Assembly: GCF_001645685.2 (NCBI RefSeq)
Contig: NZ_CP017080.1
Span: 1,044,001-1,108,000, forward strand
Origin: Peribacillus muralis
GTDB taxonomy: Bacteria; Bacillota; Bacilli; Bacillales; DSM-1321
DNA: 64,000 bases
Direction of reading: 5' to 3'
Shown here one piece after another: positions 1 through 64,000 of the stretch (positions within the stretch are counted from its first letter, which is position 1; every line of letters begins with the position of its first letter). Both the position numbers and the translations under genes were made by a program. The notes beneath the pieces were generated by a model. That model was not told where the DNA came from. It did no database searches and saw only the letters and a list, made by a program, of their open reading frames with translations.

Positions 1-288
1 GATGTAGAAGTGTTAACTATTAGTGTAGATCTTCCGTTTGCGCAAAAAAGATGGTGTGGAGCCGCAGGTATAGAACAGGCCCAAACCCTTTCAGATCATT
101 TTAAGATGTCATTTGGCACAGCATATGGCACATATATAAAGGAACATCGCTTAGAATGCCGAGCAGTATTCGTTGTAGATGAAAAAGATGTCGTACAGTA
201 TGCTGAATACGTTCCTGAAATCACGGAACATCCGAACTATGAAGCAGCCATGGAAGCCGTTAAATCAGTAAAAAAAGTTAAAAATTGA
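1..288 (+). CDS. tpx: Thiol peroxidase (2-Cys peroxiredoxin), C-terminal part
   Basis: The reading frame is open from the first base, so the gene starts upstream of the window; 95 codons remain. It carries the Tpx hallmark [10 protein letters not shown], with the resolving Cys followed by GAAGIE, and ends in the family's usual [10 protein letters not shown]...YAEYVPEIT pattern. Tpx reduces hydrogen and alkyl peroxides in the cytoplasm using thioredoxin. The N-terminal peroxidatic Cys lies outside the window. The family assignment is firm from conserved residues; completeness cannot be judged. Confidence 0.93.
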
Positions 289-391
289 TATAAGTTAGCA
301 ATATACATTATGTTTAAAGGACGTATATCATTTTTCATCACTCATAAGAAGGAAAGTGTTTATTTGATTAAAATCTTTTTTTCTCATAGAA

Positions 392-415
392 AGGCTGTCC
401 ACAAAAGGTCAGCCT
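392..415 (+). terminator. Possible terminator after tpx
   Basis: A 9-nt stem (AGGCTGTCC / GGTCAGCCT, one mismatch) with loop ACAAAA lies about 100 nt after the tpx stop. Only a short pyrimidine tract follows, so termination is plausible but weak. The rest of 289-746 is AT-rich and holds no convincing gene, apart from the regulatory sites listed separately. Confidence 0.4.
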
Positions 416-608
416 CTTCTACTAATGGTTTTATATCGGCTGAGGTGTAAGCATTGAGAGAAAAAAATCATTAGTAGCTTAAAGGGATAGAGTTAAAGTT
501 GATGTTATTGAAAAGGAGTGGATAATATTCTGAATATTTATATTTTTTGTTGAGTAACCAAGGTAGCGGTGATAGTATAAAAATGTGAAGAATTCATTTA
601 ATAATGAG

Positions 609-706
609 ATTGTATACTTCACGCATATGATGAAACATTGTTGCTTATTAAAGGACAAAAATGAGGGCTATACTTTGAATTTTTTTTACCCAGTATTGTA
701 TACAAT
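609..706. promoter_or_regulatory. Putative GntR (FCD) operator sites
   Basis: A perfect 12-bp palindrome ATTGTATACAAT lies at 695-706, 40 bp before the gntR start, and a partial copy ATTGTATAC at 609-617. FCD-type GntR regulators commonly bind short palindromes containing GTATAC, so autoregulation by the adjacent gene product is the simplest reading. The sites are seen directly; the binding protein is inferred. Confidence 0.5.
631..651 (+). promoter_or_regulatory. Shared motif copy 1 (GAAAC-N3-GTTGCTTATT)
   Basis: First of three near-identical elements in the window (others at 1511-1530 and 5770-5790). All keep GAAAC, a 3-nt spacer and GTTGCTTAWT with exact spacing. It lies about 95 bp upstream of gntR. 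It is probably an operator or activator site for a regulator of the purine/glyoxylate genes; which regulator is not known. Confidence 0.5.
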
Positions 707-746
707 GCGGCATTCAATTTTGAATTCCTGATTGAGAGGGGCATGA

Positions 747-1415
747 ATGTTGAATAGTTTAGAAATGGATATCCATAAAAAAATCAAGCAGGCTATCATC
801 CAGCAGAAGCTTCGGCCAAATATGCAACTGATAGAAAAGGATCTTGCTGAATCGTTTGGTGTAAGCCGTACCCCTGTTCGAACTGTTCTGCGAAGATTGG
901 AATACGAAAAATTAGTGAAAATTAAAGAGCATAAAGGTACCTTTGTCTCTTGTTCAACAATTGAAGAAGCAAAAGAAGTGTTCGAAATGAGGAGAATTTT
1001 AGAAGGAGAGGCAGTGCGAAGAGCATGCAGACTCTTTATTGAGGAACAATTACAAGAGCTAGAGACTCTGGTTGAAGAAGAGCTACAAATTAATGAGAGC
1101 CCGGATTTTTATGAATCTTTGAAAATATCCGGGGATTTTCATTTGAAAATAGCTGAAATTGCGGGAAACTCCTATTTTTATCAATATCTAGAAGATTTAA
1201 TTTCCTTAACTTATGTGATTATAGCAATCTATGGAAGAGGTGAAATGGAAACATGTGGTTCTCACGATCATATGCAAATCTTTAATGCCATTAAGCAAAG
1301 GGATGGCGATCTTGCAGAACGCTTATCACTCAATCACCTTAGTGAAATAGAGTCTAATCTTCATTTCAATGAGGAATTACAGTTCTCGCCTTCATTGACA
1401 GATATCTTTCAATGA
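747..1415 (+). CDS. GntR-family transcriptional regulator, FCD domain
   Basis: 222 aa, standard for the FadR/FCD subfamily. The N-terminal winged helix (residues about 8-75) shows DLAESFGVSRTPVRTVLRRLE, the classic GntR recognition-helix signature. The C-terminal all-helical FCD domain (about 85-210) has the metal/ligand-site pattern with D...H (FHLKIAEIAGN) and H (HDHMQIFNAI). ATG start with GAGAGGGG about 6 nt upstream. It stands alone, upstream of an allantoin-type permease and allantoinase, so it probably senses a purine-catabolic or acid metabolite and controls those genes. A GTATAC palindrome directly upstream suggests autoregulation. The ligand cannot be inferred from sequence. Confidence 0.88.
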   Translation: MLNSLEMDIHKKIKQAIIQQKLRPNMQLIEKDLAESFGVSRTPVRTVLRRLEYEKLVKIKEHKGTFVSCSTIEEAKEVFEMRRILEGEAVRRACRLFIEEQLQELETLVEEELQINESPDFYESLKISGDFHLKIAEIAGNSYFYQYLEDLISLTYVIIAIYGRGEMETCGSHDHMQIFNAIKQRDGDLAERLSLNHLSEIESNLHFNEELQFSPSLTDIFQ

Positions 1416-1423
1416 TTCCGAGT

Positions 1424-1437
1424 TGAAAGCGCTTACT
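1424..1437 (+). promoter_or_regulatory. Putative cre (CcpA) site
   Basis: TGAAAGCGCTTACT matches the consensus TGWAANCGNTWNCA at all but the last position. It sits just after gntR and about 315 bp before the NCS1 permease gene. Carbon catabolite control of allantoin uptake would fit. Apart from this site, the motif at 1511-1530 and an unassigned 15-codon ORF at 1574-1621 with a good ribosome site, nothing is recognised in 1416-1752. Confidence 0.5.
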
Positions 1438-1510
1438 GACAGGATCTTTAAGGAGGTGATACAGTCCATGTAATGTATTTGCCTTGTTATTTTTTTTTTT
1501 GATAATTCAA

Positions 1511-1530
1511 AGAAACTATGTTGCTTAATG
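1511..1530 (+). promoter_or_regulatory. Shared motif copy 2 (GAAAC-N3-GTTGCTTAAT)
   Basis: Second copy of the GAAAC-N3-GTTGCTTAWT element, about 220 bp upstream of the NCS1 permease start. Only the last bases diverge from the copies at 631 and 5770. Its presence before three transcription units of the same metabolic region argues against chance. Confidence 0.5.
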
Positions 1531-1752
1531 CGCGACTAATCTGGAGTGTAACACAATAAATGGTGGAGGATCGATGGGAAGCAGTACATTGAACAAAACA
1601 AGGTCGCATTTTTTTCTATAGGAAAAACAGAAGAGAACACTGAAAAGGAAGATTGGATCTTATCATAGCCTCGGTAAACATCAAAGACCTAACTTGTTAA
1701 CCATTGCAAATATCGGAAATGCGAAAAACAACAAAAAGGGGTTGGATGTATC

Positions 1753-3150
1753 ATGTCTACAAATATAAATAGTTACGTTTCAGAAGAAACGCAAATTCAA
1801 CATGATACGGGTGTGGATGAATCACTTAATCCGAAAACAGAGGATGGTAGGACGGTAAGACCGTTAGACTATATTTTCATGTGGGTTGGAGACGGTGTCA
1901 ATCTTGGTAACATGACACTAGGAGCTAGTATAATTGTAGCGGGAATAGCTACCTTGAACATCTTTCAGACATTTGCCGCCGCTATCATGGCAATTGGTAT
2001 CATTTCAACTGTTTTTGCTTTAAATGACAGGCTCGGATACAGAACGGGAATACCGTATGTTGTTCAGCTTAGAATGTCCTTTGGGCTGAAAGGTTCCGTA
2101 ATATCATCACTAATGCGCGGTGTTCCCGCCATCGTTTGGTACGGTTTTCAAAGCTGGATTGGCGGTACGGCCTTGAATGAAATTGTGAAGATAATTACGG
2201 GCGGCGCCTTTGATCATGTTGCCATTTGCTTTGTAGTGCTGCAATTGGTGCAAATAGGGCTATCACTGTATGGATTCCATGCCATTAAGTGGGTTGAAAC
2301 GCTTGCGTCCATTGTTATCGTCTTGGCGCTTCTCTATGTGTTTGGCGTTTTACTAACTTCCTATAGCGATGTTATTGCAGTGAAATGGGTACATGCAGAA
2401 GGATCATGGGGCTTACCTTTCTTTGCATTGATCATGATGTTTATGGGAAATTATGCGGCAATCTTTTTAAGTGCAGCGGACTATTCAAGAGAGCTCAAAT
2501 CTGGTATTAGCGACGCAAAACGCGGGTTTTTGTACTTTCTGCCTATATTAATAGCGTACGGCTTGACACTTGCAATCGGCGGAATGCTTGCTTCCGCAAC
2601 CGGTATCAACAATCCTGTGAAAGCGTTTGCGATAGTTGTTGATAACTCTTATATTACACTCTTTGTATCGGCATTTATCGTTTTGGGTGCGGTTGCCGTA
2701 AACATGGTTGCCAATATCATACCGCCAACCTATGTTATTACCCTGCTTACAAAAATGAAATATAAACCAGCAGTAACCATAACCGGCTTGCTTGCATTTT
2801 GTTCCTTCCCTTGGGTTCTTGTACAGGATTCTTCGGCAAAGGGTCTTGGTATATTCATTCTTATTTATTCCGCATTTTTAGGTCCTATCGTTTCTATATT
2901 ATTAGTCGAATATTATATATTAAGAAAGCAAAAAGTGAATGTTGCAGATTTGTATAAGGAAGACGGCCCATTTGCCGGGTATAATCCAGCAGCAGTGCTT
3001 GCATTGATTATCGGTGCCGGAGCAGCCTTCATCAAAGTGGAACTTGCTTGGATTATCGGGGTATTTGTGGGAGGTATTGCCTACTTCCTTTTAATGAAGT
3101 TTGCATTTAAAGATTCAAAATTCAAAAAGGGTACTATTTTTGAAAAATAA
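1753..3150 (+). CDS. NCS1-family permease (allantoin/purine/cytosine type)
   Basis: 465 aa polytopic membrane protein with about 12 hydrophobic segments. The N-terminus has the NCS1 pattern of a hydrophilic head, then RPLDYIFMWVGDGVNLGNMTLGASI. It should import a nucleobase-like compound by H+ or Na+ symport across the cytoplasmic membrane. The adjacent allantoinase gene (95 nt downstream) makes allantoin the most likely substrate, as for PucI of Bacillus subtilis; cytosine or uracil cannot be excluded from sequence. The ribosome site AAGGGG is somewhat distant from the ATG. It probably forms a two-gene operon with the following allantoinase. Confidence 0.82.
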   Translation: MSTNINSYVSEETQIQHDTGVDESLNPKTEDGRTVRPLDYIFMWVGDGVNLGNMTLGASIIVAGIATLNIFQTFAAAIMAIGIISTVFALNDRLGYRTGIPYVVQLRMSFGLKGSVISSLMRGVPAIVWYGFQSWIGGTALNEIVKIITGGAFDHVAICFVVLQLVQIGLSLYGFHAIKWVETLASIVIVLALLYVFGVLLTSYSDVIAVKWVHAEGSWGLPFFALIMMFMGNYAAIFLSAADYSRELKSGISDAKRGFLYFLPILIAYGLTLAIGGMLASATGINNPVKAFAIVVDNSYITLFVSAFIVLGAVAVNMVANIIPPTYVITLLTKMKYKPAVTITGLLAFCSFPWVLVQDSSAKGLGIFILIYSAFLGPIVSILLVEYYILRKQKVNVADLYKEDGPFAGYNPAAVLALIIGAGAAFIKVELAWIIGVFVGGIAYFLLMKFAFKDSKFKKGTIFEK

Positions 3151-3244
3151 GGCGTTATTCCTGGTGGTTGATGCAATCTGAGGGAAATCAAGGCTGTTGA
3201 ATATAGTGAATATACACAAATTTTAGAAAAAAGGGGCTGGGATA

Positions 3245-4627
3245 ATGAAATATGATTTAGTGATAAAGAATGGAAACGTAGTCATTGAACATTCAGTAGA
3301 AAAACTGGATATCGGTATACTTGATGGTAAAATTGCGGAAATATCAAAAGAAATTGACGGTAATTCTGCTGAAATCATTGATGCATCCCATCAATATGTC
3401 ATGCCTGGGATGATAGATGCCCATGTCCATATTTGTGAGCCAGGAAGAACGGAGTGGGAAGGGTTTGTAACAGGAACTCAAGCATTGGCTGCAGGGGGGA
3501 CGACATCTTTTGTTGATATGCCATTAAACGCTTTGCCGGCAACGACTACAAAGAGTTCACTGCATTTAAAATTAAAATCTGCTGAAAATAAGGCGTATGT
3601 TGATTATGCTTTGTATGGTGGATTAGTTCCTGATAATCTCGAGGATTTAGAGGAGCTTTCCAACGAAGGTGTCGTGGCCTTCAAATGTTTTATGGCAACA
3701 TGTGGTAGTGCGGAAATTGGAGATTTTAAAAATGTTGATGATTTTACTTTATATCAAGGTATGAAAAAACTCTCGGAATTGGGGCATATTTTATCTATAC
3801 ATGCTGAGAATGCAGAGCTTACAGATAAACTGGCAATTGATAAGAAAAAACAAGGTAAGACAACAGCAAGGGATTATGTAGAGTCCCGCCCGATTTTCAC
3901 TGAGGTTGATGCTGTAAAACGTGCATTGTTATTTGGTAAAGAGACTGGATGTAAATTACATTTCGTTCATATTAGCAGTGGGGAGGCTGTTGAAGAAATC
4001 CTTATAGCACGTGAACAAGGCCAAGAGGTTACGATAGAATCATGTCCTCATTATTTCATGCTGGATACGGAAGACTTCGAAAATATGGGGCCAGTTGCAA
4101 AATGCGCTCCGCCGCTTCGTTCCAAAACAGAACAGGATAAATTATGGGAAGCTCTTAAGGAGGGGAAAATCGATATCCTGACATCCGACCATTCCCCATG
4201 TCCTCCAGTTATGAAGCAGAGCGACACCAATAATATGTTTGATGTTTGGGGAGGGATTAGTGGCTGCCAGAATAATGTTGATTTAATGTTTGATGAGGCT
4301 GTTAGGAATCGAGGGGTTTCGGTAAGTGAATTTTCAAAAATGATAGCGACAAAGCCTGCAGAAATATTTAACTTAAGAAATAAAGGAAGCATTAAAGTTT
4401 CCTATGATGCCGATATCATCATCCTTGATCCAAATAAATCGTACACAGTTAAGCCCGAAGATTTGTATTACCGTCATCAACAAAGCCCTTATGTTGGAAG
4501 AACGATTAACTGTCGAGTGACGCAAACATTTGTTAGGGGACAACTGGTGTTTGATCTAGAGAAGGGGATCGTAGGTCAGCCAATTGGGAAGTTCATTTCG
4601 ACAAAAAGTAGCTTCGTAAAAGCATAA
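3245..4627 (+). CDS. allB: Allantoinase, copy 1
   Basis: 460 aa cyclic amidohydrolase. It hydrolyses the hydantoin ring of allantoin to allantoate. Binuclear metal ligands are visible: HVH in DAHVHICEPGR (about residue 59), the carbamylated Lys in GVVAFKCFM (about 147), His in SIHAENAEL, His in FVHISSG and Asp in TSDHSPCP. The motif GRTEWEG is typical of allantoinases rather than hydantoinases or dihydroorotases. Compared with copy 2 at 15943, the usual HVHFNEPG is changed to HVHICEPG. It follows the NCS1 permease gene, forming an import-and-open unit. A terminator-like hairpin follows. Family assignment is confident; whether it differs in substrate from copy 2 is unknown. Confidence 0.88.
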   Translation: MKYDLVIKNGNVVIEHSVEKLDIGILDGKIAEISKEIDGNSAEIIDASHQYVMPGMIDAHVHICEPGRTEWEGFVTGTQALAAGGTTSFVDMPLNALPATTTKSSLHLKLKSAENKAYVDYALYGGLVPDNLEDLEELSNEGVVAFKCFMATCGSAEIGDFKNVDDFTLYQGMKKLSELGHILSIHAENAELTDKLAIDKKKQGKTTARDYVESRPIFTEVDAVKRALLFGKETGCKLHFVHISSGEAVEEILIAREQGQEVTIESCPHYFMLDTEDFENMGPVAKCAPPLRSKTEQDKLWEALKEGKIDILTSDHSPCPPVMKQSDTNNMFDVWGGISGCQNNVDLMFDEAVRNRGVSVSEFSKMIATKPAEIFNLRNKGSIKVSYDADIIILDPNKSYTVKPEDLYYRHQQSPYVGRTINCRVTQTFVRGQLVFDLEKGIVGQPIGKFISTKSSFVKA

Positions 4628-4635
4628 AATTCTCT

Positions 4636-4700
4636 AAAGAAGGTTGACCTAAAAGGGCACTTAAGTAGCTCTTGATTGCGTCATACCTTCTTTTTGTTTT
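4636..4700 (+). terminator. Probable terminator after allantoinase 1
   Basis: AAAGAAGGTTGAC pairs with GTCATACCTTCTTT across a long loop and runs into TTTTTGTTTTATTTTTT. The long loop lowers confidence, but the U-tract is good. Confidence 0.55.
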
Positions 4701-4794
4701 ATTTTTTGAATGCTGTTATGTTTGGGGATTGCTATTGTGGTAAGATAAAGAAAACAGGATCAGTAATATAGGATTTAATCGGAGGGTATTGCAA

Positions 4795-5550
4795 ATGGTT
4801 AAGTCAGTGGATAGGGCGTTAACGATTATTTCATTAGTAAGCAAGCGTAAAGAGGGGATTGGGGTTACTGAGCTTGCCTCCAACCTTGATTTAAATAAAA
4901 GCTCCATATTCAGATTATTAAGTACTCTTGTAAATCATGGTTTCATCGAACAAAATCCTGAAACTAAAAAATATAGATTAGGCTATAAATACTTAGAATT
5001 AAGTTCGATGCTACTTGAATCTATTGACTTGAGAACTCAAGCTAAACCTTTTCTGGAAGAGTTGGAATCACATATCAATGAAGTGATCCACTTGACCGTA
5101 TATGATCAAGGAGAGGTAATCTATATTGAAAAACTTGAGGGAAGTGAAACCCTTAGAACTCATTCACAAGTAGGGAGACGGGCCCCCATGCATTGTACGG
5201 CAGTCGGGAAGGTAATTTTGGCCCATCTGCCATTAAATGAAATCGTAGATATAATTGACAAGCATGGTTTGCCGAAGCATACTGAACAAACGATTACAGA
5301 TAAAGACTCTTTTTTTAAAGAATTGGGGAAAATAAGGAACGAAGGCATTGGTAGGGAAATTGAAGAAAATGAACAAGGAATCACCTGTATTGCAGCTCCA
5401 ATTTTTGATAACCGGAAGAAAATCACTGCTGCCGTTAGCATTTCAGGACCAAGCATCCGAATGACTGAAGAGAGATTAACTGAAATTAAACCAATTATAA
5501 TGGATATTGGTAAAAAGATTTCCCAAAGGCTTGGCTACACAGACAATTAA
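4795..5550 (+). CDS. IclR-family transcriptional regulator
   Basis: 251 aa. N-terminal winged helix (about 5-60: GVTELASNLDLNKSSIFRLLSTLVNHGFIEQ) and C-terminal IclR effector domain (about 75-250) with RAPMHCTAVGKVILAHLP and the EEGITCIAAP-like stretch (NEQGITCIAAPIFD). The ATG at 4795 is chosen because GGAGGG ends 8 nt before it; an in-frame TTG at 4789 is too close to that ribosome site. It is followed by a strong terminator and then by the split-transketolase operon, which it probably controls. IclR proteins in this context often sense glyoxylate or allantoin (AllR-like), but the ligand here is inference. Confidence 0.88.
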   Translation: MVKSVDRALTIISLVSKRKEGIGVTELASNLDLNKSSIFRLLSTLVNHGFIEQNPETKKYRLGYKYLELSSMLLESIDLRTQAKPFLEELESHINEVIHLTVYDQGEVIYIEKLEGSETLRTHSQVGRRAPMHCTAVGKVILAHLPLNEIVDIIDKHGLPKHTEQTITDKDSFFKELGKIRNEGIGREIEENEQGITCIAAPIFDNRKKITAAVSISGPSIRMTEERLTEIKPIIMDIGKKISQRLGYTDN

Positions 5551-5560
5551 ATAAAGTGTG

Positions 5561-5592
5561 AAAAGAATTGGTGTCAGACCAATTCTTTTTTT
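5561..5592 (+). terminator. Intrinsic terminator after the IclR gene
   Basis: AAAAGAATTGGT, a 5-nt loop, then ACCAATTCTTTT followed by a T-run: a textbook Rho-independent terminator 10 nt after the stop codon. Confidence 0.88.
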
Positions 5593-5680
5593 TGTGGAGA
5601 TTTATTGATTCAAGTTTATCTTCAATCAGGCAGTCTGATTATTTGGGCTTTAAGTTTTAATAAAAAATTGACAGAAATAC

Positions 5681-5790
5681 TTGAAATATTCAAAAAATGG
5701 TGATAACATCAAAATAAGAAACAGCGTTAGTTAATAAGCAACAAAATACTTATTTTTTTAATTGTTAAATGAAACTGCGTTGCTTATTAA
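5681..5790 (+). promoter_or_regulatory. Complex control region of the split-transketolase operon
   Basis: It contains a pseudo-palindrome TTGAA-ATA-TTCAA (5681-5693), reminiscent of IclR-type operators; a degenerate GAAAC-AGC-GTTAG (5718-5730); and the third full GAAAC-N3-GTTGCTTATT motif (5770-5790). TTAATAAGCAAC (5731-5742) is the exact reverse complement of GTTGCTTATTAA at 5779-5790, giving a 12-bp inverted repeat spaced by 36 nt. The two GAAAC elements are 53 bp apart, about five helical turns. A TTGACA at 5668-5673 has no convincing -10 partner. No gene lies in 5593-5812. Confidence 0.5.
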
Positions 5791-5812
5791 GATGCTAAAA
5801 GGAGGAGTAATA

Positions 5813-6637
5813 GTGGATTTTTCTAAAGAGAAAAGCGATTTTTATAATAATCTAACGAAAAAGATTCGCCGGCACATAGTTAAGATGACGAACCATGCAG
5901 GAAGCGGTCATCCCGGTGGTTCTTTATCAGCTACTGAACTAATGTCCGTGCTATTTTTTGAACACATGAATGTAGATCCTAACAACCCGGATTGGGAAGA
6001 CCGAGATTGTTTCTTCCTATCTAAGGGCCATTGTACTCCTGTATTTTATTCGGTATTAGCTGAAAAAGGTTTCTTCCCAGTTGAAGAGTTAATGACCTTC
6101 AGGGATGTGGACGGCAGGTTGCATGGACATCCATGCGGAGAGCATATTCCGGGTGTAGATATATCGTCGGGATCACTTGGTCAAGGGTTATCAGTGGCTA
6201 ATGGTGTGGGATTAATTGCAAAACTCGATGGTCGCGACAGAAGATCATACTGCATGATTGGTGATGGTGAACTCCAAGAGGGTCAAGTATGGGAAGCGGC
6301 AATGACAGCTGCACATTACAATCTTGATAACGTTTGTGCGATTATCGACTGGAACAAAATTCAACTTGATGATTTCGTTGAAAATGTAAAAGGTGTAAAA
6401 AATCTTGGTGATAAATTTAGAGCTTTCGGCTGGCACGTCGTTGAAATTGACGGTCATGATATTAATGCAGTCAATGAAGCGTATAAAGAAGCTAAACGCA
6501 CTAAAGGCAGACCTACAGCAATTCTAGCTCATACGGTTAAAGGCAAGGGCGTTTCATTTATGGAAGATACACATGATTGGCACGGTATGGCTCCAAATGA
6601 TGAGCAATTAGAAACCGCATTAAAGGAGTTGGCTTAA
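5813..6637 (+). CDS. Transketolase, N-terminal (pyrophosphate-binding) subunit
   Basis: 274 aa. Carries the ThDP pyrophosphate domain: GSGHPGGSLSATEL near the N-terminus, HGHPCGEHIPGVDISSGSLGQGLS, and the GDGELQEGQ...NKIQLD ThDP/Mg motif. The GTG at 5813 is chosen because GGAGGA sits 6 nt upstream; a longer in-frame reading from 5762 has no ribosome site. It is only half the length of ordinary transketolase (about 660 aa); the partner subunit follows 1 nt later. Such split enzymes transfer C2 ketol units and include family members acting on unusual substrates, for example apulose-4-phosphate. First gene of an operon with a DUF1537 kinase and a Gcl-like enzyme, implying a dedicated catabolic role rather than the pentose phosphate pathway. 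Confidence 0.88.
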   Translation: MDFSKEKSDFYNNLTKKIRRHIVKMTNHAGSGHPGGSLSATELMSVLFFEHMNVDPNNPDWEDRDCFFLSKGHCTPVFYSVLAEKGFFPVEELMTFRDVDGRLHGHPCGEHIPGVDISSGSLGQGLSVANGVGLIAKLDGRDRRSYCMIGDGELQEGQVWEAAMTAAHYNLDNVCAIIDWNKIQLDDFVENVKGVKNLGDKFRAFGWHVVEIDGHDINAVNEAYKEAKRTKGRPTAILAHTVKGKGVSFMEDTHDWHGMAPNDEQLETALKELA

Positions 6638-6638
6638 G

Positions 6639-7586
6639 ATGGCGAATCTAGAAGCACCACGTAAAGGTTTTGCTGATGCACTGATCAGACTTGGAGAAAA
6701 ACATGAAAATTTAGTGGTACTTGACGCGGATTGCGCAAAATCAAATATGACAAATCTTTATAAAGATAGATTTCCAGACCGCTTTTTCAACATCGGTATT
6801 TCTGAATGTGATTTAGTGGGAACTGCAGCTGGTATGGCAGTCGCAGGAAAAGTACCATTTGCGAATGCCTACGCAAACTTCCTTACTGGGCGTGCATTCG
6901 ATCAAATGAGGATATCCGTATGTTATTCGAATAACAATGTAAAAATTGTTGGTCATAACGCTGGTACTTCAGCTGCTCAAGAAGGTGCAACACATTTACC
7001 GCTTGAGGATATTTCGTTAATGCGCACACTCCCACGCATGACTGTAATTGTTCCAGCAGATGCGGTTGAAATGGAAAAGGCAGTAGAAGCTGCTTACTAC
7101 CATGAAGGACCTATTTATCTCCGTGTTGGCAAATTACCGGTACCGATCGTTACAAAAAAAGAAGAACCATTCAAAATAGGTAAAGCAATTAAATACCGTG
7201 AAGGAGCTGATATTACCATCATCAGTACGGGGATAATGCTTGATGAATCACTAAAAGCAGTAGGTGAATTAGAAAAGCAAGGTGTAAGCGCTGAACTTTT
7301 GCACATTCATACAATTAAACCTATTGATAAAGAAGCCATCATTGCCTCTGCTGCGAAAACAAAACATGTTATCACAGTTGAAGAGCATTCGATTATAGGT
7401 GGGTTGGGTAGTGCAGTTGCTGAAGTATTATCGGAAAACCAACCAGCTAAATTAAGAAGGATCGGTACGAATGATCGTTTTGGAGTTTCTGGGAAAATGG
7501 ATGAATTACTTGATTTGTTTGAATTGAGATCACACCGGATCGTTTCGACTGCAAATGAATTATTAGGTCATAGAGTAACTAGCTAA
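6639..7586 (+). CDS. Transketolase, C-terminal subunit
   Basis: 315 aa. Contains the transketolase Pyr domain (about 5-165), with GISECDLVGTAAGMAVAGKVPFANAYANF carrying the catalytic Glu, and the C-terminal transketolase domain (about 185-305: ADITIISTGIMLDESLKAVGELEKQG). It resembles the C-terminal subunits of split transketolases and DXS-like proteins. It starts 1 nt after its partner, with AAGGAG inside the end of the upstream gene, so the two subunits are almost certainly co-translated and form the active site together. Function is C2 ketol transfer; the substrates are inferred only from context. Confidence 0.88.
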   Translation: MANLEAPRKGFADALIRLGEKHENLVVLDADCAKSNMTNLYKDRFPDRFFNIGISECDLVGTAAGMAVAGKVPFANAYANFLTGRAFDQMRISVCYSNNNVKIVGHNAGTSAAQEGATHLPLEDISLMRTLPRMTVIVPADAVEMEKAVEAAYYHEGPIYLRVGKLPVPIVTKKEEPFKIGKAIKYREGADITIISTGIMLDESLKAVGELEKQGVSAELLHIHTIKPIDKEAIIASAAKTKHVITVEEHSIIGGLGSAVAEVLSENQPAKLRRIGTNDRFGVSGKMDELLDLFELRSHRIVSTANELLGHRVTS

Positions 7587-7620
7587 TCACATTTTTAAAT
7601 AAAGAAAGGGGGGAGGGTTT

Positions 7621-9075
7621 TTGTCAAAAGGAACCCAATATCCAAGTTTAAAGGATGCTTTAGACCTCTTCTCTAAATCGGATGATGGTCTTCGTGCTGA
7701 AATCAAAGCTCATTTAAAACGAACAAAACATAAGTTCATCGTTTTAGATGATGATCCAACAGGTGTCCAAACGGTACATGATATTTTTGTCATCACGGAC
7801 TGGGGAAAGGATTGGATTAAAAAAGGGTTATCTGATGAGAGAAGCGTACTTTATATTTTAACGAACACAAGAAGTTACAATTCAGAAAAAACGGAAAGCA
7901 TCAATCGGGAGATTGTTCGAAACATTGTTGACGTTACTAAGGAAATGGGTATTGATTATTCGATTATAAGTAGAAGTGACTCAACATTGAGAGGACATTA
8001 TCCACTCGAAATTAATGTGCTCCAAGATGAATTATTTAAAACGGCTCATGTGGAAATTTCAGGTCATTTAATCATACCGGCATTTTTTGAAGCACATCGT
8101 TACACCTTGGATAATACACATTTTTTAGGTGTGGGTGACCAGCTTGTACCAGTGAACGAGACAGAATTCGCGAATGATTCGGTTTTTGGTTTCAATACTG
8201 CAAATTTGCCGAAATGGATTGAAGAGAAGACGAATGGACGCGTGAACTCAGAGTCAGCTTTGATCATTTCACTTGAAGATATTCATAAAGGTGGCATTGA
8301 TGAAGTTTATGATATTTTACTATCCGCCAACAATAATGCTCCTATTATAGTAAATGCAAAATCTTACTATGATTTGGACATCGTATCATTGGCAGTCCTT
8401 AAAGCAATTGATTCTGGAAAGCATTTCTTGTTTAGAACGGCAGCATCTTTTGTTAAATCGATTGCGGGTATTCAGGAGCGTCCATATTTATCAGCTAATG
8501 AGATTGTTTCAAATGATGCAAACGAAAAGAATGGCGGATTTATTATAGTAGGTTCTCACACGAATAAAACTACGGAACAAATTAAAGAGTTAATGAACAA
8601 ATACCCGATTGAACAAATTGAAATCAGTGTTCCGAAAATTCTCGATGAAGAAACAAGAACGGAAGAGCTAACTCGAGTATGTCAATTGGTGGATCATAAT
8701 ATTTCTTCTAATCACGATACACTAGTTTTTACAAGCAGGGATTTAATTAGTGCAAACGACAAGGAAGAAAATTTGAAAATCAGTCAAACCGTTTCAAGTT
8801 CTTTAGTTCAAGTTATTCGCTCATTAAAAGTCAAGCCGAAATTCATCATGGCTAAAGGCGGTATAACTTCTAGTGATGTGGCAACTGAGGGCTTGGAAAT
8901 AAAATATGCAAAAATTTTAGGTCAAGCGATCGCTGGTGTTCCAGTATGGTTAACCGGAAGTGAAGCTAAATTTAAAAATACACCTTATATCGTATTTCCC
9001 GGCAACGTTGGGGACAAAGAATCGATTGCTCAAATCTTTGATAATATAAAAAAGGATCAAAAGGGAGAGATATAA
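7621..9075 (+). CDS. DUF1537 four-carbon acid sugar kinase family protein
   Basis: 484 aa. The N-terminal domain has the family signature LDDDPTGVQTVHDI and SRSDSTLRGHYPLE. The C-terminal nucleotide-binding domain has KGGITSSDVATEGL, ILGQAIAGVPVW and FPGNVGD. Proven DUF1537 members (OtnK, LtnK, DtnK) phosphorylate tetronate or 3-oxo-tetronate acids at O4 with ATP. TTG start at 7621, supported by GGGGGGAGGG a few nt upstream. It lies 34 nt after the transketolase and directly abuts the Gcl-like gene, so it is part of the operon. No OtnC-type aldolase/decarboxylase is seen nearby. Substrate is unassigned; 3-oxo-tetronate or a related C4 acid is the best guess. Confidence 0.86.
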   Translation: MSKGTQYPSLKDALDLFSKSDDGLRAEIKAHLKRTKHKFIVLDDDPTGVQTVHDIFVITDWGKDWIKKGLSDERSVLYILTNTRSYNSEKTESINREIVRNIVDVTKEMGIDYSIISRSDSTLRGHYPLEINVLQDELFKTAHVEISGHLIIPAFFEAHRYTLDNTHFLGVGDQLVPVNETEFANDSVFGFNTANLPKWIEEKTNGRVNSESALIISLEDIHKGGIDEVYDILLSANNNAPIIVNAKSYYDLDIVSLAVLKAIDSGKHFLFRTAASFVKSIAGIQERPYLSANEIVSNDANEKNGGFIIVGSHTNKTTEQIKELMNKYPIEQIEISVPKILDEETRTEELTRVCQLVDHNISSNHDTLVFTSRDLISANDKEENLKISQTVSSSLVQVIRSLKVKPKFIMAKGGITSSDVATEGLEIKYAKILGQAIAGVPVWLTGSEAKFKNTPYIVFPGNVGDKESIAQIFDNIKKDQKGEI

Positions 9076-10833
9076 ATGGCTAAACAAAAAATGACAGCTG
9101 CTGAGTTAATCGCCTTGTATTTAGAAAAACGAGGAGTGAAACATGTTTATGGTGTACCGGGAGCCGCAATTTTACCATTCTATGATGCAGTAAAAGAATT
9201 AACTGATATTGAATCATATATTGTCCGTCACGAGCAGACCGGTGCTTTCATGGCTGACGGGTATTCAAGGGCAACTGGTGAAGTAGGTGTATGTGCCGCC
9301 ACATCAGGACCTGGTGGAACGAACTTCTTAACTGGTCTTTACGGAGCATGGATGGATTCAATTCCAATGATAGCGATTACTGGTCAACAAAAAAATAGTT
9401 TAATTGGAACCATGCAATTCCAAGAAGCCCCTATCGTGGAAATGGCAAAGCCTGTAACTAAAGCGGCATACCGTTTAACTGACGGATCGAAAGCTGCTGA
9501 ATTTATCCATGAAGCATGGGTAACGGCCACTACTGGAAGAAAAGGTCCAGTTCTTCTTGACTTACCGGTCGATCAACAAAAAGTTGAAATAGAAGTTGAT
9601 TTAGATGAACTTATCGCTTCCACTCCGGTCGATAACTTGCCACAAGCTTCTGCCGCTGATATAGAGAAAACATTAGAATTATTAAAAGATGCAAAAAGGC
9701 CGGTCCTGCTTTCTGGTGGAGGGGTCAACATTGCAAACGCTACCGCTGAATTAAAAGCATTAGCTGAAGAACTGCAAATCCCTGTAGTAACTTCTGGCAT
9801 GGGTATGGATACATTCCCCAATGATCACCCTTTATTCGCTGGACGTATGGGAACGATGCTTGATACGCCATTCGGTAACAAAACAATTGTTGAAGCTGAT
9901 TTAGTAATCAACCTTGCCGGACGTTTTGCAGATCGTTCTACTGGTAATGTTTCGGTATTCACACAAAATGGTAAGAAAATTATCCACGTAAATCTTGATA
10001 ATAAGGAAATCGGTAAAGTGGTGCCAACCATTTTAGGTATCGTTTCCGATGTTAAAACATTCATGGTTAAACTTGCAGAAGCCCATAAAGCACTTGGTGC
10101 CCATGTAGCGGCAACTGCCGAGGTAGGTACTAGAGTTAACTTAACTGAAGAGCGTAAGAAATGGGCACGTAAAACGGATTACACATCACTTCCGATCAGA
10201 CAAGAACGTGCATTGCGCGAGCTTCGTGAATTTTTGGATCGGGATGCTTTTGTATCACATGACTGCGGCATCAGCCAAATCTGGTCCAGTCAATTATTTG
10301 AAACGTATGTACCAAGAACATACCTATTAACTGGTGGTGCGGGGACAATGGGTTGGGGTCTTGGTGCAGCAATGGCAGCGAAGCTTGCATTTCCTGAAAG
10401 ACAAAGTGTAAACATTCTTGGTGATGGAAGCCTAGGGATGTCATTACAAGATATTGCCACGGCTGCGAAACATGATATTCCGGTCATTATTTTCTGTATG
10501 AATAATTCATTGATGGGATTGATTCGACAACAACAAAACTGGTTCTATAATGAGCGCCAAATATCTACAGATCTAATATACAAAAATGAATTATGTGATA
10601 ACGAAGAGCGAGGAATCGATTTTGTGAAAACGGCTGAAGGTATGGGTGTTCGTGGTGAGCTTGTGACACATTATGATGATATCAAACCAGCTCTACAACG
10701 TGCAGTTGACTCAGGTAAGCCGTATTTAATCGAAGTCATAGTCGATCCAGATCCTAAGAACGCATGCGAATTCTCTAACAACGGGGCCCTTAACGGATTC
10801 AAATACTCTGAAGATATCGATTATTCCAAATGA
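9076..10833 (+). CDS. Glyoxylate carboligase-like ThDP enzyme
   Basis: 585 aa, a three-domain acetolactate-synthase-fold protein. The ThDP motif GDGSLGMSLQD...CMNNSLMG lies at about 452-478. The C-terminal GLIRQQ...RGIDFVKTAEGMG resembles E. coli Gcl (GLIRQS...YGVDHVKVAEGLG), as does the overall length. Gcl condenses two glyoxylate to tartronate semialdehyde plus CO2. Gcl is known for Val in place of the usual ThDP-activating Glu; here the aligned segment reads IVRHEQTGAFMADGY, so the canonical Glu is present (about residue 49). The enzyme could therefore be a Gcl variant or a carboligase with another acceptor. It starts directly after the DUF1537 stop, with GGGAGAG as ribosome site. Context (purine-derived glyoxylate) favours glyoxylate use. 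Confidence 0.75.
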   Translation: MAKQKMTAAELIALYLEKRGVKHVYGVPGAAILPFYDAVKELTDIESYIVRHEQTGAFMADGYSRATGEVGVCAATSGPGGTNFLTGLYGAWMDSIPMIAITGQQKNSLIGTMQFQEAPIVEMAKPVTKAAYRLTDGSKAAEFIHEAWVTATTGRKGPVLLDLPVDQQKVEIEVDLDELIASTPVDNLPQASAADIEKTLELLKDAKRPVLLSGGGVNIANATAELKALAEELQIPVVTSGMGMDTFPNDHPLFAGRMGTMLDTPFGNKTIVEADLVINLAGRFADRSTGNVSVFTQNGKKIIHVNLDNKEIGKVVPTILGIVSDVKTFMVKLAEAHKALGAHVAATAEVGTRVNLTEERKKWARKTDYTSLPIRQERALRELREFLDRDAFVSHDCGISQIWSSQLFETYVPRTYLLTGGAGTMGWGLGAAMAAKLAFPERQSVNILGDGSLGMSLQDIATAAKHDIPVIIFCMNNSLMGLIRQQQNWFYNERQISTDLIYKNELCDNEERGIDFVKTAEGMGVRGELVTHYDDIKPALQRAVDSGKPYLIEVIVDPDPKNACEFSNNGALNGFKYSEDIDYSK

Positions 10834-10855
10834 TCACCACTTTATTGGACGTGAT

Positions 10856-10896
10856 TTTTTTGAAGCAATGGGACATTAACCTGTTGCTTCAAAAAA
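10856..10896. repeat. Perfect inverted repeat between the Gcl-like and TIM-barrel genes
   Basis: Arms TTTTTTGAAGCAA and TTGCTTCAAAAAA (13 bp, perfect) around a 15-nt loop. There is no U-tract after the right arm, so it is not a standard terminator on either strand. It may be an mRNA-stabilising or processing stem-loop. Confidence 0.6.
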
Positions 10897-10978
10897 CATA
10901 TCAGTAATGAAAAGTAGGATTGACCTTACTTAAATAAAAGGATTAATAAGGGAGGGAAGCCGAAAAATCGGCGATAAA

Positions 10979-11917
10979 ATGTCAGCAAATCTTCATAATT
11001 CTATGAAAGTCGGAATTGTTCACTTTATGGCTTATCCGGAAACGATGGGGGGAGATGGTCCAACCGTTGAAACGATTAAGAAGATTGTACAAGATGATTT
11101 TTTCTCTGGAATTGAGATTACATCCATCAACAAACCAGAAGAACGTAAAGAAGCTGCTCAAATTTTACAATCTGGTGGAATGACTGTGGGATTTGGTGCA
11201 CAACCGATTCTATTAAGAAACAAAGGAAACCTTAATTCTTTTGATGAAGCAGAGCGTAGAAGGGCCATCGATCTAGTTAAAGCAGGAATTGACCAAGCCT
11301 ACGAAGTAAATGCTGCTAAACTTGGTTTCTTAAGTGGGGCCAAGCCGGAAAATCAACAAGATGTTGCTTTACAATTACTAACGAATTCCATCAAAGAAAT
11401 ATGTGATTATGCAAAATCAAAAGGAGATTTAGTACTTTCACTTGAAACGTTTGATGATGAAACGGACAAGAAATGTCTGATTGGTTCGAATAAACTTGCT
11501 GTTGAAGTCGCTAAAGAAGTCCGTAAGGTAGATCCCACTTTCGGTTTGATGCTCGATTTAAGTCATTTACCAATGCAACGTGAAACATCCAGTGATGCCT
11601 TAACGGCTGCTCGTGATTATATTAACCATGCCCATATCGGCAATTGCTATATTAAAGATCCTTCCGATCCGGCATACGGAGATCAGCATCCGCGTTTCGG
11701 ATATCCAGGAAGTGAAATTGATGTTGCGGAATTAGCCGAGTATTTAAGATCTCTATTAGAAATTGGTTACATCGGTGAAGGGATAAAGAATATAGTCGCT
11801 TTTGAAGTGAAACCTGTAGGTACAGAAGCTTCAGATATTGTCATTGCACAGTCAAAACGTACTCTCATTGATGCATGGTCATTAGTACATTCAAGAACAG
11901 GGCGCTTAGTGAGTTAG
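10979..11917 (+). CDS. Xylose-isomerase-like TIM-barrel protein (hydroxypyruvate isomerase/epimerase type)
   Basis: 312 aa AP-endonuclease-2/sugar isomerase fold. Presumed divalent-metal ligands are visible: Glu in LSLETFDD, Asp-His in LMLDLSHLP, His in INHAHIGN and Glu in VAFEVKP. In Gcl pathways a protein of this fold (Hyi) converts tartronate semialdehyde to hydroxypyruvate, and OtnI in tetronate pathways is related; this protein is about 50 aa longer than either. It follows the Gcl-like gene after 145 nt that include a stem-loop, so it may be the distal operon gene or have its own promoter. Fold assignment is firm; the reaction is inferred from context. Confidence 0.78.
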   Translation: MSANLHNSMKVGIVHFMAYPETMGGDGPTVETIKKIVQDDFFSGIEITSINKPEERKEAAQILQSGGMTVGFGAQPILLRNKGNLNSFDEAERRRAIDLVKAGIDQAYEVNAAKLGFLSGAKPENQQDVALQLLTNSIKEICDYAKSKGDLVLSLETFDDETDKKCLIGSNKLAVEVAKEVRKVDPTFGLMLDLSHLPMQRETSSDALTAARDYINHAHIGNCYIKDPSDPAYGDQHPRFGYPGSEIDVAELAEYLRSLLEIGYIGEGIKNIVAFEVKPVGTEASDIVIAQSKRTLIDAWSLVHSRTGRLVS

Positions 11918-11945
11918 CCTACCTATATATTTACAATATGGATTG

Positions 11946-11976
11946 AACGGTGACAGCGCTTTTGCCTGTCGCCGTT
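11946..11976 (+). terminator. Possible terminator after TIM-barrel gene
   Basis: AACGGTGACAG pairs with CTGTCGCCGTT (one G-T wobble) around a 9-nt loop. Only a weak T-rich stretch follows. Confidence 0.5.
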
Positions 11977-12115
11977 TAATCTACTATTCAAAAAGCTTAT
12001 TTATGCAAAATTCCTATTGAGCCACAACTAAATAAGGTGTTACTATGACCTTGAATCTTAAGAAATTGGAATTACCTAACAAAAAAAGAGATTACATTGG
12101 CAAGGAAGTGATCGA

Positions 12116-13366
12116 TTGGTTAAACTTCAGAAGGATATTGATGCTATAAGAATCAACACAAGGACAGAAGAACTCGCTGCTTGTTCATCCACCTCTGTGG
12201 GTGTCACTAGACTACCTTTCACAGTGGAAAGCTTGAAAGCAGAAAGACTTGTTGAAGATTGGATGAAAGCAGCTGGGATGACGGTAAGAAAAGATGCTCT
12301 TAGCAATATAATCGGACGTTATGAAGGGAAAGATCCTACAGCTCCAGTTTTAATGATTGGCTCACATTTGGATAGCGTGATTGAAGCAGGTAAATATGAT
12401 GGTATTTTAGGAGTTATTACTGGAATAGAAGTTGTTCAAACTCTTAAGGATAATGGCATTATATTAAACAATCCAATCGAAGTGGTAGGTTTTTGTGATG
12501 AGGAAGGAGTAAGGTTTCACTCAACTTTCCTCGGCAGTAAAGCGATTGCAGGGACTTTTACTGCTGAAGATTTAGAAAGGGCGGACGGACAAGGAATAAC
12601 AATTGCTGAAGCGTTAAAAGGAATTGGTATTGCTGACCCATATGCTTATAGAGAAGCTAGCCGTACCCCGGAAGAGCTTTTCGCTTATTTGGAACTTCAT
12701 ATTGAACAGGGGCCTGTGCTGGAGAAGGAAAATGAACCTGTAGGAATAGTTAGTGGGATCGCTGGTGCCACAAGATTTTATTTTGAAATTATCGGGAAAC
12801 CTGGACATGCTGGGACAGTTCCCGTTGCCATCAGGCAAGATGCACTTTTAGGAGCTAGTGATCTCATATCCTACATTGAGCACATCGCTATCAAAAATCA
12901 ACCATTAGTGGCAACCGTCGGTAAACTTAACGTAAGTCCGGGTGCCAGTAATGTAATACCAGGTCTTGTAACAGGGACGTTGGATATCCGTGATTTGAAT
13001 GTTGATCGTAAGAAAAAAGCTATTGATGCCATTCTAACTGAAAGTGAAAGAGTAGCAAAGGCAAGAGGGCTTCAAATACGTTTTGAACAAGTCATGGAAG
13101 CCGATCCTGTATACTGTGATGATCGATTGGTTGCAGTAATCGAAGAATCCATTAGCGAACTGGATGGAAGCGTCATCAGCCTTGTAAGTGGAGCTGGCCA
13201 CGATGCAATGGCTATGGCGGATGTGACGAATGTTGCAATGATTTTCGTTCGTTGTAAAGATGGTCTTAGTCACCACCCTGATGAATACGTTACTGTAGAA
13301 GATATGGGTGCAGGAGCTAGGGTCCTATACTCTACTGTAATTAAAATGGCCACTAAACAGTATTGA
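12116..13366 (+). CDS. allC: Allantoate amidohydrolase (M20-family hydantoinase/carbamoylase)
   Basis: 416 aa. M20 peptidase-fold amidase with the metal ligands of AllC-type enzymes: GSHLDSV (His), the bridging Asp in GKYDGILG, FCDEEGVRF (Glu), LELHIEQGPVLE (His) and SGAGHDAMAMA (His). It should convert allantoate to (S)-ureidoglycine, CO2 and ammonia with Mn2+. TTG start at 12116 with AAGGAAG 7 nt upstream; no nearer ATG or GTG is in frame. N-carbamoyl amino acid amidohydrolases look alike, but the surrounding allantoinase and ureidoglycine genes favour allantoate. Same role as PucF in B. subtilis. Confidence 0.85.
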   Translation: MVKLQKDIDAIRINTRTEELAACSSTSVGVTRLPFTVESLKAERLVEDWMKAAGMTVRKDALSNIIGRYEGKDPTAPVLMIGSHLDSVIEAGKYDGILGVITGIEVVQTLKDNGIILNNPIEVVGFCDEEGVRFHSTFLGSKAIAGTFTAEDLERADGQGITIAEALKGIGIADPYAYREASRTPEELFAYLELHIEQGPVLEKENEPVGIVSGIAGATRFYFEIIGKPGHAGTVPVAIRQDALLGASDLISYIEHIAIKNQPLVATVGKLNVSPGASNVIPGLVTGTLDIRDLNVDRKKKAIDAILTESERVAKARGLQIRFEQVMEADPVYCDDRLVAVIEESISELDGSVISLVSGAGHDAMAMADVTNVAMIFVRCKDGLSHHPDEYVTVEDMGAGARVLYSTVIKMATKQY

Positions 13367-13388
13367 AGGACATATAAGCCTAGCTTCC

Positions 13389-13430
13389 AAAAAACTCGTG
13401 AACCGACTGTATCGGATCACGAGTTTTTTT
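13389..13430 (+). terminator. Intrinsic terminator after allC
   Basis: AAAAAACTCGTGA and TCACGAGTTTTTTT form a 13-bp stem with T-rich flanks on both strands. It lies in the convergent gap between allC and pucR and could serve both. Confidence 0.82.
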
Positions 13431-13557
13431 AAAATGGAAATACAATTCAATCAGTCAACTGTAAACAGGAGCATTTCCTGTGGATCGAATGATTCGTAAG
13501 GCTCGTTTTGTAAGAATTAAGATCTTTCCTGCAATGAAAATGTCAGCTCAGATCTGG

Positions 13558-13677
13558 TTACATAAAGCGTTCTGCATATCCTCTATATCCTGTCCATTCC
13601 TCCACGATCAAACGATTCGGTAGCGTCACTTCCAATAAGGAAGTCACGATTTCCTTTATATTTAATTGTGTGTGCAA
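13558..13677 (-). other. Possible gene remnant or small ORF downstream of pucR
   Basis: A 39-codon reading on the minus strand ends in VEEWTGYRGYAERFM and has amino-acid-like composition, but only a TTG start and no clear ribosome site. It may be the 3' end of a decayed gene. I do not recognise it. Nothing else is seen between the terminator and the pucR stop. Confidence 0.25.
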
Positions 13678-13712
13678 GTTTAGCTGCAGTCAATACCAGT
13701 AATTATACTCAT

Positions 13713-15371
13713 TTATTGTTCACTGTTATCTCTGAAAATTGAAACCATGAGTAAAGCTATACGTAAATGAAGTGAATTTTTTGAATCATGGACGGAATAA
13801 TTCAAAATGTCCTCACATTTGGCAATTCTGTATTTAACGGTATTGCGGTGAACAAACAGTTTCCGCGAGGTAACCGCAAGCTCACAATTATTATCCAAAT
13901 AGACCAATAAGGTATTAACTAAGTCTTTTTCATCTTTAGTTTTAGGATAGGATAGAGAACGTAAAGTATTCTCATAAAATTTTTTCAAGTCTTTTTCGGG
14001 AATTAATCGAATCAGTGCGATTAATTCCTTGGACTCGTAAAAGTTTATGAATTTATTTTGAAACAGTTCAGACCCTTGTGTCCATGCTTCCACTGCCTCT
14101 TCGTATGTAAGTGGGATATAGGTAAGGTCGTTAGAAAAACTACCAACTCCGAACGATAACGAAATTTTCAGATTTGAATAAGCCTCATTCTGAAATTCCT
14201 TCAGTCGTTCTTCAATTATGCTTTTAATCGAATCATTAATATTCGGAGGAGATTGCATCAAAATAACAAAATAACCATCCTTCATAAAAACGATGTTGTT
14301 AGTATCTATTTTTAAAAATGATTTATGTAAAAATTTATAAAGATAGTCGTATAATCTATTCATGATTTCTGCACTTTTTTGTAAGGCGTTTTGTTTATCA
14401 TAATCAATCTTACATACAATGCATGCATATTTCATATTGTCGATTAAGCCATGCTGTTTTCCCCTATGAATGATTTCTTGTTTGTTGGAGATGTTTCCAT
14501 CAACAAGGGAAGCAAAAAAATTATTTTCTAACAGACGACTGTTTTCTCTAATAGCCTCGTTTTTAAGCAGCGTGAATGAAATGACTGTTGATGCTTGCTC
14601 TATAGCTAATTGGGAAGATGGGTATGAAAGCTTCTCAGGGTGAAGAATCAATAATAAATATGGATAGGGACGCATTGTTTTCACCCGAAACATTTTTATG
14701 GAAATATCAGTGTTCTGGATGTCGATTGTAAGCTTGTCTTTTTCTAGGTATGTTTCTATCTCACTTTTAATGTGTTCCTGAACACTTTTCATGACGGATT
14801 TCATATTTCCTGTTCGAAAATGATGAGAAAAGGATGTCACATCACCAATAGGATCAAGTAGGAGAACAGGACATTTTAATAGCGAGCCAAGATTTTCAAT
14901 TAAAGAATTGAGGCCGTAGCCTTTTATCATCATATTGGTGAATTCCTTGTGAATATGCATCGCATAAAATAACTCTTCGATCTGGTTATCCCAGATAAAG
15001 CTTAATAATTGATGAGCGACCGCACCTAATGTTAATGTCTCTGGAATTTGAATAATCGGAAATTCTAATGAGTCAGCTAATTCAATTACTTCCGTCGGTA
15101 TGTGATCAATGAATCTTTTTAGTTTAATGGCGATCCCAGCACAGGGCAGTTCATTAATCTGGGAAATGAGATTGCATAAAGCATGAGGATCGTCTTTAAA
15201 AGCGTATCCTGTTGTCAATAATAGGGAGTTTTCAGCTAAGAAATTGATGGCATCTGGCGTCTCTGAAATCTCAATCGATTCTACCTTCCTTTTAAGTCCC
15301 GCATGTCCAGCAATAATCTTGGCTTCGCGAAACACATCAACGATAAATAAATCTTCTATTTTTTTCATCAT
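13713..15371 (-). CDS. pucR: PucR-family transcriptional regulator
   Basis: 552 aa. N-terminal PucR domain (about 7-125: LFIVDVFREAKIIAGHAGLKRKVESIEISETPDAINFL), a central GGDEF-like/CdaR region (about 300-430) and a C-terminal PucR helix-turn-helix (about 485-545) with LFVHRNTVKYRIAKCEDIL. In B. subtilis PucR activates purine-catabolic genes in response to allantoin-pathway intermediates. It sits between allC and the second allantoinase, transcribed oppositely, which fits a local activator. Two consecutive ATG codons are possible starts; AAGGTG fits the second slightly better. The intergenic region to allB copy 2 carries a perfect palindrome and a cre-like site. Confidence 0.88.
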   Translation of the reverse strand: MMKKIEDLFIVDVFREAKIIAGHAGLKRKVESIEISETPDAINFLAENSLLLTTGYAFKDDPHALCNLISQINELPCAGIAIKLKRFIDHIPTEVIELADSLEFPIIQIPETLTLGAVAHQLLSFIWDNQIEELFYAMHIHKEFTNMMIKGYGLNSLIENLGSLLKCPVLLLDPIGDVTSFSHHFRTGNMKSVMKSVQEHIKSEIETYLEKDKLTIDIQNTDISIKMFRVKTMRPYPYLLLILHPEKLSYPSSQLAIEQASTVISFTLLKNEAIRENSRLLENNFFASLVDGNISNKQEIIHRGKQHGLIDNMKYACIVCKIDYDKQNALQKSAEIMNRLYDYLYKFLHKSFLKIDTNNIVFMKDGYFVILMQSPPNINDSIKSIIEERLKEFQNEAYSNLKISLSFGVGSFSNDLTYIPLTYEEAVEAWTQGSELFQNKFINFYESKELIALIRLIPEKDLKKFYENTLRSLSYPKTKDEKDLVNTLLVYLDNNCELAVTSRKLFVHRNTVKYRIAKCEDILNYSVHDSKNSLHLRIALLMVSIFRDNSEQ

Positions 15372-15531
15372 ACACCTTCTATTTCGACATTTTGTCAGTT
15401 TATAATTCTAGAAAGGGAAGCAAACGAAGTTAGTAAATATAGACAAAAATTAATATGTTAATTGTTTACACTGCATAATGATTTTGTGAATCAATCCGCT
15501 TATAATCAATTGTATAGAGGATTGAAGGTTA

Positions 15532-15546
15532 ATGAAACTGTTTCAT
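15532..15546. promoter_or_regulatory. Perfect 15-bp palindrome between pucR and allantoinase 2
   Basis: ATGAAAC-T-GTTTCAT lies about 160 bp upstream of pucR, in the divergent gap of 571 bp. It shares the GAAAC half-element with the motif seen at 631, 1511 and 5770 but has a 1-nt centre. It is a candidate operator for PucR or the IclR/GntR regulators. Confidence 0.4.
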
Positions 15547-15669
15547 TCGATAAATCATAAGTTTTCATTATTTGAGTAACTATATTCATACCTGCATAAT
15601 TGTTAAATGATTAAATCTTCTAATCAGAGCTCACATTAAAATTTGTACAGACCCTTCATTCCGGTAAAG

Positions 15670-15683
15670 AGTAAGCGCTATCA
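15670..15683 (+). promoter_or_regulatory. Putative cre (CcpA) site
   Basis: AGTAAGCGCTATCA matches TGWAANCGNTWNCA at 13 of 14 positions. It lies 270 bp upstream of allantoinase 2. Confidence 0.45.
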
Positions 15684-15791
15684 TTGTCCAGTGCTATAAC
15701 GAGTGGGAAACCCCCTGGAACAATTAAGCTGGAATTATATGATTCAAGAAAAATGCAGAAACGAGAGGATGTGGTCAAAAAGGCTTAATTG

Positions 15792-15911
15792 ATGGAAGGT
15801 AAAAAGTCCGAAAATTCAAACAAGCAAAACGAGCTTAGTGAAGTGAAATCTATTATATCCAAAAACGAAGTTCCGGACATTCAGGAGGAATTTCCTTACT
15901 ATATTTATTGA
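15792..15911 (+). CDS. Small hypothetical protein (39 aa)
   Basis: Charged 39-aa reading (MEGKKSENSNKQNELSEVKS...) ending 31 nt before allantoinase 2. AAAAAGG about 9 nt upstream could serve as ribosome site. Composition is protein-like (Lys/Glu/Asn rich, ending in PYYIY) and no family is recognised. It may be a leader or the remnant of a longer protein. Confidence 0.3.
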   Translation: MEGKKSENSNKQNELSEVKSIISKNEVPDIQEEFPYYIY

Positions 15912-15942
15912 AATTTAAGAGCTCAATGAAGGGAATGAACTT

Positions 15943-17295
15943 ATGGCTACATATGATTTACTCATTAGAAATGGAAATCTTGTAATGTTGGATTCGATTT
16001 TTCAAGGAGATATTGCCATTAAGGAAGGGAAAATTAAAGAAGTGTCCATCGGAAAAAATATTGATGCTGTTGCAACAAGAGAAATTAATGCGGAGGGGCA
16101 ACACATCCTCCCAGGACTAATCGATACTCATGTTCATTTCAACGAGCCAGGCAGAACTGAGTGGGAAGGTGTTCGAACGGGTAGCAGAAGCTTAGCGGCA
16201 GGTGGGGTAACAACCTACTTTGATATGCCATTGAACAGTACACCACCAACAATCAATAAAGAATATTTGGAATTAAAGAGAGCTTGCTCTGAAGAAAAGT
16301 CGGTAATCAATTGCCGCTTTTGGGGTGGACTTACACCAGAAAATATTGAGAATATTAAGGAACTTGATGAAAATGGAGTAATTGGATTTAAAGCTTTTAT
16401 GTCACCGAGCGGAATTATCGATTTCAATCATGTCGATGATATTTCAATTTTTAAAGGGATGAGGGAAATTGCCTCTGTAGGTTCACTTTTAGCCGTTCAT
16501 GCTGAAAGTACAGTCATTTGTGATCAGCTAGCGCAAGAAAAACAAAGGCAAAATAAAACGACTGCAAAAGATTTCGTCGAATCCAGACCGATAATTTCCG
16601 AAATCGAGGCGGTTAGCAGGATCATTTCATATGCTGAAGCTACAGGCTGTAAACTGCATATTGTTCATGCGAGCAGCCGGAAAGTGGTGGATGTCATTAA
16701 TCAGGCAAAGCAAAGAGGTCTGGATATTACAGTAGAAACATGCCCTCATTATTTATCTTTGACATTAAAAGATTTAGAGGAAAAAGGCGGTTTGGCAAAA
16801 TGCTGCCCCCCACTGCGTGATGAGGAAGAAGTGGAGCAATTATGGGAAGCTGTGGCAAATGGTGAAATTGACGTTATAGCATCCGACCATTCACCTGCAC
16901 CTGCCTCAATGAAAGAAGTAATAAATGATGATTTTTTCAGTGCATGGGGTGGTATTTCCGGTGCTCAAACTACGCTTAATATTATGTTGACAGAGGGGCA
17001 TTTCAACCGTAATCTCCCCCTGGGGAAAATTGTTGAATTAACATCAACGAATCCAGCTAAGTTATTTGGCCTTTATCCCCATAAAGGGATAATAGCCGTT
17101 GATAGCGACGCTGATTTGGCGATCGTTAATCTGAACGGAAGCTTCGAGCTGAAAAAGGAAGATTTGTTCTACCGTCATCAGCAGTCGCCTTATGTGGGCA
17201 GGACATTCAAAGGGCAAGTAACGACGACGATCGTCAATGGGGCTATTGTTTTTGAAAATGGAAGCATTACCACTGTGGAAAAAATTAAAATTTAA
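15943..17295 (+). CDS. allB: Allantoinase, copy 2
   Basis: 450 aa cyclic amidohydrolase, paralogous to the protein at 3245-4627 throughout its length. It carries the standard DTHVHFNEPGRTEWEG, carbamylated Lys in GVIGFKAFM, His in AVHAEST, His in IVHASS and Asp in ASDHSPAP. It should open allantoin to allantoate. AAGGGA about 9 nt before the ATG. This copy keeps the usual FNEPG motif and is probably the main enzyme. It lies next to pucR and upstream of the ureidoglycine aminohydrolase gene. Confidence 0.9.
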   Translation: MATYDLLIRNGNLVMLDSIFQGDIAIKEGKIKEVSIGKNIDAVATREINAEGQHILPGLIDTHVHFNEPGRTEWEGVRTGSRSLAAGGVTTYFDMPLNSTPPTINKEYLELKRACSEEKSVINCRFWGGLTPENIENIKELDENGVIGFKAFMSPSGIIDFNHVDDISIFKGMREIASVGSLLAVHAESTVICDQLAQEKQRQNKTTAKDFVESRPIISEIEAVSRIISYAEATGCKLHIVHASSRKVVDVINQAKQRGLDITVETCPHYLSLTLKDLEEKGGLAKCCPPLRDEEEVEQLWEAVANGEIDVIASDHSPAPASMKEVINDDFFSAWGGISGAQTTLNIMLTEGHFNRNLPLGKIVELTSTNPAKLFGLYPHKGIIAVDSDADLAIVNLNGSFELKKEDLFYRHQQSPYVGRTFKGQVTTTIVNGAIVFENGSITTVEKIKI

Positions 17296-17475
17296 TATTT
17301 ATTAAGGTTAAGGACGGAAAAAATCTTAATCATTTCTTTTGCTTGATCGGTTTCAGAAATTTGTTTATGACCTAATCTAAAATGCAAAAATGTATGAATA
17401 TATAAACAGATGTTTTATCTATAATCGATAAAAAACTTACTCGTTTTTGTTAATTAGGGTTAATGACTATTTAAA

Positions 17476-17489
17476 TGAAAGCGTTTAAC
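17476..17489 (+). promoter_or_regulatory. Weak cre-like site upstream of allE
   Basis: TGAAAGCGTTTAAC matches the cre consensus except near its 3' end. It lies 125 bp before the allE start. The rest of 17296-17613 is AT-rich and shows no gene. Confidence 0.35.
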
Positions 17490-17613
17490 CTTTAGGTAAG
17501 GAAGCTATCAATATATGAAATGAAGCTTCAATTATAAGGTAATCTAGAGGGCACACCAGGATTTGATGTTAAATGAATACTCAAAAAATGCGATTAAAAG
17601 GAGAGTTTAAAAG

Positions 17614-18378
17614 ATGGGTTATCCTAAAGATTTATTGTCAAGCAGATCAATAATTGAGCACGGTAAATATGCTTTAATTGCACCGGAAGGATTGGTCAAT
17701 AATGTTGTACCAGGATTCGAGAATTGCATCATCTCCATTTTGGGTTCTCCAAAGCTTGGAGCAAGCTTTGTCGATTATATAGTGACAATGCAAAAGGAAG
17801 GTAAGAACAGCGAGGGTTTTGGTGGACAAGAAGATATAGAGACCTTTGTTTATGTTATTGAAGGGAAAATAAAAGCTGCTGCTGGTGAACAAGAGTTTGT
17901 CCTCGAAGAAAGCGGGTATTTATACTGTCCGCCAGGGACGAAGCTGTATTTAGAAAACCAGTTGGATGGTGATTCCAAACTATTCCTATATAAGCAAAAA
18001 TATCGTCCGCTTGAAGGACGAAATCCATGGGTTTATTCAAATCATGCGAACAACATTGAATTTAGGATTTATGATGATATGCATAATGTCCATCTAAAGG
18101 ACCTATTGCCTGCTGATATAGATTTTGATATGAATTTTCATATTCTTTCCTTTGATCCTGCTGCATCCCATCCGTTCATCGAAACGCATGTGCAAGAACA
18201 TGGCGCATATCTACTCTCGGGAGAGGGGATGTATAATCTTGATAATCAGTGGGTCCCTGTAAAGAAGGGAGATTACATTTTTATGGGTCCATATGTACAT
18301 CAAGCAGCCTATGCGGTAGGCAGAGAAAATCTAACATATGTTTACTCTAAAGATTGTAATCGTGATGCAGCCTTATAA
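17614..18378 (+). CDS. allE: (S)-ureidoglycine aminohydrolase (bicupin)
   Basis: 254 aa, with two cupin domains (about 40-115 and 165-245). The C-terminal cupin keeps the Mn ligands of E. coli AllE: Glu, His and His in FIETHVQEHGAYLL and Gln in YVHQAAYAVG. It releases ammonia from (S)-ureidoglycine to give (S)-ureidoglycolate, the step after AllC. GGAG ribosome site about 9 nt before ATG. Preceded by a cre-like site and followed by a small cupin gene. Confidence 0.9.
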   Translation: MGYPKDLLSSRSIIEHGKYALIAPEGLVNNVVPGFENCIISILGSPKLGASFVDYIVTMQKEGKNSEGFGGQEDIETFVYVIEGKIKAAAGEQEFVLEESGYLYCPPGTKLYLENQLDGDSKLFLYKQKYRPLEGRNPWVYSNHANNIEFRIYDDMHNVHLKDLLPADIDFDMNFHILSFDPAASHPFIETHVQEHGAYLLSGEGMYNLDNQWVPVKKGDYIFMGPYVHQAAYAVGRENLTYVYSKDCNRDAAL

Positions 18379-18499
18379 TAGGCACACCTACTAATGCGTA
18401 GAAACCAGCTTCAAGAGATTTAATGCGGCCAGAGGTTTTAACTAGGAAATCTGGGTAAGTGTAATTCAAATCCATTAAGTATGAAAGAGGCGCTGAAAT

Positions 18500-18880
18500 A
18501 TGGACAATATAATTTTGAACACAAAGTCGATAATGGAGGAAAGAGTTTTTGAAATTGATAAAATAGCAAAATTCGATCCGAATGTACCACAAAAAAACTA
18601 TTTCTATGAAACGGATAAAACGGTTGGGGCCGTTTGGTGTCTTGAACCTGAGCAGGAAGTATATTTACATTCCCATTCGAATGTTGACGACATTTGGGTT
18701 TGCATCGAGGGGGAAGGAACTTACTTTCCAGATTTAGAGAATGAGATTACGATCAGACAAGGAATGGTAGTTTTGGCGAAGCCCAATCAAATCCATGGAA
18801 TGCGTAATACGGGAAGCAGTAGATTCGTGTTTGTAGGCTTTGCTGCAGGGACATTGCCAATGGATATTACAAGATATTAA
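18500..18880 (+). CDS. Single-domain cupin protein
   Basis: 126 aa. One conserved cupin barrel with the metal motif HSHSNVDDIWVCIEGEG (H-x-H, then Asp/Glu) and a second-motif His in PNQIHGMRN. No other domain. The role is not recognisable from sequence. It sits after allE and before a purine-type permease, and no AllA-type ureidoglycolate lyase is seen in the window, so a role in ureidoglycolate or related breakdown is possible but unproven. Weak AGAGG ribosome site. Confidence 0.72.
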   Translation: MDNIILNTKSIMEERVFEIDKIAKFDPNVPQKNYFYETDKTVGAVWCLEPEQEVYLHSHSNVDDIWVCIEGEGTYFPDLENEITIRQGMVVLAKPNQIHGMRNTGSSRFVFVGFAAGTLPMDITRY

Positions 18881-18921
18881 AAAAAAAGTTATTATTTCAA
18901 AAAACGGTAAAAGTGATCAAG

Positions 18922-18972
18922 GCGAAGCGGTTGTAATGAAGACAGCGCTTCGCTTATATGTTTATTTTTTTT
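18922..18972 (+). terminator. Possible terminator after the cupin gene
   Basis: GCGAAGCG pairs with CGCTTCGC over a 16-nt loop and is followed after 9 nt by a nine-T run. Confidence 0.55.
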
Positions 18973-19088
18973 TGAAATGATTAATTTCACGAAGAAACTA
19001 AGGCTTCCAAAGGAAAGAATACTTTTAGAGCATGGCTTTCATAAAAACCCACAAACAGATTTTATAAAGGAAATGGTGATGATTAAGA

Positions 19089-20402
19089 TTGATTAAGATG
19101 ACACAGCAAGGAGTTACTGTAACAATAATGTCCTCTTTACAGTGGCTTTTTTTTATTTTTGCCAATACGGTTGTCGTCCCAATTTCTGTAGGGGCAGCAT
19201 TTCAGCTTCCTTCAGAAACAATTGAAATGACAATAAGATGCTCCTTTATCTTTACAGGAATAGCTTCTATTCTGCAGGCCTGGATTGGGCATCGTTATCC
19301 ATTATTGGATAGCCACTCTGGTCTAATGTGGGGCCTAATGATAAGTATGGGCATTTCTGCATCTGCACTCGGATTGGATTTTGCAACCGTAGGAGGGGGA
19401 ATTGCAACAGGTATCATGCTAGCGGGAGCTGTAACCATACTGCTTGCGGCATTTAACATGATTGATATCATACAGAAAGTAATTAAGCCGATGGTGATTA
19501 GTGTTTATATATTTTTGCTAACCTTTCAGCTCATCTTCATTTTCTTCAAAGGAATGTTTAAAATAACCGAAAGTGGAACGATTGATCTCCCTGTCAGTTT
19601 GTTTTCAATTTTGATTGTTATTTTCGTTGGTTTTTTAAGGATTAAGGGAGGGAAAATACTAGGCAATTTTTCAATCCTGATCGGAATTATCGTAGGATGG
19701 GCATTTTATCGGATTATTTTCCCTTCAGATCTTCCGACGGCCAGCTCTTCAGGAATGGCTTTCACTTTCTTTCCCCTCGGAACTCCAAACTTGGATATTG
19801 GTATTATTCTTGTCTCTTTTTTTGCGGTCCTTCTGAATTTAACGAATTCTTTCGCTTCTATTCAAGCCGTAGCGGATGTTTACAAGGAAAAGGTGGAAAA
19901 TGGTCAATACAGGAGATCCATTTTTGTGACAGGTATTTTTGCATGTATCACCCCAATTTTTGGCTTGGTCCCTTTTACACCATTTACATCTACGATAGGA
20001 TTTTTACAAAGTACCAAGTTATTAAAAAGAGCGCCATTCATTATAGGCGGATCCTTGTTCATTCTCCTTGGAGTCATTCCGCCATTAGGGAGGTTCCTGG
20101 GAACAATACCACTAACGATAGGTAACGCTGTTTTATTTGTCGCATACCTTCAATTGTTCGGGACTGCATTAAACAGCCTAAAAGGAACGTTTTTCAACTC
20201 TGAAACGATATTCCGCTTAGCGGGACCAGTCCTGGTTGGTGTCAGCATCATGAATATCCCGCCAGCATCATTCGGCAGTATTCCAGTCCTCTTGCAGCCC
20301 TTCATTGCAAATGGTCTCATTATGGGTGTCATTATATCGATCTTTTTGGAAAAACTTATAGATTGGAATAAGTTATCAAGTAAATTGGAAATCAGACAAT
20401 AA
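19089..20402 (+). CDS. NCS2-family nucleobase permease (xanthine/uracil/urate type)
   Basis: 437 aa with about 12-14 hydrophobic segments. It shows NCS2 features: QWLFFIFANTVVVPISVG at the N-terminus and a Q/N-rich central motif (NLTNSFASIQAVADVY). It should import a purine or its breakdown product such as urate or xanthine by proton symport. The context matches YbbY of the E. coli allantoin cluster and PucJ/PucK of B. subtilis; substrate not determinable. Start is uncertain: TTG at 19089 has GGTGAT 8 nt upstream, while an in-frame ATG at 19098 lacks a good site. Confidence 0.82.
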   Translation: MIKMTQQGVTVTIMSSLQWLFFIFANTVVVPISVGAAFQLPSETIEMTIRCSFIFTGIASILQAWIGHRYPLLDSHSGLMWGLMISMGISASALGLDFATVGGGIATGIMLAGAVTILLAAFNMIDIIQKVIKPMVISVYIFLLTFQLIFIFFKGMFKITESGTIDLPVSLFSILIVIFVGFLRIKGGKILGNFSILIGIIVGWAFYRIIFPSDLPTASSSGMAFTFFPLGTPNLDIGIILVSFFAVLLNLTNSFASIQAVADVYKEKVENGQYRRSIFVTGIFACITPIFGLVPFTPFTSTIGFLQSTKLLKRAPFIIGGSLFILLGVIPPLGRFLGTIPLTIGNAVLFVAYLQLFGTALNSLKGTFFNSETIFRLAGPVLVGVSIMNIPPASFGSIPVLLQPFIANGLIMGVIISIFLEKLIDWNKLSSKLEIRQ

Positions 20403-20565
20403 ACGATATATTTTCCGGTAAAATGATAAATGAGCAATATCCCAAAAGAAATGGAAATTGATTAATCGATTGTTGAACACGTTAAGGGTAAAGCGTTCAC
20501 CTTGTTTACAAAAATTCTTCTGGGCGTAATCCGGAAGTCAAACTAAGTTAAAGGAGGAATGTTCC

Positions 20566-22743
20566 GTGGAACAATATGTAAAAGTAGGTAATATTAAAGT
20601 GGCTCCGGTCCTTTTGGAATTTATCAATCAAGAAGGAATTCCTGGAAGTAACCTGAATCAGGAGCAATTTTGGACTGATTTTGAAAAATTGGTATACGAC
20701 TTGTCTCCAAAAAACAAAAAATTGTTAGCTCGTCGTGATGAAATTCAAACCAAAATCAATTCATGGCATAGAAAAAATAAAGAGATTGACTTTGCTGAAT
20801 ATAAATCATTTTTGCGGGAAATTGGCTATCTCGAACCTGAAGGAGAAGACTTTCATATTACGACAGAAGGTGTAGATGATGAAATAGCCTTCCAAGCTGG
20901 GCCCCAGCTTGTTGTCCCCGTTGATAATGCCCGTTATGCTATTAACGCTTCAAATGCAAGGTGGGGTAGCCTATATAATGCCCTATATGGAACAGATGCC
21001 ATTGGCGAAAAAGGAGGTGCCTACCGAGAAGGAAGCTACAATGAAGTACGCGGTGGAGAAGTCATTTCATTTGCAAAGGATTTTCTTGATCAAGTAACTC
21101 CCTTAAATGGTCATTCACATAAAGACGCTGTGAAATATGCAGTGGTGGACGGGAAGTTGGCTGTTACACTAAAAAATGGGAAAATTACGAGTTTAGTAGA
21201 GGAATCTAAGCTAGTTGGCCATCAAGGCGAATTCGAAAAACCATCGGCTATATTATTAAAAAATAATGGCTTGCATTTTGAAATTCAGATCGATCGAAGT
21301 CATACGATCGGCAAAATGGATAGAGCAGGGGTTAAGGACATCCTAATGGAAGCTACGCTTACGACCATTATGGATTGTGAGGATTCAGTTGCCGCAGTGG
21401 ATGCTGATGATAAAGTTCTGGTATATCGAAATTGGTTAGGTCTTATGAGGGGTGATTTGAATGTAACTTTCAAAAAGGAGAATAAAATGATCACCCGTAC
21501 ATTGAACCCGGATCGTTTATACAGCGCACCAGATGGTGAAGAATTCACATTGCCAGGTCGTTCACTAATGTTTGTCCGTAATGTGGGACACTTAATGACC
21601 ACAAATGCTGTCATGGATGCAAATGGTGAGGAGATTCCTGAGGGAATCATGGATACAGTCATGACTAGCTTGCTTGCCAAACATTCCCTGATGGGTAATG
21701 GTGAATATTATAATTCCTCTAAAGGATCAGTCTATATCGTTAAGCCAAAAATGCATGGGTCCGAAGAGGTGGCTTTTGCCAATGAACTCTTCGATCGTGT
21801 GGAAGACATGCTTGGACTACAGCGAAATACACTGAAAATTGGTGTAATGGATGAAGAACGTCGGACCTCATTAAACTTGAAAGCCTGCATTCGCCAAGTT
21901 AAAGAAAGGGTGGCTTTCATTAATACCGGATTCTTAGATCGAACCGGAGACGAAATCCATACTTCTATGGAAGCAGGACCCATGATCCTAAAAAATCACA
22001 TGAAGGGATCCATGTGGCTTCAAGGCTATGAAAAGTCTAATGTCCAAGTAGGTTTGACAACCGGTTTTCAAGGTCGTGCCCAAATTGGTAAAGGAATGTG
22101 GGCAATACCTGATATGATGGCGGAAATGCTAACGCAAAAGATAGGTCATGTGAAAGCGGGGGCTAATACAGCATGGGTGCCTTCTCCAACGGCAGCCACA
22201 TTGCATGCTCTTCATTATCATCAAGTGGATGTAAAAAAGGTACAAGATGTGTTGAAAAAGAATCCAGTAAATTTACGTGATGATATGTTAAACATTCCAT
22301 TGTCTCAAAACCTTGAATGGAGTCAGCAAGAAATTCAGCAAGAGCTGGATAACAATGCTCAAGGTATCCTCGGTTATGTTGTACGCTGGATAGATCAAGG
22401 GATAGGCTGCTCCAAAGTACCAGATATAAACAATGTAGGGTTGATGGAAGATCGTGCCACACTAAGGATTTCGAGTCAGCATATGGCTAACTGGCTTCAT
22501 CATGGAATTTGTACGAAGGAACAGGTATTGGAGACTTTACAACGAATGGCTAAAGTAGTGGATGAACAGAACACTGGAGATTCAGCATATCAATATATCA
22601 CGGGAAATTTCGACAACTCAGTGTCGTTTCAAGCGGCATGCGAACTAGTGTTTCAAGGCTATGACCAACCAAATGGGTATACTGAGCCCATCCTGCATCG
22701 ACGGCGGATTGAAGCGAAAAAAATAAGAAATAACAATAAGTAA
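20566..22743 (+). CDS. glcB: Malate synthase G
   Basis: 725 aa, the full length of the monomeric G isoform. Condenses glyoxylate with acetyl-CoA to malate and CoA in the cytoplasm. The catalytic-region motifs are visible: [18 protein letters not shown] (Mg-binding Glu/Asp), [13 protein letters not shown], a conserved Arg/GRS segment, and the C-terminal [13 protein letters not shown] start at 20566 with AAAGGAGGA upstream. No isocitrate lyase is nearby, so here it probably disposes of purine-derived glyoxylate rather than running the glyoxylate shunt. Confidence 0.95.
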
Positions 22744-22870
22744 GTTTTCTTTACTTTCGTTCTAAAATATACAAATGAAAGTAATAAAGATATAAAGCCT
22801 GAACATACTTTAACTTCTTCTAGTAAATTCCTACGGGGGCATCGGGTCGAAAATAAGTGATCATTTTATA

Positions 22871-22910
22871 AAATGGGGAACAAGTGATCAACATTACTTG
22901 TTCCCCATTT
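22871..22910 (+). terminator. Terminator-like hairpin downstream of glcB
   Basis: AAATGGGGAACAAGT and ACTTGTTCCCCATTT form a perfect 15-bp stem followed by CGGTTTTAATT, 130 nt after the glcB stop. Confidence 0.7.
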
Positions 22911-23297
22911 CGGTTTTAATTCGTTATAAATAGAAGAAGACTGGTAAACATGGGTCAATCATTACTAAAAAGATTAATTATACCCTATGTAGGTTTGCAG
23001 ATCATCAGAAGTCAATTTAAATGTTTGATTGGAATTGGTATCTTAATTGATAAAAAAATACCAGTGAAATATGATAAGATGCTAACTATAACAATATGGA
23101 CCGCTTCTTTTGAGTATAGAAATCTGTAGGTTTTACACATTATTGGTTTAGTTACACTGGCTATATTGCACAAAAAAACAGCGAAATACTAACATTTTTG
23201 TCAATGAAGTCAAAAGCGAAAGCAAGTAAAATAATAGAAGATATAAATTTAGTGATTAATCATATTGTGAATGGATATTCAGAAGGGGAGCACTGTG
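22911..23297. other. AT-rich stretch without a recognisable gene
   Basis: Only short, mutually exclusive readings are present and all lack both homology and ribosome sites. A 35-codon reading near 23202-23321 has no ribosome site. The stretch reads like decayed coding sequence between glcB and the PucG-type gene. Confidence 0.4.
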
Positions 23298-23423
23298 ATG
23301 GGCAGTCGAATCAATAAATTCATGGAGGAAAATGATGAAGCTGCGTGCGATGATAAAATGGTCAAAATGCTTCGGGTGCAACTGAAAGTCATGAGGAGAA
23401 CCGGCTATTTTATTCCAAGGTAA
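23298..23423 (+). CDS. Small hypothetical protein (41 aa)
   Basis: 41-aa reading beginning MGSRINKFMEENDEAACDDK, rich in charged residues and with a basic C-terminus. AAGGGGAG lies 8 nt before the ATG, a strong ribosome site. No family recognised. The surrounding region (22911-23830) is otherwise non-coding in appearance, so it may be real or a remnant. Confidence 0.3.
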   Translation: MGSRINKFMEENDEAACDDKMVKMLRVQLKVMRRTGYFIPR

Positions 23424-23481
23424 AGGATGGGTGCTCAACCTTATTACATATTCTTATTTACAAGCAGTTTATTAGTCGGGC

Positions 23482-23733
23482 TTGGGGATGAATTCCTCGG
23501 GTGGGAGAATTCCGACTGGTTCTCATAGAGGCCTGGCAACGCCAATAATTATGGTGAAAATCATAAGTGAGAGTGAGCCATGCGGGTACGACTCTTATGT
23601 CATACAGGAAGGTGCCATTGGTTCTGCTTCGGAATTCAAGGCATGGATCATGGTTTTGTTGCTCACCTTGTCAGAACAAATATCAAATTATCCGGAAGCT
23701 GACGGAGCCCGGTTGCAAAAGTGTTCAGTTTGA
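23482..23733 (+). pseudogene. Possible gene remnant
   Basis: An 83-codon reading with an uneven composition (for example PIIMVKIISESEPCGYDSY) and no good ribosome site. It ends about 100 nt before the PucG-type gene. Neighbouring frames are also partly open. I do not recognise a family; it is most likely decayed sequence. Confidence 0.2.
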
Positions 23734-23830
23734 ATCGTCCAGCTTGCCAGCTTTTCGTTTTTAGGCAGGAGGGGATGAACGCTTTAAATGAAAAACTATC
23801 TAGATTAGTCTATTAAAGGAGTTGCTTGAA

Positions 23831-25093
23831 ATGGCATATTCAGAGTTGAACGCACCGATAAGAACGATCATGACACCAGGCCCAGTCGAAGTGGACCCAC
23901 GTGTCCTAAGGGCGATGAGCACACCGATATTAGGGCAATTCGATCCTGCTTTCACTACTATCATGAATGAAGTGATGGAAATGCTGCGATCGGTTTTTCA
24001 AACGAAAAACAAATGGGCGTTCCCGATAGATGGTACCTCAAGGTCGGGGAATGAAGCAATTCTATGTAGTATCATTGAGCCAGGAGATAAGGTTCTGGTT
24101 CCTATATTCGGCAGGTTCGGTCATTTATTGGTGGAAATCTGTGAGCGGTACGGAGCTGAAGTGCATACGATGGAATGTCCTTGGGGAGAGGTGTTCGAAC
24201 CGGAAGCTGTCATCGCGGAAATCAAGAAGGTCTCCCCTAAAATAACGGCAATCGTCCATGGGGAAACTTCCACAGGTTGTATGCAGCCTATGAAGGAAAT
24301 CGGGTTGGCTTGCCGTGAATTGGGAGTACTGCTTGTGGTGGATGCGGTTGCCTCCATCGGGGGCACTGATGTGAAGGTGGATGAATGGTGTATTGATGGA
24401 TTGATAGGCGGAACACAAAAATGTTTATCCGTTCCTCCGGGTATGGCACCGATTACGTATAACGAGCGAATAGAAGAAATCATCCAGTCCCGCAAAAAGG
24501 TGGAACGCGGCATTGCTACGGATGAAGACAATCAAAACGTTTCGGGCCGTCCTCCGATTGCCAGTAATTATTTCGATTTAAGCATGCTGCAGGATTATTG
24601 GGGACCGCGCAGGTTGAATCACCATACAGAAGCCACTTCCATGATTTATGCGTTACGTGAAGGGTTGCGCCTTGTACTCGAAGAAGGCTTGGAAACACGC
24701 TTTGCCCGTCATGAACTTCACGAAACCGCTCTCGTTGAAGGGATCAAGGCAATGGGACTTACATTATTCGGGGACGGGAACAATAAACTTCCATGTGTAA
24801 CCTGCATCGACATTCCAAAAGGAATCGATGGTGAAGCGGTAAGAGCCATGCTATTGAATGAATTTGGTATCGAAATCGCTTCCTCGTTTGGACCGCTTCA
24901 AGGGAAAATTTGGAGGATCGGGACCATGGGTTTCAGTTGCAGGAAAGAAAATATCCTGTTTGTATTGGCCTCCTTCGAAGCTGTCCTTTTGCGTCAAGGG
25001 TTCCAAGTTAATCGGGGAGAGGCTTTGCAGGCAGCACTGGATGTGTATGTAGGAAAGACGGAGAAACTGGTAGCGTCACGAGGGTCTCTATAA
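23831..25093 (+). CDS. pucG: Class V aminotransferase, (S)-ureidoglycine-glyoxylate type
   Basis: 420 aa PLP enzyme of the serine/alanine-glyoxylate aminotransferase fold. N-terminal TPGPVEVDPRVLRAMSTPILGQFDP and the PLP Lys in GTQKCLSVPPGM (about residue 196) are present, and length matches B. subtilis PucG (about 416 aa). PucG transfers the amino group of ureidoglycine to glyoxylate, giving glycine and oxalurate. The ATG at 23831 is chosen because AAAGGAG ends 9 nt before it; the in-frame TTG at 23822 directly abuts that site. Alanine-glyoxylate transamination is the main alternative. Last gene of the purine region. Confidence 0.87.
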   Translation: MAYSELNAPIRTIMTPGPVEVDPRVLRAMSTPILGQFDPAFTTIMNEVMEMLRSVFQTKNKWAFPIDGTSRSGNEAILCSIIEPGDKVLVPIFGRFGHLLVEICERYGAEVHTMECPWGEVFEPEAVIAEIKKVSPKITAIVHGETSTGCMQPMKEIGLACRELGVLLVVDAVASIGGTDVKVDEWCIDGLIGGTQKCLSVPPGMAPITYNERIEEIIQSRKKVERGIATDEDNQNVSGRPPIASNYFDLSMLQDYWGPRRLNHHTEATSMIYALREGLRLVLEEGLETRFARHELHETALVEGIKAMGLTLFGDGNNKLPCVTCIDIPKGIDGEAVRAMLLNEFGIEIASSFGPLQGKIWRIGTMGFSCRKENILFVLASFEAVLLRQGFQVNRGEALQAALDVYVGKTEKLVASRGSL

Positions 25094-25438
25094 GTAATGG
25101 ATATCCCAGTGCAACTTTGAAAAATCTTGGGAAGACTCTAGAAACTGGATCAAAATGTTGGCGGCGGGAGGCTGTAGCACATATTTTGATTTGTCATCGA
25201 ATGTGATTCCGTCGAGCAAAAGGATCTCCTTGAGATGGGCAAGTTTTGAAAGAATTAGTCGGTTAAGATTTTGGATCAAGGGGGGAATGGTCCCGTGAAA
25301 AATAAGATGGAATCCTCTATATGATTTCTTCGGACCACACAATACATTCTAAGTGTGTTCGTGAAGCAAGGTTTATATAGTTTATCAGATTGATAGAATA
25401 AGTGAGAGGGAGCCCACGAAGTGACTTCGATATTGCGG
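25094..25438. other. Gap without a convincing gene
   Basis: A minus-strand reading at 25088-25342 has protein-like composition (FDDKSKYVLQPPAANILIQFL) but runs into the pucG stop and has no ribosome site. It may be a decayed gene fragment. No terminator is seen directly after pucG. Confidence 0.3.
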
Positions 25439-25744
25439 TTAATAACTAGGGAGGAGGCTTTGCGAATTAAATTCATTATAAGTGGGGGGATTCCGAATCG
25501 GGAATCCCCCCACTTGGTCGACGAAGTATTGAGTCTTTTGGAAAACCATCGCCTCCATCGTTGCGAGCAGTTCTTTTTCGGCCACCACTTCTATATGATA
25601 CCATGCGAGTTTATTTTTTTTGGCTTCTGTTGTGCCAGGACCAAGCTTTGTCAACTTCATCCTTGAAAAAGAGGCGTATGGTTCGTCCACAAGCACTTGC
25701 TTAATTTGGTCGTCATGCACTTCCTTATCAATTTCAGTGGTCAT
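25439..25744 (-). CDS. Hypothetical protein (101 aa)
   Basis: 101-aa minus-strand ORF with AAAGGAAG about 7 nt before the ATG. It has a hydrophilic, protein-like N-terminal two-thirds (MTTEIDKEVHDDQIKQVLVD...). No family recognised. The last 25 codons pass through a perfect 15-bp inverted repeat (25480-25515), which suggests that the natural C-terminus is disrupted or the gene is truncated. It is divergent from paaK. Confidence 0.42.
   Translation of the reverse strand: MTTEIDKEVHDDQIKQVLVDEPYASFSRMKLTKLGPGTTEAKKNKLAWYHIEVVAEKELLATMEAMVFQKTQYFVDQVGGFPIRNPPTYNEFNSQSLLPSY
25480..25515. repeat. Perfect 15-bp inverted repeat
   Basis: Arms AAGTGGGGGGATTCC and GGAATCCCCCCACTT around a 6-nt loop. 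No T-run follows on either strand, and it lies inside the 3' part of the hypothetical ORF at 25439-25744. Confidence 0.85.
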
Positions 25745-25864
25745 TCATTTCTTCCTTTCCCTAATGGTCTTTTGCTGAACAAATTCCGATTCCAATGTAA
25801 ATTATCATAAACAGAAATTTTGCGCAATTAAAGTTTAAATATTCTTTAAATTCAAAAAACAATA

Positions 25865-25940
25865 TTGACAAGGTGGAATTGCCGTATTAATCTTGAAATG
25901 AAGCATAACGTTAATTTGTTTTTCGTTAAAATATCGTTAT
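25865..25940 (+). promoter_or_regulatory. paaK promoter region with ATAACGTTA-type boxes
   Basis: TTGACA (25865-25870), a 17-nt spacer and a weak TAATCT are followed by ATAACGTTAAT (25905-25915) and CGTTA...TCGTTAT (25924-25940). The ATAACGT element recurs at the paaA promoter, so these are probably PaaX operators. Confidence 0.55.
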
Positions 25941-25987
25941 TTATTAGTGTGACTGAAAACGAGTAAACAAAGAGGGGGACTGAAACC

Positions 25988-27316
25988 ATGTACAATCCCG
26001 AGATTGAAACGGCTACCCGTGCTGAAATGGAAAGTATGCAATTGACACGTCTGAAAAGAACGGTAAGCTATGTTTTTGAAAATGTATCATATTACAGAGA
26101 GAAATTTTCAGAAATGGGTCTTGATCCGACAGATATTCAAACGCTGAACGATGTGACGAAACTACCCTTCACAAAAAAACAGACCCTCCGTGATCAATAT
26201 CCTTTCGGGTTATTCGCCGTTCCGATGGAAGAAATATCACGGATTCATGGCTCATCAGGTACAAGCGGGAAACCTACCGTAGTGGGATATACGAAAAACG
26301 ATTTGGAAAACTGGGCTACGATCGTCGCTCGCGGAATTGTAGCTGCCGGAGGACGGAAGTCAGACATATTCCATAACGCATATGGATACGGTTTGTTCAC
26401 GGGCGGACTTGGTCTCCATTGCGGTGCAGAGAAGCTAGGGGTTGCCACCGTGCCTATTTCAGGCGGGAACACCGATCGTCAAATAACGATCATCAATGAT
26501 TTTAAACCGCGTGGCATTTGTGGAACACCCTCTTATATCTTGAATATTGCAGAAAAAATGGAAGAGATGGGTCTTGATCCAGCCGATAATGGACTTGAAT
26601 ATGGAATATTTGGAGCTGAGCCGTGGTCAGAGGAAATGAGAGCGACACTTGAGAAAAAATTGAAGTTGAAAGCGATGGATATTTACGGTCTTAGTGAAAT
26701 CATGGGGCCAGGTGTTGCGATAGAATGTCATGAAGCTCAGAATGGTCTTCATATCGCAGAAGATCATTTCCTCGTTGAAGTCATTAATCCCGATACCCTT
26801 GAACGTGTAGACGACGGCGAGGATGGAGAACTTGTGTTTACAAGCCTTACGAAGGAAGCGCTTCCAATCATTCGTTACCGGACGGGTGATATTGCCTCGA
26901 TAACCCGTGAGCCGTGTACATGCGGGAGGACGACCACAAGAATGTCACGTGTTAAAGGCAGGACCGATGACATGATCATAGTAAGAGGAGTGAATGTATT
27001 TCCTTCTGAAATCGAGCGTGTGTTATTCCAAATGGAAGGAATTGTGCCGCATTATCAGATTCACCTCGTAAATAAGGGGCAGATGGATAGCGTTGAACTG
27101 CATATAGAAATCGAGAGCGGTTTCTACCGGGAAATCGAGGGAGATCTAGCTCATCAAAATGTCGGGAAATTAAAGAAAAGGCTCCAACAGCAAATGAAAT
27201 CGACCTGCTTAGTAACGATTGAAATCGTAGTTAATATCCCGAAAAGCATTCCCCGCTCGGAAGGAAAAGCGATTCGTGTTGTTGATAAACGAAAAGGTGA
27301 AATTCTCAGTATGTGA
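25988..27316 (+). CDS. paaK: Phenylacetate-CoA ligase
   Basis: 442 aa adenylate-forming enzyme. The nucleotide-binding loop is HGSSGTSGKPTVVGYT (about 86), with further motifs YGLSEIMGPG and YRTGD. It activates phenylacetate to phenylacetyl-CoA with ATP, the entry step of the aerobic hybrid pathway. AGAGGGGG ribosome site before the ATG. It has its own promoter region with putative PaaX boxes and is separated from paaA by 340 bp, so it is probably a separate transcript of the same regulon. Confidence 0.95.
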   Translation: MYNPEIETATRAEMESMQLTRLKRTVSYVFENVSYYREKFSEMGLDPTDIQTLNDVTKLPFTKKQTLRDQYPFGLFAVPMEEISRIHGSSGTSGKPTVVGYTKNDLENWATIVARGIVAAGGRKSDIFHNAYGYGLFTGGLGLHCGAEKLGVATVPISGGNTDRQITIINDFKPRGICGTPSYILNIAEKMEEMGLDPADNGLEYGIFGAEPWSEEMRATLEKKLKLKAMDIYGLSEIMGPGVAIECHEAQNGLHIAEDHFLVEVINPDTLERVDDGEDGELVFTSLTKEALPIIRYRTGDIASITREPCTCGRTTTRMSRVKGRTDDMIIVRGVNVFPSEIERVLFQMEGIVPHYQIHLVNKGQMDSVELHIEIESGFYREIEGDLAHQNVGKLKKRLQQQMKSTCLVTIEIVVNIPKSIPRSEGKAIRVVDKRKGEILSM

Positions 27317-27410
27317 TTGATAATATAGGATCATCAGAGTGTTTGGAGAAACGCTAACAGTAGTCAGCGATGAAAGTATTTATCAAACCCGGTAACGAAG
27401 AGCGGCTTTC

Positions 27411-27536
27411 ATGATTCTGGATGAAGTTGAGGGAGCTATGGAAGTCGCCGATGAATTGTTCGATGAAGCGTTGGAAGCTGTCCATCTGAATCAATCAAAG
27501 TGGAAAAGCCGGCATTCGAAAATGGCCATTGAATGA
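27411..27536 (+). other. Possible remnant ORF (41 aa) between paaK and paaA
   Basis: Acidic 41-codon reading (MILDEVEGAMEVADELFDEALE...), protein-like but without a clear ribosome site. No family recognised. It may be the tail of a lost paa-associated gene. Confidence 0.25.
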
Positions 27537-27586
27537 AGGTTTGTCTCATTATGTTTTCCTTAATTAAGGAAAAATACGGAATAATC

Positions 27587-27634
27587 TTGCATTTAATATA
27601 ACATTAAAATATAATAACGTTAAATATACGTTAT
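27587..27634 (+). promoter_or_regulatory. paaA promoter with overlapping operator
   Basis: TTGCAT, a 17-nt spacer and a perfect TATAAT (27610-27615) form a good sigma-A promoter. The inverted repeat ATAACGT-N7-ACGTTAT (27614-27634) overlaps the -10 and start site, the position of a repressor. The local PaaX is the obvious candidate. Confidence 0.7.
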
Positions 27635-27660
27635 GAATTAATTAGTGAGAGGTGTTTTGG

Positions 27661-28617
27661 ATGAATGTTCTTTTAAATGATATGGCAGAACAAGAAAGGC
27701 TGAATCATTTTATTGCCAGGATCGAAGCTGGGGAAAAGATAGAAGCTGATGATTGGATGCCTGAAGATTACCGAGGGACTCTCATCAAGTTAATTTCCAT
27801 GCATGGCATCAGTGAAATAATGGGGGCGCTCCCAGAGAAGGAATGGGTGCCTAAAGCTCCGACCTTGAATCGAAAGCTTGGAATCATGGCAAAGGTACAG
27901 GATGAAATGGGACATGGACAATTATTGCTTCGTGTCGTCGAGGATTTGCTAAAGCCATCCGGCAAAAAACGGGATGACCTTATGCAAGATTTGTTTAATG
28001 GAGATTTAAAGTTTCATAACGTTTTTCATATGGAGGCCAAAACCTGGGGAGATGCGGGATTGATTGGATGGCTCGTTGATGGGGCAGCGATCATTTCCCA
28101 AACGAATATGCTAGGCGCTTCATATGGACCATATTCCCGTGCGCTACACCGTATTTGTGCCGAAGAGGTTTTTCATGCCCAGCATGGCGAGGCGATAATC
28201 ATGGCCTTGGCCGAAGGTACGAAAGAACAAAGGAAATTAGTTCAGGACTCCATCAATTATTGGTGGGAATCATTGTTGCTCTTCTTTGGACCTCCAAGCA
28301 AAAAAGAGGTAGGCTCCTCCAAGCAGGATGTAACGATCAGGTACAGAATCAGAACGAGTACGAATGAAGAACTTCGCCAAGCCTTTTTTTCCAAGTATGT
28401 AAAGCGAATACTTTCGCTTGGCTATACCGTACCTGATGAAACCCTTCAATTTGATGAAAAATCAAAAAACTGGACCTACCAGCAGCCTGATTGGAGTAAA
28501 TTGAAGGTGCTGGCTAGGAATGAAGGTCCCCGGTCACAGGATCGCTTAAGTCTTCGAAGAATCTCCTATGAAAATAACAAATGGGTCCGGGAAGCCTTAG
28601 CGCCGGAGGTCATCTAA
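27661..28617 (+). CDS. paaA: Phenylacetyl-CoA 1,2-epoxidase, catalytic subunit A
   Basis: 318 aa ferritin-like diiron oxygenase subunit. Expected helices carry the carboxylate/His ligands, for example QDEMGHGQLL and CAEEVFHAQHGE. PaaA with PaaC forms the core that epoxidises the ring of phenylacetyl-CoA with O2. ATG at 27661 is chosen from the GAGAGGTG site about 7 nt upstream; an in-frame GTG at 27652 overlaps it. First gene of a long operon (paaABCD and on) behind a TATAAT promoter with a putative PaaX operator. Confidence 0.95.
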   Translation: MNVLLNDMAEQERLNHFIARIEAGEKIEADDWMPEDYRGTLIKLISMHGISEIMGALPEKEWVPKAPTLNRKLGIMAKVQDEMGHGQLLLRVVEDLLKPSGKKRDDLMQDLFNGDLKFHNVFHMEAKTWGDAGLIGWLVDGAAIISQTNMLGASYGPYSRALHRICAEEVFHAQHGEAIIMALAEGTKEQRKLVQDSINYWWESLLLFFGPPSKKEVGSSKQDVTIRYRIRTSTNEELRQAFFSKYVKRILSLGYTVPDETLQFDEKSKNWTYQQPDWSKLKVLARNEGPRSQDRLSLRRISYENNKWVREALAPEVI

Positions 28618-28634
28618 GGAAGGGGAAGGACGAT

Positions 28635-28994
28635 ATGGAAGCTAGACAAAAAAACTTCTTTGAAGAATTTGAAGTATTTAGCCGTAAAACCAAATCCTCA
28701 CCCGTCCAATATCACTTTAGCCTGCTTGCCCCAAACGAGGATATTGCGATCATGATGGCTCAGGAGAATTTCATGAGACGTGAAGCAGTCGATGATATCT
28801 GGGTGGTTAAAAGGCAGAATATACGGAAAATGACGGCCGAGGAGAAGAAAACGCTTCAGCGTATGGATAATAAAGATTACAGGACCACGAAAGGATATGG
28901 ATATTTAAAGAAAAAATGGCGGAAGTACGAGCAGGAAATGCTCGATGAAAAAGAGATAATGTCTTGGGCGGGAGGCGTGGAAAATGGAGAATGA
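28635..28994 (+). CDS. paaB: Phenylacetyl-CoA epoxidase subunit B
   Basis: 119 aa. Typical PaaB start FEEFEVFSRKTKSSPVQYHFSLLAPNEDIAIMMAQENFMRR. PaaB is the small bridging subunit that organises the PaaAC heterodimers. The ATG at 28635 is preceded by GGAAGG; the longer in-frame reading overlaps paaA. Its end overlaps paaC by 11 nt, indicating translational coupling. Confidence 0.93.
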   Translation: MEARQKNFFEEFEVFSRKTKSSPVQYHFSLLAPNEDIAIMMAQENFMRREAVDDIWVVKRQNIRKMTAEEKKTLQRMDNKDYRTTKGYGYLKKKWRKYEQEMLDEKEIMSWAGGVENGE

Positions 28995-29784
28995 TTCATT
29001 GAAGGACATGGCAATCAAGGAATTGCTTTATCAATTGGCTGATGATGATTTTATCCATGCATATCGCGGTTCTGAATGGCTGGGACTCGCACCGCATATC
29101 GAAGAAGATGTTGCCTCTTCCTCGATAGCCCAAGATACGATGGGGCATGCAGCGATATTTTATAAATTACTGGAAGAAACCGGTGAGGGAACGGCAGATT
29201 GGCTTGCTCACGCTCGTCCTGCTAAAGAACGGCGTAATGCCATCATCCTCGAAACTGTCAATGGTCCCGGATATTATATGAAAGACCCCGATTATGATTG
29301 GGCCTTTGCTGTGGTCCGGAATTATTTTTACACCCAGGCTAAAGCGATCAAGATCCAATCTCTGCAATCAAGTTCATATGAACCGCTGGCTGAAGTGGCA
29401 CAAAAGGTACAGATGGAGCTTTATTATCATTTGATGCATTGGAAAATGTGGTTCGTCCAATTGATTGGTTCCAATCACATGGAAGCGGTTTCGAGAATGA
29501 AAGCAGCCATTGAGAAAACTTTACCCGATTTCGCGGGCGTGTTTTCATTTGGGCAATATGGCGAAGAAATGGTGGAGCTTGGCTTGATAGAGGGCGAGGC
29601 TTCCTTACAGAAGAAATGGGTCGATGCCGTCACTCCGATTTTTGAAAGTGTAGGCTTAGCTACAACATTTGAATTGGGAATGGCCAAAGGTGATGGACGT
29701 AATGGTGTGCATACGGAGGATTTGGAAACGGCGCTTGAAACGTTAAGCGAAGTGTATGCTTCCGATAAAGCGGCTTCATGGTGA
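28984..29784 (+). CDS. paaC: Phenylacetyl-CoA epoxidase structural subunit C
   Basis: 266 aa ferritin-like protein. It is paralogous to PaaA in fold (LLYQLADDDFIHAYRGSEWLGLAPHIEEDVASSSIAQDTMGHA). It stabilises PaaA in the epoxidase complex. GGGAGGCG ribosome site lies inside the end of paaB, with which it overlaps. Confidence 0.94.
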   Translation: MENDSLKDMAIKELLYQLADDDFIHAYRGSEWLGLAPHIEEDVASSSIAQDTMGHAAIFYKLLEETGEGTADWLAHARPAKERRNAIILETVNGPGYYMKDPDYDWAFAVVRNYFYTQAKAIKIQSLQSSSYEPLAEVAQKVQMELYYHLMHWKMWFVQLIGSNHMEAVSRMKAAIEKTLPDFAGVFSFGQYGEEMVELGLIEGEASLQKKWVDAVTPIFESVGLATTFELGMAKGDGRNGVHTEDLETALETLSEVYASDKAASW

Positions 29785-29810
29785 ATCATTAAAAGTAGGG
29801 GAGGGATAAC

Positions 29811-30308
29811 ATGTCGACCGTACTGATTAACGCAGATGATATATATAAGCTTCTGGAAGACGTTAAAGATCCCGAAATCGATACAGTGAGTATATTGGAT
29901 TTGGGGATGGTTGAAGAAGTGACGGTTTCAGGCTCCGACGTATCGGTTAAAATGCTTCCGACTTTTCTTGGGTGCCCGGCATTGTCAATCATTCAAAAAA
30001 ATGTGGAAACCGCTGTAAAACAGCTTGTTCTAGTGAAAAATGTAACCGTGGAATTTTTACGCTCGCCATCCTGGACATCCGATCGGATTACGGAAAAGGG
30101 GAAAGCTGGATTGAAGGTTTTCGGAATATCTCCACCTCCCAGACAAATGAAAGAAGATGGGTCGTGGCATATAGATTGCCCATATTGTGAATCGGCATAT
30201 GTCACGATGGAGAACATATTCGGCCCAACGGCTTGTCGCAGCATTTTATATTGCAAAGCATGTAAAAACCCGTTCGAAGCAATGAAACCGATGATAAAAA
30301 TGATCTAA
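29811..30308 (+). CDS. paaD: Phenylacetate pathway Fe-S/maturation protein PaaD
   Basis: 165 aa. N-terminal MIP18/DUF59 domain (KDPEIDTVSILDLGMVEEV) and a C-terminal zinc-ribbon-like Cys cluster (CPYC...CRSILYCKAC). PaaD is needed for epoxidase activity, probably in metal-centre or Fe-S assembly. GGGAGG ribosome site 6 nt before ATG. It is followed directly by an EthD-type gene where paaE would normally be. Confidence 0.92.
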   Translation: MSTVLINADDIYKLLEDVKDPEIDTVSILDLGMVEEVTVSGSDVSVKMLPTFLGCPALSIIQKNVETAVKQLVLVKNVTVEFLRSPSWTSDRITEKGKAGLKVFGISPPPRQMKEDGSWHIDCPYCESAYVTMENIFGPTACRSILYCKACKNPFEAMKPMIKMI

Positions 30309-30326
30309 TAAATGGAGGTTTTCTAA

Positions 30327-30632
30327 ATGGTAAAACTAATCGCCCTATACAAACAACCTGAAAACAAGGAAGCATTCGATGAGCACTATTTCAATGTCCA
30401 TGGCCCGATCACGGAAAAAATCCCTGGTCTTAAAAAAATGGAGGTCACTAAAATAGTGGGGACTCCAATGGGCAAAGACTCTGAATATCACATTCTATGT
30501 GAAATGTATTATGAAGACCATGATGCCTTGCAAAAAGGGATGCGTTCGCCGGAAGGAAAAGCATCAGGGAAAGATTTAATGGGATTTGCAGGGAAACTTG
30601 TCACGATGATGATTGGTGAAGAAATAAAATGA
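30327..30632 (+). CDS. EthD-family protein
   Basis: 101 aa ferredoxin-like (dimeric alpha-beta barrel) protein with the EthD signature FDEHYFNVHGPITEKIPGLKKMEV. The biochemical role of EthD proteins is unclear, though members occur with oxygenases. It overlaps the next gene by 4 nt (ATGA), so it is part of the paa operon. It occupies the position expected for the paaE reductase but is not one. Confidence 0.82.
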   Translation: MVKLIALYKQPENKEAFDEHYFNVHGPITEKIPGLKKMEVTKIVGTPMGKDSEYHILCEMYYEDHDALQKGMRSPEGKASGKDLMGFAGKLVTMMIGEEIK

Positions 30633-31405
30633 ATGCGCTTCAATTCATTGAAACGTCGATAGAGGAAGGGATTGGATACATCTTTCTAAACCGGCCGAAG
30701 CAACTGAATGCCCTTAACAGGAAAATGATCAGAGAAATCGTTTCTGCTATGGAAGCATACGATCTTGATCTAAGAGTGAAAGTGATTGTGCTGGCGGGCA
30801 ATGGTAAAGCATTTTCTGCTGGAGCTGATATAGAAGAGATGGTGAATGACAACCCCGTCAGCCTGGAGTTAATGAACCAATTTGCCGATTGGGACCGAAT
30901 AAGCCTAGTCAAGAAGCCAGTGATTGGTGCAGTGAAAGGTTTTGTGTTCGGTGGCGGTTTTGAACTTGCATTATCCTGCGATTTTTTGATTGCCGCTAGC
31001 GACACACAGTTTTCATTTCCGGAAGTGACGCTAGGAGTGATGCCTGGTGCAGGTGGTACTCAAAGACTGACGAAGCTGGTAGGTAAAACGAAAGCACTTG
31101 AATGGATATTGACGGCTGAAAGAATCAAGGCAAAGACTGCTCTGCAGTATGGTTTCATTAATAAAATCGTCGCTCCTGAGTTGTTAATGGAAGAAGCGGT
31201 TGATTTAGCGGGAAAGATTGCGAAGCAACCACCTTTAGCTGTAAGGCTCATTAAAGAATCCGTCAATAAAGCCGTTGATCATTCCTTATATGAAGGCATG
31301 CAATTTGAACGGAAGAACTTCTACCTTCTGTTTGCATCAAAGGACCAAAAAGAAGGAATGAGTGCGTTTGTTGAAAAAAGAAAGCCTAACTTCACAGGCG
31401 GATAA
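30629..31405 (+). CDS. paaF: Enoyl-CoA hydratase (PaaF-type)
   Basis: 258 aa crotonase. Oxyanion-hole segment GNGKAFSAGADIEEM, second motif VKGFVFGGGFELALSCDFLIA, and the catalytic Glu region FPEVTLGVMPGAGGTQRL. It probably hydrates 2,3-dehydroadipyl-CoA in the lower pathway. Start overlaps the EthD stop. Three crotonase genes lie in the cluster (also 31416 and 35946), and the division between them rests on motif differences. Confidence 0.8.
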   Translation: MNALQFIETSIEEGIGYIFLNRPKQLNALNRKMIREIVSAMEAYDLDLRVKVIVLAGNGKAFSAGADIEEMVNDNPVSLELMNQFADWDRISLVKKPVIGAVKGFVFGGGFELALSCDFLIAASDTQFSFPEVTLGVMPGAGGTQRLTKLVGKTKALEWILTAERIKAKTALQYGFINKIVAPELLMEEAVDLAGKIAKQPPLAVRLIKESVNKAVDHSLYEGMQFERKNFYLLFASKDQKEGMSAFVEKRKPNFTGG

Positions 31406-31415
31406 GGAGTGCTCT

Positions 31416-32189
31416 ATGTACGAAACGATCACATATAGGGTTGAAAATGGAATCGCTTGGCTTACTTTGAACCGTCCTGATAAATTGAATGCCTTTACTT
31501 CCCAAATGAATTCTGAAATAAAGAAAGCGATCAAAGCATCTGCGGGATCTGATGATGTACGTGCGATCATCATCACCGGGGAAGGCAGGGCCTTTTGCTC
31601 GGGACAGGATTTATCGGAAGTGGATGAAAGCAAGCATCTAGGTCAAGTGCTGCGTGAAGACTACGGCCCGATGATGCAGCAAATAGCGGGCTGCGAAAAA
31701 CCAATCATTGCGGCAGTAAACGGTGTGGCTGCGGGAGCGGGATTCAGCCTGGCTCTTGCATGCGATTTCCGGCTTGTTTCTGAAAATGCCAGTTTTATAA
31801 ATGCTTTTGTCAATATCGGCTTGATACCGGATTCAGGAAACCTGTACTACCTCACGCGAATCGTTGGCCATGCGAAAGCCTTGGAACTATCCTTGTTGGG
31901 AGAAAAGGTCTCTGCCTCCGAGGCAAAATCCATCGGACTCGCAACAAAAGTCATCGGTGTGGGTGAATGGAACGAGCAATTGAAAGCCTTTGCAGGGAAT
32001 ATAGCTGCTAAACCGACGAAAGCAATCGGCTTGATCAAAAGATACTTAGAGGCAACCTATCACCTTACATTGGATGAATACTTAACGGAAGAAGCGGAAG
32101 GTCAGCGAATTGCCGGCTTGACGCAGGACTTTGCTGAAGGTGTGGCAGCATTCACGGAAAAAAGGAAAGCTCAATTCATAGGAAAGTAA
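31416..32189 (+). CDS. paaG: 2-(1,2-epoxy-1,2-dihydrophenyl)acetyl-CoA isomerase
   Basis: 257 aa crotonase-fold protein. Motifs GEGRAFCSGQDLSEVD and VNGVAAGAGFSLALACDFRLVSENASFINAFVNIGLIPDSGNLYYL fit PaaG, which lacks the hydratase Glu and uses Asp in the IGLIPDSG motif. It isomerises the ring epoxide to oxepin-CoA. The ATG at 31416 follows AAGGAG by 6 nt; the longer reading overlaps the previous gene. Confidence 0.85.
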   Translation: MYETITYRVENGIAWLTLNRPDKLNAFTSQMNSEIKKAIKASAGSDDVRAIIITGEGRAFCSGQDLSEVDESKHLGQVLREDYGPMMQQIAGCEKPIIAAVNGVAAGAGFSLALACDFRLVSENASFINAFVNIGLIPDSGNLYYLTRIVGHAKALELSLLGEKVSASEAKSIGLATKVIGVGEWNEQLKAFAGNIAAKPTKAIGLIKRYLEATYHLTLDEYLTEEAEGQRIAGLTQDFAEGVAAFTEKRKAQFIGK

Positions 32190-32211
32190 TATAAAAAGGG
32201 AGTGGGAGTAT

Positions 32212-33729
32212 ATGGCTAAAGTTCAAGAGGCGGCATTTGAAAAAGCGGAAACGAAACGTGATTATTACCACCTAATCATCAATGGTGAAAGAATGGAAAG
32301 CTCTAATGGATCGACTATCGATGCGTGCAATCCCGCCACTGGAGAAATCATCGCCAAAGTGGCAAAAGCCACTAAAGAAGACGCGGAAAAGGCGGTTCAA
32401 GCTGCACGTCAAGCGTTTGATAATGGGAAATGGAAGAAAACCCCGATTAATAAACGGTCCCGTGTATTGAACAAGATTGCAGCAATCATGCGTTCCCGCT
32501 TCAATGAATTGGTTGAGTTGGAAGTGTTGAACAGTGGGAAATCCATATCGGCTGCGGAGGGCCAGGTCATGCAGGCAATAGAGGATTTTGAATTTTATGC
32601 AGGTGCTTTAGTTGCGCACCGCGGATCTGTCAATAATGTACCAGGCCAATTCCATAATTATACCGAGAAAGAGCCAGTCGGTGTTTGTGCCCAGATCATT
32701 CCTTGGAATTATCCAATGATGATGGCAGCTTGGAAAATTGCCCCTGCAATTGCAGTTGGCTGCTCGGTCATCGTGAAGCCGGCTTCCTTAACGCCGCTGA
32801 CTGCCATAGTCTTAGGGGAAATCTGTTTGGAAGCTGGTGTTCCGTCCGGAGTGGTCAATATCATTCCAGGTCCTGGAGCGGACGTAGGGAATTACTTAGT
32901 CGAGCATCCTGACGTGAATAAGGTCGCCTTCACTGGTTCTACGCCAATCGGAAGGGACCTCATGGGCAAGGCTTCCCAAACATTAAAGAGGGTGACATTG
33001 GAGCTTGGCGGAAAATCTCCTAATATCGTTTTTGATGATGCCGACCTTGAAGCAGCTATCGATGGTTCCCTATACGGCATTTTCTACAATACGGGACAAT
33101 CTTGCGAGGCGAGATCGCGCCTATATGTGCATGAAGACATTTACGATGATTTCGTTGACAAGTTCGTAGAAAAGACGAAGAAATTGAAATTGGGCAATCC
33201 GCTCGATAAAGAAACGCATGTCGGTGCCATCATTGATCAAGGACAATTGGATGTCATCAATAATTATGTACAATCGGCCATTGCTGATGGTGCGGATATC
33301 CTTACAGGCGGAAAGCCGGCGGTCATTGAAGGATTTGAAGGCGGCTATTGGTTTGAGCCGACCGTCATCGCTAATGTGAATCACGATATGGATGTGGTGA
33401 AAGAGGAAATTTTCGGTCCCGTTGTTGTCATTATGAAATTCAAAGATGAAAAAGAGGCCATCAAACTCGCGAATGATACAGAGTTCGGTCTGGGCTCAGC
33501 GCTTTGGACCAAGGATGGCGGCCGTGCGACCAGGGTTGCCAATCAAATCGAAGCGGGGATCGTCATGGTGAACTGCCCATTCTCCGCTTTTCCTGGAACA
33601 CCTTTTGGAGGATATAAACAGTCAGGGTTCGGGCGGGAGCTTTGTATTGAAACACTGGATCTTTATACAGAAACGAAAAGCATCATTTCCTTTTACGGAA
33701 GCCGTCCCTTAAATCCTTTCGGCATATAA
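32212..33729 (+). CDS. Aldehyde dehydrogenase
   Basis: 505 aa NAD(P)-dependent aldehyde dehydrogenase. The general-base segment LELGGKSPNIVFDDAD and the catalytic Cys in NTGQSCEARSR are both present, as are the IIPWNYP and FTGSTPIGR cofactor motifs. In this context it could replace the dehydrogenase half of PaaZ, oxidising the ring-opened semialdehyde, or oxidise phenylacetaldehyde to phenylacetate. No fused hydratase domain is present. GGGAG ribosome site. Confidence 0.85.
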   Translation: MAKVQEAAFEKAETKRDYYHLIINGERMESSNGSTIDACNPATGEIIAKVAKATKEDAEKAVQAARQAFDNGKWKKTPINKRSRVLNKIAAIMRSRFNELVELEVLNSGKSISAAEGQVMQAIEDFEFYAGALVAHRGSVNNVPGQFHNYTEKEPVGVCAQIIPWNYPMMMAAWKIAPAIAVGCSVIVKPASLTPLTAIVLGEICLEAGVPSGVVNIIPGPGADVGNYLVEHPDVNKVAFTGSTPIGRDLMGKASQTLKRVTLELGGKSPNIVFDDADLEAAIDGSLYGIFYNTGQSCEARSRLYVHEDIYDDFVDKFVEKTKKLKLGNPLDKETHVGAIIDQGQLDVINNYVQSAIADGADILTGGKPAVIEGFEGGYWFEPTVIANVNHDMDVVKEEIFGPVVVIMKFKDEKEAIKLANDTEFGLGSALWTKDGGRATRVANQIEAGIVMVNCPFSAFPGTPFGGYKQSGFGRELCIETLDLYTETKSIISFYGSRPLNPFGI

Positions 33730-33739
33730 TCGAATATAA

Positions 33740-33822
33740 ATAGATGGCTGGCAAAACGATTGCCGGATAAGTAATTCACGTATGGATGAATGCTGGTCTG
33801 ATTCGTTGTGGCCGGCCATCTT
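33740..33822 (+). other. Intergenic hairpin between the aldehyde dehydrogenase and paaH genes
   Basis: GATGGCTGGC near 33745 can pair with GGCCGGCCATC near 33812 across a long loop, followed by TTTC. It may be an attenuator or partial terminator within the operon. Confidence 0.4.
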
Positions 33823-33844
33823 TCAATAAAAGGAGGCACTATTA

Positions 33845-34717
33845 ATGATTAAAAATCTAGTGATTGTCGGTTCCGGGGTCATGGGCAGGGGCATAGCCTA
33901 CGTAGGGGCAACTGGAGGTTTTGACGTAATATTGGTCGACGTGAACCAAGTTGCATTGGAAGGTGCAAGAAACGAAATCGATTCCATTTTCGAGAAGGGC
34001 ATCCGCTATCAAAAAATCTCGAAGGAAGAAGCGGATTATGCAAAAAACAGATTTTCCTATTCTACGAATCTGAAAGAAGCGGCAGCAGCTGCAGATTTGA
34101 TTATAGAGGCTGTTCCGGAAAAAGCGGAAATTAAGAAAGCCGTTTTTGAAACGATTGAACAGCATGCAAAAGAAGACTGTTACTTTGCAACGAATACGTC
34201 CACCATGAGCCCGACGGAAATCGGATCTTATTGCAAACGGCCCGAAAAAACGATTGCCATGCATTTCTTTAATCCTGTCCAAAAGATGCCGCTCGTGGAA
34301 ATTGTACGCGGACTTGAAACAAGTGATGAAACGGCAGCCATGATCAGGGAAGTTGCCGCAAAAATGGGGAAAGAGACCGTGGTCATCAATGAATTCCCCG
34401 GGTTCGTGACAAGCAGGATCAGCTGTCTCGTTGGTAATGAAGCCTTCTATATGCTTCAAGAGGGTTTAGGAACTCCTGAAGAAATCGATAAGGCCATAAA
34501 GCTAGGACTTAATTATCCGATGGGTCCATTCGAGCTTGGAGATTTGGTCGGATTGGATGCCCGGTTGAATAATTTAAAATATTTACATAGTAAACTAGGT
34601 GAAAAATACCGCCCGGCCCCCCTCCTTGAACAATATGTTAAAGCAGGCAGGCTTGGCCGCAAGTCCGGCAGGGGCGTTTATGATTATACAAAAGATGGAG
34701 AGCTGGTGAGGAAATGA
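33845..34717 (+). CDS. paaH: 3-hydroxyacyl-CoA dehydrogenase
   Basis: 290 aa. N-terminal Rossmann nucleotide loop VGSGVMGRGIAYVGA and the substrate/catalytic region IAMHFFNPVQKMPLVEIV with the catalytic His. The C-terminal domain includes NEFPGFVTSRI. It probably oxidises 3-hydroxyadipyl-CoA with NAD+ in phenylacetate degradation. Also resembles 3-hydroxybutyryl-CoA dehydrogenase. AAAGGAGG ribosome site. Stop overlaps the thiolase start (ATGA). Confidence 0.87.
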   Translation: MIKNLVIVGSGVMGRGIAYVGATGGFDVILVDVNQVALEGARNEIDSIFEKGIRYQKISKEEADYAKNRFSYSTNLKEAAAAADLIIEAVPEKAEIKKAVFETIEQHAKEDCYFATNTSTMSPTEIGSYCKRPEKTIAMHFFNPVQKMPLVEIVRGLETSDETAAMIREVAAKMGKETVVINEFPGFVTSRISCLVGNEAFYMLQEGLGTPEEIDKAIKLGLNYPMGPFELGDLVGLDARLNNLKYLHSKLGEKYRPAPLLEQYVKAGRLGRKSGRGVYDYTKDGELVRK

Positions 34718-35922
34718 AGGATGTCGTGATCGTCGATGCTGTAAGAACGCCAATCGGGAGATATAAAGGAGCTTTAAAGAGTGTTCGCCCGGATGACCTC
34801 GGTGCCATAGTAATCAAAGCACTGACGGATCGCAATCCGGCACTTCCGCCAGAGCAAATTGATGATGTCATCTTCGGCAATGCCAATCAAGCAGGGGAGG
34901 ACAATCGCAATGTAGCAAGAATGTCCGCGTTATTGGCCGGTCTTCCCGTAACTGTGGCCGGAACGACCATTAATCGATTATGCGGATCTGGACTGGATGC
35001 CGTCATGTATGCTGCACGTTCAATAGCTGCAGGAGAAGGAGAGATTTATATTGCAGGCGGCACCGAGAGCATGACACGGGCGCCATTTGTCATGGCCAAA
35101 CCTGAAAGTGAATTTCCTCGGGGAGCGATGGAGCTCCAAGATACGACGATCGGCTGGCGTTTTACGAATGAGAAGGTGAAAGAAATGTTTGGTGCGGATT
35201 CCATGCCTCAAACAGCGGAAAACATCGCCCAGCGTTTTTCCGTTTCAAGGGGAGAACAAGATCGATTCGCTCTCCAGAGTCAGCTGCGAGCCAAATATGC
35301 AGTGGAAAATGAGCGGTTTTTCAATGAAATCATACCAGTCAGGTTTACCGATCGAAAGGGCAAAGAGAGCATCTTCATTAAGGATGAACATCCTCGACCT
35401 GACACGACGATCGAAAAGCTGGAAAAACTTAAACCGATCTTTAAAGGGGGAACCATAACCGCAGGTAACGCCTCTGGTGTAAACGATGGAGCCTCTGCCT
35501 TGCTGGTGATGAGTGCAGAAAAGGCGCGCGAGCTTGGATTGAAGCCTATGGCCAAATATGTGGCTGGCGCGGTAGCCGGATTGGAACCGTCAATTATGGG
35601 CCTTGGTCCGATTCATGCGACTAAAAAAGCAGTGGAGAGGGCGAAGATAGCGATTGAAGACATTGGCCTGATTGAATTGAACGAGGCATTCGCTTCTCAA
35701 GCCGTAGAGTGCATCCGCCAATTGAAGCTGGATCAGGAAAAAGTGAATGTCAATGGCGGGGCCATCGCATTTGGCCACCCCCTCGGTGCAAGCGGTGCAC
35801 GTATATTAACAACACTTGTCCACGAAATGAAAAAGCGGAATGTGCGTTATGGCCTTGCGACGATGTGTGTCGGTGTAGGGCAGGGTATTTCCGCGATCAT
35901 CGAAAATATGGAAGAGGATTGA
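34714..35922 (+). CDS. paaJ: Acetyl-CoA acyltransferase (3-oxoadipyl-CoA thiolase)
   Basis: 402 aa thiolase. Active-site Cys in [12 protein letters not shown], His in [16 protein letters not shown] and second Cys in [10 protein letters not shown]. Cleaves 3-oxoadipyl-CoA to succinyl-CoA and acetyl-CoA, and may also act on 3-oxo-5,6-dehydrosuberyl-CoA. Translationally coupled to paaH. Confidence 0.9.
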
Positions 35923-35945
35923 GTTGGAAAAGGGGGAGAGAAATC

Positions 35946-36722
35946 ATGTCTAATGTCATTTATGAAATGAACAATCAAATCGGCTATATTACCGTCAATC
36001 GACCTGAGGTATTGAATTGTTTCGACTATGAGACACTTTCTGAGCTGCAGAAAGTCATCGATGGGATTTATCTGGACAGTGACATACGTGTGGTCATTTT
36101 CACGGGGGCAGGGGAAAAAGCTTTCAGCGCAGGCGCGGATTTAAAAGAGAGAAAGAGTTTGAATGATGGGGAAGTAAGAAGAAATGTTAAACTGATCCGC
36201 GATGTTTTTACTAGCATCGCCGGGCTGCCGCAGCCAACCATTGCAGCCGTCAATGGCTATGCATTGGGGGGCGGCTTTGAATGGTTGCTGTCATGTGACT
36301 TTGCTATTGCCGCAGAAGGCGTTTCTTTAGGACTTACCGAAACAGGCTGGGCAATCATTCCCGGTGCAGGCGGTACACAGCGATTGCCTAGATTGATTGG
36401 CGAAATGAAGGCGAAGGAATTAATCTTTACTGCTAAAAAACTGACCGCAGAAGAAGCTTTACAATTAGGGATCCTATTGGAAGTCGTGCCAAGAGGGCAG
36501 CTTCAATCAGCCTGTGAAGGGCTGGCGGCAGCAATCATGAAAAATGGACCGATTGCAGTCAATCAAGCCAAATATGCGATTAGCCAAGGAATGAATACAG
36601 ATTTGCAAACAGGGATGGCGATAGAAGGAAAAGCCTATGAGCTGACCATTCCGACTCAAGACAGGTTGGAGGCACTCCGCGCATTCAGTGAACGAAGAAA
36701 ACCGCAATTTACCGGTAAATGA
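35946..36722 (+). CDS. Enoyl-CoA hydratase/isomerase, third crotonase of the cluster
   Basis: 258 aa. Motifs GAGEKAFSAGADLKER, VNGYALGGGFEWLLSCDFAIA and LGLTETGWAIIPGAGGTQRL. It may supply the hydratase activity otherwise fused in PaaZ (oxepin-CoA hydrolysis), or act in ordinary beta-oxidation. The ATG at 35946 is chosen from GGGGGAGAG just upstream. It starts 23 nt after the thiolase gene and is the last gene before paaX. Confidence 0.8.
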   Translation: MSNVIYEMNNQIGYITVNRPEVLNCFDYETLSELQKVIDGIYLDSDIRVVIFTGAGEKAFSAGADLKERKSLNDGEVRRNVKLIRDVFTSIAGLPQPTIAAVNGYALGGGFEWLLSCDFAIAAEGVSLGLTETGWAIIPGAGGTQRLPRLIGEMKAKELIFTAKKLTAEEALQLGILLEVVPRGQLQSACEGLAAAIMKNGPIAVNQAKYAISQGMNTDLQTGMAIEGKAYELTIPTQDRLEALRAFSERRKPQFTGK

Positions 36723-36799
36723 CATTGCAGTTTCCGCTTAACGGGATATAATAATTATTATGATGACCGTGGCAAAACGGTAACAACAGAAAGAATGAG

Positions 36800-37690
36800 G
36801 TGAGAAATATAGGAACTAATACGCAATCCATGATTTTTACAATCTACGGTGATTATATCCGTAACTATGGAAATAAAATCTGGATAGGTAGTTTAATTCG
36901 TTTATTAAAGGAATTCGGCCATAATGAACAAGGCGTGCGTGTAGCCGTTTCACGCATGGTCAAGCAAGGGTGGATCCAATCCGAGAAGCAAGGAAATAAA
37001 AGCTATTACTTTTTGACTGGACGCGGTGTACAGCGAATGGATGAAGCTGCCAATCGCATTTATAAGATGAAACCGAATGAATGGGATGGGAAATGGCGCA
37101 TCTTGATGTATACGATTCCTGAAGATAAACGGCAATTGCGAGATGATCTGCGTAAAGAATTATTATGGAGCGGGTTTGGCAGTTTTTCCAATGGGTGCTG
37201 GATTTCCCCTAATGATCTCGAAAAAGAAATCGATCTTTTAATCGGGAAATATGAAATCGATGAATATGTCGATTTTTTCATTTCCGAATACAAAGGGCCA
37301 AAGGAAAATCATTCACTTGTCGAGAAGAGCTGGCATTTAGAAGAGATTGAAAATAAATATGAACAATTCATCGAGAAATACAGTAAGCAATTCATCGTTC
37401 ACCAAAGCATCATCAGCAGGGGGGAAATGTCTGATGCGGATTGCTTCGTGGAACGGACCAACTTGGTGCATGAGTACCGTAAGTTCTTATTCATCGATCC
37501 GGGCCTCCCGAGGGAACTTTTGCCCTCAAAATGGAACGGTAACCATGCTGCTCTTTTATTTAGCCAGTATTATCAAGTTTTGGCTGAACCGGCAAGCCGC
37601 TTCTTCGAAAGTGTATTTCAGGAAAATAATGATTTATGGCGAAAAGATGAAGCTTATGATGCCAAGGACCATCCGCTGATCATTAAGTGA
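36800..37690 (+). CDS. paaX: Phenylacetate operon repressor PaaX
   Basis: 296 aa. N-terminal winged-helix PaaX domain (about 10-80: SMIFTIYGDYIRNYGNKIWIGSLIRLL...QGVRVAVSRMVKQGWI) and the C-terminal PaaX dimer/ligand domains. It represses paa genes and is released by phenylacetyl-CoA. Start choice is awkward: GTG at 36800 lies inside the best ribosome-like sequence GAGGTGAG, and an in-frame ATA at 36809 has the better spacing. Followed by a hairpin terminator. Confidence 0.9.
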   Translation: MRNIGTNTQSMIFTIYGDYIRNYGNKIWIGSLIRLLKEFGHNEQGVRVAVSRMVKQGWIQSEKQGNKSYYFLTGRGVQRMDEAANRIYKMKPNEWDGKWRILMYTIPEDKRQLRDDLRKELLWSGFGSFSNGCWISPNDLEKEIDLLIGKYEIDEYVDFFISEYKGPKENHSLVEKSWHLEEIENKYEQFIEKYSKQFIVHQSIISRGEMSDADCFVERTNLVHEYRKFLFIDPGLPRELLPSKWNGNHAALLFSQYYQVLAEPASRFFESVFQENNDLWRKDEAYDAKDHPLIIK

Positions 37691-37737
37691 AAAAGAGCTT
37701 CAGCCAGTTGCTATTGATTACTGGCCGGGGCTCTTTT
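37691..37737 (+). terminator. Terminator after paaX
   Basis: AAAAGAGC...GCCAG pairs with CTGGC...GGCTCTTTTC, with a T-run at the end of the right arm. Confidence 0.65.
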
Positions 37738-37788
37738 CTACATGTTAATGAACGACAGAAAAGCCATGGTTACCAAAATTCGAAAAAA

Positions 37789-38301
37789 TCAATCGAGTAT
37801 CGCTTTGAAATCCTTTCCTTTTTGAACATATGTATCGATTGAAAGCTGGATCAATTCAAGGTCCTTTTCATTCAATCTGCGAACCACTTTCCCTGGTGAA
37901 CCGATCACGAGCGAACGCGGAGGGATGATTTTGCCGGAGGCAATCAAAGTATTCGCACCGACAATGCATTCTTCCCCGACTTCTACATTATCCAATATCG
38001 TTGAACCCATTCCTATAATGGAGCGTTTACCTATTTTACAGCCATGCAGGATCACGTTATGACCAACAGTCACTTCGTCTTCGATGACAACAGGGCAGCC
38101 CTCGAATAAATGAATTGTGGAGTTGTCCTGAATGCTGCACTTTTCCCCTATGGTAATGGAATCCTCATCACCGCGCAGGACCGAGTTGAACCAAACGGTC
38201 GATTCTTTCCCAATCGAAATATCACCGATTAAATGGACACCAGGTGCAATGAAAACGGTTTCATCAAAGCTGGGCTTCTTATTGTTATATGGGATAATCA
38301 T
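37789..38301 (-). CDS. paaY: Gamma-class carbonic anhydrase-like/PaaY hexapeptide protein
   Basis: 170 aa left-handed beta-helix hexapeptide-repeat protein. Metal-binding His in FEGCPVVIEDEVTVGHNVILHGCKIG. PaaY is a thioesterase or gamma-carbonic-anhydrase-like member associated with phenylacetate clusters; YtoA-type general family proteins look similar. AAGGAG about 8 nt before the ATG on the minus strand. It is divergent from the nitronate monooxygenase gene. Confidence 0.82.
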   Translation of the reverse strand: MIIPYNNKKPSFDETVFIAPGVHLIGDISIGKESTVWFNSVLRGDEDSITIGEKCSIQDNSTIHLFEGCPVVIEDEVTVGHNVILHGCKIGKRSIIGMGSTILDNVEVGEECIVGANTLIASGKIIPPRSLVIGSPGKVVRRLNEKDLELIQLSIDTYVQKGKDFKAILD

Positions 38302-38350
38302 AGTCTCGCTCCTTTTTGAAAAGTCAGAATTGTTTTTCTAATGATTATAG

Positions 38351-38363
38351 TATAACATTAAAT
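38351..38363. promoter_or_regulatory. Possible PaaX-like box in the paaY/monooxygenase gap
   Basis: TATAACATTAAAT resembles the ATAACGTTAAAT boxes at paaK and paaA with one change. It lies in the 77-bp divergent gap. Confidence 0.3.
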
Positions 38364-38378
38364 GGACAGGGAGGGGTA

Positions 38379-39347
38379 ATGGTGAAATATATTTGTGAGC
38401 TTTTATCGATTAAATATCCAATCATTCAAGGCGGTATGGGGAATATAAGCAATGCGAGTCTTGCGGCCGCAGTATCCAACGCAGGAGGCCTTGGGACAAT
38501 CGGCTGCGGGACGATGACCCCTGGACAGGTGGAAGCCATCGTTGTTGAAACGAAGGAAAAAACCAATAACAATTTTGCGCTGAACATTCCGATAAACGTT
38601 AGTCCATATACAGATGAGCTAGTCAATCTTGTCCTGAAGCATGATATACCTGTCGTTGCCTTGTCGGCAGGAAATCCTGCCCCTTACATTCCGGCACTGC
38701 AAAAAAAGAAGGTAAAAGTGATCGCTATCGTGGCATCGGTCAAGCACGCCCAAAAAGCAGAGGCTGCCGGAGCTGATGTGTTGGCTGCGGAAGGGTTCGA
38801 GGCAGCCGGGATAAACTCTAACCTGGAATTGACGACCTTTACCCTCATTCCGCAAATTTGCAAGCACGTGAAGCTGCCGGTATTGGCGGCCGGAGGGATC
38901 GGTAATGGTCAGGGAGTGGCAGCAGCATTGATGCTGGGTGCCTCGGGAGTCCAGTTAGGAACGAGGCTTATCGCAACGAAGGAAGCGCCCTTCCATCCAG
39001 CTTACAAACAGAAACTAATTGAAGCGATGGACAATGATACGTGTATTTTGGGCAGATCGGTTGGCCAGGTGAGGAGAGTATTGAAGGCCCCATATTCGGA
39101 GAAGATCCTGGACTTGGAAAAACAAGGCCTGTCGCCTATGACCTATCGTGAAATGACATCTGAGGTTCATCATATATATGGTGCGATGAATGGAGATGTC
39201 AACAAAGGGTTCATGAATAGCGGCCAGGTTGCCGGATTGATTGAGGATATTCCCACGGTTCAGGAATTGCTTGATGGGATGATGATAGATGCAAAAAAGC
39301 AAATCGAGAACGGGTTAGCTGAGTTTTCAACCCCCTTCATGATTTAA
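38379..39347 (+). CDS. Nitronate monooxygenase/FabK-like FMN enzyme, copy 1
   Basis: 322 aa TIM-barrel flavoprotein. FMN-binding features: PIIQGGMGNISNASLAAAVSNAGGLG, EAAGINSNLEL, and AAGGIGNGQGVAAALMLGASGVQLGTR. Members oxidise alkyl nitronates (propionate-3-nitronate) or reduce enoyl-ACP. No decisive motif separates these here. ATG at 38379 with AGGGAGGGG just upstream. Divergent from paaY and followed by a terminator. A paralog lies at 61207. Confidence 0.8.
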   Translation: MVKYICELLSIKYPIIQGGMGNISNASLAAAVSNAGGLGTIGCGTMTPGQVEAIVVETKEKTNNNFALNIPINVSPYTDELVNLVLKHDIPVVALSAGNPAPYIPALQKKKVKVIAIVASVKHAQKAEAAGADVLAAEGFEAAGINSNLELTTFTLIPQICKHVKLPVLAAGGIGNGQGVAAALMLGASGVQLGTRLIATKEAPFHPAYKQKLIEAMDNDTCILGRSVGQVRRVLKAPYSEKILDLEKQGLSPMTYREMTSEVHHIYGAMNGDVNKGFMNSGQVAGLIEDIPTVQELLDGMMIDAKKQIENGLAEFSTPFMI

Positions 39348-39377
39348 CACTGGAAGCATTATACCGACTTATAGGAG

Positions 39378-39411
39378 ATGCTGTCTGTAAATTACAGGCG
39401 GCATTTTTTTT
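39378..39411 (+). terminator. Intrinsic terminator
   Basis: ATGCTGTCTGTAA pairs with TTACAGGCGGCAT (two G-U) and is followed by a long T-run. The remaining gap to dedA (39412-39686) is AT-rich with no gene seen. Confidence 0.8.
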
Positions 39412-39686
39412 GGTTAAACCTTCTTCAATAATTTATACTAAAATAATGTCTGAAATAAAAGTATCCTGCAGGATAGACTTGTATCAATATTGAGTTCATA
39501 TTTATCCCCCCTAAGCATTCTATCTAAGATCATCATGATCATGAAATTGGAATCCAGCAATAGATTATGAAAATTGCAATTGAACTTGTGATACAATGGA
39601 AAATGTCCTTTTTGAAATCAAGGGCTTTACCGATCTAATTCAGGCGAAGCCTTATTATATGTAATAAGCGAAATGGGGAAATCTCA

Positions 39687-40298
39687 ATGGAAACTATAAT
39701 AATGGATATGATCGAAGCGTTTAAATCTTTATCTTATTTCGGTGTGATGCTGGCATTGACCTTTGAATTCATTCCTGCTGAAATAGTATTGCCGCTGGCA
39801 GGCTACTGGGTTTATCAAGGTGACATGAATTTATATTTGACCATTTTTGCCGGTTCAATTGGAGGAGTAACGGGACCGCTGACGCTTTATTTCTTGGGGA
39901 AATATGGCGGGAGACCGCTCGTGTTGAAGTTTGGGAAGTACTTTTTGATCAAGGATGAGCAGTTGAATAAGGCGGATCGGTTCTTTGAAAGGTATGGTGG
40001 GGGTATTGCTTTCTTTGGACGATTTGTACCGGGAATCCGTACAGCCGTATCCCTTCCATGCGGAATGCTGAAAATGAATGTTTGGAAGTTCATTTTATTC
40101 ACCTATTTGGCCATGCTTCCCGTCACAAGCGCTTATGTTTATTTAGGGTATAAGTTAGGGCCTAGATGGGAACAGGCAGGAGCGATCTTTTCTCAATATG
40201 CGAACTTCCTGCTTATTCCGATTGCACTTATCGTCATCTGGTTCGTTATGAAGGCACAAAAACAAAAGCAAAGACAAAAACTGAAGGTCGATCAATAA
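39687..40298 (+). CDS. DedA-family membrane protein
   Basis: 203 aa with about five hydrophobic segments. It shows the DedA core: FEFIPAEIVLPLAGY, GGVTGPLTLYFLGKYGG and the motif FFGRFVPGIRTAVSLPCGMLKMN. DedA proteins act in proton-motive-force maintenance or as phospholipid/undecaprenyl-phosphate flippases. Followed by a strong terminator; no operon partner. Confidence 0.9.
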   Translation: METIIMDMIEAFKSLSYFGVMLALTFEFIPAEIVLPLAGYWVYQGDMNLYLTIFAGSIGGVTGPLTLYFLGKYGGRPLVLKFGKYFLIKDEQLNKADRFFERYGGGIAFFGRFVPGIRTAVSLPCGMLKMNVWKFILFTYLAMLPVTSAYVYLGYKLGPRWEQAGAIFSQYANFLLIPIALIVIWFVMKAQKQKQRQKLKVDQ

Positions 40299-40303
40299 TA
40301 AAG

Positions 40304-40329
40304 AAGGCGCCGTAAACCGGCGCCTTTTT
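40304..40329. terminator. Strong terminator between dedA and yjcZ
   Basis: AAGGCGCCG and CGGCGCCTT around TAAAC, then a T-run on the plus strand. It lies between convergent genes. Confidence 0.88.
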
Positions 40330-40343
40330 CATTTATGTTTTTA

Positions 40344-40511
40344 TTAGCAGAATCCGCCGTAACCGCCGCCGCCATAGCCGCCGCCACCAAATCCCCAACT
40401 GCATCCAATGATGACTAACAAAATGAATAATACGATCAGTAAAGCGAATCCGTTATCGAAACCGCCGCAGCCGCCACCGCCGCCACAACAATCGTTACCA
40501 TTTCCACCCAT
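40344..40511 (-). CDS. YjcZ-family sporulation peptide
   Basis: 55 aa. Glycine-rich ends flank a single hydrophobic helix (GFALLIVLFILLVIIG), with Cys pairs near the N-terminus and repeated GGGGY units at the C-terminus. This is the YjcZ/sporulation small-protein layout seen in many Bacillaceae. AGGAGG lies about 9 nt before the ATG. Function is unknown, though family members are expressed during sporulation. The gene explains the GCC/GGC-rich patch here. Confidence 0.88.
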   Translation of the reverse strand: MGGNGNDCCGGGGGCGGFDNGFALLIVLFILLVIIGCSWGFGGGGYGGGGYGGFC

Positions 40512-40715
40512 TTAATTTCCTCCTCATACTTTTTATGAATTACATACCTAGCAAAACATCTTTACCGGGAATACTTCATACTATGTATTCTAGGCCGAAG
40601 TGTTTGCTGATTCATTAAAAATGGGCGATGGTCGATCAGGGGAAATAAGCCCGAATATTTTTTGGATTTTGAATTGAATGGTATAATACACCATGTGAAT
40701 GATGGAGGAAGGGAG

Positions 40716-41471
40716 ATGAATTTATTTATGAAGGTTGCCCTTATTACGGATGTACATGGGAATGCTTCAGCCTTAAAAGCCGTACTCAATGAAATCGATC
40801 AAATGGCTGAAATAGCTCATATCTATTGTTTAGGGGATATGGTCAGTATTGGCCCGGCTACTAATGAAGTCCTTGACCTTTTATTTTCCAGGAAAAATTT
40901 ATCGATGCTGACTGGAAATCATGATGAAGCTGTGCTTGCCATCATAAACGGTGAGCCACATCCTGCAGGGCACATTCATGTTAAGGAGCATCATGAATGG
41001 ATAGCGAGAAGAATGCATCCGGATTTCATAACCAAACTTGAAGAGTTGCCCCGCACCATTCAGCATACCATTCATGAACACTCCGTTTTCTTCACTCATT
41101 ATCACATGGAATCGAAGAATTTGAATGAGCACATAAGCAAAAATCCATTCAGTAAAATAGTTGAACCGTCTTTAGCGAATTTAGAAAGCCTTTTTAAAGA
41201 TCAGTATCACGATTTAATTGGGTTTGGACATCATCACCCTACCCATCATTTTCGAAATGATCGCACGATATTCCTCAATCCGGGTTCTCTTGGGTGCACT
41301 TTTGAACCTATGGCTCCTTATGCGATCGTTACGATTGAAAAAACAGGGATTTCTGTGGATATTGAAAAGGTTTCCTATGATAATTCATCGTTCCTGATGT
41401 CATACAAAAGCCTGCAAGTACCCGAGCATGAATTCATCATCCGTGCTTTCCATGGCGGACAGAAGGCTTGA
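40716..41471 (+). CDS. Metallophosphoesterase (YfcE/diadenosine-type)
   Basis: 251 aa calcineurin-like phosphoesterase. Motifs ALITDVHGNASALKAV (D-x-H), LGDMVSIGP (GD), TGNHDE (GNHD) and GFGHHHPTHHF (GH-x-H). Two metals are expected. Substrate unknown; phosphodiester or nucleotide hydrolysis is likely. The ATG at 40716 follows GGAGG by 7 nt; a further Met at 40728 is possible. Confidence 0.85.
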   Translation: MNLFMKVALITDVHGNASALKAVLNEIDQMAEIAHIYCLGDMVSIGPATNEVLDLLFSRKNLSMLTGNHDEAVLAIINGEPHPAGHIHVKEHHEWIARRMHPDFITKLEELPRTIQHTIHEHSVFFTHYHMESKNLNEHISKNPFSKIVEPSLANLESLFKDQYHDLIGFGHHHPTHHFRNDRTIFLNPGSLGCTFEPMAPYAIVTIEKTGISVDIEKVSYDNSSFLMSYKSLQVPEHEFIIRAFHGGQKA

Positions 41472-41569
41472 TGCGTTTAGCGATTATGGAATATGGGGAA
41501 TTATCCAGCATAAAGGTACATGCCTGGGGATACGATAATAGGCAAAACATTTGTTGCTGGAGGTAAATC

Positions 41570-41701
41570 ATGAAAGAAAAAGAACGGGTAATAAATCCAG
41601 ACCAAGAAGAGATGGAACAGCATAGTCTTGTCTGTAATAATGAATTATTCAATAAGGATCTGTATGCCATTGTCGATGATACGATGCAAGAGGAAGGTTA
41701 A
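41570..41701 (+). CDS. Small hypothetical protein (43 aa)
   Basis: 43-aa acidic protein (MKEKERVINPDQEEMEQHSL... ending DDTMQEEG) with GGAGGT 5 nt before the ATG and a hairpin terminator directly after its stop. Gene-like signals on both sides make it credible. Family not recognised. Confidence 0.6.
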   Translation: MKEKERVINPDQEEMEQHSLVCNNELFNKDLYAIVDDTMQEEG

Positions 41702-41706
41702 ACGGG

Positions 41707-41743
41707 AAAAGCGCTGCAGGAAATATCTGTAGCGTTTATTTTT
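41707..41743 (+). terminator. Terminator after the 43-aa gene
   Basis: AAAAGCGCTGCAGG...CTGTAGCGTTTATTTTT: imperfect stem with T-rich tail. Confidence 0.6.
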
Positions 41744-41838
41744 AGTTATTGAATGGTTGAAGGCAAAGGAAACATTTGAGACCATTCTGAATTTATCCCA
41801 TACTATATATAAATTTTACATCCGGGAGGAGGGATGGA

Positions 41839-42768
41839 ATGGGACATCATCACGGGCATGCTCATGATCATGGGCACGGTCACCACCACCATCATTCAAA
41901 CAATAAAAAAGTGTTGTTGGCATCTTTCATATTGATCTCCACATTTATGGTAGTCGAGGTTATTGGAGGATTCTTGACGAATAGTCTGGCGTTATTGTCG
42001 GACGCAGGCCACATGCTTAGTGATGCGGCAGCTTTAGGGCTTAGTTATACAGCGATAAGGCTGGGTGAAAGGAAGGCGACATCTTCCAAATCATATGGTT
42101 ATAAACGGTTTGAAATCATAGCTGCCTGCTTGAATGGATTGACCTTGATCGTGATATCCGTATTCATTTTAGTCGAGGCTATCAAGAGGTTCGTGAATCC
42201 TCCAGAGGTGCAAAGCTTGGGAATGCTGATGATTTCAATCATCGGTTTACTCGTTAACGTCATTGCCGCATGGATTTTGATGAGTGGGGATAAGGAAGAT
42301 AATTTGAATGTACGAAGTGCTTTTTTACATGTGATCGGTGATATGCTTGGATCTGTCGGGGCCATTGCTGCTGCACTCTTGATTTATTTCTTCGATTGGG
42401 GGATAGCAGATCCGATTGCAAGCGTCATCGTTGCGTTCTTAATTATTATCAGCGGATTTAGGGTAGTGCGGGATTCCTTTCATATATTGATGGAGGGTAC
42501 GCCCGATCAAGTTGATGTGGATGATGTAAAAACATCCTTGCTTGAATTGGGCAGTGTATCAAATGTCCATGATCTTCATATTTGGACGATTACCTCGGGC
42601 TTTTTGACAATGAGCTGTCATGTTGTCATAGATGAGAGCGGTAATCATGACTCCGTTTTAGCAGAAGCACAAAAACTGCTTCATGATCAATTTGGAATTG
42701 AACATAGTACGATACAAGTGGAAAGGCAGGATGCGGGGTGTCCGAATCCACACGAGACATGTAATTGA
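41839..42768 (+). CDS. czcD: CDF-family divalent metal cation exporter (CzcD-like)
   Basis: 309 aa. The His-rich N-terminus (HGHAHDHGHGHHHHH) is followed by six hydrophobic segments and a cytoplasmic C-terminal domain. The Zn-site motifs are SDAGHMLSDAAAL (TM2) and HVIGDMLGSVGA (TM5). It exports Zn2+, Co2+ or Cd2+ by H+/K+ antiport. GGAGGAGGG ribosome site. The close match to CzcD-type proteins supports the name; metal preference is inferred. Confidence 0.9.
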   Translation: MGHHHGHAHDHGHGHHHHHSNNKKVLLASFILISTFMVVEVIGGFLTNSLALLSDAGHMLSDAAALGLSYTAIRLGERKATSSKSYGYKRFEIIAACLNGLTLIVISVFILVEAIKRFVNPPEVQSLGMLMISIIGLLVNVIAAWILMSGDKEDNLNVRSAFLHVIGDMLGSVGAIAAALLIYFFDWGIADPIASVIVAFLIIISGFRVVRDSFHILMEGTPDQVDVDDVKTSLLELGSVSNVHDLHIWTITSGFLTMSCHVVIDESGNHDSVLAEAQKLLHDQFGIEHSTIQVERQDAGCPNPHETCN

Positions 42769-42773
42769 AGGGT

Positions 42774-42797
42774 GGCTGGCTCTAACCTGAGCCAGCC
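42774..42797 (+). terminator. Hairpin after the CDF gene
   Basis: GGCTGGCTC and GAGCCAGCC, perfect 9-bp stem, followed by TCTTAG. A weak U-tract lowers confidence. Confidence 0.5.
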
Positions 42798-43007
42798 TCT
42801 TAGAGATGTCTTACGTGATGGGACTAGGAGCCTCCCCGAACGATGTGTATCACTGGCCAAATCCGAAGTGAAAACATGCGTTAATTTTTGCCGTGAACAT
42901 ATTCCTGACACATAAAAAGGATAGGATGGAGGGAAAAGCCCAAATGGTTGAAATCGTTGCCATAGTTAAAACGATTCCACAATAGTTCAGAAATGAGGAA
43001 TCCATAA

Positions 43008-43697
43008 ATGACGAAAATACTAATAGTCGAAGATGAAATTTCAATTTCAATGGTGCTGAAAGCATATTTGGAGCGTGAAGGTTTTGATGTAATCCAAGTT
43101 TACGATGGGTTGAAGGCGATTCCGGTTTTTGAAGAGACGGGCCCAGATCTTGTTCTGCTGGATGTCATGCTGCCAGGGAAGGAAGGCTGGGATATATTAA
43201 AGGAAATCCGTGAGTACGATGCATGCCCGGTTATCATGCTGACGGCACTGAATGATGTTGATTACCGATTATCCGGCTTTAAATCAGGCGCGGATGATTA
43301 TATCTCAAAGCCCTTTGTAGCAGAGGAAGTCGTTGCGAGGGTGCATGCCGTTTTAAGAAGATCGCGTAGGACGGAAGATGCTGTCGATCATATACATGAA
43401 TTCGGGAGCTTAACCATCGATGATCAGTCTTATACGGTGCTATTGAATCGGGAAGAGATAAACTTGACGCCTCGTGATTTGTCGCTGCTCATTTTTTTCG
43501 CAAAGCATCCGAATCAAATCTTCACGAGAGAGCAACTGCTCGATCAAGTGTGGGGTATGGATTATGATGGCAGCGACCGCGCCGTGGACCTGGCAATCAA
43601 ACGAATCAGAAAGGCCATTGATGCATGGCCTGCAACTGAGGGGGAAATCAAAACATTGCGTGGATTGGGGTATCAATTGAGTGTCTATGAAAATTAA
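43008..43697 (+). CDS. OmpR/PhoB-family response regulator
   Basis: 229 aa. Receiver domain with acidic pocket VEDE, phospho-acceptor Asp in LVLLDVMLPG (about residue 51) and Lys in YISKPF. C-terminal winged helix (about 130-225) with VDLAIKRIRKAI. Overlaps the sensor kinase gene. Signal and regulon unknown. Confidence 0.9.
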   Translation: MTKILIVEDEISISMVLKAYLEREGFDVIQVYDGLKAIPVFEETGPDLVLLDVMLPGKEGWDILKEIREYDACPVIMLTALNDVDYRLSGFKSGADDYISKPFVAEEVVARVHAVLRRSRRTEDAVDHIHEFGSLTIDDQSYTVLLNREEINLTPRDLSLLIFFAKHPNQIFTREQLLDQVWGMDYDGSDRAVDLAIKRIRKAIDAWPATEGEIKTLRGLGYQLSVYEN

Positions 43698-45117
43698 AAA
43701 AAGAACGACTTTACAACGCTATTGGACAAAAAGATACGTACTGACCTTGATTTCAGGGTTAATATTATTGTCTGTCTTCTCTTTATGGTGGATGGAAAAA
43801 ACAGCATTGGAATATAGGCTTAGCCTACTTAAGTACTTAGCTGATGAAACATCCGACAGGGCAATAAAGGAAAATGGCCAGATTGTCGTCGGGCCGATCC
43901 TTTCGGAGATTGTTGAGGAAAGGGAGAAAATCCTTCATTTGAACCAGCAGCCCATCATTTATATCGTCGACCCTGATGGCAGCATCATTTATACGATGCC
44001 TCAACTGTACATCGATCCAGATGAAAATAAACTTCCAGATGTCATCATGAAAAATACGGAACTGATTCAGAAAGTCAAGATTTCCGACAATAAAGTATAT
44101 GTCGTCAAATCCCCGATAACTTTTAATGATGAGACGCGAGGCTGGGTGGTGATTGCCCAGGAAGAAGGAGCTTTAAAGGAAATTAACCAAGATCATGGCT
44201 TATTGGCGATCATGATCGGAGGCCTGTTGATTTTGGGGACAGGGGTCATTTATTTCCTTTCGCGGCAGATTTCACGGCCCATCCAAGATGTAGCGAACGC
44301 AGCTGTCCAGGTTCGTGAAGGCAATTATGATATCCATTTTAAAGAAGAAGAAGAGATCAAGGAAGAAGAAATATATGAACTGATAAAGTCATTTAAGGAA
44401 ATGACGAATCGCTTGAAGGTCATGGAGAAGCTGAGGGCGGAATTGCTTGCAGGGGTAACCCATGATTTGAAGACACCGGTCACTTCCATTAGCGGATTGA
44501 TACAAGCGGTTAAGGATGACGTCGTCACGGGTGAGCAGAGTAAGGAATTCCTGGATATATCTTTAAAGGAAACCCAACGGCTCCAAGGTATGATAGAAGA
44601 CCTGCTTAATTATAATGCCATCTCGGCAGGCGCATTTAAAATTCGGGTGCAAAAAGAAAATATCAATACATTCGTTCAGGAAATCGCCTATCGCTGGCAA
44701 GTGACGCAAGAGGATGGGCAAACATTCGCCCTTGATATCAAAGTCCCTGATGAACCCCTCTTTGGTCTAATAGACTCCTTGCGGATGCAGCAGATCGTCA
44801 TTAACCTTTTGAACAATGCCAGGCATGCACTTGATGGCAACGGCAAAATAACGATTGACCTTTATGAAAAAGATGAGGGTCGAATCTGCATTGATGTACA
44901 GGATAGCGGCCGCGGAATCCCGGAGCATGAACAGCAGTATGTGTTCGAACCATTTTACCGAGGCGAAAACAAAAAATTGAAGGTGCGTGGTTTAGGTTTG
45001 GGACTGCCATTCAGTAAGATGCTCGCCAAAGCACAAAAAGGTGATCTCATCCTGAAGGATAGCAATCAACAAGGAACCACCTTTACAATCATCCTTGAGA
45101 AATCGGATCAAGGATAA
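43681..45117 (+). CDS. Sensor histidine kinase
   Basis: 478 aa. TM segment at about 15-35, extracytoplasmic sensor region to about 165, second TM about 170-190, HAMP, then HisKA with the phospho-His in LAGVTHDLKTPVTSI, and HATPase_c with N-box LLNNARHAL, G1 DSGRGIPE and G2 GLGLGLPFS. The GTG at 43681 has GGGG 10 nt upstream; an ATG at 43687 is the alternative. It overlaps the regulator gene by 17 nt. Partner of the preceding response regulator; stimulus unknown. Confidence 0.9.
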   Translation: MSMKIKKRTTLQRYWTKRYVLTLISGLILLSVFSLWWMEKTALEYRLSLLKYLADETSDRAIKENGQIVVGPILSEIVEEREKILHLNQQPIIYIVDPDGSIIYTMPQLYIDPDENKLPDVIMKNTELIQKVKISDNKVYVVKSPITFNDETRGWVVIAQEEGALKEINQDHGLLAIMIGGLLILGTGVIYFLSRQISRPIQDVANAAVQVREGNYDIHFKEEEEIKEEEIYELIKSFKEMTNRLKVMEKLRAELLAGVTHDLKTPVTSISGLIQAVKDDVVTGEQSKEFLDISLKETQRLQGMIEDLLNYNAISAGAFKIRVQKENINTFVQEIAYRWQVTQEDGQTFALDIKVPDEPLFGLIDSLRMQQIVINLLNNARHALDGNGKITIDLYEKDEGRICIDVQDSGRGIPEHEQQYVFEPFYRGENKKLKVRGLGLGLPFSKMLAKAQKGDLILKDSNQQGTTFTIILEKSDQG

Positions 45118-45156
45118 AAAAAGAGGTTGTCCAAATTATATTGGACAACCCTCTTG
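45116..45156 (-). terminator. Terminator between kinase and spx-like genes
   Basis: GAGGTTGTCCAA and TTGGACAACCCTC form a 12-bp stem. An A-run on the plus strand gives a U-tract for minus-strand transcripts, so it mainly serves the spx-like gene; it may also stop the kinase transcript. Confidence 0.8.
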
Positions 45157-45182
45157 TATAAAGCATTTTAACGGAACGGTGC

Positions 45183-45578
45183 TCAAGCCAATTGGCTGAT
45201 TGCACGCCATAATTGTACATGGCGTACCTTCCTTGGAAGGAAGCGCCCCATTTCTTCTTCGTTATATCCTGCGTGCAGGTTTTTATGGTCGAAGATGATC
45301 GGACGGCGAAGTAAATCCGGGTTATCTTGGATGAGCTTGCAAAGTTCATTCAGTGGAGTATTATTTATATCGATATTCAGGCTTTTAAATTTTTTTGAGC
45401 GGGTCGAAATGATTTCATCAGTTCCGCCCTCTGTTTTACGTAAGATCTCTTTGATTTCATCAATAGAAAGAGGTTGCGAATATAGGTTGCGTTCATTGTA
45501 GGAAATTTCATTTTTCTTAAGCCAAGCTTTTGCTTTACGACAGGCTAAACTGCTTGGTGTAGTATAAATTGTTACCAT
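45183..45578 (-). CDS. Spx/ArsC-family regulator paralog lacking the N-terminal Cys of CxxC
   Basis: 131 aa, the same length as B. subtilis Spx, with conserved [26 protein letters not shown] and LLRRPIIFD and the basic FLPRKVR. Spx binds the RNA polymerase alpha C-terminal domain and controls thiol-stress genes. The redox switch CxxC (residues 10 and 13) reads SLAC here, so only Cys13 remains. The Gly after TEG needed for alpha-CTD contact is kept. ATG at 45578 with AAGGAG upstream. It is probably a paralog with altered or no redox sensing. Confidence 0.88.
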
Positions 45579-45737
45579 ATTAAATCGACTCCTTCTAGGT
45601 TTCAAAGTTTTAAAGTTTATTGGAATGAAAATTATTTTTCTATTTGTGATACTCTTACTTTAACGTCCCTATGTGTCAGCAATATGTCAAGAAAAATAAA
45701 CTTAAAAGTTATTTCAAAAAGAAAGGGAGAAATTGAA

Positions 45738-45821
45738 ATGAAATCTGCCTTTGCGTTCATGATGTATATAAGCTTACATATGCTGCTGATTGCCAATATC
45801 AATGCCAGGGTAGCAGCATGA
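45738..45821 (+). CDS. 27-aa hydrophobic peptide, possible modA remnant
   Basis: 27-aa ORF resembling a signal peptide (MKSAFAFMMYISLHMLLIAN...). AAAGGGAGA is a good ribosome site, and the ORF overlaps the modB start (ATGA). modA normally precedes modB, so this may be the remnant of modA after an internal deletion, or a leader peptide. Confidence 0.4.
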   Translation: MKSAFAFMMYISLHMLLIANINARVAA

Positions 45822-46471
45822 CAGAGGGCTTTTGGTCGCCTGTTCAGCTATCGATACAGGTTGCAGGGCTAGCGGGTATCCTTGTTTTCATCTTTGGGAT
45901 TATCCTAGCGCGAATCATGGCTAGAAAGAAGTTCAGGGGAAAAGTCCTGTTGGAAACCGTATTTTTGTTGCCGCTAGTTCTGCCGCCCTCTGTCGTCGGT
46001 TTTTTATTGATTGTGATCTTTGGAAAAAATGCACTCCCAGGCAAATTCATTGAAAATATTTTTAATCAGCCCATAATGTTCACGTGGTGGGCGGCGGTCA
46101 TTGCATCTGCCGTGGTTGCTTTTCCACTTATGTATCAATCCGCAAAGACGGGCTTTGAAGGTATAGATGAAGGAATTGAACATGCTGCAATGGTTGACGG
46201 GGCAGGGCCGTTTAGGTTGTTCCTATTCATTTCGCTCCCGTTGGCGGTCAAATCCATCGTTACAGGAACGATATTGAGTTCTGCACGTGCCTTGGGGGAA
46301 TTCGGTGCAACATTAATGTTTGCCGGAAATATTCCTGGACAAACACAAACGATACCTACCGCTATTTATATTGCCATGGATTCCGGGAATATGACGTTAG
46401 CGTGGCTATGGGTTGCCATGATCATTGCCATTTCTTTCATTATGCTTTTTGCCGTAACGTACATTAAATGA
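45818..46471 (+). CDS. modB: Molybdate ABC transporter permease ModB, orphan
   Basis: 217 aa inner-membrane permease with about five TM helices. It contains the ABC permease EAA loop EHAAMVDGAGPFRLFLFISLPLA and the ModB-typical ALGEFGATLMFAGNIPGQTQTIPTAIY. It would translocate molybdate with ModA and the ModC ATPase, but neither is seen nearby. The ATG overlaps the preceding 27-aa ORF. Either partners are encoded elsewhere or the system is decaying. Confidence 0.88.
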   Translation: MTEGFWSPVQLSIQVAGLAGILVFIFGIILARIMARKKFRGKVLLETVFLLPLVLPPSVVGFLLIVIFGKNALPGKFIENIFNQPIMFTWWAAVIASAVVAFPLMYQSAKTGFEGIDEGIEHAAMVDGAGPFRLFLFISLPLAVKSIVTGTILSSARALGEFGATLMFAGNIPGQTQTIPTAIYIAMDSGNMTLAWLWVAMIIAISFIMLFAVTYIK

Positions 46472-46609
46472 AACGTTTTGGTTAGAAAAAGGGTATCGGT
46501 ATCCTGAATCAAAATTCCCGCTTAAGCCGGCCTGGAGGGAGATTATAGTTTCTTATCAGTCTGTGTTATAATCGAAAAACAAGATGAATTAATGAAATGA
46601 GGAAGAAAT

Positions 46610-47101
46610 TTGTTAACATTTGAAGAAAAATTAAGCATTATCGAGACTTTCCCTGAGTTACAGCGAAAAGACGTTTCATTGGGGCGTGTGAACTTCCATT
46701 ATCCTGAAAGCGTCCAGGAGAAAAAGATTGTCGTTCAGCACTTGCATCCCAACGGAAATGGTTTCGTTTATGCAGGGCATATGAGAAAAAAAGACACAGA
46801 CCGTAAAGGGTTTATCAATATACGTGACTATGATGAAGCGGCATTAAAGGAATTGATCCAGAAAAGCATGGACTATCTATCTGAACCTGCGGTTGAAATC
46901 GAAGAGGAGGATAACGAGTTCGCTAGGCTGGAAGGAACTTGGCTTGGCAGGGAAAAACAAGAGCTTACGCTTATCAGGGAAGATCAACTCTGGAACGTGT
47001 ACTCCGGTTCGAATTTGGAGGAGTGTTTCGAGAGCCCGATCGAGGCAGAGCGCTACTTGCTTGACGAAGGCTTTCGTCAAAGCAGGAAGCGGGAAATGTA
47101 G
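46610..47101 (+). CDS. Hypothetical protein (163 aa)
   Basis: 163 aa soluble, acidic-basic mixed protein without TM segments. TTG start with GAGGA 5-6 nt upstream. I do not recognise a named family. Its regular composition and ribosome site indicate a real gene. It precedes the cold-shock gene after 187 nt and may be a conserved Bacillaceae protein. Confidence 0.7.
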   Translation: MLTFEEKLSIIETFPELQRKDVSLGRVNFHYPESVQEKKIVVQHLHPNGNGFVYAGHMRKKDTDRKGFINIRDYDEAALKELIQKSMDYLSEPAVEIEEEDNEFARLEGTWLGREKQELTLIREDQLWNVYSGSNLEECFESPIEAERYLLDEGFRQSRKREM

Positions 47102-47154
47102 AAATTTAGGATAATTTGTCGTTTGAATTACTGTTTTTTTAAGGTTTTCCATGA

Positions 47155-47160
47155 TATAAT
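47155..47160 (+). promoter_or_regulatory. -10 element of the cold-shock gene
   Basis: A perfect TATAAT with only a weak -35 (TGTTTT at about 17 nt). It gives a leader of about 120 nt before the csp start, as in typical cold-shock mRNAs. Confidence 0.5.
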
Positions 47161-47288
47161 ATGGGTAATTATTTTTGTTCGGAATAAGTTTGATAGATGG
47201 ATTTACCGTTATAGGATTCCTCTTGAAACATTATCCAGAACCAAAAATAGTAATAAAATGGATTTTTCCAAACACAGGAGGAACTATC

Positions 47289-47486
47289 ATGGTACAAGGT
47301 AAAGTAAAATGGTTTAACGCAGAAAAAGGTTTCGGTTTCATCGAAGTTGAAGGCCAAGACGATGTATTCGTACATTTCTCAGCTATCCAAGGCGAAGGCT
47401 TCAAAACTCTTGAAGAAGGCCAAGAAGTTTCTTTCGAAATCGAGCAAGGCGCTCGTGGACCACAAGCAGCTAACGTTCAAAAATAA
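47289..47486 (+). CDS. Cold-shock protein (Csp family)
   Basis: 65 aa OB-fold protein with both RNP motifs: KGFGFIEV and VFVHFSAI. Binds single-stranded RNA/DNA as an RNA chaperone. The ATG at 47289 follows AGGAGGA; the longer frame extends only into the leader. Followed by a strong terminator. Confidence 0.95.
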
Positions 47487-47500
47487 TTGAACGCATATAA

Positions 47501-47538
47501 AAAAAGACTCCTTTTTTATGGAGTCTTTTTATTTTTTT
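47501..47538 (+). terminator. Terminator after csp
   Basis: AAAAAGACTCC and GGAGTCTTTTT around TTTTTTAT, followed by a further T-run. Confidence 0.9.
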
Positions 47539-47547
47539 CCCTGCCGT

Positions 47548-47715
47548 TCAATCTTCTTTTTTCCTCGACATTTCCTTTAGTACTTTATCCAGTTTTTCCT
47601 CAATTCGTTTTGAACGTTTAAAATGCCCTGATAGGAAAAACGCGATGAATATAACGAATCCGACCAGTACAAGCATAAAAACGATGGGTATTAACTGAGC
47701 AACATTAGCAGGCAT
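47548..47715 (-). CDS. Small single-TM membrane protein (55 aa)
   Basis: 55 aa with one N-terminal TM helix (LIPIVFMLVLVGFVIFIAFF) and a basic/acidic cytoplasmic coil rich in Lys/Glu (KRSKRIEEKLDKVLKEM). AAGGAGA lies about 7 nt before the ATG. Function unknown; the layout resembles small DUF-type helper proteins. Convergent with csp. Confidence 0.7.
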   Translation of the reverse strand: MPANVAQLIPIVFMLVLVGFVIFIAFFLSGHFKRSKRIEEKLDKVLKEMSRKKED

Positions 47716-47824
47716 GATGATCTCCTTTTTCCTTCATTATACATCAAGATTGCCCTAATCGTGGCTGGATTGAGCCGGGCTTAAACAAACGAAAGGGACA
47801 TGCAAAACGCATATCCCTCATCAT

Positions 47825-48244
47825 TCAGCCTTGGAAAAAGGAAGCAAACTTCTGTAGCCTTGACAAGTCTGAATCCTGATACATTTGTTCTATCTTCAAT
47901 GTTACCAATAACTGACTCTTGGCAAATAACATGTCCCGAAAATGATCGACGGCTCCACAAAAATGATTGTAGTTCGTTTCGCCAGTCCCGAAGACCCCTG
48001 TTTTTAAGGAAGCAATCGGGAGCTGCTCCAGTTCTTCATAAAGGGCTGCCGATTTGGCCGGAAGCTCTCCATTACCCCAAGTATACGTACCGACAATCAA
48101 TGCATCGTAATCCGGTAATGTACGTAAATCGAATTCACTCATGCGATATATTTCAGCTTCGGGTAATTGAGAAGCAATGGCTTCGGCGAGCGCTTTTGTA
48201 TTGCCGCCTGCAGAGTGATAAACGATGGCAATCCTATAACTCAT
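47825..48244 (-). CDS. Short-chain flavodoxin
   Basis: 139 aa flavodoxin fold. The FMN phosphate loop is YHSAGGNTKALAEAI; further FMN contacts are in VGTYTWGNGELP and FGTGETNYNHFCGAV. The ATG at 48244 lies inside the end of nrdF (11-nt overlap), so translation is coupled. Probably the electron donor for cofactor maintenance of the RNR beta subunit, in the manner of NrdI, though it is a classic flavodoxin rather than NrdI itself. Confidence 0.87.
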   Translation of the reverse strand: MSYRIAIVYHSAGGNTKALAEAIASQLPEAEIYRMSEFDLRTLPDYDALIVGTYTWGNGELPAKSAALYEELEQLPIASLKTGVFGTGETNYNHFCGAVDHFRDMLFAKSQLLVTLKIEQMYQDSDLSRLQKFASFFQG

Positions 48245-49286
48245 CGAACCCATTGCTGGCATTTACTTGACTGTATGTTCTTGATTTTTGTTCGAAGAAA
48301 TCTGTTTTGGTCAGTCCGATCGATTCATCATCGAAGGTTTTGATCCATGGCATCGGGTTTTCGTCATACTCTTTGTACAGATTTTCAAGTCCTAGCATGC
48401 GCAGCCGTTTGTTGGCGATATATTCGATGTACTCATTGAATTCTTCCAAGTCGAGGTCAGCTTTCGTTTGGATGTCCTCAAGCATATATTCCGACCATTC
48501 CTTTTCAAGTTCGACGGCTTTTTCGATCGTTGTATAAATGAATTTCTTGTTTTCTTCATTATTCAATTCAGGATATTCATACATCAGAATTTGAATGAGC
48601 ATTCCAATGAAATCGAAATGGACCATTTCATCACGATGGATGTACGAAATCATCGTAGCCGAACCGGTCATAATATTCTGCCTGCCTAAATTATAATAGA
48701 ATGCGAAGGCCAAGTAGAAATAAATTCCCTCTAGGTTTGTTGAATGGATCAGTGCCTCGAAAAGATGCTGGGGGCTTGGATCGTCCACGAATGTTTGATA
48801 GGCATCCACAATTGGCTGATTACGCTTTATCACTTCCGGATGCTCTTTAATACGGTCGAAAAGCTGTTTTTGCTTGCCTACCGGTATCAAGGAAGCAAGG
48901 ATATACGAATAAGATTCATTATGGATCGATTCCTGTTGGGCCATATTGGCAAGGATTGCCTTTGCTGCCGGGTCCTTGATGTAGCGCAGAATTTCCACTA
49001 AGGTAGGTGTTTGCAGGCTGTCCATCCCAGCAATCATTGTCAGGATATCAAGAAAGGCATCCTGGATATCTTCATCCATTTCTCCCCACTGTTTTTTATC
49101 CTGAATCATGTTTACGCTCGAAGGCTTCCAAAAATTATTGATGAGCTGAGTATAGGTATCATAGAATTTTTCATACTGAATATCGTTCCAAAGGAGAAAG
49201 CCTGAAGCTTCTCCTTTGAAAACACCGGTCGCTTTAGTTGGATGCGTGGGTTCGAGCATCCTGATTTTTTTTATATGATTGGTCAT
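48234..49286 (-). CDS. nrdF: Class I ribonucleotide reductase beta subunit
   Basis: 350 aa ferritin-like R2 subunit. Metal-ligand motifs QQESIHNESY (E..H), LEGIYFYLAF and YIHRDEMVHFDF (E..H), with Tyr near SIHNESY as radical candidate. It generates the tyrosyl radical for ribonucleotide reduction. AAAGGAG upstream of ATG. It follows nrdE by 45 nt and overlaps a flavodoxin gene. Fe or Mn use cannot be decided. Confidence 0.92.
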   Translation of the reverse strand: MTNHIKKIRMLEPTHPTKATGVFKGEASGFLLWNDIQYEKFYDTYTQLINNFWKPSSVNMIQDKKQWGEMDEDIQDAFLDILTMIAGMDSLQTPTLVEILRYIKDPAAKAILANMAQQESIHNESYSYILASLIPVGKQKQLFDRIKEHPEVIKRNQPIVDAYQTFVDDPSPQHLFEALIHSTNLEGIYFYLAFAFYYNLGRQNIMTGSATMISYIHRDEMVHFDFIGMLIQILMYEYPELNNEENKKFIYTTIEKAVELEKEWSEYMLEDIQTKADLDLEEFNEYIEYIANKRLRMLGLENLYKEYDENPMPWIKTFDDESIGLTKTDFFEQKSRTYSQVNASNGFDEL

Positions 49287-49331
49287 TCGTGAAAACTCCT
49301 TTAAAAATAAATTACTGGTTATGAGCGAACG

Positions 49332-51629
49332 TTAACTTGAACAGCTTTCGCAAGCATTGTCATATTCGGAAGAAGTGGAACGAACGTAATATGTTGATTT
49401 CAAACCGCTTTCCCAAGCCGTTAAATGGATATCCAATAGAACCTTCGCTTTGATCGTATTGTGAACATATAAATTAAAGCTGATCGCTTGGTCAATATGC
49501 CTTTGGCGGGCTGCGTTCTGTTTGATGCTTTCCAGCTGGTCCAAATTAAAGCGCGTCTTTTTATAATATTCATACGTATTGGGCGTCAAGCCAGGTGCAG
49601 TCACCTTGAATTTGAAGTTTTTCTTTTCTTCATAAAATTCAATTTCATACAAAGGATCGATTCCATCAGTGGAATTGCCGATCTTGGCAGTAGATGAATT
49701 AGGTGCAATGGCCATTAAGTATCCATTACGAGTCCCATGCTGCTGCACGTTCTCTTTTAAATCAAGCCATTTTTGATCGGTATAGTCACGGAGCTCGAAG
49801 TAATCCCCTGTATGCCAGTCCGAACCTTCAAAATAAGGGTATGATCCTTTTTCCTTCGCCAATTCGTTTGATGCCTTGATCGTCAAGTAAGCGATTTTTT
49901 CGTACAAAGAATCTGCATAGTGAACGGCCTCATCGGATTCCCAATAAATATTTTCTGTGGCAAGTAAATGGTGCCATCCAAAAGTCCCTAAGCCGATTGC
50001 CCGATACCGTTTGTTCGAAATCGATGCCTGCTTGACCGGCAGATTATTCACATCAATGACATTATCGAGCATCCTGATTTGAATGGGGATCAATCTTTCC
50101 AAAACATCGCTGCCGACTGCACGGGGCAAGTTAATCGATGATAGGTTGCAGACAACGAAATCACCGCTTTTACGAACGACGACGACATCCCCATCTTCTG
50201 TTTCGTATTCATCCGTGATTGTCGAAGGACTAAGGTTTTGAGCGATCTCGGTGCAGAGGTTGGAGCAATAAATCATCCCTTTATGCTTATTCGGATTCTT
50301 CCGGTTTACTTCATCACGGTAGAACATATATGGAACGCCTTCTTCTAATTGAGAAATCATGATGCTTTTCATGATGTCCATCGCATTGATCTTTTCAAAG
50401 CCATAGCTTGGCAGCATACCATTTTGAGCGGCTTCGACGGCAAGTGCATAATGATTCCTGAAGCTTCCTTCGCCTTTTTTCTCGTCATATAGATCTTCAA
50501 GTGAGAATCCAAGGGTCTGCTTGACGGTATGCGGGTCAAAAAGGTACCATTCTTTTCTGTCGCGGACAGCCTCCATGAACAAGTCGGGAATGCATACACC
50601 CGTAAAAATATCATGTGCCTTTAATCTGTCATCCCCGTTCTGTGTTTTTAAATCAAGGAAGCTCATGATATCCTTATGCCAGGCATCCAAGTATATCGCT
50701 ATCGCCCCTTTACGCTGACCTAATTGATCGACACTGACGGCAGTCTGGTTGAATAGCCGGATCCAGGGAGTCGTACCTGAACTATTGCCGGAGAAGCCGC
50801 GGATATCGGAACCAAGCGAGCGAATCTTCCCGACATAAAGGCCCACACCACCGCCGAATTTGGAAACCTTGGCGGCATCGTAGTTAGCTAGATAGATGCC
50901 GTCGATTGAATCTTCAATGGCGTCGATGAAGCATGAGCTCAATTGTCCATGCGCTTTACCAGCGTTCGAAAGTGTTGGGGTGGCAACGGTCATATAAAGA
51001 TTGGACATGGCCCAATAAGCTTCTTTTATAAGTTGCAGGCGATGTTCCGTTTTTTCCAAACGCATGATTTCCATCGCGATGATCATGAAGCGTTCTTGGG
51101 GCAGTTCGTATACTTTGTCTTTTTTAGGTCGAGCCAGGTAGCGATCGTTTAGTAAGTAGATGCCTATGTAGGAAAATAGTTTATCTTTTTCAGGGTCGAT
51201 CACTGAACCCAATTCTTCGATTTCTGCTTTAGTATAAGAAGAAAGCAGCTCTGATTTATAAATTGGATAGCGTTGTCCATCTTGCAGTTGTGAAAGTTCC
51301 TGTATAAGGTCATAAAATGGACCATAACTCATGCCTTCATACCCTCGATTGGCCTGTGCATCCCTATACATCGTATTCAATAGCTCTGTAGCTGCGACGA
51401 ACGTCCAATCCGGGGCATCGATATCCACGCTCTCAAGAGCAAGCTGAATCAGTTTTTTTGAAGCCTGTTCATCGGTTGAATCACTTTTGCGATCAAGCCA
51501 TTTCGTAAAACGCTTTTTGAATTTCTCCATATCGAGACGGTCTTCAAATTCCTTCGATAGCATCTCCAGCTGAAGGGAATTCGTTTCAGTATCATTTTCG
51601 CTTATGGTAGAGTTATATGTTTGAGTCAT
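49332..51629 (-). CDS. nrdE: Class I ribonucleotide reductase alpha subunit
   Basis: 765 aa. Catalytic Cys residues in QLSSCFID, CSNLCTEI and FVVCNLSS; C-terminal redox pair CESC at the end (ACESCSS). Specificity-site segment GGGVGLYVGKIRSLGSDIRG. It reduces NDPs to dNDPs with NrdF. N-terminal region is too short for a complete ATP cone. AAGGAGG upstream of ATG. Expression is predicted to be under a cobalamin riboswitch with a terminator immediately upstream. Confidence 0.94.
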   Translation of the reverse strand: MTQTYNSTISENDTETNSLQLEMLSKEFEDRLDMEKFKKRFTKWLDRKSDSTDEQASKKLIQLALESVDIDAPDWTFVAATELLNTMYRDAQANRGYEGMSYGPFYDLIQELSQLQDGQRYPIYKSELLSSYTKAEIEELGSVIDPEKDKLFSYIGIYLLNDRYLARPKKDKVYELPQERFMIIAMEIMRLEKTEHRLQLIKEAYWAMSNLYMTVATPTLSNAGKAHGQLSSCFIDAIEDSIDGIYLANYDAAKVSKFGGGVGLYVGKIRSLGSDIRGFSGNSSGTTPWIRLFNQTAVSVDQLGQRKGAIAIYLDAWHKDIMSFLDLKTQNGDDRLKAHDIFTGVCIPDLFMEAVRDRKEWYLFDPHTVKQTLGFSLEDLYDEKKGEGSFRNHYALAVEAAQNGMLPSYGFEKINAMDIMKSIMISQLEEGVPYMFYRDEVNRKNPNKHKGMIYCSNLCTEIAQNLSPSTITDEYETEDGDVVVVRKSGDFVVCNLSSINLPRAVGSDVLERLIPIQIRMLDNVIDVNNLPVKQASISNKRYRAIGLGTFGWHHLLATENIYWESDEAVHYADSLYEKIAYLTIKASNELAKEKGSYPYFEGSDWHTGDYFELRDYTDQKWLDLKENVQQHGTRNGYLMAIAPNSSTAKIGNSTDGIDPLYEIEFYEEKKNFKFKVTAPGLTPNTYEYYKKTRFNLDQLESIKQNAARQRHIDQAISFNLYVHNTIKAKVLLDIHLTAWESGLKSTYYVRSTSSEYDNACESCSS

Positions 51630-51659
51630 TAATAATCCTCCTTGTAAACATCAGGTAAT

Positions 51660-51687
51660 AAAAAAAACCGCCCAACGAGTTGAGCGG
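51660..51687 (-). terminator. Riboswitch-controlled terminator before nrdE
   Basis: On the minus strand CCGCUCAAC and GUUGGGCGG pair, followed by eight U residues, 31 nt upstream of the nrdE start and downstream of the cobalamin riboswitch. Its position indicates transcription attenuation. Confidence 0.85.
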
Positions 51688-51782
51688 ATCAAACGACAGC
51701 ATAAAAGAGCCATGAATGAAATAGCCCTTATACTATCGTTTCATCATCTCAATCCCCGAAGAATAAGAAACGTGAAAAATTC

Positions 51783-51936
51783 AAGGCAGGTCTCCTGACT
51801 CATGATCACCCTACTTCGAGACCTTCCCGTATAGAGAGCTATACAGTGGTTCCTCGTTTCGTCACATTCACAGTTGCGGGGACAGTTCCGGGATTACACC
51901 GGATTCCCTTTTCAGCCATCACTGGCACCTTGGATT
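51783..51936 (-). ncRNA. Cobalamin (B12) riboswitch
   Basis: Minus-strand RNA has the conserved elements in order: GGTGCC, AAAAGGGAATCCGGTG, TCCCGGAACTGTCCCCGCAACTG, GGGAAGG, and GAGTCAGGAGACCTGCCTT (L5/B12-box pattern). It lies 154 nt upstream of nrdE with a terminator between. Cobalamin binding should stop expression of the B12-independent class I RNR when B12 allows use of a class II enzyme elsewhere. Family assignment from conserved sequence is strong. Confidence 0.92.
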
Positions 51937-51943
51937 ATAAAAA

Positions 51944-51959
51944 ATTCTATATATAGTTA
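51944..51959. promoter_or_regulatory. Possible NrdR box
   Basis: ATTCTATATATAGTTA fits the NrdR consensus core CWATATATWG, upstream of the riboswitch and overlapping the presumed nrdE promoter. A second, less clear element is near 51980-51991. No gene is seen in 51960-52240. Confidence 0.4.
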
Positions 51960-52240
51960 TCAGTATTGTTTTAGTAATCAATATCTAGTATTTCTGCTTA
52001 TATTATCGTAAGCCATCTGCGGTGATAATTCAACTAATATATTTAAGAAAAACGAACCCTTATCTATTGACAAAATGAAGGTTCAGGAAAGAGGAATGAA
52101 AGATTTTCTTGGGGAAGTGGCAATTCAAGCACTGAAATTAACGGGTTTTATGTTAAAATAAATTGTAGAGTAAAGGTGGCTTCCCCTTGATGCGATAAGG
52201 GGATTCACGGAAAAATATTTATGAAAAAGGGGATTAGATC

Positions 52241-53170
52241 TTGGAAAAAGTATTAGTTTTTGGACATAAAAACCCGGATACAGACACGATTTGTTCAGCA
52301 ATCGCTTATGCAGATCTGAAAAAACAGCTAGGAATCAATGCTGAACCAGTTCGTCTGGGTGAAGTGAATGGAGAAACCCAATATGCACTGGACCAATTCA
52401 GCTTCGAAGCTCCTCGTCTTGTCGAAAAAGTGGCAGGGGAGGCGGACGCCGTGATCCTTGTGGATCACAATGAACGCCAGCAAAGTGCTGAGGATATTGA
52501 TCAAGTCCGCGTGCTGGAGGTTATCGATCATCACCGCATCGCTAACTTTGAAACAAGCGACCCTCTATATTACCGTGCAGAACCGGTTGGTTGTACGGCA
52601 ACCATTTTAAATAAAATCTATAAAGAAAACGGAATAGAAGTCCCTAAAGCAATCGCAGGTCTGTTGCTGTCTGCCATCATTTCCGATTCTTTATTGTTCA
52701 AGTCCCCGACCTGTACTGAGCAGGACGTGGCAGCGGCAATGGAGCTGGCAGCTATTGCAGGAGTCAACGCTGAAACTTATGGATTGGAAATGCTGAAGGC
52801 AGGAGCTGACTTAAGCGACAAGACGATTGCCCAGCTAATCACTCTGGATGCAAAAGAATTCAGCATGGGAATGGCAAAAGTGGAGATAGCCCAGGTAAAT
52901 GCAGTAGATCCGAATGAAGTCCTTGCCAAGCAAGCTGAGTTGGAATCGGCAATTGAAGCGGTCATTGGAGTGAAGGAACTGGATTTATTCCTTTTCGTCG
53001 TTACGGATATCTTGACAAATGATTCCGTAGCCCTGGCTCTTGGACGAGCAGCGAATGCCGTCGAAAAAGCTTATAACGTTTCTTTAAATAATAACATCGC
53101 CGTCCTGGAGGGCGTTGTCTCGCGCAAAAAACAAATCGTGCCGGTATTAACGGATATATTCAGTAAATAA
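52241..53170 (+). CDS. ppaC: Manganese-dependent inorganic pyrophosphatase
   Basis: 309 aa family II pyrophosphatase of the DHH superfamily. Metal ligands: [26 protein letters not shown] and the DHH motif [10 protein letters not shown]-terminal substrate residues in [10 protein letters not shown]. Hydrolyses PPi to phosphate in the cytoplasm. TTG start at 52241, with AAGGGG about 8 nt before; the upstream ATG at 52221 is in another frame. Followed by two terminators. Confidence 0.96.
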
Positions 53171-53180
53171 GTAAGTGAAA

Positions 53181-53205
53181 AAAAGGGTGTTTTTTGCACC
53201 CTTTT
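53181..53205 (+). terminator. Terminator 1 after ppaC
   Basis: AAAAGGGTG and CACCCTTTT around TTTTTTG. Confidence 0.75.
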
Positions 53206-53214
53206 CCCAAACGC

Positions 53215-53259
53215 AAAAAAAGACGCAAACATTACGGATGATAATGTTTGCGTCTTTTT
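53215..53259. terminator. Bidirectional terminator between ppaC and the 48-aa gene
   Basis: AAAAAGACGCAAACATTA and TAATGTTTGCGTCTTTTT, perfect 18-bp arms with A/T tails on both strands. Confidence 0.85.
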
Positions 53260-53261
53260 GT

Positions 53262-53408
53262 TCAATTTAAGGCATCCTTCTCTTTTTCATAGGCGATGAC
53301 AATCAGTTCTTTATTCGCTTCCTCGCCAAGTTTGCTTTCGAAGCTTTTCAATTCATCCAATAAATTTGGAGAAAGGTTGGCGGCCGTATAATCCTGCTCG
53401 GATGTCAT
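53262..53408 (-). CDS. Small hypothetical protein (48 aa)
   Basis: 48 aa, acidic, predicted helical (MTSEQDYTAANLSPNLLDEL...). GGAAGGGAG upstream of the ATG and a terminator right after the stop. No family recognised. A real gene by its signals. Confidence 0.6.
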   Translation of the reverse strand: MTSEQDYTAANLSPNLLDELKSFESKLGEEANKELIVIAYEKEKDALN

Positions 53409-53494
53409 GTTTTTCGCTCCCTTCCATATCGACATATTTCCTGTTAGTTATTCTGTCGGTTTGGAAGATTTCTATTCAGCGGAAATAACCTTCT

Positions 53495-54799
53495 TCAGGA
53501 TATTTTACTTTTAGAAGTGGCAAGCTTATCAAGCAATAAGGAGCTTTCCAGATCGAGGCCCTGTACATGGACGGCTATGCCTTGATGATGGTATTTAAGG
53601 ACAACCTTATCGACAGCTTCGACTGCAGATGTATCCCATATTTTTGAGCGGGAAAAATCAATGATGATCGTCTCTGCTTCATCATTAACATCGAATTTGG
53701 AAACAAAGTCTTGCACCGAAGCGAAAAAGATTTGTCCTCGGATTTCATAAATCATTTTCTTATTCGTAATGTCCGCCTTTTTTTCGACCGTCACCTTGGA
53801 TATTTCGGCACAGAAGAAAATCATGCGTATAAAGGACGATGATGACAGTCACGATCATCACGGCTGCATCCGTCTTTGGAGCTATCTTGAGCCTCTTATC
53901 ATGACAGCGACAAGCGCAGCCATGGGTATTTTTATAAGGATGTCATTCAATGCGACAATCAATACCATAAGGAAAGCGCCGGCCACAAATGTGGAAAGTC
54001 TGCCTCTGCCCCCTGACTTGATGTTGATTCCGGATTGTCCGATCATTGCGCATCCAGCCATTCCCCCAAAACATCCGGCAATGATATTGCCTAGGCCCTG
54101 TCCTTTTGCCTCCCGATTTTTATTGCTTGGTGTGTCAGTCAGCTCATCGACTATTTGGGCCGTCAATAAAGATTCAAGCAGCCCTACAAATGCAAGCGCT
54201 ATTGAATAGGGCAATATGATAGCCAGCGTTTCAAAGGCCAAAGGGATGTCTGGGAGCATGAATATCGGGAGTGCTTCGGTCAATTGCCCCATATCCCCAA
54301 CTGTACGGACCGTCGCCCCTGTTGAAATGGCGGCGATCGTTATCAAAATGATGGCAACGAGAGGGGAAGGGATGGCCTTCGTAATCCGTGGGAAAAGATA
54401 AATGATCGCTAATGAAACGGCGGTCATGACATACATGACCCAAGATTCACCCGCAAAATGGGTAAGCTGTGCTGTGAATATCAAGAGTGCTAATGAATTC
54501 ACAAAACCAGTCATTATCGTTGCCGCAATTAAATAGTTAAGGCCGTGATCTTTAACAAGGTCGACCATGACAAGTGCCATTGCTCCTGTGGCAGCCGATA
54601 TCATTCCTGGTCTTCCGCCGACAAAAGAGATGACGATGGCAATGCAGAATGAGGCGTATACACCAACCATTGGGTCAACACCAGCAATGATCGAAAACGC
54701 AATGGCCTCCGGAATCATTGCAAAGGCAACGACAATACCTGAAAGAACATCTCCGCGGACGTTGCCGAACCATTCCTGTCTGTATGCAGATATATTCAA
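53495..54799 (-). pseudogene. SulP-family sulfate/anion transporter with STAS domain, disrupted
   Basis: Two separate readings (305 and 109 codons) together cover a SulP permease plus STAS domain. In frame, the stretch between ATIMTG and [10 protein letters not shown] (near 54506) lacks the roughly 25-30 residues usual in SulP proteins. Near 53897 the reading shifts frame after [11 protein letters not shown]; the continuation [20 protein letters not shown] is in another frame. Near 53818 a third gap precedes [14 protein letters not shown] of the STAS part. The protein is therefore truncated and non-functional as a full transporter; a separate STAS polypeptide could still be made from an internal ATG, but no good ribosome site supports it. 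Confidence 0.85.
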
Positions 54800-54899
54800 T
54801 GAAACGCTCCTTTTGCTTTATAAATGGTGTTTACTTTTTCGCGCACTAAATTATAGCATGAGTATATATTTCCAACTATTGGTTTATTAATCCGGGGCG

Positions 54900-55202
54900 A
54901 ACGGAAGCCAGTGGCTCAAGAAGGTCATTATCAAAGGGCTGTCAGGGGCACCTCTAATGGAAAGTGCAAAAAAACGATGAACTTTAATGGAAGGAGTTTG
55001 GATGAATGACGCACTTTCATCAACCTTTGGTCTGTATTCAAGCAGGGTGGTGGATGAAAACGGGAGTTGCCATTATGGAAGGGAGTGAAAGGAAACATAA
55101 TTAGAGGAAAGGCTCATGATTGGTTAAGGGTTGCAGAAACGGGTGAAGCTGATGAACGTAAGGGGGACCATTTTTGTTGGTTTTACCTATATGTTTCCCA
55201 TC
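54900..55202. other. Gap with little coding sign
   Basis: A 28-codon plus-strand ORF at 55002-55088 has AAGGAG 5 nt before its ATG but no recognisable family. The rest shows no gene. Confidence 0.3.
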
Positions 55203-55427
55203 TTACCTAGGGTTAGGCGGGCGGGAGACGGAGTAATTCCCATGAATGATGCTGGATTTACATACGGGGCATGTCACTTCCTTATAATGCTTGAACGTGA
55301 TCTTGCGAAGGTCGCTTCTGGTCAGGATGGCAAATACATGATATCTTGCGCCGCATGCACACGTATTTTTATCTTTAACGATGTGCCGCTCATTTGTATT
55401 AACTGAATAAATGGTTGGAAAAAACAT
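55203..55427 (-). CDS. Small Cys-rich, probably zinc-binding protein (74 aa), riboswitch-linked
   Basis: 74 aa. Two Cys pairs, CAC (in NTCACGARYHV) and CPVC (in EVTCPVCKSS), are spaced as in a minimal zinc ribbon, with a helical LRKITFKHYKEV stretch between. Paralogous to the 61-aa protein at 55662-55847. AGAGGGG lies 6 nt before the ATG. It is the first gene downstream of a cyclic-di-GMP-I riboswitch. Function unknown; a nucleic-acid-binding or regulatory micro-protein is possible. Confidence 0.68.
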   Translation of the reverse strand: MFFPTIYSVNTNERHIVKDKNTCACGARYHVFAILTRSDLRKITFKHYKEVTCPVCKSSIIHGNYSVSRPPNPR

Positions 55428-55504
55428 ATATAACCCCTCTTTTTTCTAATTTTAGGCAAATTAAAAAGAGACAAGAAATAAATAATTAAGCGATTTAATC
55501 AAGA

Positions 55505-55594
55505 TAAATCTTGGCGGCCCGGCTGCCATGACAACCAAGTCGTTGTTTTAGGCCCGTGGCTTTGCGTCTTTTATTTTCATAAAATTTGCCCTTA
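55505..55594 (-). ncRNA. Cyclic-di-GMP-I (GEMM-I) riboswitch
   Basis: On the minus strand: GGGCAAA, a short stem UUUUAU-GAAA-AUAAAA with GNRA tetraloop, then ACGCAAAGCCACGGG and CCUAA, an ACAAC/GUUGU stem, and GGCAGCCGGGCCGCC. Order, tetraloop and the ACGCAAAGCC core are those of GEMM-I. The last G of GGG, which distinguishes c-di-GMP from cGAMP binders, is G. It lies about 80 nt upstream of the Cys-rich gene at 55427. No clear terminator follows, so the expression platform is not evident. Confidence 0.87.
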
Positions 55595-55661
55595 TATAAT
55601 CTTAACATAAAATGACAAGCGATTATTAGATCATGAACAAATACTTTGATCTGTGACTATC

Positions 55662-55847
55662 TTATCGTTCCAATTTGAATTTATCTTTACATGGAGTGCA
55701 GGTTATTTCCGTCATAGGCTTGAAAATGACTTGTTTCAAATCTTTTTTCTCGAATATCCGTCGGTAATTATGAATGATGCCACATTCGCAATAACGTTGA
55801 TTTTTGATGATGTGCACTTTTGAATAAAATGTGAAAGTCGGGTACAT
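55662..55847 (-). CDS. Small Cys-rich, probably zinc-binding protein (61 aa), paralog
   Basis: 61 aa with CEC (RYCECGIIHNY) and CTPC (ITCTPCKDKF). It aligns over its length with the protein at 55203-55427 (shared YS..HI.K, C.CG, DL.......EITC..CK). AAGGAG about 6 nt before the ATG. Its upstream region carries a perfect 11-bp palindrome. The pair looks like a tandem duplication with the riboswitch inserted or retained between the copies. Function unknown. Confidence 0.62.
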   Translation of the reverse strand: MYPTFTFYSKVHIIKNQRYCECGIIHNYRRIFEKKDLKQVIFKPMTEITCTPCKDKFKLER

Positions 55848-55867
55848 GATTAGCTCCTTGTGTATGG

Positions 55868-55892
55868 GTATAATATACTAGGTATATTATAC
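55868..55892. promoter_or_regulatory. Perfect palindrome upstream of the 61-aa gene
   Basis: Arms GTATAATATAC and GTATATTATAC separated by TAG. It contains TATAAT on both strands and sits 21 nt before the ATG, so it can be both -10 region and operator. Confidence 0.55.
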
Positions 55893-56204
55893 TACTTGAA
55901 CACAGTGCTAGGTAACTGATTTTTATAGTGAAGTTGAAATAAACGATAGGGGATATAGGATTTTTTAATTACATGGTTTCGCAGAAAATTCGCCACCCCA
56001 CTATGCAGGAGAACGAAGCTGGAATGAAAGAAAGAACGAGCATCCAATTTGCGGGTAAAACTGCTAAACTCACGGGAAGCGCCCGGACTTAAAGAAAACT
56101 TCTCCACTTCTGCCCATGACTATCGTTTAAGGTTGCTTTAGATACTGTATTAGTCGTGATATGCCAAGAAAGACTGATATCTACCCTTTTATCGGAAGTA
56201 TTGG

Positions 56205-56255
56205 AACCTAAAGAAGATGCTGCCTGCAATATACAGGCAGCATCTTCTTTAGGTT
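56205..56255. terminator. 22-bp perfect hairpin downstream of the MFS gene
   Basis: Arms of 22 nt (core AAAGAAGATGCTGCCTG / CAGGCAGCATCTTCTTT), 7-nt loop. It lies 69 nt after the MFS stop on the minus strand; the T-rich end is inside the stem. Probably a terminator. The region 55893-56204 shows no recognisable gene. Confidence 0.55.
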
Positions 56256-56323
56256 GACTAGCTGCCATCTAAAGTGTCCCTTATAGAGGGATACTTCAGA
56301 TAACAGGATTCTAATAGTGAGTA

Positions 56324-57535
56324 TTAATGGGAACGTGCCAATTCCGGATTGCGGTGCATCGCTAAATAAAGGACCAGTCCGGCGATGAGGAGCAAGGTGC
56401 TGGTCGTGATGAAAACAGCGGAGAATCCATAGAATCCAGCGACCATTCCGCCCATTGCTGGCCCGATGATATTGCCTAAAAAACGAAGACTTGTATTGTA
56501 GCCCAAGACTTCCCCCTGCATTGCGACGGGCGCTTCCTGACGAATATAGGCAATCCTTACTGGGATGATGCCGCCTATGGCCATGCCTAGTAAGAATCGG
56601 ACAAAAACTAACTGCCAAAACTGATTGATGAAGGCTCCAGGCAAGTAAACGAGTGCTGTCAGGAAGAGAAGCAGTACAAGTATCTTCACATGTCCGTGCC
56701 GATCGCCAATTTTGCCCCAGTGACGCGCCATCAGTAGATTCCCCAGTCCTGCTGCGGAAAAGGCGATACCTGAATAAAACCCAAGATTGGAAGTGCCGTG
56801 CAGTTCCCCGACGTATAAGGAAAGTATGGGCTGGATGCTGAAGTGGGCAACTTGGACTAGTGTTGAAATGAGCATGATATTGACAAGGATGGGGTTGCGC
56901 AGGATATGAGAGAGAACTTCCCTGCTAGTGTAGCTTGATTTCGTTCCCGACTGCCGTTTCATTTGGTATTCCTTCGTTGCAATGACGAGGAGACCAGAAA
57001 TGAAAATGGTGATCGAGGTGAATTTGAAAGCGGTAGAATAGCCGACTGTGTCGGCAAGGATGCCGCCAAGCAATGGTCCGAAAAGCGAACCGGTTATATT
57101 TCCCGTTTGCAGCGTTCCAAGAACGCGCCCAGCAATTTCTTTCGGTGTTTGGGTCGAAATGAAGGCCTGTGACATCGATATGAAGCCAGTGAATATCCCC
57201 GTGAACATCCTTAAGATGAATAGCTGCCAAACATTTTCAACGTATCCCATCAAGAAAATGGACAGCCCCATTCCGAAGGCACAAGCAATCAAGATTTTCT
57301 TTCTGCCATAGCGATCGCCAATTCGGCCCCAAACAGGAGAAAATAAAAATGCAGTCACAAAAGTGATTCCGAATGTCCATCCAGACCAATGCTGAATGTA
57401 TTGTGTCGAATAATTTCCGAATGTACCGATGTATAAAGAGATGAATGGAAGGACCATCGTCATGCTTCCGCCAATGAAAAAGTTGGCGAACCACATGATG
57501 GTTAGGTTTCGTTTAGCTATTTGATGTTGTTTCAT
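56324..57535 (-). CDS. MFS multidrug efflux transporter (MdtG-like)
   Basis: 403 aa, 12 TM segments expected. Motif A-like GRIGDRYGRKKIL between TM2 and TM3 and a second HWGKIGDRHGHVKIL in the C-terminal half. Drug/H+ antiporter type, substrate unknown. The ATG has no strong ribosome site nearby; GGAGG lies 19 nt upstream and instead fits a short overlapping ORF (57513-57548). Confidence 0.86.
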   Translation of the reverse strand: MKQHQIAKRNLTIMWFANFFIGGSMTMVLPFISLYIGTFGNYSTQYIQHWSGWTFGITFVTAFLFSPVWGRIGDRYGRKKILIACAFGMGLSIFLMGYVENVWQLFILRMFTGIFTGFISMSQAFISTQTPKEIAGRVLGTLQTGNITGSLFGPLLGGILADTVGYSTAFKFTSITIFISGLLVIATKEYQMKRQSGTKSSYTSREVLSHILRNPILVNIMLISTLVQVAHFSIQPILSLYVGELHGTSNLGFYSGIAFSAAGLGNLLMARHWGKIGDRHGHVKILVLLLFLTALVYLPGAFINQFWQLVFVRFLLGMAIGGIIPVRIAYIRQEAPVAMQGEVLGYNTSLRFLGNIIGPAMGGMVAGFYGFSAVFITTSTLLLIAGLVLYLAMHRNPELARSH

Positions 57536-57548
57536 TTACAATCAACAC
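57513..57548 (-). promoter_or_regulatory. Possible leader ORF overlapping the MFS start
   Basis: GTG-initiated 11-codon ORF (MLIVNETTSNS) with GGAGG 6 nt before its start. It overlaps the first codons of the MFS gene in another frame. The MFS start itself has no good ribosome site, so translation may depend on this leader, as in antibiotic-inducible attenuation. Confidence 0.4.
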
Positions 57549-57747
57549 TTCTTTCCTCCGAAAAATACTTCGGGTTCCTAAATAATAGTATACAGAATTT
57601 AACTAATTTATTAAATGATTTTGCTTTTTGTACATAAAAACAGGTTTTTTAATGTAAGTACAGATGATATAATTTGAAAATATTTATTTTTCAGAAAAAT
57701 TAGATAAGTGTGTGGGGGAGTTTTTTCTAAAGGAAGGGGTTTTTAAC

Positions 57748-59055
57748 TTGTTAACTGTTTTGGGATTTTGCATGATTTTGACGTTCCTTGTCCTTGTCAT
57801 CACAAAGCGTCTGTCCGTAGTCGTCGCTTTTATCTTCACGGCAATCGCTTTTGGTGTGATTGGCGGCTTTGCCTCCGAGATGGGAGATATGATGTTGGCA
57901 GGGATATTGAAGGTGACACCAACAGCGGTGATGATCGTTTTTGCTATATTATATTTTGGTTTGATGATTGACGTTGGATTATTTGAGCCGATGATCGGTA
58001 AAATCTTGAGTTTTGTAAAAGGAGATCCGCTAAAGGTCGTTATGGCAACAGCCATCATTACGATATTGGTGGGGTTGGATGGAGACGGGTCCTCCACATT
58101 CATGATCACTGTGTCGGCGATGCTGCCGCTTTATATGAAACTAGGGATGAATAGACTCGTATTGGCCTGTGTCGTCGGCCTAGGAGCGGGTGTCATGAAT
58201 ATGATCCCTTGGGGTGGCCCCTTGGTCAGAGCGGCAGCCAGCCTCCAGGTTGAAGTGTCGGATTTATTCATACCGCTCATTCCAGTCATGATTTGCGGAC
58301 TATTATGGACGCTTTTTTCAGCATATATCTTAGGTAAGAAGGAAAGGGAGAGGCTGGGAGTCCGTACGTTGGGGACGGACATGGCACAAGGAATGAGTGA
58401 GCATGCTGCATCCGTTGAAACCAGTAATGGAGGACAAGCGAAGTTGTTTTGGTTTAACTGGCTCTTGACGATATTACTGATGGTGTTTTTGGTGATGGAA
58501 GTGCTTCCAATTCAAATCTTATTTGCCTCGGCGTTTGCAATTGCCTTATTTGTTAACTTCCCGAATCCGAAAGAGCAGCAGGAAAGGATATTAAGTCATG
58601 CCAATAGTTTCGTGATGATATGTACACTCATTTTTGCAGCAGGAATCTTTACGGGAGTATTATCGGAAACAAAAATGATGGACTCGATGGCATCTAGCAT
58701 CGTAACGGTCATTCCGGATTGGGTAGGGGCACATATGCCGCTTGTTGTGGCGCTTACAAGTTTGCCGATGGGGTTCATTTTTTCACCAGATGCCTATTAT
58801 TTTGGCATACTGCCCATCATCAGTGAAACGGCATCGAATTTTGGCATTGCCCCAGTGGAAATAGGAAGGGCGGCTTTGCTGGGCCATTCGACCACGGGTT
58901 TTCCATTATCCCCATTGGTCCCTGCAACCTTCATATTGATCGGCCTTGTTGGGGTGGATTTTTCCGATCACCAAAAATTCCTGTTTAAATGGGCGTTTGG
59001 GACAACCATCATCATGACGATCGCAGCCATAACCTTTGGTGTCATCCCTTTGTGA
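57748..59055 (+). CDS. CitMHS-family citrate:metal/proton symporter
   Basis: 435 aa polytopic protein with about 12 hydrophobic segments. Family features: GLDGDGSSTFMITVSAMLPLY and NMIPWGGPLVRAAASLQ. Imports citrate as a complex with a divalent metal. TTG start at 57748 is chosen because AAGGAAGGGGT lies about 7 nt upstream; it gives the usual N-terminus MLTVLGFCMILTF and the length of CitM (about 433 aa). A GTG at 57712 has no ribosome site. Confidence 0.88.
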   Translation: MLTVLGFCMILTFLVLVITKRLSVVVAFIFTAIAFGVIGGFASEMGDMMLAGILKVTPTAVMIVFAILYFGLMIDVGLFEPMIGKILSFVKGDPLKVVMATAIITILVGLDGDGSSTFMITVSAMLPLYMKLGMNRLVLACVVGLGAGVMNMIPWGGPLVRAAASLQVEVSDLFIPLIPVMICGLLWTLFSAYILGKKERERLGVRTLGTDMAQGMSEHAASVETSNGGQAKLFWFNWLLTILLMVFLVMEVLPIQILFASAFAIALFVNFPNPKEQQERILSHANSFVMICTLIFAAGIFTGVLSETKMMDSMASSIVTVIPDWVGAHMPLVVALTSLPMGFIFSPDAYYFGILPIISETASNFGIAPVEIGRAALLGHSTTGFPLSPLVPATFILIGLVGVDFSDHQKFLFKWAFGTTIIMTIAAITFGVIPL

Positions 59056-59223
59056 TATATGAGTACATTAAACTATGATGACAAAGTCTTGACTGAGAAT
59101 TTAGTAAGGCATTGACTCTCATCCGTGTAATCTATTTTACCATTTAACTCTCCTTCGGTTTATACTTCGATAATAGTGGAAAGAAATAGGAGGAGATAGA
59201 TAACGGAAAGAGAGGGACAGGTC

Positions 59224-59856
59224 ATGAACTATAAACAAAAGCTAATGTTGCCTATGTGTGCTGCCTTTTTACTTTATGGCTGCAATGCAACGAATGATTC
59301 CAATCATGGCGATAAAAATGTCGAGGACATGAATACGGCAGGTCAAGGAACCGAGACGGACGTGGATCCACAGGTGAAGGCGGAAGTTAAGGACGTGGAG
59401 GGGAAAACGCTCGGCATCGTAAACTTTACCGCAGAAGAGAATGCAGTATTGATCCAGACAGCTTTGGAAGGGCTTGAACCCGGCTATCACGGCTTTCATA
59501 TTCATGAAAATGCGATCTGTGAGCCCGAGGCGAAAGAAGGTCCATTCACTACAGCTGGAGGGCATTTCAATCCAACCGATGAAACGCACTCGCATCATGC
59601 AGGTGATATGCCGCCTTTATATGTAAAAGAGGATGGCACCGCAAAATATACGGCAACGTTGGATAGCATGACGATCGACCAACTGAAAAAGGAAGAACTG
59701 GCAGTCATCGTTCATGCAAACCCAGACAATTTTGCCAACATTCCAGACCGCTATGAAGCTGATGGACAAAAAGGTCCTGATGAAGATACGTTGAAAACCG
59801 GGGATGCTGGCGATAGGCAAGCTTGCGGAATTATTGTGGGTGCAGAAGAGAAATAA
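59224..59856 (+). CDS. sodC: Cu/Zn superoxide dismutase-like lipoprotein
   Basis: 210 aa. Lipobox LLYGC at about residue 20 (Cys lipidated). SodC domain with all usual ligands visible: His pair in FHIHENAIC, bridging His in GGHFNP, THSHHAGD (His and Asp for Zn) and His in VIVHANPD; disulfide Cys in HENAIC and RQACG. It should dismutate superoxide at the outer face of the membrane. Unlike B. subtilis YojM, where a Cu ligand is replaced, this copy keeps the His. Own terminator follows. Confidence 0.9.
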   Translation: MNYKQKLMLPMCAAFLLYGCNATNDSNHGDKNVEDMNTAGQGTETDVDPQVKAEVKDVEGKTLGIVNFTAEENAVLIQTALEGLEPGYHGFHIHENAICEPEAKEGPFTTAGGHFNPTDETHSHHAGDMPPLYVKEDGTAKYTATLDSMTIDQLKKEELAVIVHANPDNFANIPDRYEADGQKGPDEDTLKTGDAGDRQACGIIVGAEEK

Positions 59857-59879
59857 CGATATTTGAAGCAAGATGAGAC

Positions 59880-59923
59880 AAAAGGCTTCGGAATGTTTTC
59901 ATTCTGAAGCCTTTTTAATTTTT
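59880..59923 (+). terminator. Terminator after sodC
   Basis: AAAAGGCTTCGGAAT and ATTCTGAAGCCTTTTT with T-run. Confidence 0.88.
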
Positions 59924-60054
59924 CTTTTCCTTGTAAAAAAGGTTTTTCTTATTTTGATATAGAAGTAAGAGAGGAAGTGAAGGTGAGTATTTGAATCAAA
60001 ATGGTATTGACTATAAGGAAGTTAAATTCACGAGTTGATGCATCGAATTGATTG

Positions 60055-60096
60055 AAAAAAACCCGAATCGAGACGGATGTCCACTGATTCGGGTTT
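60055..60096 (-). terminator. Terminator after trhO (minus strand)
   Basis: AAACCCGAATC and GATTCGGGTTT stem followed by a T-run on the minus strand. Confidence 0.85.
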
Positions 60097-60102
60097 GCTT
60101 AT

Positions 60103-61068
60103 TCATTTGGTAAGAAGTCCGTCTTCAATTCGTTGTAATCTCTCAGCGACTTCTTCCTCAGAAAGGTCATGCTCGACTATATAGCGGTTACGCGGGTGTA
60201 CCCTGCATTCGTGAGAACAGCTGCGCATATGTTTGTGCTCATTCTCTTCACTGCAAAGGATTTTCTTGTTGCATTCAGGATTGGCACAATTGACATATCG
60301 CTCACACGGTTCGCCGGAATAAATATCACGTCCGACAATGACATGTTCCTTTTGATTGATGGGAACGGCGATCCTTTCATCGAATACGTACATTTGACCA
60401 TCCCAAAGATCACCTTGAACTTCAGGGTCCTTGCCGTATGTCGCGATGCCGCCATGCAGCTGGCCGACATCCTCAAAGCCTTCTTCGACAAGCCAGCCGG
60501 AGAATTTTTCACAGCGGATGCCGCCTGTACAATACGTTAGGATTTTTTTACCCTCGAACATTTGTTTATTTTCGCGGACCCAATCCGGAAGTTCACGGAA
60601 ATTCGTGATATCTGGCTTGATAGCTCCCCTGAAATGTCCTAAATCAAATTCATAGTCATTTCTGGCATCAAGCACAATCGTATCTTCGGCTTGCATTTGC
60701 TCGAAAAATTCCTTCGGGCTCAAGTATCTGCCCGTCGTCTGGTTCGGGTTGATGTCATCTTCCAAGCGAAGCGTGACGAGCTCATTCCGTGGACGAACAT
60801 GCATTTTTTTGAATGCGTGACCATCAGCTTCGTCTATTTTAAACACGATATCGGCAAAGCGGGGATCGCTTTTCATCATGTCCACATATTGGTTGGTTTG
60901 TTCAACCGTACCTGAAACAGTACCGTTGATCCCTTCCGATGCCACCAAGATCCGGCCTTTTAATTCAAGGGCTTTACAGGCCGCAAGATGCTCGACTGCG
61001 AATTCTTCGTGATTCTCGATAGGCACATACAAATAATAAAGTAATACTCTATATGGTTTTGTTTCCAT
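60103..61068 (-). CDS. trhO: tRNA uridine(34) hydroxylase, rhodanese family (TrhO)
   Basis: 321 aa. N-terminal acylphosphatase-like region ([16 protein letters not shown]), rhodanese domain with active-site loop [15 protein letters not shown] (catalytic Cys about residue 180) and a C-terminal Cys/His cluster ([22 protein letters not shown]...). It makes 5-hydroxyuridine at position 34 of tRNAs using prephenate-derived or O2 chemistry. AGGTGG ribosome site about 6 nt before the ATG. Confidence 0.92.
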
Positions 61069-61206
61069 TTTTTTACCACCTATGTTTTATATTTGCAAGA
61101 TATAAAGGGTGATCATTTAGACACTTTTCTCTTACAGACAATCATTATACCAAGAAAACGTAAAATTGATAAGGGCATGAACAAAAATCAAAAGGAGTTG
61201 TGTGGA

Positions 61207-62271
61207 ATGTTCAAAGATTTATTGAGGTATCCCATCATTCAAGCACCAATGGCAGGCGGGGCATCCAATCCAAAGCTTGCGGCTGCAGTGTCCAATGCGG
61301 GAGGGGTGGGATTTCTTGCAGCTGGCTATAAGACTGCAAGAGAAATGAAAGATGAGATAGAGCAGACCCGTCGTTTGACGGAGTTCCCTTTTGGTGTCAA
61401 TGTATTCGTGCCGGGTAACGAAGTGATTGATGAAAACTCAGTATTGGCTTATCGTGAGAAAATTGAACAGGCCGCCGAGAGTGTGGGCGCCTCGGTTGGT
61501 AACGCAGTTGCTGATGATGATGATTGGGATAATAAATTGACTGTATTGAAAGCGTCCAAGGTTGATTTCGTGAGTTTTACATTTGGCTGTCCTGAATCCA
61601 GAATAATAAGGGACCTTCAAAGCGCAGGATCGCTCATTATCGTGTCCGTAACGAACCTTCAGGAAGCGAAAAGGGCGGCAGGTGCTGGTGCCGATGTTTT
61701 ATGTGTGCAAGGGATTGAGGCAGGAGGGCATCGAGCCAGCTTTGAAAACAGTACAGAGGATGATTATGGTCTATTAGTATTGATAAGGATGATTGAAAAA
61801 GACCTGAACGTACCGATCATTGCCGCAGGTGGATTGATGCATGGTAAGGATATCGCTGCTGTGCTCGCTGCAGGGGCGATGGCGGCACAATTGGGGACGG
61901 CATTCCTTCGCTGTCCAGAGAGCGGTGCAAGTCCCATACATAAGGCAGCGCTCAGCAATCCTCGTTTTAGCCACACTGCAGTTACCCGGGCTTTTAGCGG
62001 TCGAAGGGCACGCGGGTTGGTGAACCACTTTATAACGGAATATGATCATGCTGCACCAGCCGCTTACCCACATATCCATCACATGACTAAGCAATTACGA
62101 AAAGTGGCAGCGCAAAAAGGCAATCCTGAATATATGGCTTTGTGGGCAGGACAAGGGTATAAACTTAGCAAGGAAATACCGGCTTCTGAATTGGTGGAGC
62201 TTCTTGTGGAAGAACTTAAATCAGTAAGGGGGGTGTATGGAGATGGAGATAAGAAGGTTATTCATGAATGA
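61207..62271 (+). CDS. Nitronate monooxygenase, copy 2
   Basis: 354 aa. FMN TIM barrel with PIIQAPMAGGASNPKLAAAVSNAGGVGFL, FTFGCPE, GIEAGGHRAS (catalytic His) and AAGGLMHGKDIAAVLAAGAMAAQLGTAFL. These fit class I nitronate monooxygenases better than FabK. ATG at 61207 with AAGGAG about 9 nt upstream. Overlaps the following acetyltransferase gene by 35 nt, suggesting an operon. Confidence 0.87.
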   Translation: MFKDLLRYPIIQAPMAGGASNPKLAAAVSNAGGVGFLAAGYKTAREMKDEIEQTRRLTEFPFGVNVFVPGNEVIDENSVLAYREKIEQAAESVGASVGNAVADDDDWDNKLTVLKASKVDFVSFTFGCPESRIIRDLQSAGSLIIVSVTNLQEAKRAAGAGADVLCVQGIEAGGHRASFENSTEDDYGLLVLIRMIEKDLNVPIIAAGGLMHGKDIAAVLAAGAMAAQLGTAFLRCPESGASPIHKAALSNPRFSHTAVTRAFSGRRARGLVNHFITEYDHAAPAAYPHIHHMTKQLRKVAAQKGNPEYMALWAGQGYKLSKEIPASELVELLVEELKSVRGVYGDGDKKVIHE

Positions 62272-62698
62272 ATCACCACCGTTGCATCTGTTGCTGTTGG
62301 CAGATCCATCAAGGGAATTGGTAGAGGACTATTTGAAAAAAGGAATATGCTTCGTTGGTGAGCGAAATAACCAAATCCTCGGCGTGTATGTTTTGCTGCA
62401 AGTAGGACCGGAATCAATGGAGATAAAAAACATCGCAGTGGATGAAAATCATCATGGAAGAGGAATCGGTAGACAATTGATTGGACATGCCATCAGCTAT
62501 GCAAAGGAACAAGGGTATAAAACGGTGGAAATCGGTACGGGGAATTCAAGTATTGGACAGCTTGCCCTTTATCAAAAATGCGGATTCAGGATAATTGCCG
62601 TTGATCGCGATTTTTTTACTAAACATTATGACGAAGAATTGTATGAAAATGGAATTCAGTGCCAGGATATGGTTCGCTTGTCTCGAAGCATTCGGTGA
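62237..62698 (+). CDS. GNAT-family N-acetyltransferase
   Basis: 153 aa. Acetyl-CoA binding motif A in IAVDENHHGRGIGRQLIGHA and motif B LYQKCGFRI. Substrate unknown. AAGGGGGG just before the ATG, inside the end of the monooxygenase gene. Confidence 0.87.
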   Translation: MEMEIRRLFMNESPPLHLLLLADPSRELVEDYLKKGICFVGERNNQILGVYVLLQVGPESMEIKNIAVDENHHGRGIGRQLIGHAISYAKEQGYKTVEIGTGNSSIGQLALYQKCGFRIIAVDRDFFTKHYDEELYENGIQCQDMVRLSRSIR

Positions 62699-62710
62699 AT
62701 GTGATTTGAA

Positions 62711-62833
62711 ATGAATTATCAAAATCCAACGGTCAGTGAGGGAAATAAGGTTATACCTTTCGCCAAGCTTAGAATACACATGGAGGGGAATACTGAAATT
62801 TCTTGGAGTGATGAGATTTTGTTGGGAATATGA
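62711..62833 (+). CDS. Small hypothetical protein (40 aa)
   Basis: 40-aa reading (MNYQNPTVSEGNKVIPFAKL...) ending 9 nt before a terminator. No good ribosome site. May be a small gene or chance. Confidence 0.28.
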   Translation: MNYQNPTVSEGNKVIPFAKLRIHMEGNTEISWSDEILLGI

Positions 62834-62842
62834 CTTATTTTG

Positions 62843-62869
62843 GGCGAATTCATAAATGAATTCGCCTTT
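62843..62869 (+). terminator. Terminator after the GNAT gene
   Basis: GGCGAATTCA and TGAATTCGCC (10-bp perfect stem) around TAAA, then TTT. The region 62870-63254 shows no gene. Confidence 0.65.
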
Positions 62870-63254
62870 GTCAATTTATTGGACGGACATGTTTAAGGGG
62901 TAATATTAATTGCTTGAATTAGAGCTTGGTTTTTAAAGCTAAATAATGGAAGAAGTAATGGTTCCTTAATCATGTAAGCAGATGGTTAATAAGCCTCCTA
63001 ATGTATGACCGCAGTTTTCGAATTGGATGGTCTTGATTAGGTGAAAAAAGCGATAAAGGTAAACGGTGAATGCTGGGAACATCTTGTGGTTATATATGGA
63101 TTTATTGTTTATATTTGAAATTTTTGGAGCTGTGTTTTCCTTCTAAACTACCTGCTTAATATTTAAAAAAAACGTTGATTCTTTAATTATGTTGCCATTC
63201 ACGTTATTATGGATTAGCTTTTAACGAATAGATGAATTAAGAAAGGAGGGCAAA

Positions 63255-63818
63255 ATGAATTACGAGTTATTTCAAGCCGTTCATCGGCATGCAGGCCACC
63301 ATCTTTTCATGGATGGCTTTATGGTATTCATTACTGAGAAAGCATTGATCATATATGCCATAGCTTTACTTCTCATGTGGTTTTTGGGCAGTAGGATATA
63401 TAAAAAAACGGTACTTTTGGCAGCACTGACAGGATTTTTAGGTTTACTCCTTAATTTAATAATTAGTAAGATTTATTTTGAGCCGCGCCCGTTCGTTACC
63501 CATTTGGTTGATGTGTTGATCTATCATACCGCAGATGCTTCGTTCCCAAGTGATCACACGACAGGTGCTTTTTCACTCGCCTTTGCTGTTTTATTTCGTC
63601 ACCGTAAGATAGGTTTAGGTATGCTTTTATTAGCGGTTTTAACAGGGATTTCACGCATTTATGTCGGTCATCATTATCCAATTGATGTGATGGGCAGTAT
63701 AGTTGTGGGTATGTTGGTCAGTGTGTTTATTTATAAAACCAGTTCATTTCTTGAACAAATTCTACAATCAATCATTGACATTTATTATCGGGTTGCACAA
63801 TTTCCGCAAAAAAAATAA
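63255..63818 (+). CDS. PAP2-family undecaprenyl-diphosphatase (BcrC-like)
   Basis: 187 aa membrane phosphatase with six TM segments. Motifs KIYFEPRPF (K-x6-RP), PSDHTTGAFS (PSGH-like with Asp) and SRIYVGHHYPIDVMG (SR-x5-H-x3-D). Converts undecaprenyl diphosphate to the monophosphate in cell-wall recycling, giving bacitracin tolerance in BcrC proteins. AAAGGAGGG upstream of ATG. Confidence 0.9.
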   Translation: MNYELFQAVHRHAGHHLFMDGFMVFITEKALIIYAIALLLMWFLGSRIYKKTVLLAALTGFLGLLLNLIISKIYFEPRPFVTHLVDVLIYHTADASFPSDHTTGAFSLAFAVLFRHRKIGLGMLLLAVLTGISRIYVGHHYPIDVMGSIVVGMLVSVFIYKTSSFLEQILQSIIDIYYRVAQFPQKK

Positions 63819-63964
63819 TGCAACCACTTATTGTAAATAATTCAAGGGGAAGGTGATTACTGAGTTCTATAATAGACTACTTGAACCGCATTGTAGGACT
63901 AATCATATTTTAACGTAATTCGTGTTCCATTTTCCAACGACCCTATCTGGAAAAGAACCGGTCC

Positions 63965-64000
63965 AATAAAGGCAGATTCCCTAAGTGGAACTGCCTTTAT
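63965..64000 (+). terminator. Possible terminator at the window end
   Basis: AAAGGCAG and CTGCCTTT pair around the sequence near 63980; cut off by the end of the window, so the U-tract is not visible. Confidence 0.4.

Follow-up and report, generated by a model that had tools for sequence, protein, structure and literature searches.

The question raised by this locus is what a riboswitch of the c-di-GMP-I (GEMM-I) class controls when the gene behind it encodes a protein of only 74 amino acids, and with which sign it would do so. Within the window (the whole stretch of DNA analyzed here, 64 kb), three minus-strand features define the problem.

55510-55600 (-): c-di-GMP-I (GEMM-I) riboswitch aptamer (RF01051, 79.3 bits, E 6.1e-14, model positions 1-87)
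55434-55440 (-): Shine-Dalgarno-like AGAGGGG, read from the sequence, 6 nt before the ATG
55203-55427 (-): 74-amino-acid microprotein ORF with C23xC25 and C53xxC56; H15, C25, C53, and C56 are invariant in the family and form a putative zinc site

The assignment of the aptamer is straightforward. The match spans all 87 model positions and is to be read against a gathering score of 35 bits for RF01051, which bears out the original prediction of a GEMM-I riboswitch on this strand; the GNRA tetraloop (here GAAA) and the GACGCAAAGCC core, on which that prediction relied, are both present in the cmscan alignment and are invariant in all 22 aligned leaders. GGC precedes the AAA stretch in the same 22 leaders, a position that may correspond to G20 of Vc2, where G rather than A selects c-di-GMP over cGAMP. 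PMC6274999 describes work with cGAMP on a G20A GEMM-I riboswitch. The locus had initially been placed at 55203-55594, which does enclose the ORF, complete with its CxC and CxxC pairs, but falls 6 bases short of the beginning of the aptamer at 55600. The aptamer thus belongs convincingly to an established riboswitch class, and the microprotein that is its candidate target is conserved and undescribed. The 5.0-Mb host genome has two further RF01051 matches, with no second match inside the 64-kb window, as well as four GGDEF matches and one EAL match.

The candidacy of the microprotein as the target of a c-di-GMP switch is best judged from how consistently the two elements travel together. RF01051 is matched at least once in each of the 36 genus genomes, a family profile search finds a relative of the microprotein in 34 of them, and in at least 26 of the 36 the relative follows an aptamer in the same orientation at a coordinate difference of 53-83 (82 nt separate aptamer end and ORF start in the window). 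On the strength of the RF01051 score and this joint retention, the pairing is not a matter of chance, and the link between aptamer and microprotein is solid as genomics. It also extends beyond the genus. Among 397 genomes sampled across the order, 17 have a family match, 12 of them in this genus; the remaining five comprise two weak matches (E about 0.002) and three strong ones, and two of the strong ones sit directly behind an aptamer (L071, 84.6 bits; L069, 73.6 bits) in genomes of other genera, one of the two in another family. The third (L076) has no aptamer in the 3.2 kb examined. Of the 64 candidates from a profile search of 5.8 billion proteins, 23 are relatives at E <= 1; the nearest named relatives belong to Peribacillus and Bacillus at 12 of 13 loci, and at the remaining one, in a Brevinematales MAG, the match is partial and covers 29 residues. 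No paper on the microprotein was found in the open-licence PMC literature. Over 58 codons, dN/dS is 0.11-0.18 in 13 of 15 orthologs, namely those whose dS stays below 1; of the other two, one has a ratio of 0.12 at saturated dS, and for the last the ratio is undefined. These ratios indicate a real, conserved gene under purifying selection.

Additional context comes from relatives that are not linked to an aptamer. Six genus genomes without a linked copy have a relative 1.6-4.0 kb from an aptamer on the opposite strand, typically near hpf-like, SinR-like, SecA-like, and flagellar-type genes. The flagellar and SecA names are putative, and Pfam confirms hpf in L003 and the SinR-like protein in L087. 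The relative in L084 is located between CheW/MCP genes and a further MCP gene. By guilt by association, these surroundings are consistent with motility and biofilm formation. A 362-kb plasmid of Peribacillus (L161, NZ_CP133764.1, 21333-21500(-)) also carries a relative, unannotated and with 45% identity, which adjoins a Spo0E-family phosphatase gene and IS110 transposases.

The window holds a second member of the family, next to which a further repeat is found.

55662-55847 (-): divergent tandem paralog of 61 amino acids (36% identity over 45 amino acids, E 8e-11), the second hit in the genome
55868-55892 (no strand): 11-bp perfect inverted repeat with a 3-nt spacer, just upstream of the paralog

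The paralog lies 61 nt upstream of the aptamer, no riboswitch was found ahead of it, and three other genus genomes (G017, G018, and G030) have it at the same place. The arms of the 11-bp repeat are unchanged in L042, L043, and L004, three loci that do not differ from each other over the stretch compared, and one arm is altered in L005; judged from its sequence, the repeat is a possible operator. A 22-bp perfect inverted repeat with a 7-nt loop (56205-56255), which the terminator scan does not list, lies between an MFS transporter gene and the paralog. Elsewhere in the window are a Cobalamin riboswitch (51768-51947(-), 123.6 bits) ahead of a 765-amino-acid ORF (49332-51629(-)), which may encode a ribonucleotide reductase large subunit, and a cspA thermoregulator match (47184-47532(+), 87.4 bits against 78).

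As to the protein itself, ten positions are invariant in all 31 aligned members: P4, T5, H15, I16, K18, C25, G26, F45, C53, and C56. The original prediction had singled out the CxC and CxxC pairs, and three of those cysteines (C25, C53, and C56) are indeed invariant, but it overlooked H15, and C23, the first cysteine of CxC, is a cysteine in just 26 of the 31 members and Phe or Tyr in the remainder; the L084 member, which lies beyond the alignment, has Ser there. With H15, C25, C53, and C56 unchanged throughout the 31 members while C23 varies, the probable metal ligands are these four residues and not the complete CxC and CxxC pairs. This conservation, taken with weak matches to zinc-ribbon models, makes the microprotein probably zinc binding. 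Among the 31 members, two match the Pfam double zinc ribbon model (E 0.00086) and two match Zn_ribbon_3 (E 0.00096); phage zinc-binding Pfam models are weakly matched by 3 of 31 members (best E 0.0022) and 1 of 31 (best E 0.021). For the window protein, the best match is E 0.057 in Pfam (14.1 bits, cut-off 27) and E 0.013 in NCBIfam (15.3 bits, cut-off 83), so that the expectation of no known family stands; Pfam does not find a SinI domain in it, and the PHROG search gives no match below E 0.001. In the 15 other aptamer-linked orthologs examined, the protein is 63-65 residues long, and the last ten residues of the 74-residue window protein align with sequence behind the stop codon in several relatives.

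Structure prediction by AlphaFold2 gives a pLDDT of 81.5 and a pTM of 0.67 for the window protein, and 78.3 and 0.57 for a second member. The order of elements is the same in both models: strands at 2-8 and 13-17, a short helix at 37-41, a strand at about 44-47, and a helix at 54-61, with C53xxC56 placed at the start of a helix and the putative ligand His in a strand. As modeled, this order is compatible with an arrangement of zinc knuckle, hairpin, and helix. No sequence or fold match was found in the PDB, and none of the structure searches points to a zinc-finger class; structural resemblance is solely to uncharacterized viral proteins, and weak (best E 0.79).

The leader between aptamer and gene suggests how a switch might operate, through the following elements.

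55583-55590 (-): 5' part of the aptamer core, GGCAAATT, invariant in 22 of 22 leaders and able to pair with the platform motif
55455-55462 (-): anti-aptamer motif AATTTGCC, a perfect 8-nt complement of 55583-55590
55436-55471 (-): hairpin covering the Shine-Dalgarno site when the aptamer is formed, predicted from folds; its shuffle control is not significant

In an alignment of 22 leaders from aptamer start to start codon, the platform is variable, yet AATTTGCCT, at 9 of 71 platform columns (25 invariant), is the longest unbroken invariant run, a length reached in 156 of 100000 column permutations. A run on seven leaders, which included two from other genera and the two that were skipped in folding 24 leaders (see below), finds all eight AATTTGCC/GGCAAATT pairs in six, both other-genus leaders among them, and 7 of 8 in L099. 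Both pairings are preserved in distant leaders: L098, L100, and L071 retain AATTTGCC and have a hairpin C-G in place of the U-A of most of the genus, and L069 has AGTTTGCC, which preserves 8 of 8 pairs through one G-U, the matching hairpin pair being G-C instead of A-U. The comparison therefore points to evolutionary conservation of a predicted, mutually exclusive anti-aptamer pairing. Complement length as such is less telling, being reached by 348, 28, 33, 148, and 56 of 2000 dinucleotide shuffles in the five leaders tested, of which the window platform with its 8 nt (348) is the weakest.

Folding calculations fit this arrangement unevenly. Averaged over 22 of 24 leaders, two having been skipped, the mean unpaired fraction of the Shine-Dalgarno site is 0.54 when no constraint is set; enforcing the aptamer gives 0.23, and enforcing the alternative gives 0.83. 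Without ligand, the alternative fold is favored in 13 of 22 leaders (by 0.2-3.5 kcal/mol), even in two, and disfavored in seven (by 0.1-4.4 kcal/mol). In the window leader it is 4.0 kcal/mol less favorable than the aptamer state, with a free unpaired fraction of 0.23, and the equilibrium fold there is therefore OFF even without ligand; an open state in this species would need co-transcriptional folding. The run on seven leaders has the site closed without ligand in six (unpaired 0.01-0.25) and open in L098 alone (0.87), and enforcing the alternative opens it only partly in L100 (0.40), L099 (0.44), and L069 (0.53). With the aptamer formed, the ribosome-binding site was no better closed than in dinucleotide-shuffled platforms for the five leaders tested (148, 157, 41, 18, and 64 of 200 shuffles equal or exceed the observed closure), and isolated hairpins compared with shuffles have z-scores of +0.6 to -2.7. 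For window positions 54700-56400, which include the leader, a simple terminator scan lists nothing resembling a terminator on the minus strand.

The two sister switches of the host place the locus into physiological context. Both precede SinI-domain proteins (L002:1348-1494(-) and L003:1330-1470(-)), which score 37.4 and 41.5 bits against Pfam SinI (PF08671; cut-off 31.4), and one of these genes adjoins a SinR-like gene with HTH and SinI domains. In the L003 leader, the final CC of the aptamer takes part in a hairpin at the ribosome-binding site (-11.0 kcal/mol, compared with -4.8 when this CC is left out), which in the modeled fold suggests an ON switch, opposite to the sign proposed for the microprotein leader. 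Across the genus, among the matches listed, 92 riboswitch rows (91 distinct) include 16 followed by the microprotein family and 30 (29 distinct) followed by a motif-tagged SinI-like ORF, tags that are simple patterns, with some rows lacking a clear ORF and a few untagged ORFs also being SinI-like. Other targets include, in L103, a receiver protein of the response-regulator type and, in L142, a dCache/HAMP receptor. Aptamer number varies as well: four genus genomes (G026, G009, G011, and G022) have 10-17 and 18 of 36 exactly 3, and among the matches listed some aptamers of those four precede chemoreceptor-like or secreted-protein-like ORFs. A hydrophobic 37-amino-acid peptide (MDGLNAFMKGLIWGTLFSVPLWLSFFGW...) recurs about 340-375 nt behind some other riboswitches (L104, L105, L119, L121, L132, and others).

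From these data we infer a response to the ligand, its OFF sign, metal binding, and a cellular role. Taken together they suggest a translational c-di-GMP OFF switch ahead of a small, probably zinc-binding protein that is a partner or regulator in the motile state, a proposal to which we would give a little less than an even chance. When c-di-GMP is low, the 5' aptamer core GGCAAATT would pair with AATTTGCC in the leader; this pairing would break the aptamer and leave the ribosome-binding site open, and the protein could be made. When c-di-GMP is high, the ligand would hold the aptamer together and free the AATTTGCC stretch, which could then join the hairpin over the ribosome-binding site so that the protein would not be made. 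A single metal ion, held by H15, C25, C53, and C56, most likely forms the center of the protein's fold, and in the motile, low-c-di-GMP state the protein would be expected to serve as a small partner or regulator along the axis to which SinI also belongs. We infer this placement on the motile/biofilm axis from the neighborhoods and targets described above.

Several other explanations bear on different parts of this proposal. The sign or the level of control might be another one, with c-di-GMP raising expression or acting through RNA stability or transcription; we regard this as unlikely, though to be reckoned with. GEMM-I switches of both signs are known according to PMC9262584, a table in PMC7793685 gives B. 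thuringiensis mcpA an 'off' and cbpA an 'on' c-di-GMP riboswitch, and the equilibrium fold is closed without ligand both in the window species and in 6 of 7 leaders of the seven-leader run. Against this, the conserved complement would pair in competition with the core of the aptamer and therefore fits OFF rather than ON, which on grounds of conservation would make OFF the likeliest sign, and control at the level of transcription sits poorly with a scan that lists no terminator-like site on the minus strand at 54700-56400. It would be more surprising still if the riboswitch bound its ligand with no appreciable regulation in the cell, a behavior with a precedent in Bc1 of B. thuringiensis, which binds c-di-GMP while its downstream genes do not respond in vivo, as PMC11218506 reports. 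The explanation given for Bc1, however, is a dual terminator, which has no counterpart in our terminator scan, and the fact that gene, aptamer, and platform motif remain linked across the genus, and also in two genomes from outside it, suggests selection for function. That the ORF is untranslated and the RNA itself the product is scarcely credible: translation is predicted from the sequence alone, but an ATG that is invariant with a G-rich site ahead of it in the 22 aligned leaders, together with the low dN/dS of 13 of the 15 orthologs, argues for a protein.

The cellular role is the part for which a different explanation has an appreciable probability, if one clearly below even. The microprotein may not be a regulator of motility or biofilm formation at all, and could instead act in metal handling, in phage-related interference, or in binding RNA polymerase as other small zinc proteins do. 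The weak viral resemblance and phage zinc-binding matches noted above would fit such a role, as would the unannotated plasmid copy near a Spo0E-family gene and IS110 transposases. Yet phage records contain no relative at E <= 1, nor was one found in viral contigs scanned by a single peptide pattern, and the GEMM-I targets of the genus, like the neighbors of the unlinked relatives, point to motility and biofilm. If the OFF switch ahead of a motile-state regulator is accepted, it could further be speculated that Peribacillus puts one aptamer class to two opposite uses, c-di-GMP turning SinI and hence matrix derepression on and the HCCC zinc microprotein off, so that removal of a motile-state regulator would be part of entry into the biofilm; this wider scheme we consider improbable as it stands.

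The riboswitch class is well known, and what is new is a conserved, undescribed protein family as its candidate target, found mostly in one genus of soil bacteria among the genomes searched. The riboswitch would provide a direct handle, c-di-GMP, on when the microprotein is made, and if the reciprocal logic with SinI were true, one second messenger would split motile and sessile programs purely by the design of leader RNA. Linkage across the genus and more widely, the probable OFF sign, the tandem paralog, and the sister SinI switches all go beyond the original prediction. That prediction had seen in the microprotein a possible new type of c-di-GMP effector or regulator; we treat it as a candidate target of the c-di-GMP switch and not as a protein that itself binds c-di-GMP.

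Comparison with known systems helps to place both halves of the locus. The anti-sigma factors Fin and Gin are small zinc-ribbon or treble-clef proteins of Gram-positive bacteria. The microprotein resembles proteins of this type in size, in its number of putative metal ligands, and in the modeled position of C53xxC56 at a helix start, but differs in falling below the Pfam and NCBIfam cut-offs, in having no fold match in the PDB, and in placing one putative ligand His in a strand.

Among riboswitches, the window aptamer agrees with the RF01051 family (Vc2, Cd1, Bc1, and Bc2) in being full length with the GNRA tetraloop and core. According to PMC9262584, Cd1 switches flagellar proteins OFF at the level of transcription, and Vc2 is an OFF switch that acts on translation. 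The locus departs from that family in its undescribed microprotein target and in its predicted platform, a Shine-Dalgarno hairpin competing with the 5' aptamer core, with no terminator listed on that strand. Closer to the host, PMC4342826 places a c-di-GMP riboswitch before sinI in Bacillus methanolicus MGA3 and names two more c-di-GMP riboswitch targets there without assigned function (BMMGA3_15625 and BMMGA3_15380), and PMC7793685 reports that sinI of B. thuringiensis is upregulated at high c-di-GMP; the accessible passages of PMC9331176 do not mention c-di-GMP. The microprotein differs from the B. methanolicus sinI target in that Pfam finds no SinI domain in it, whereas the aptamer class is the same and the host's own sister targets in L002 and L003 match the SinI model above its cut-off.
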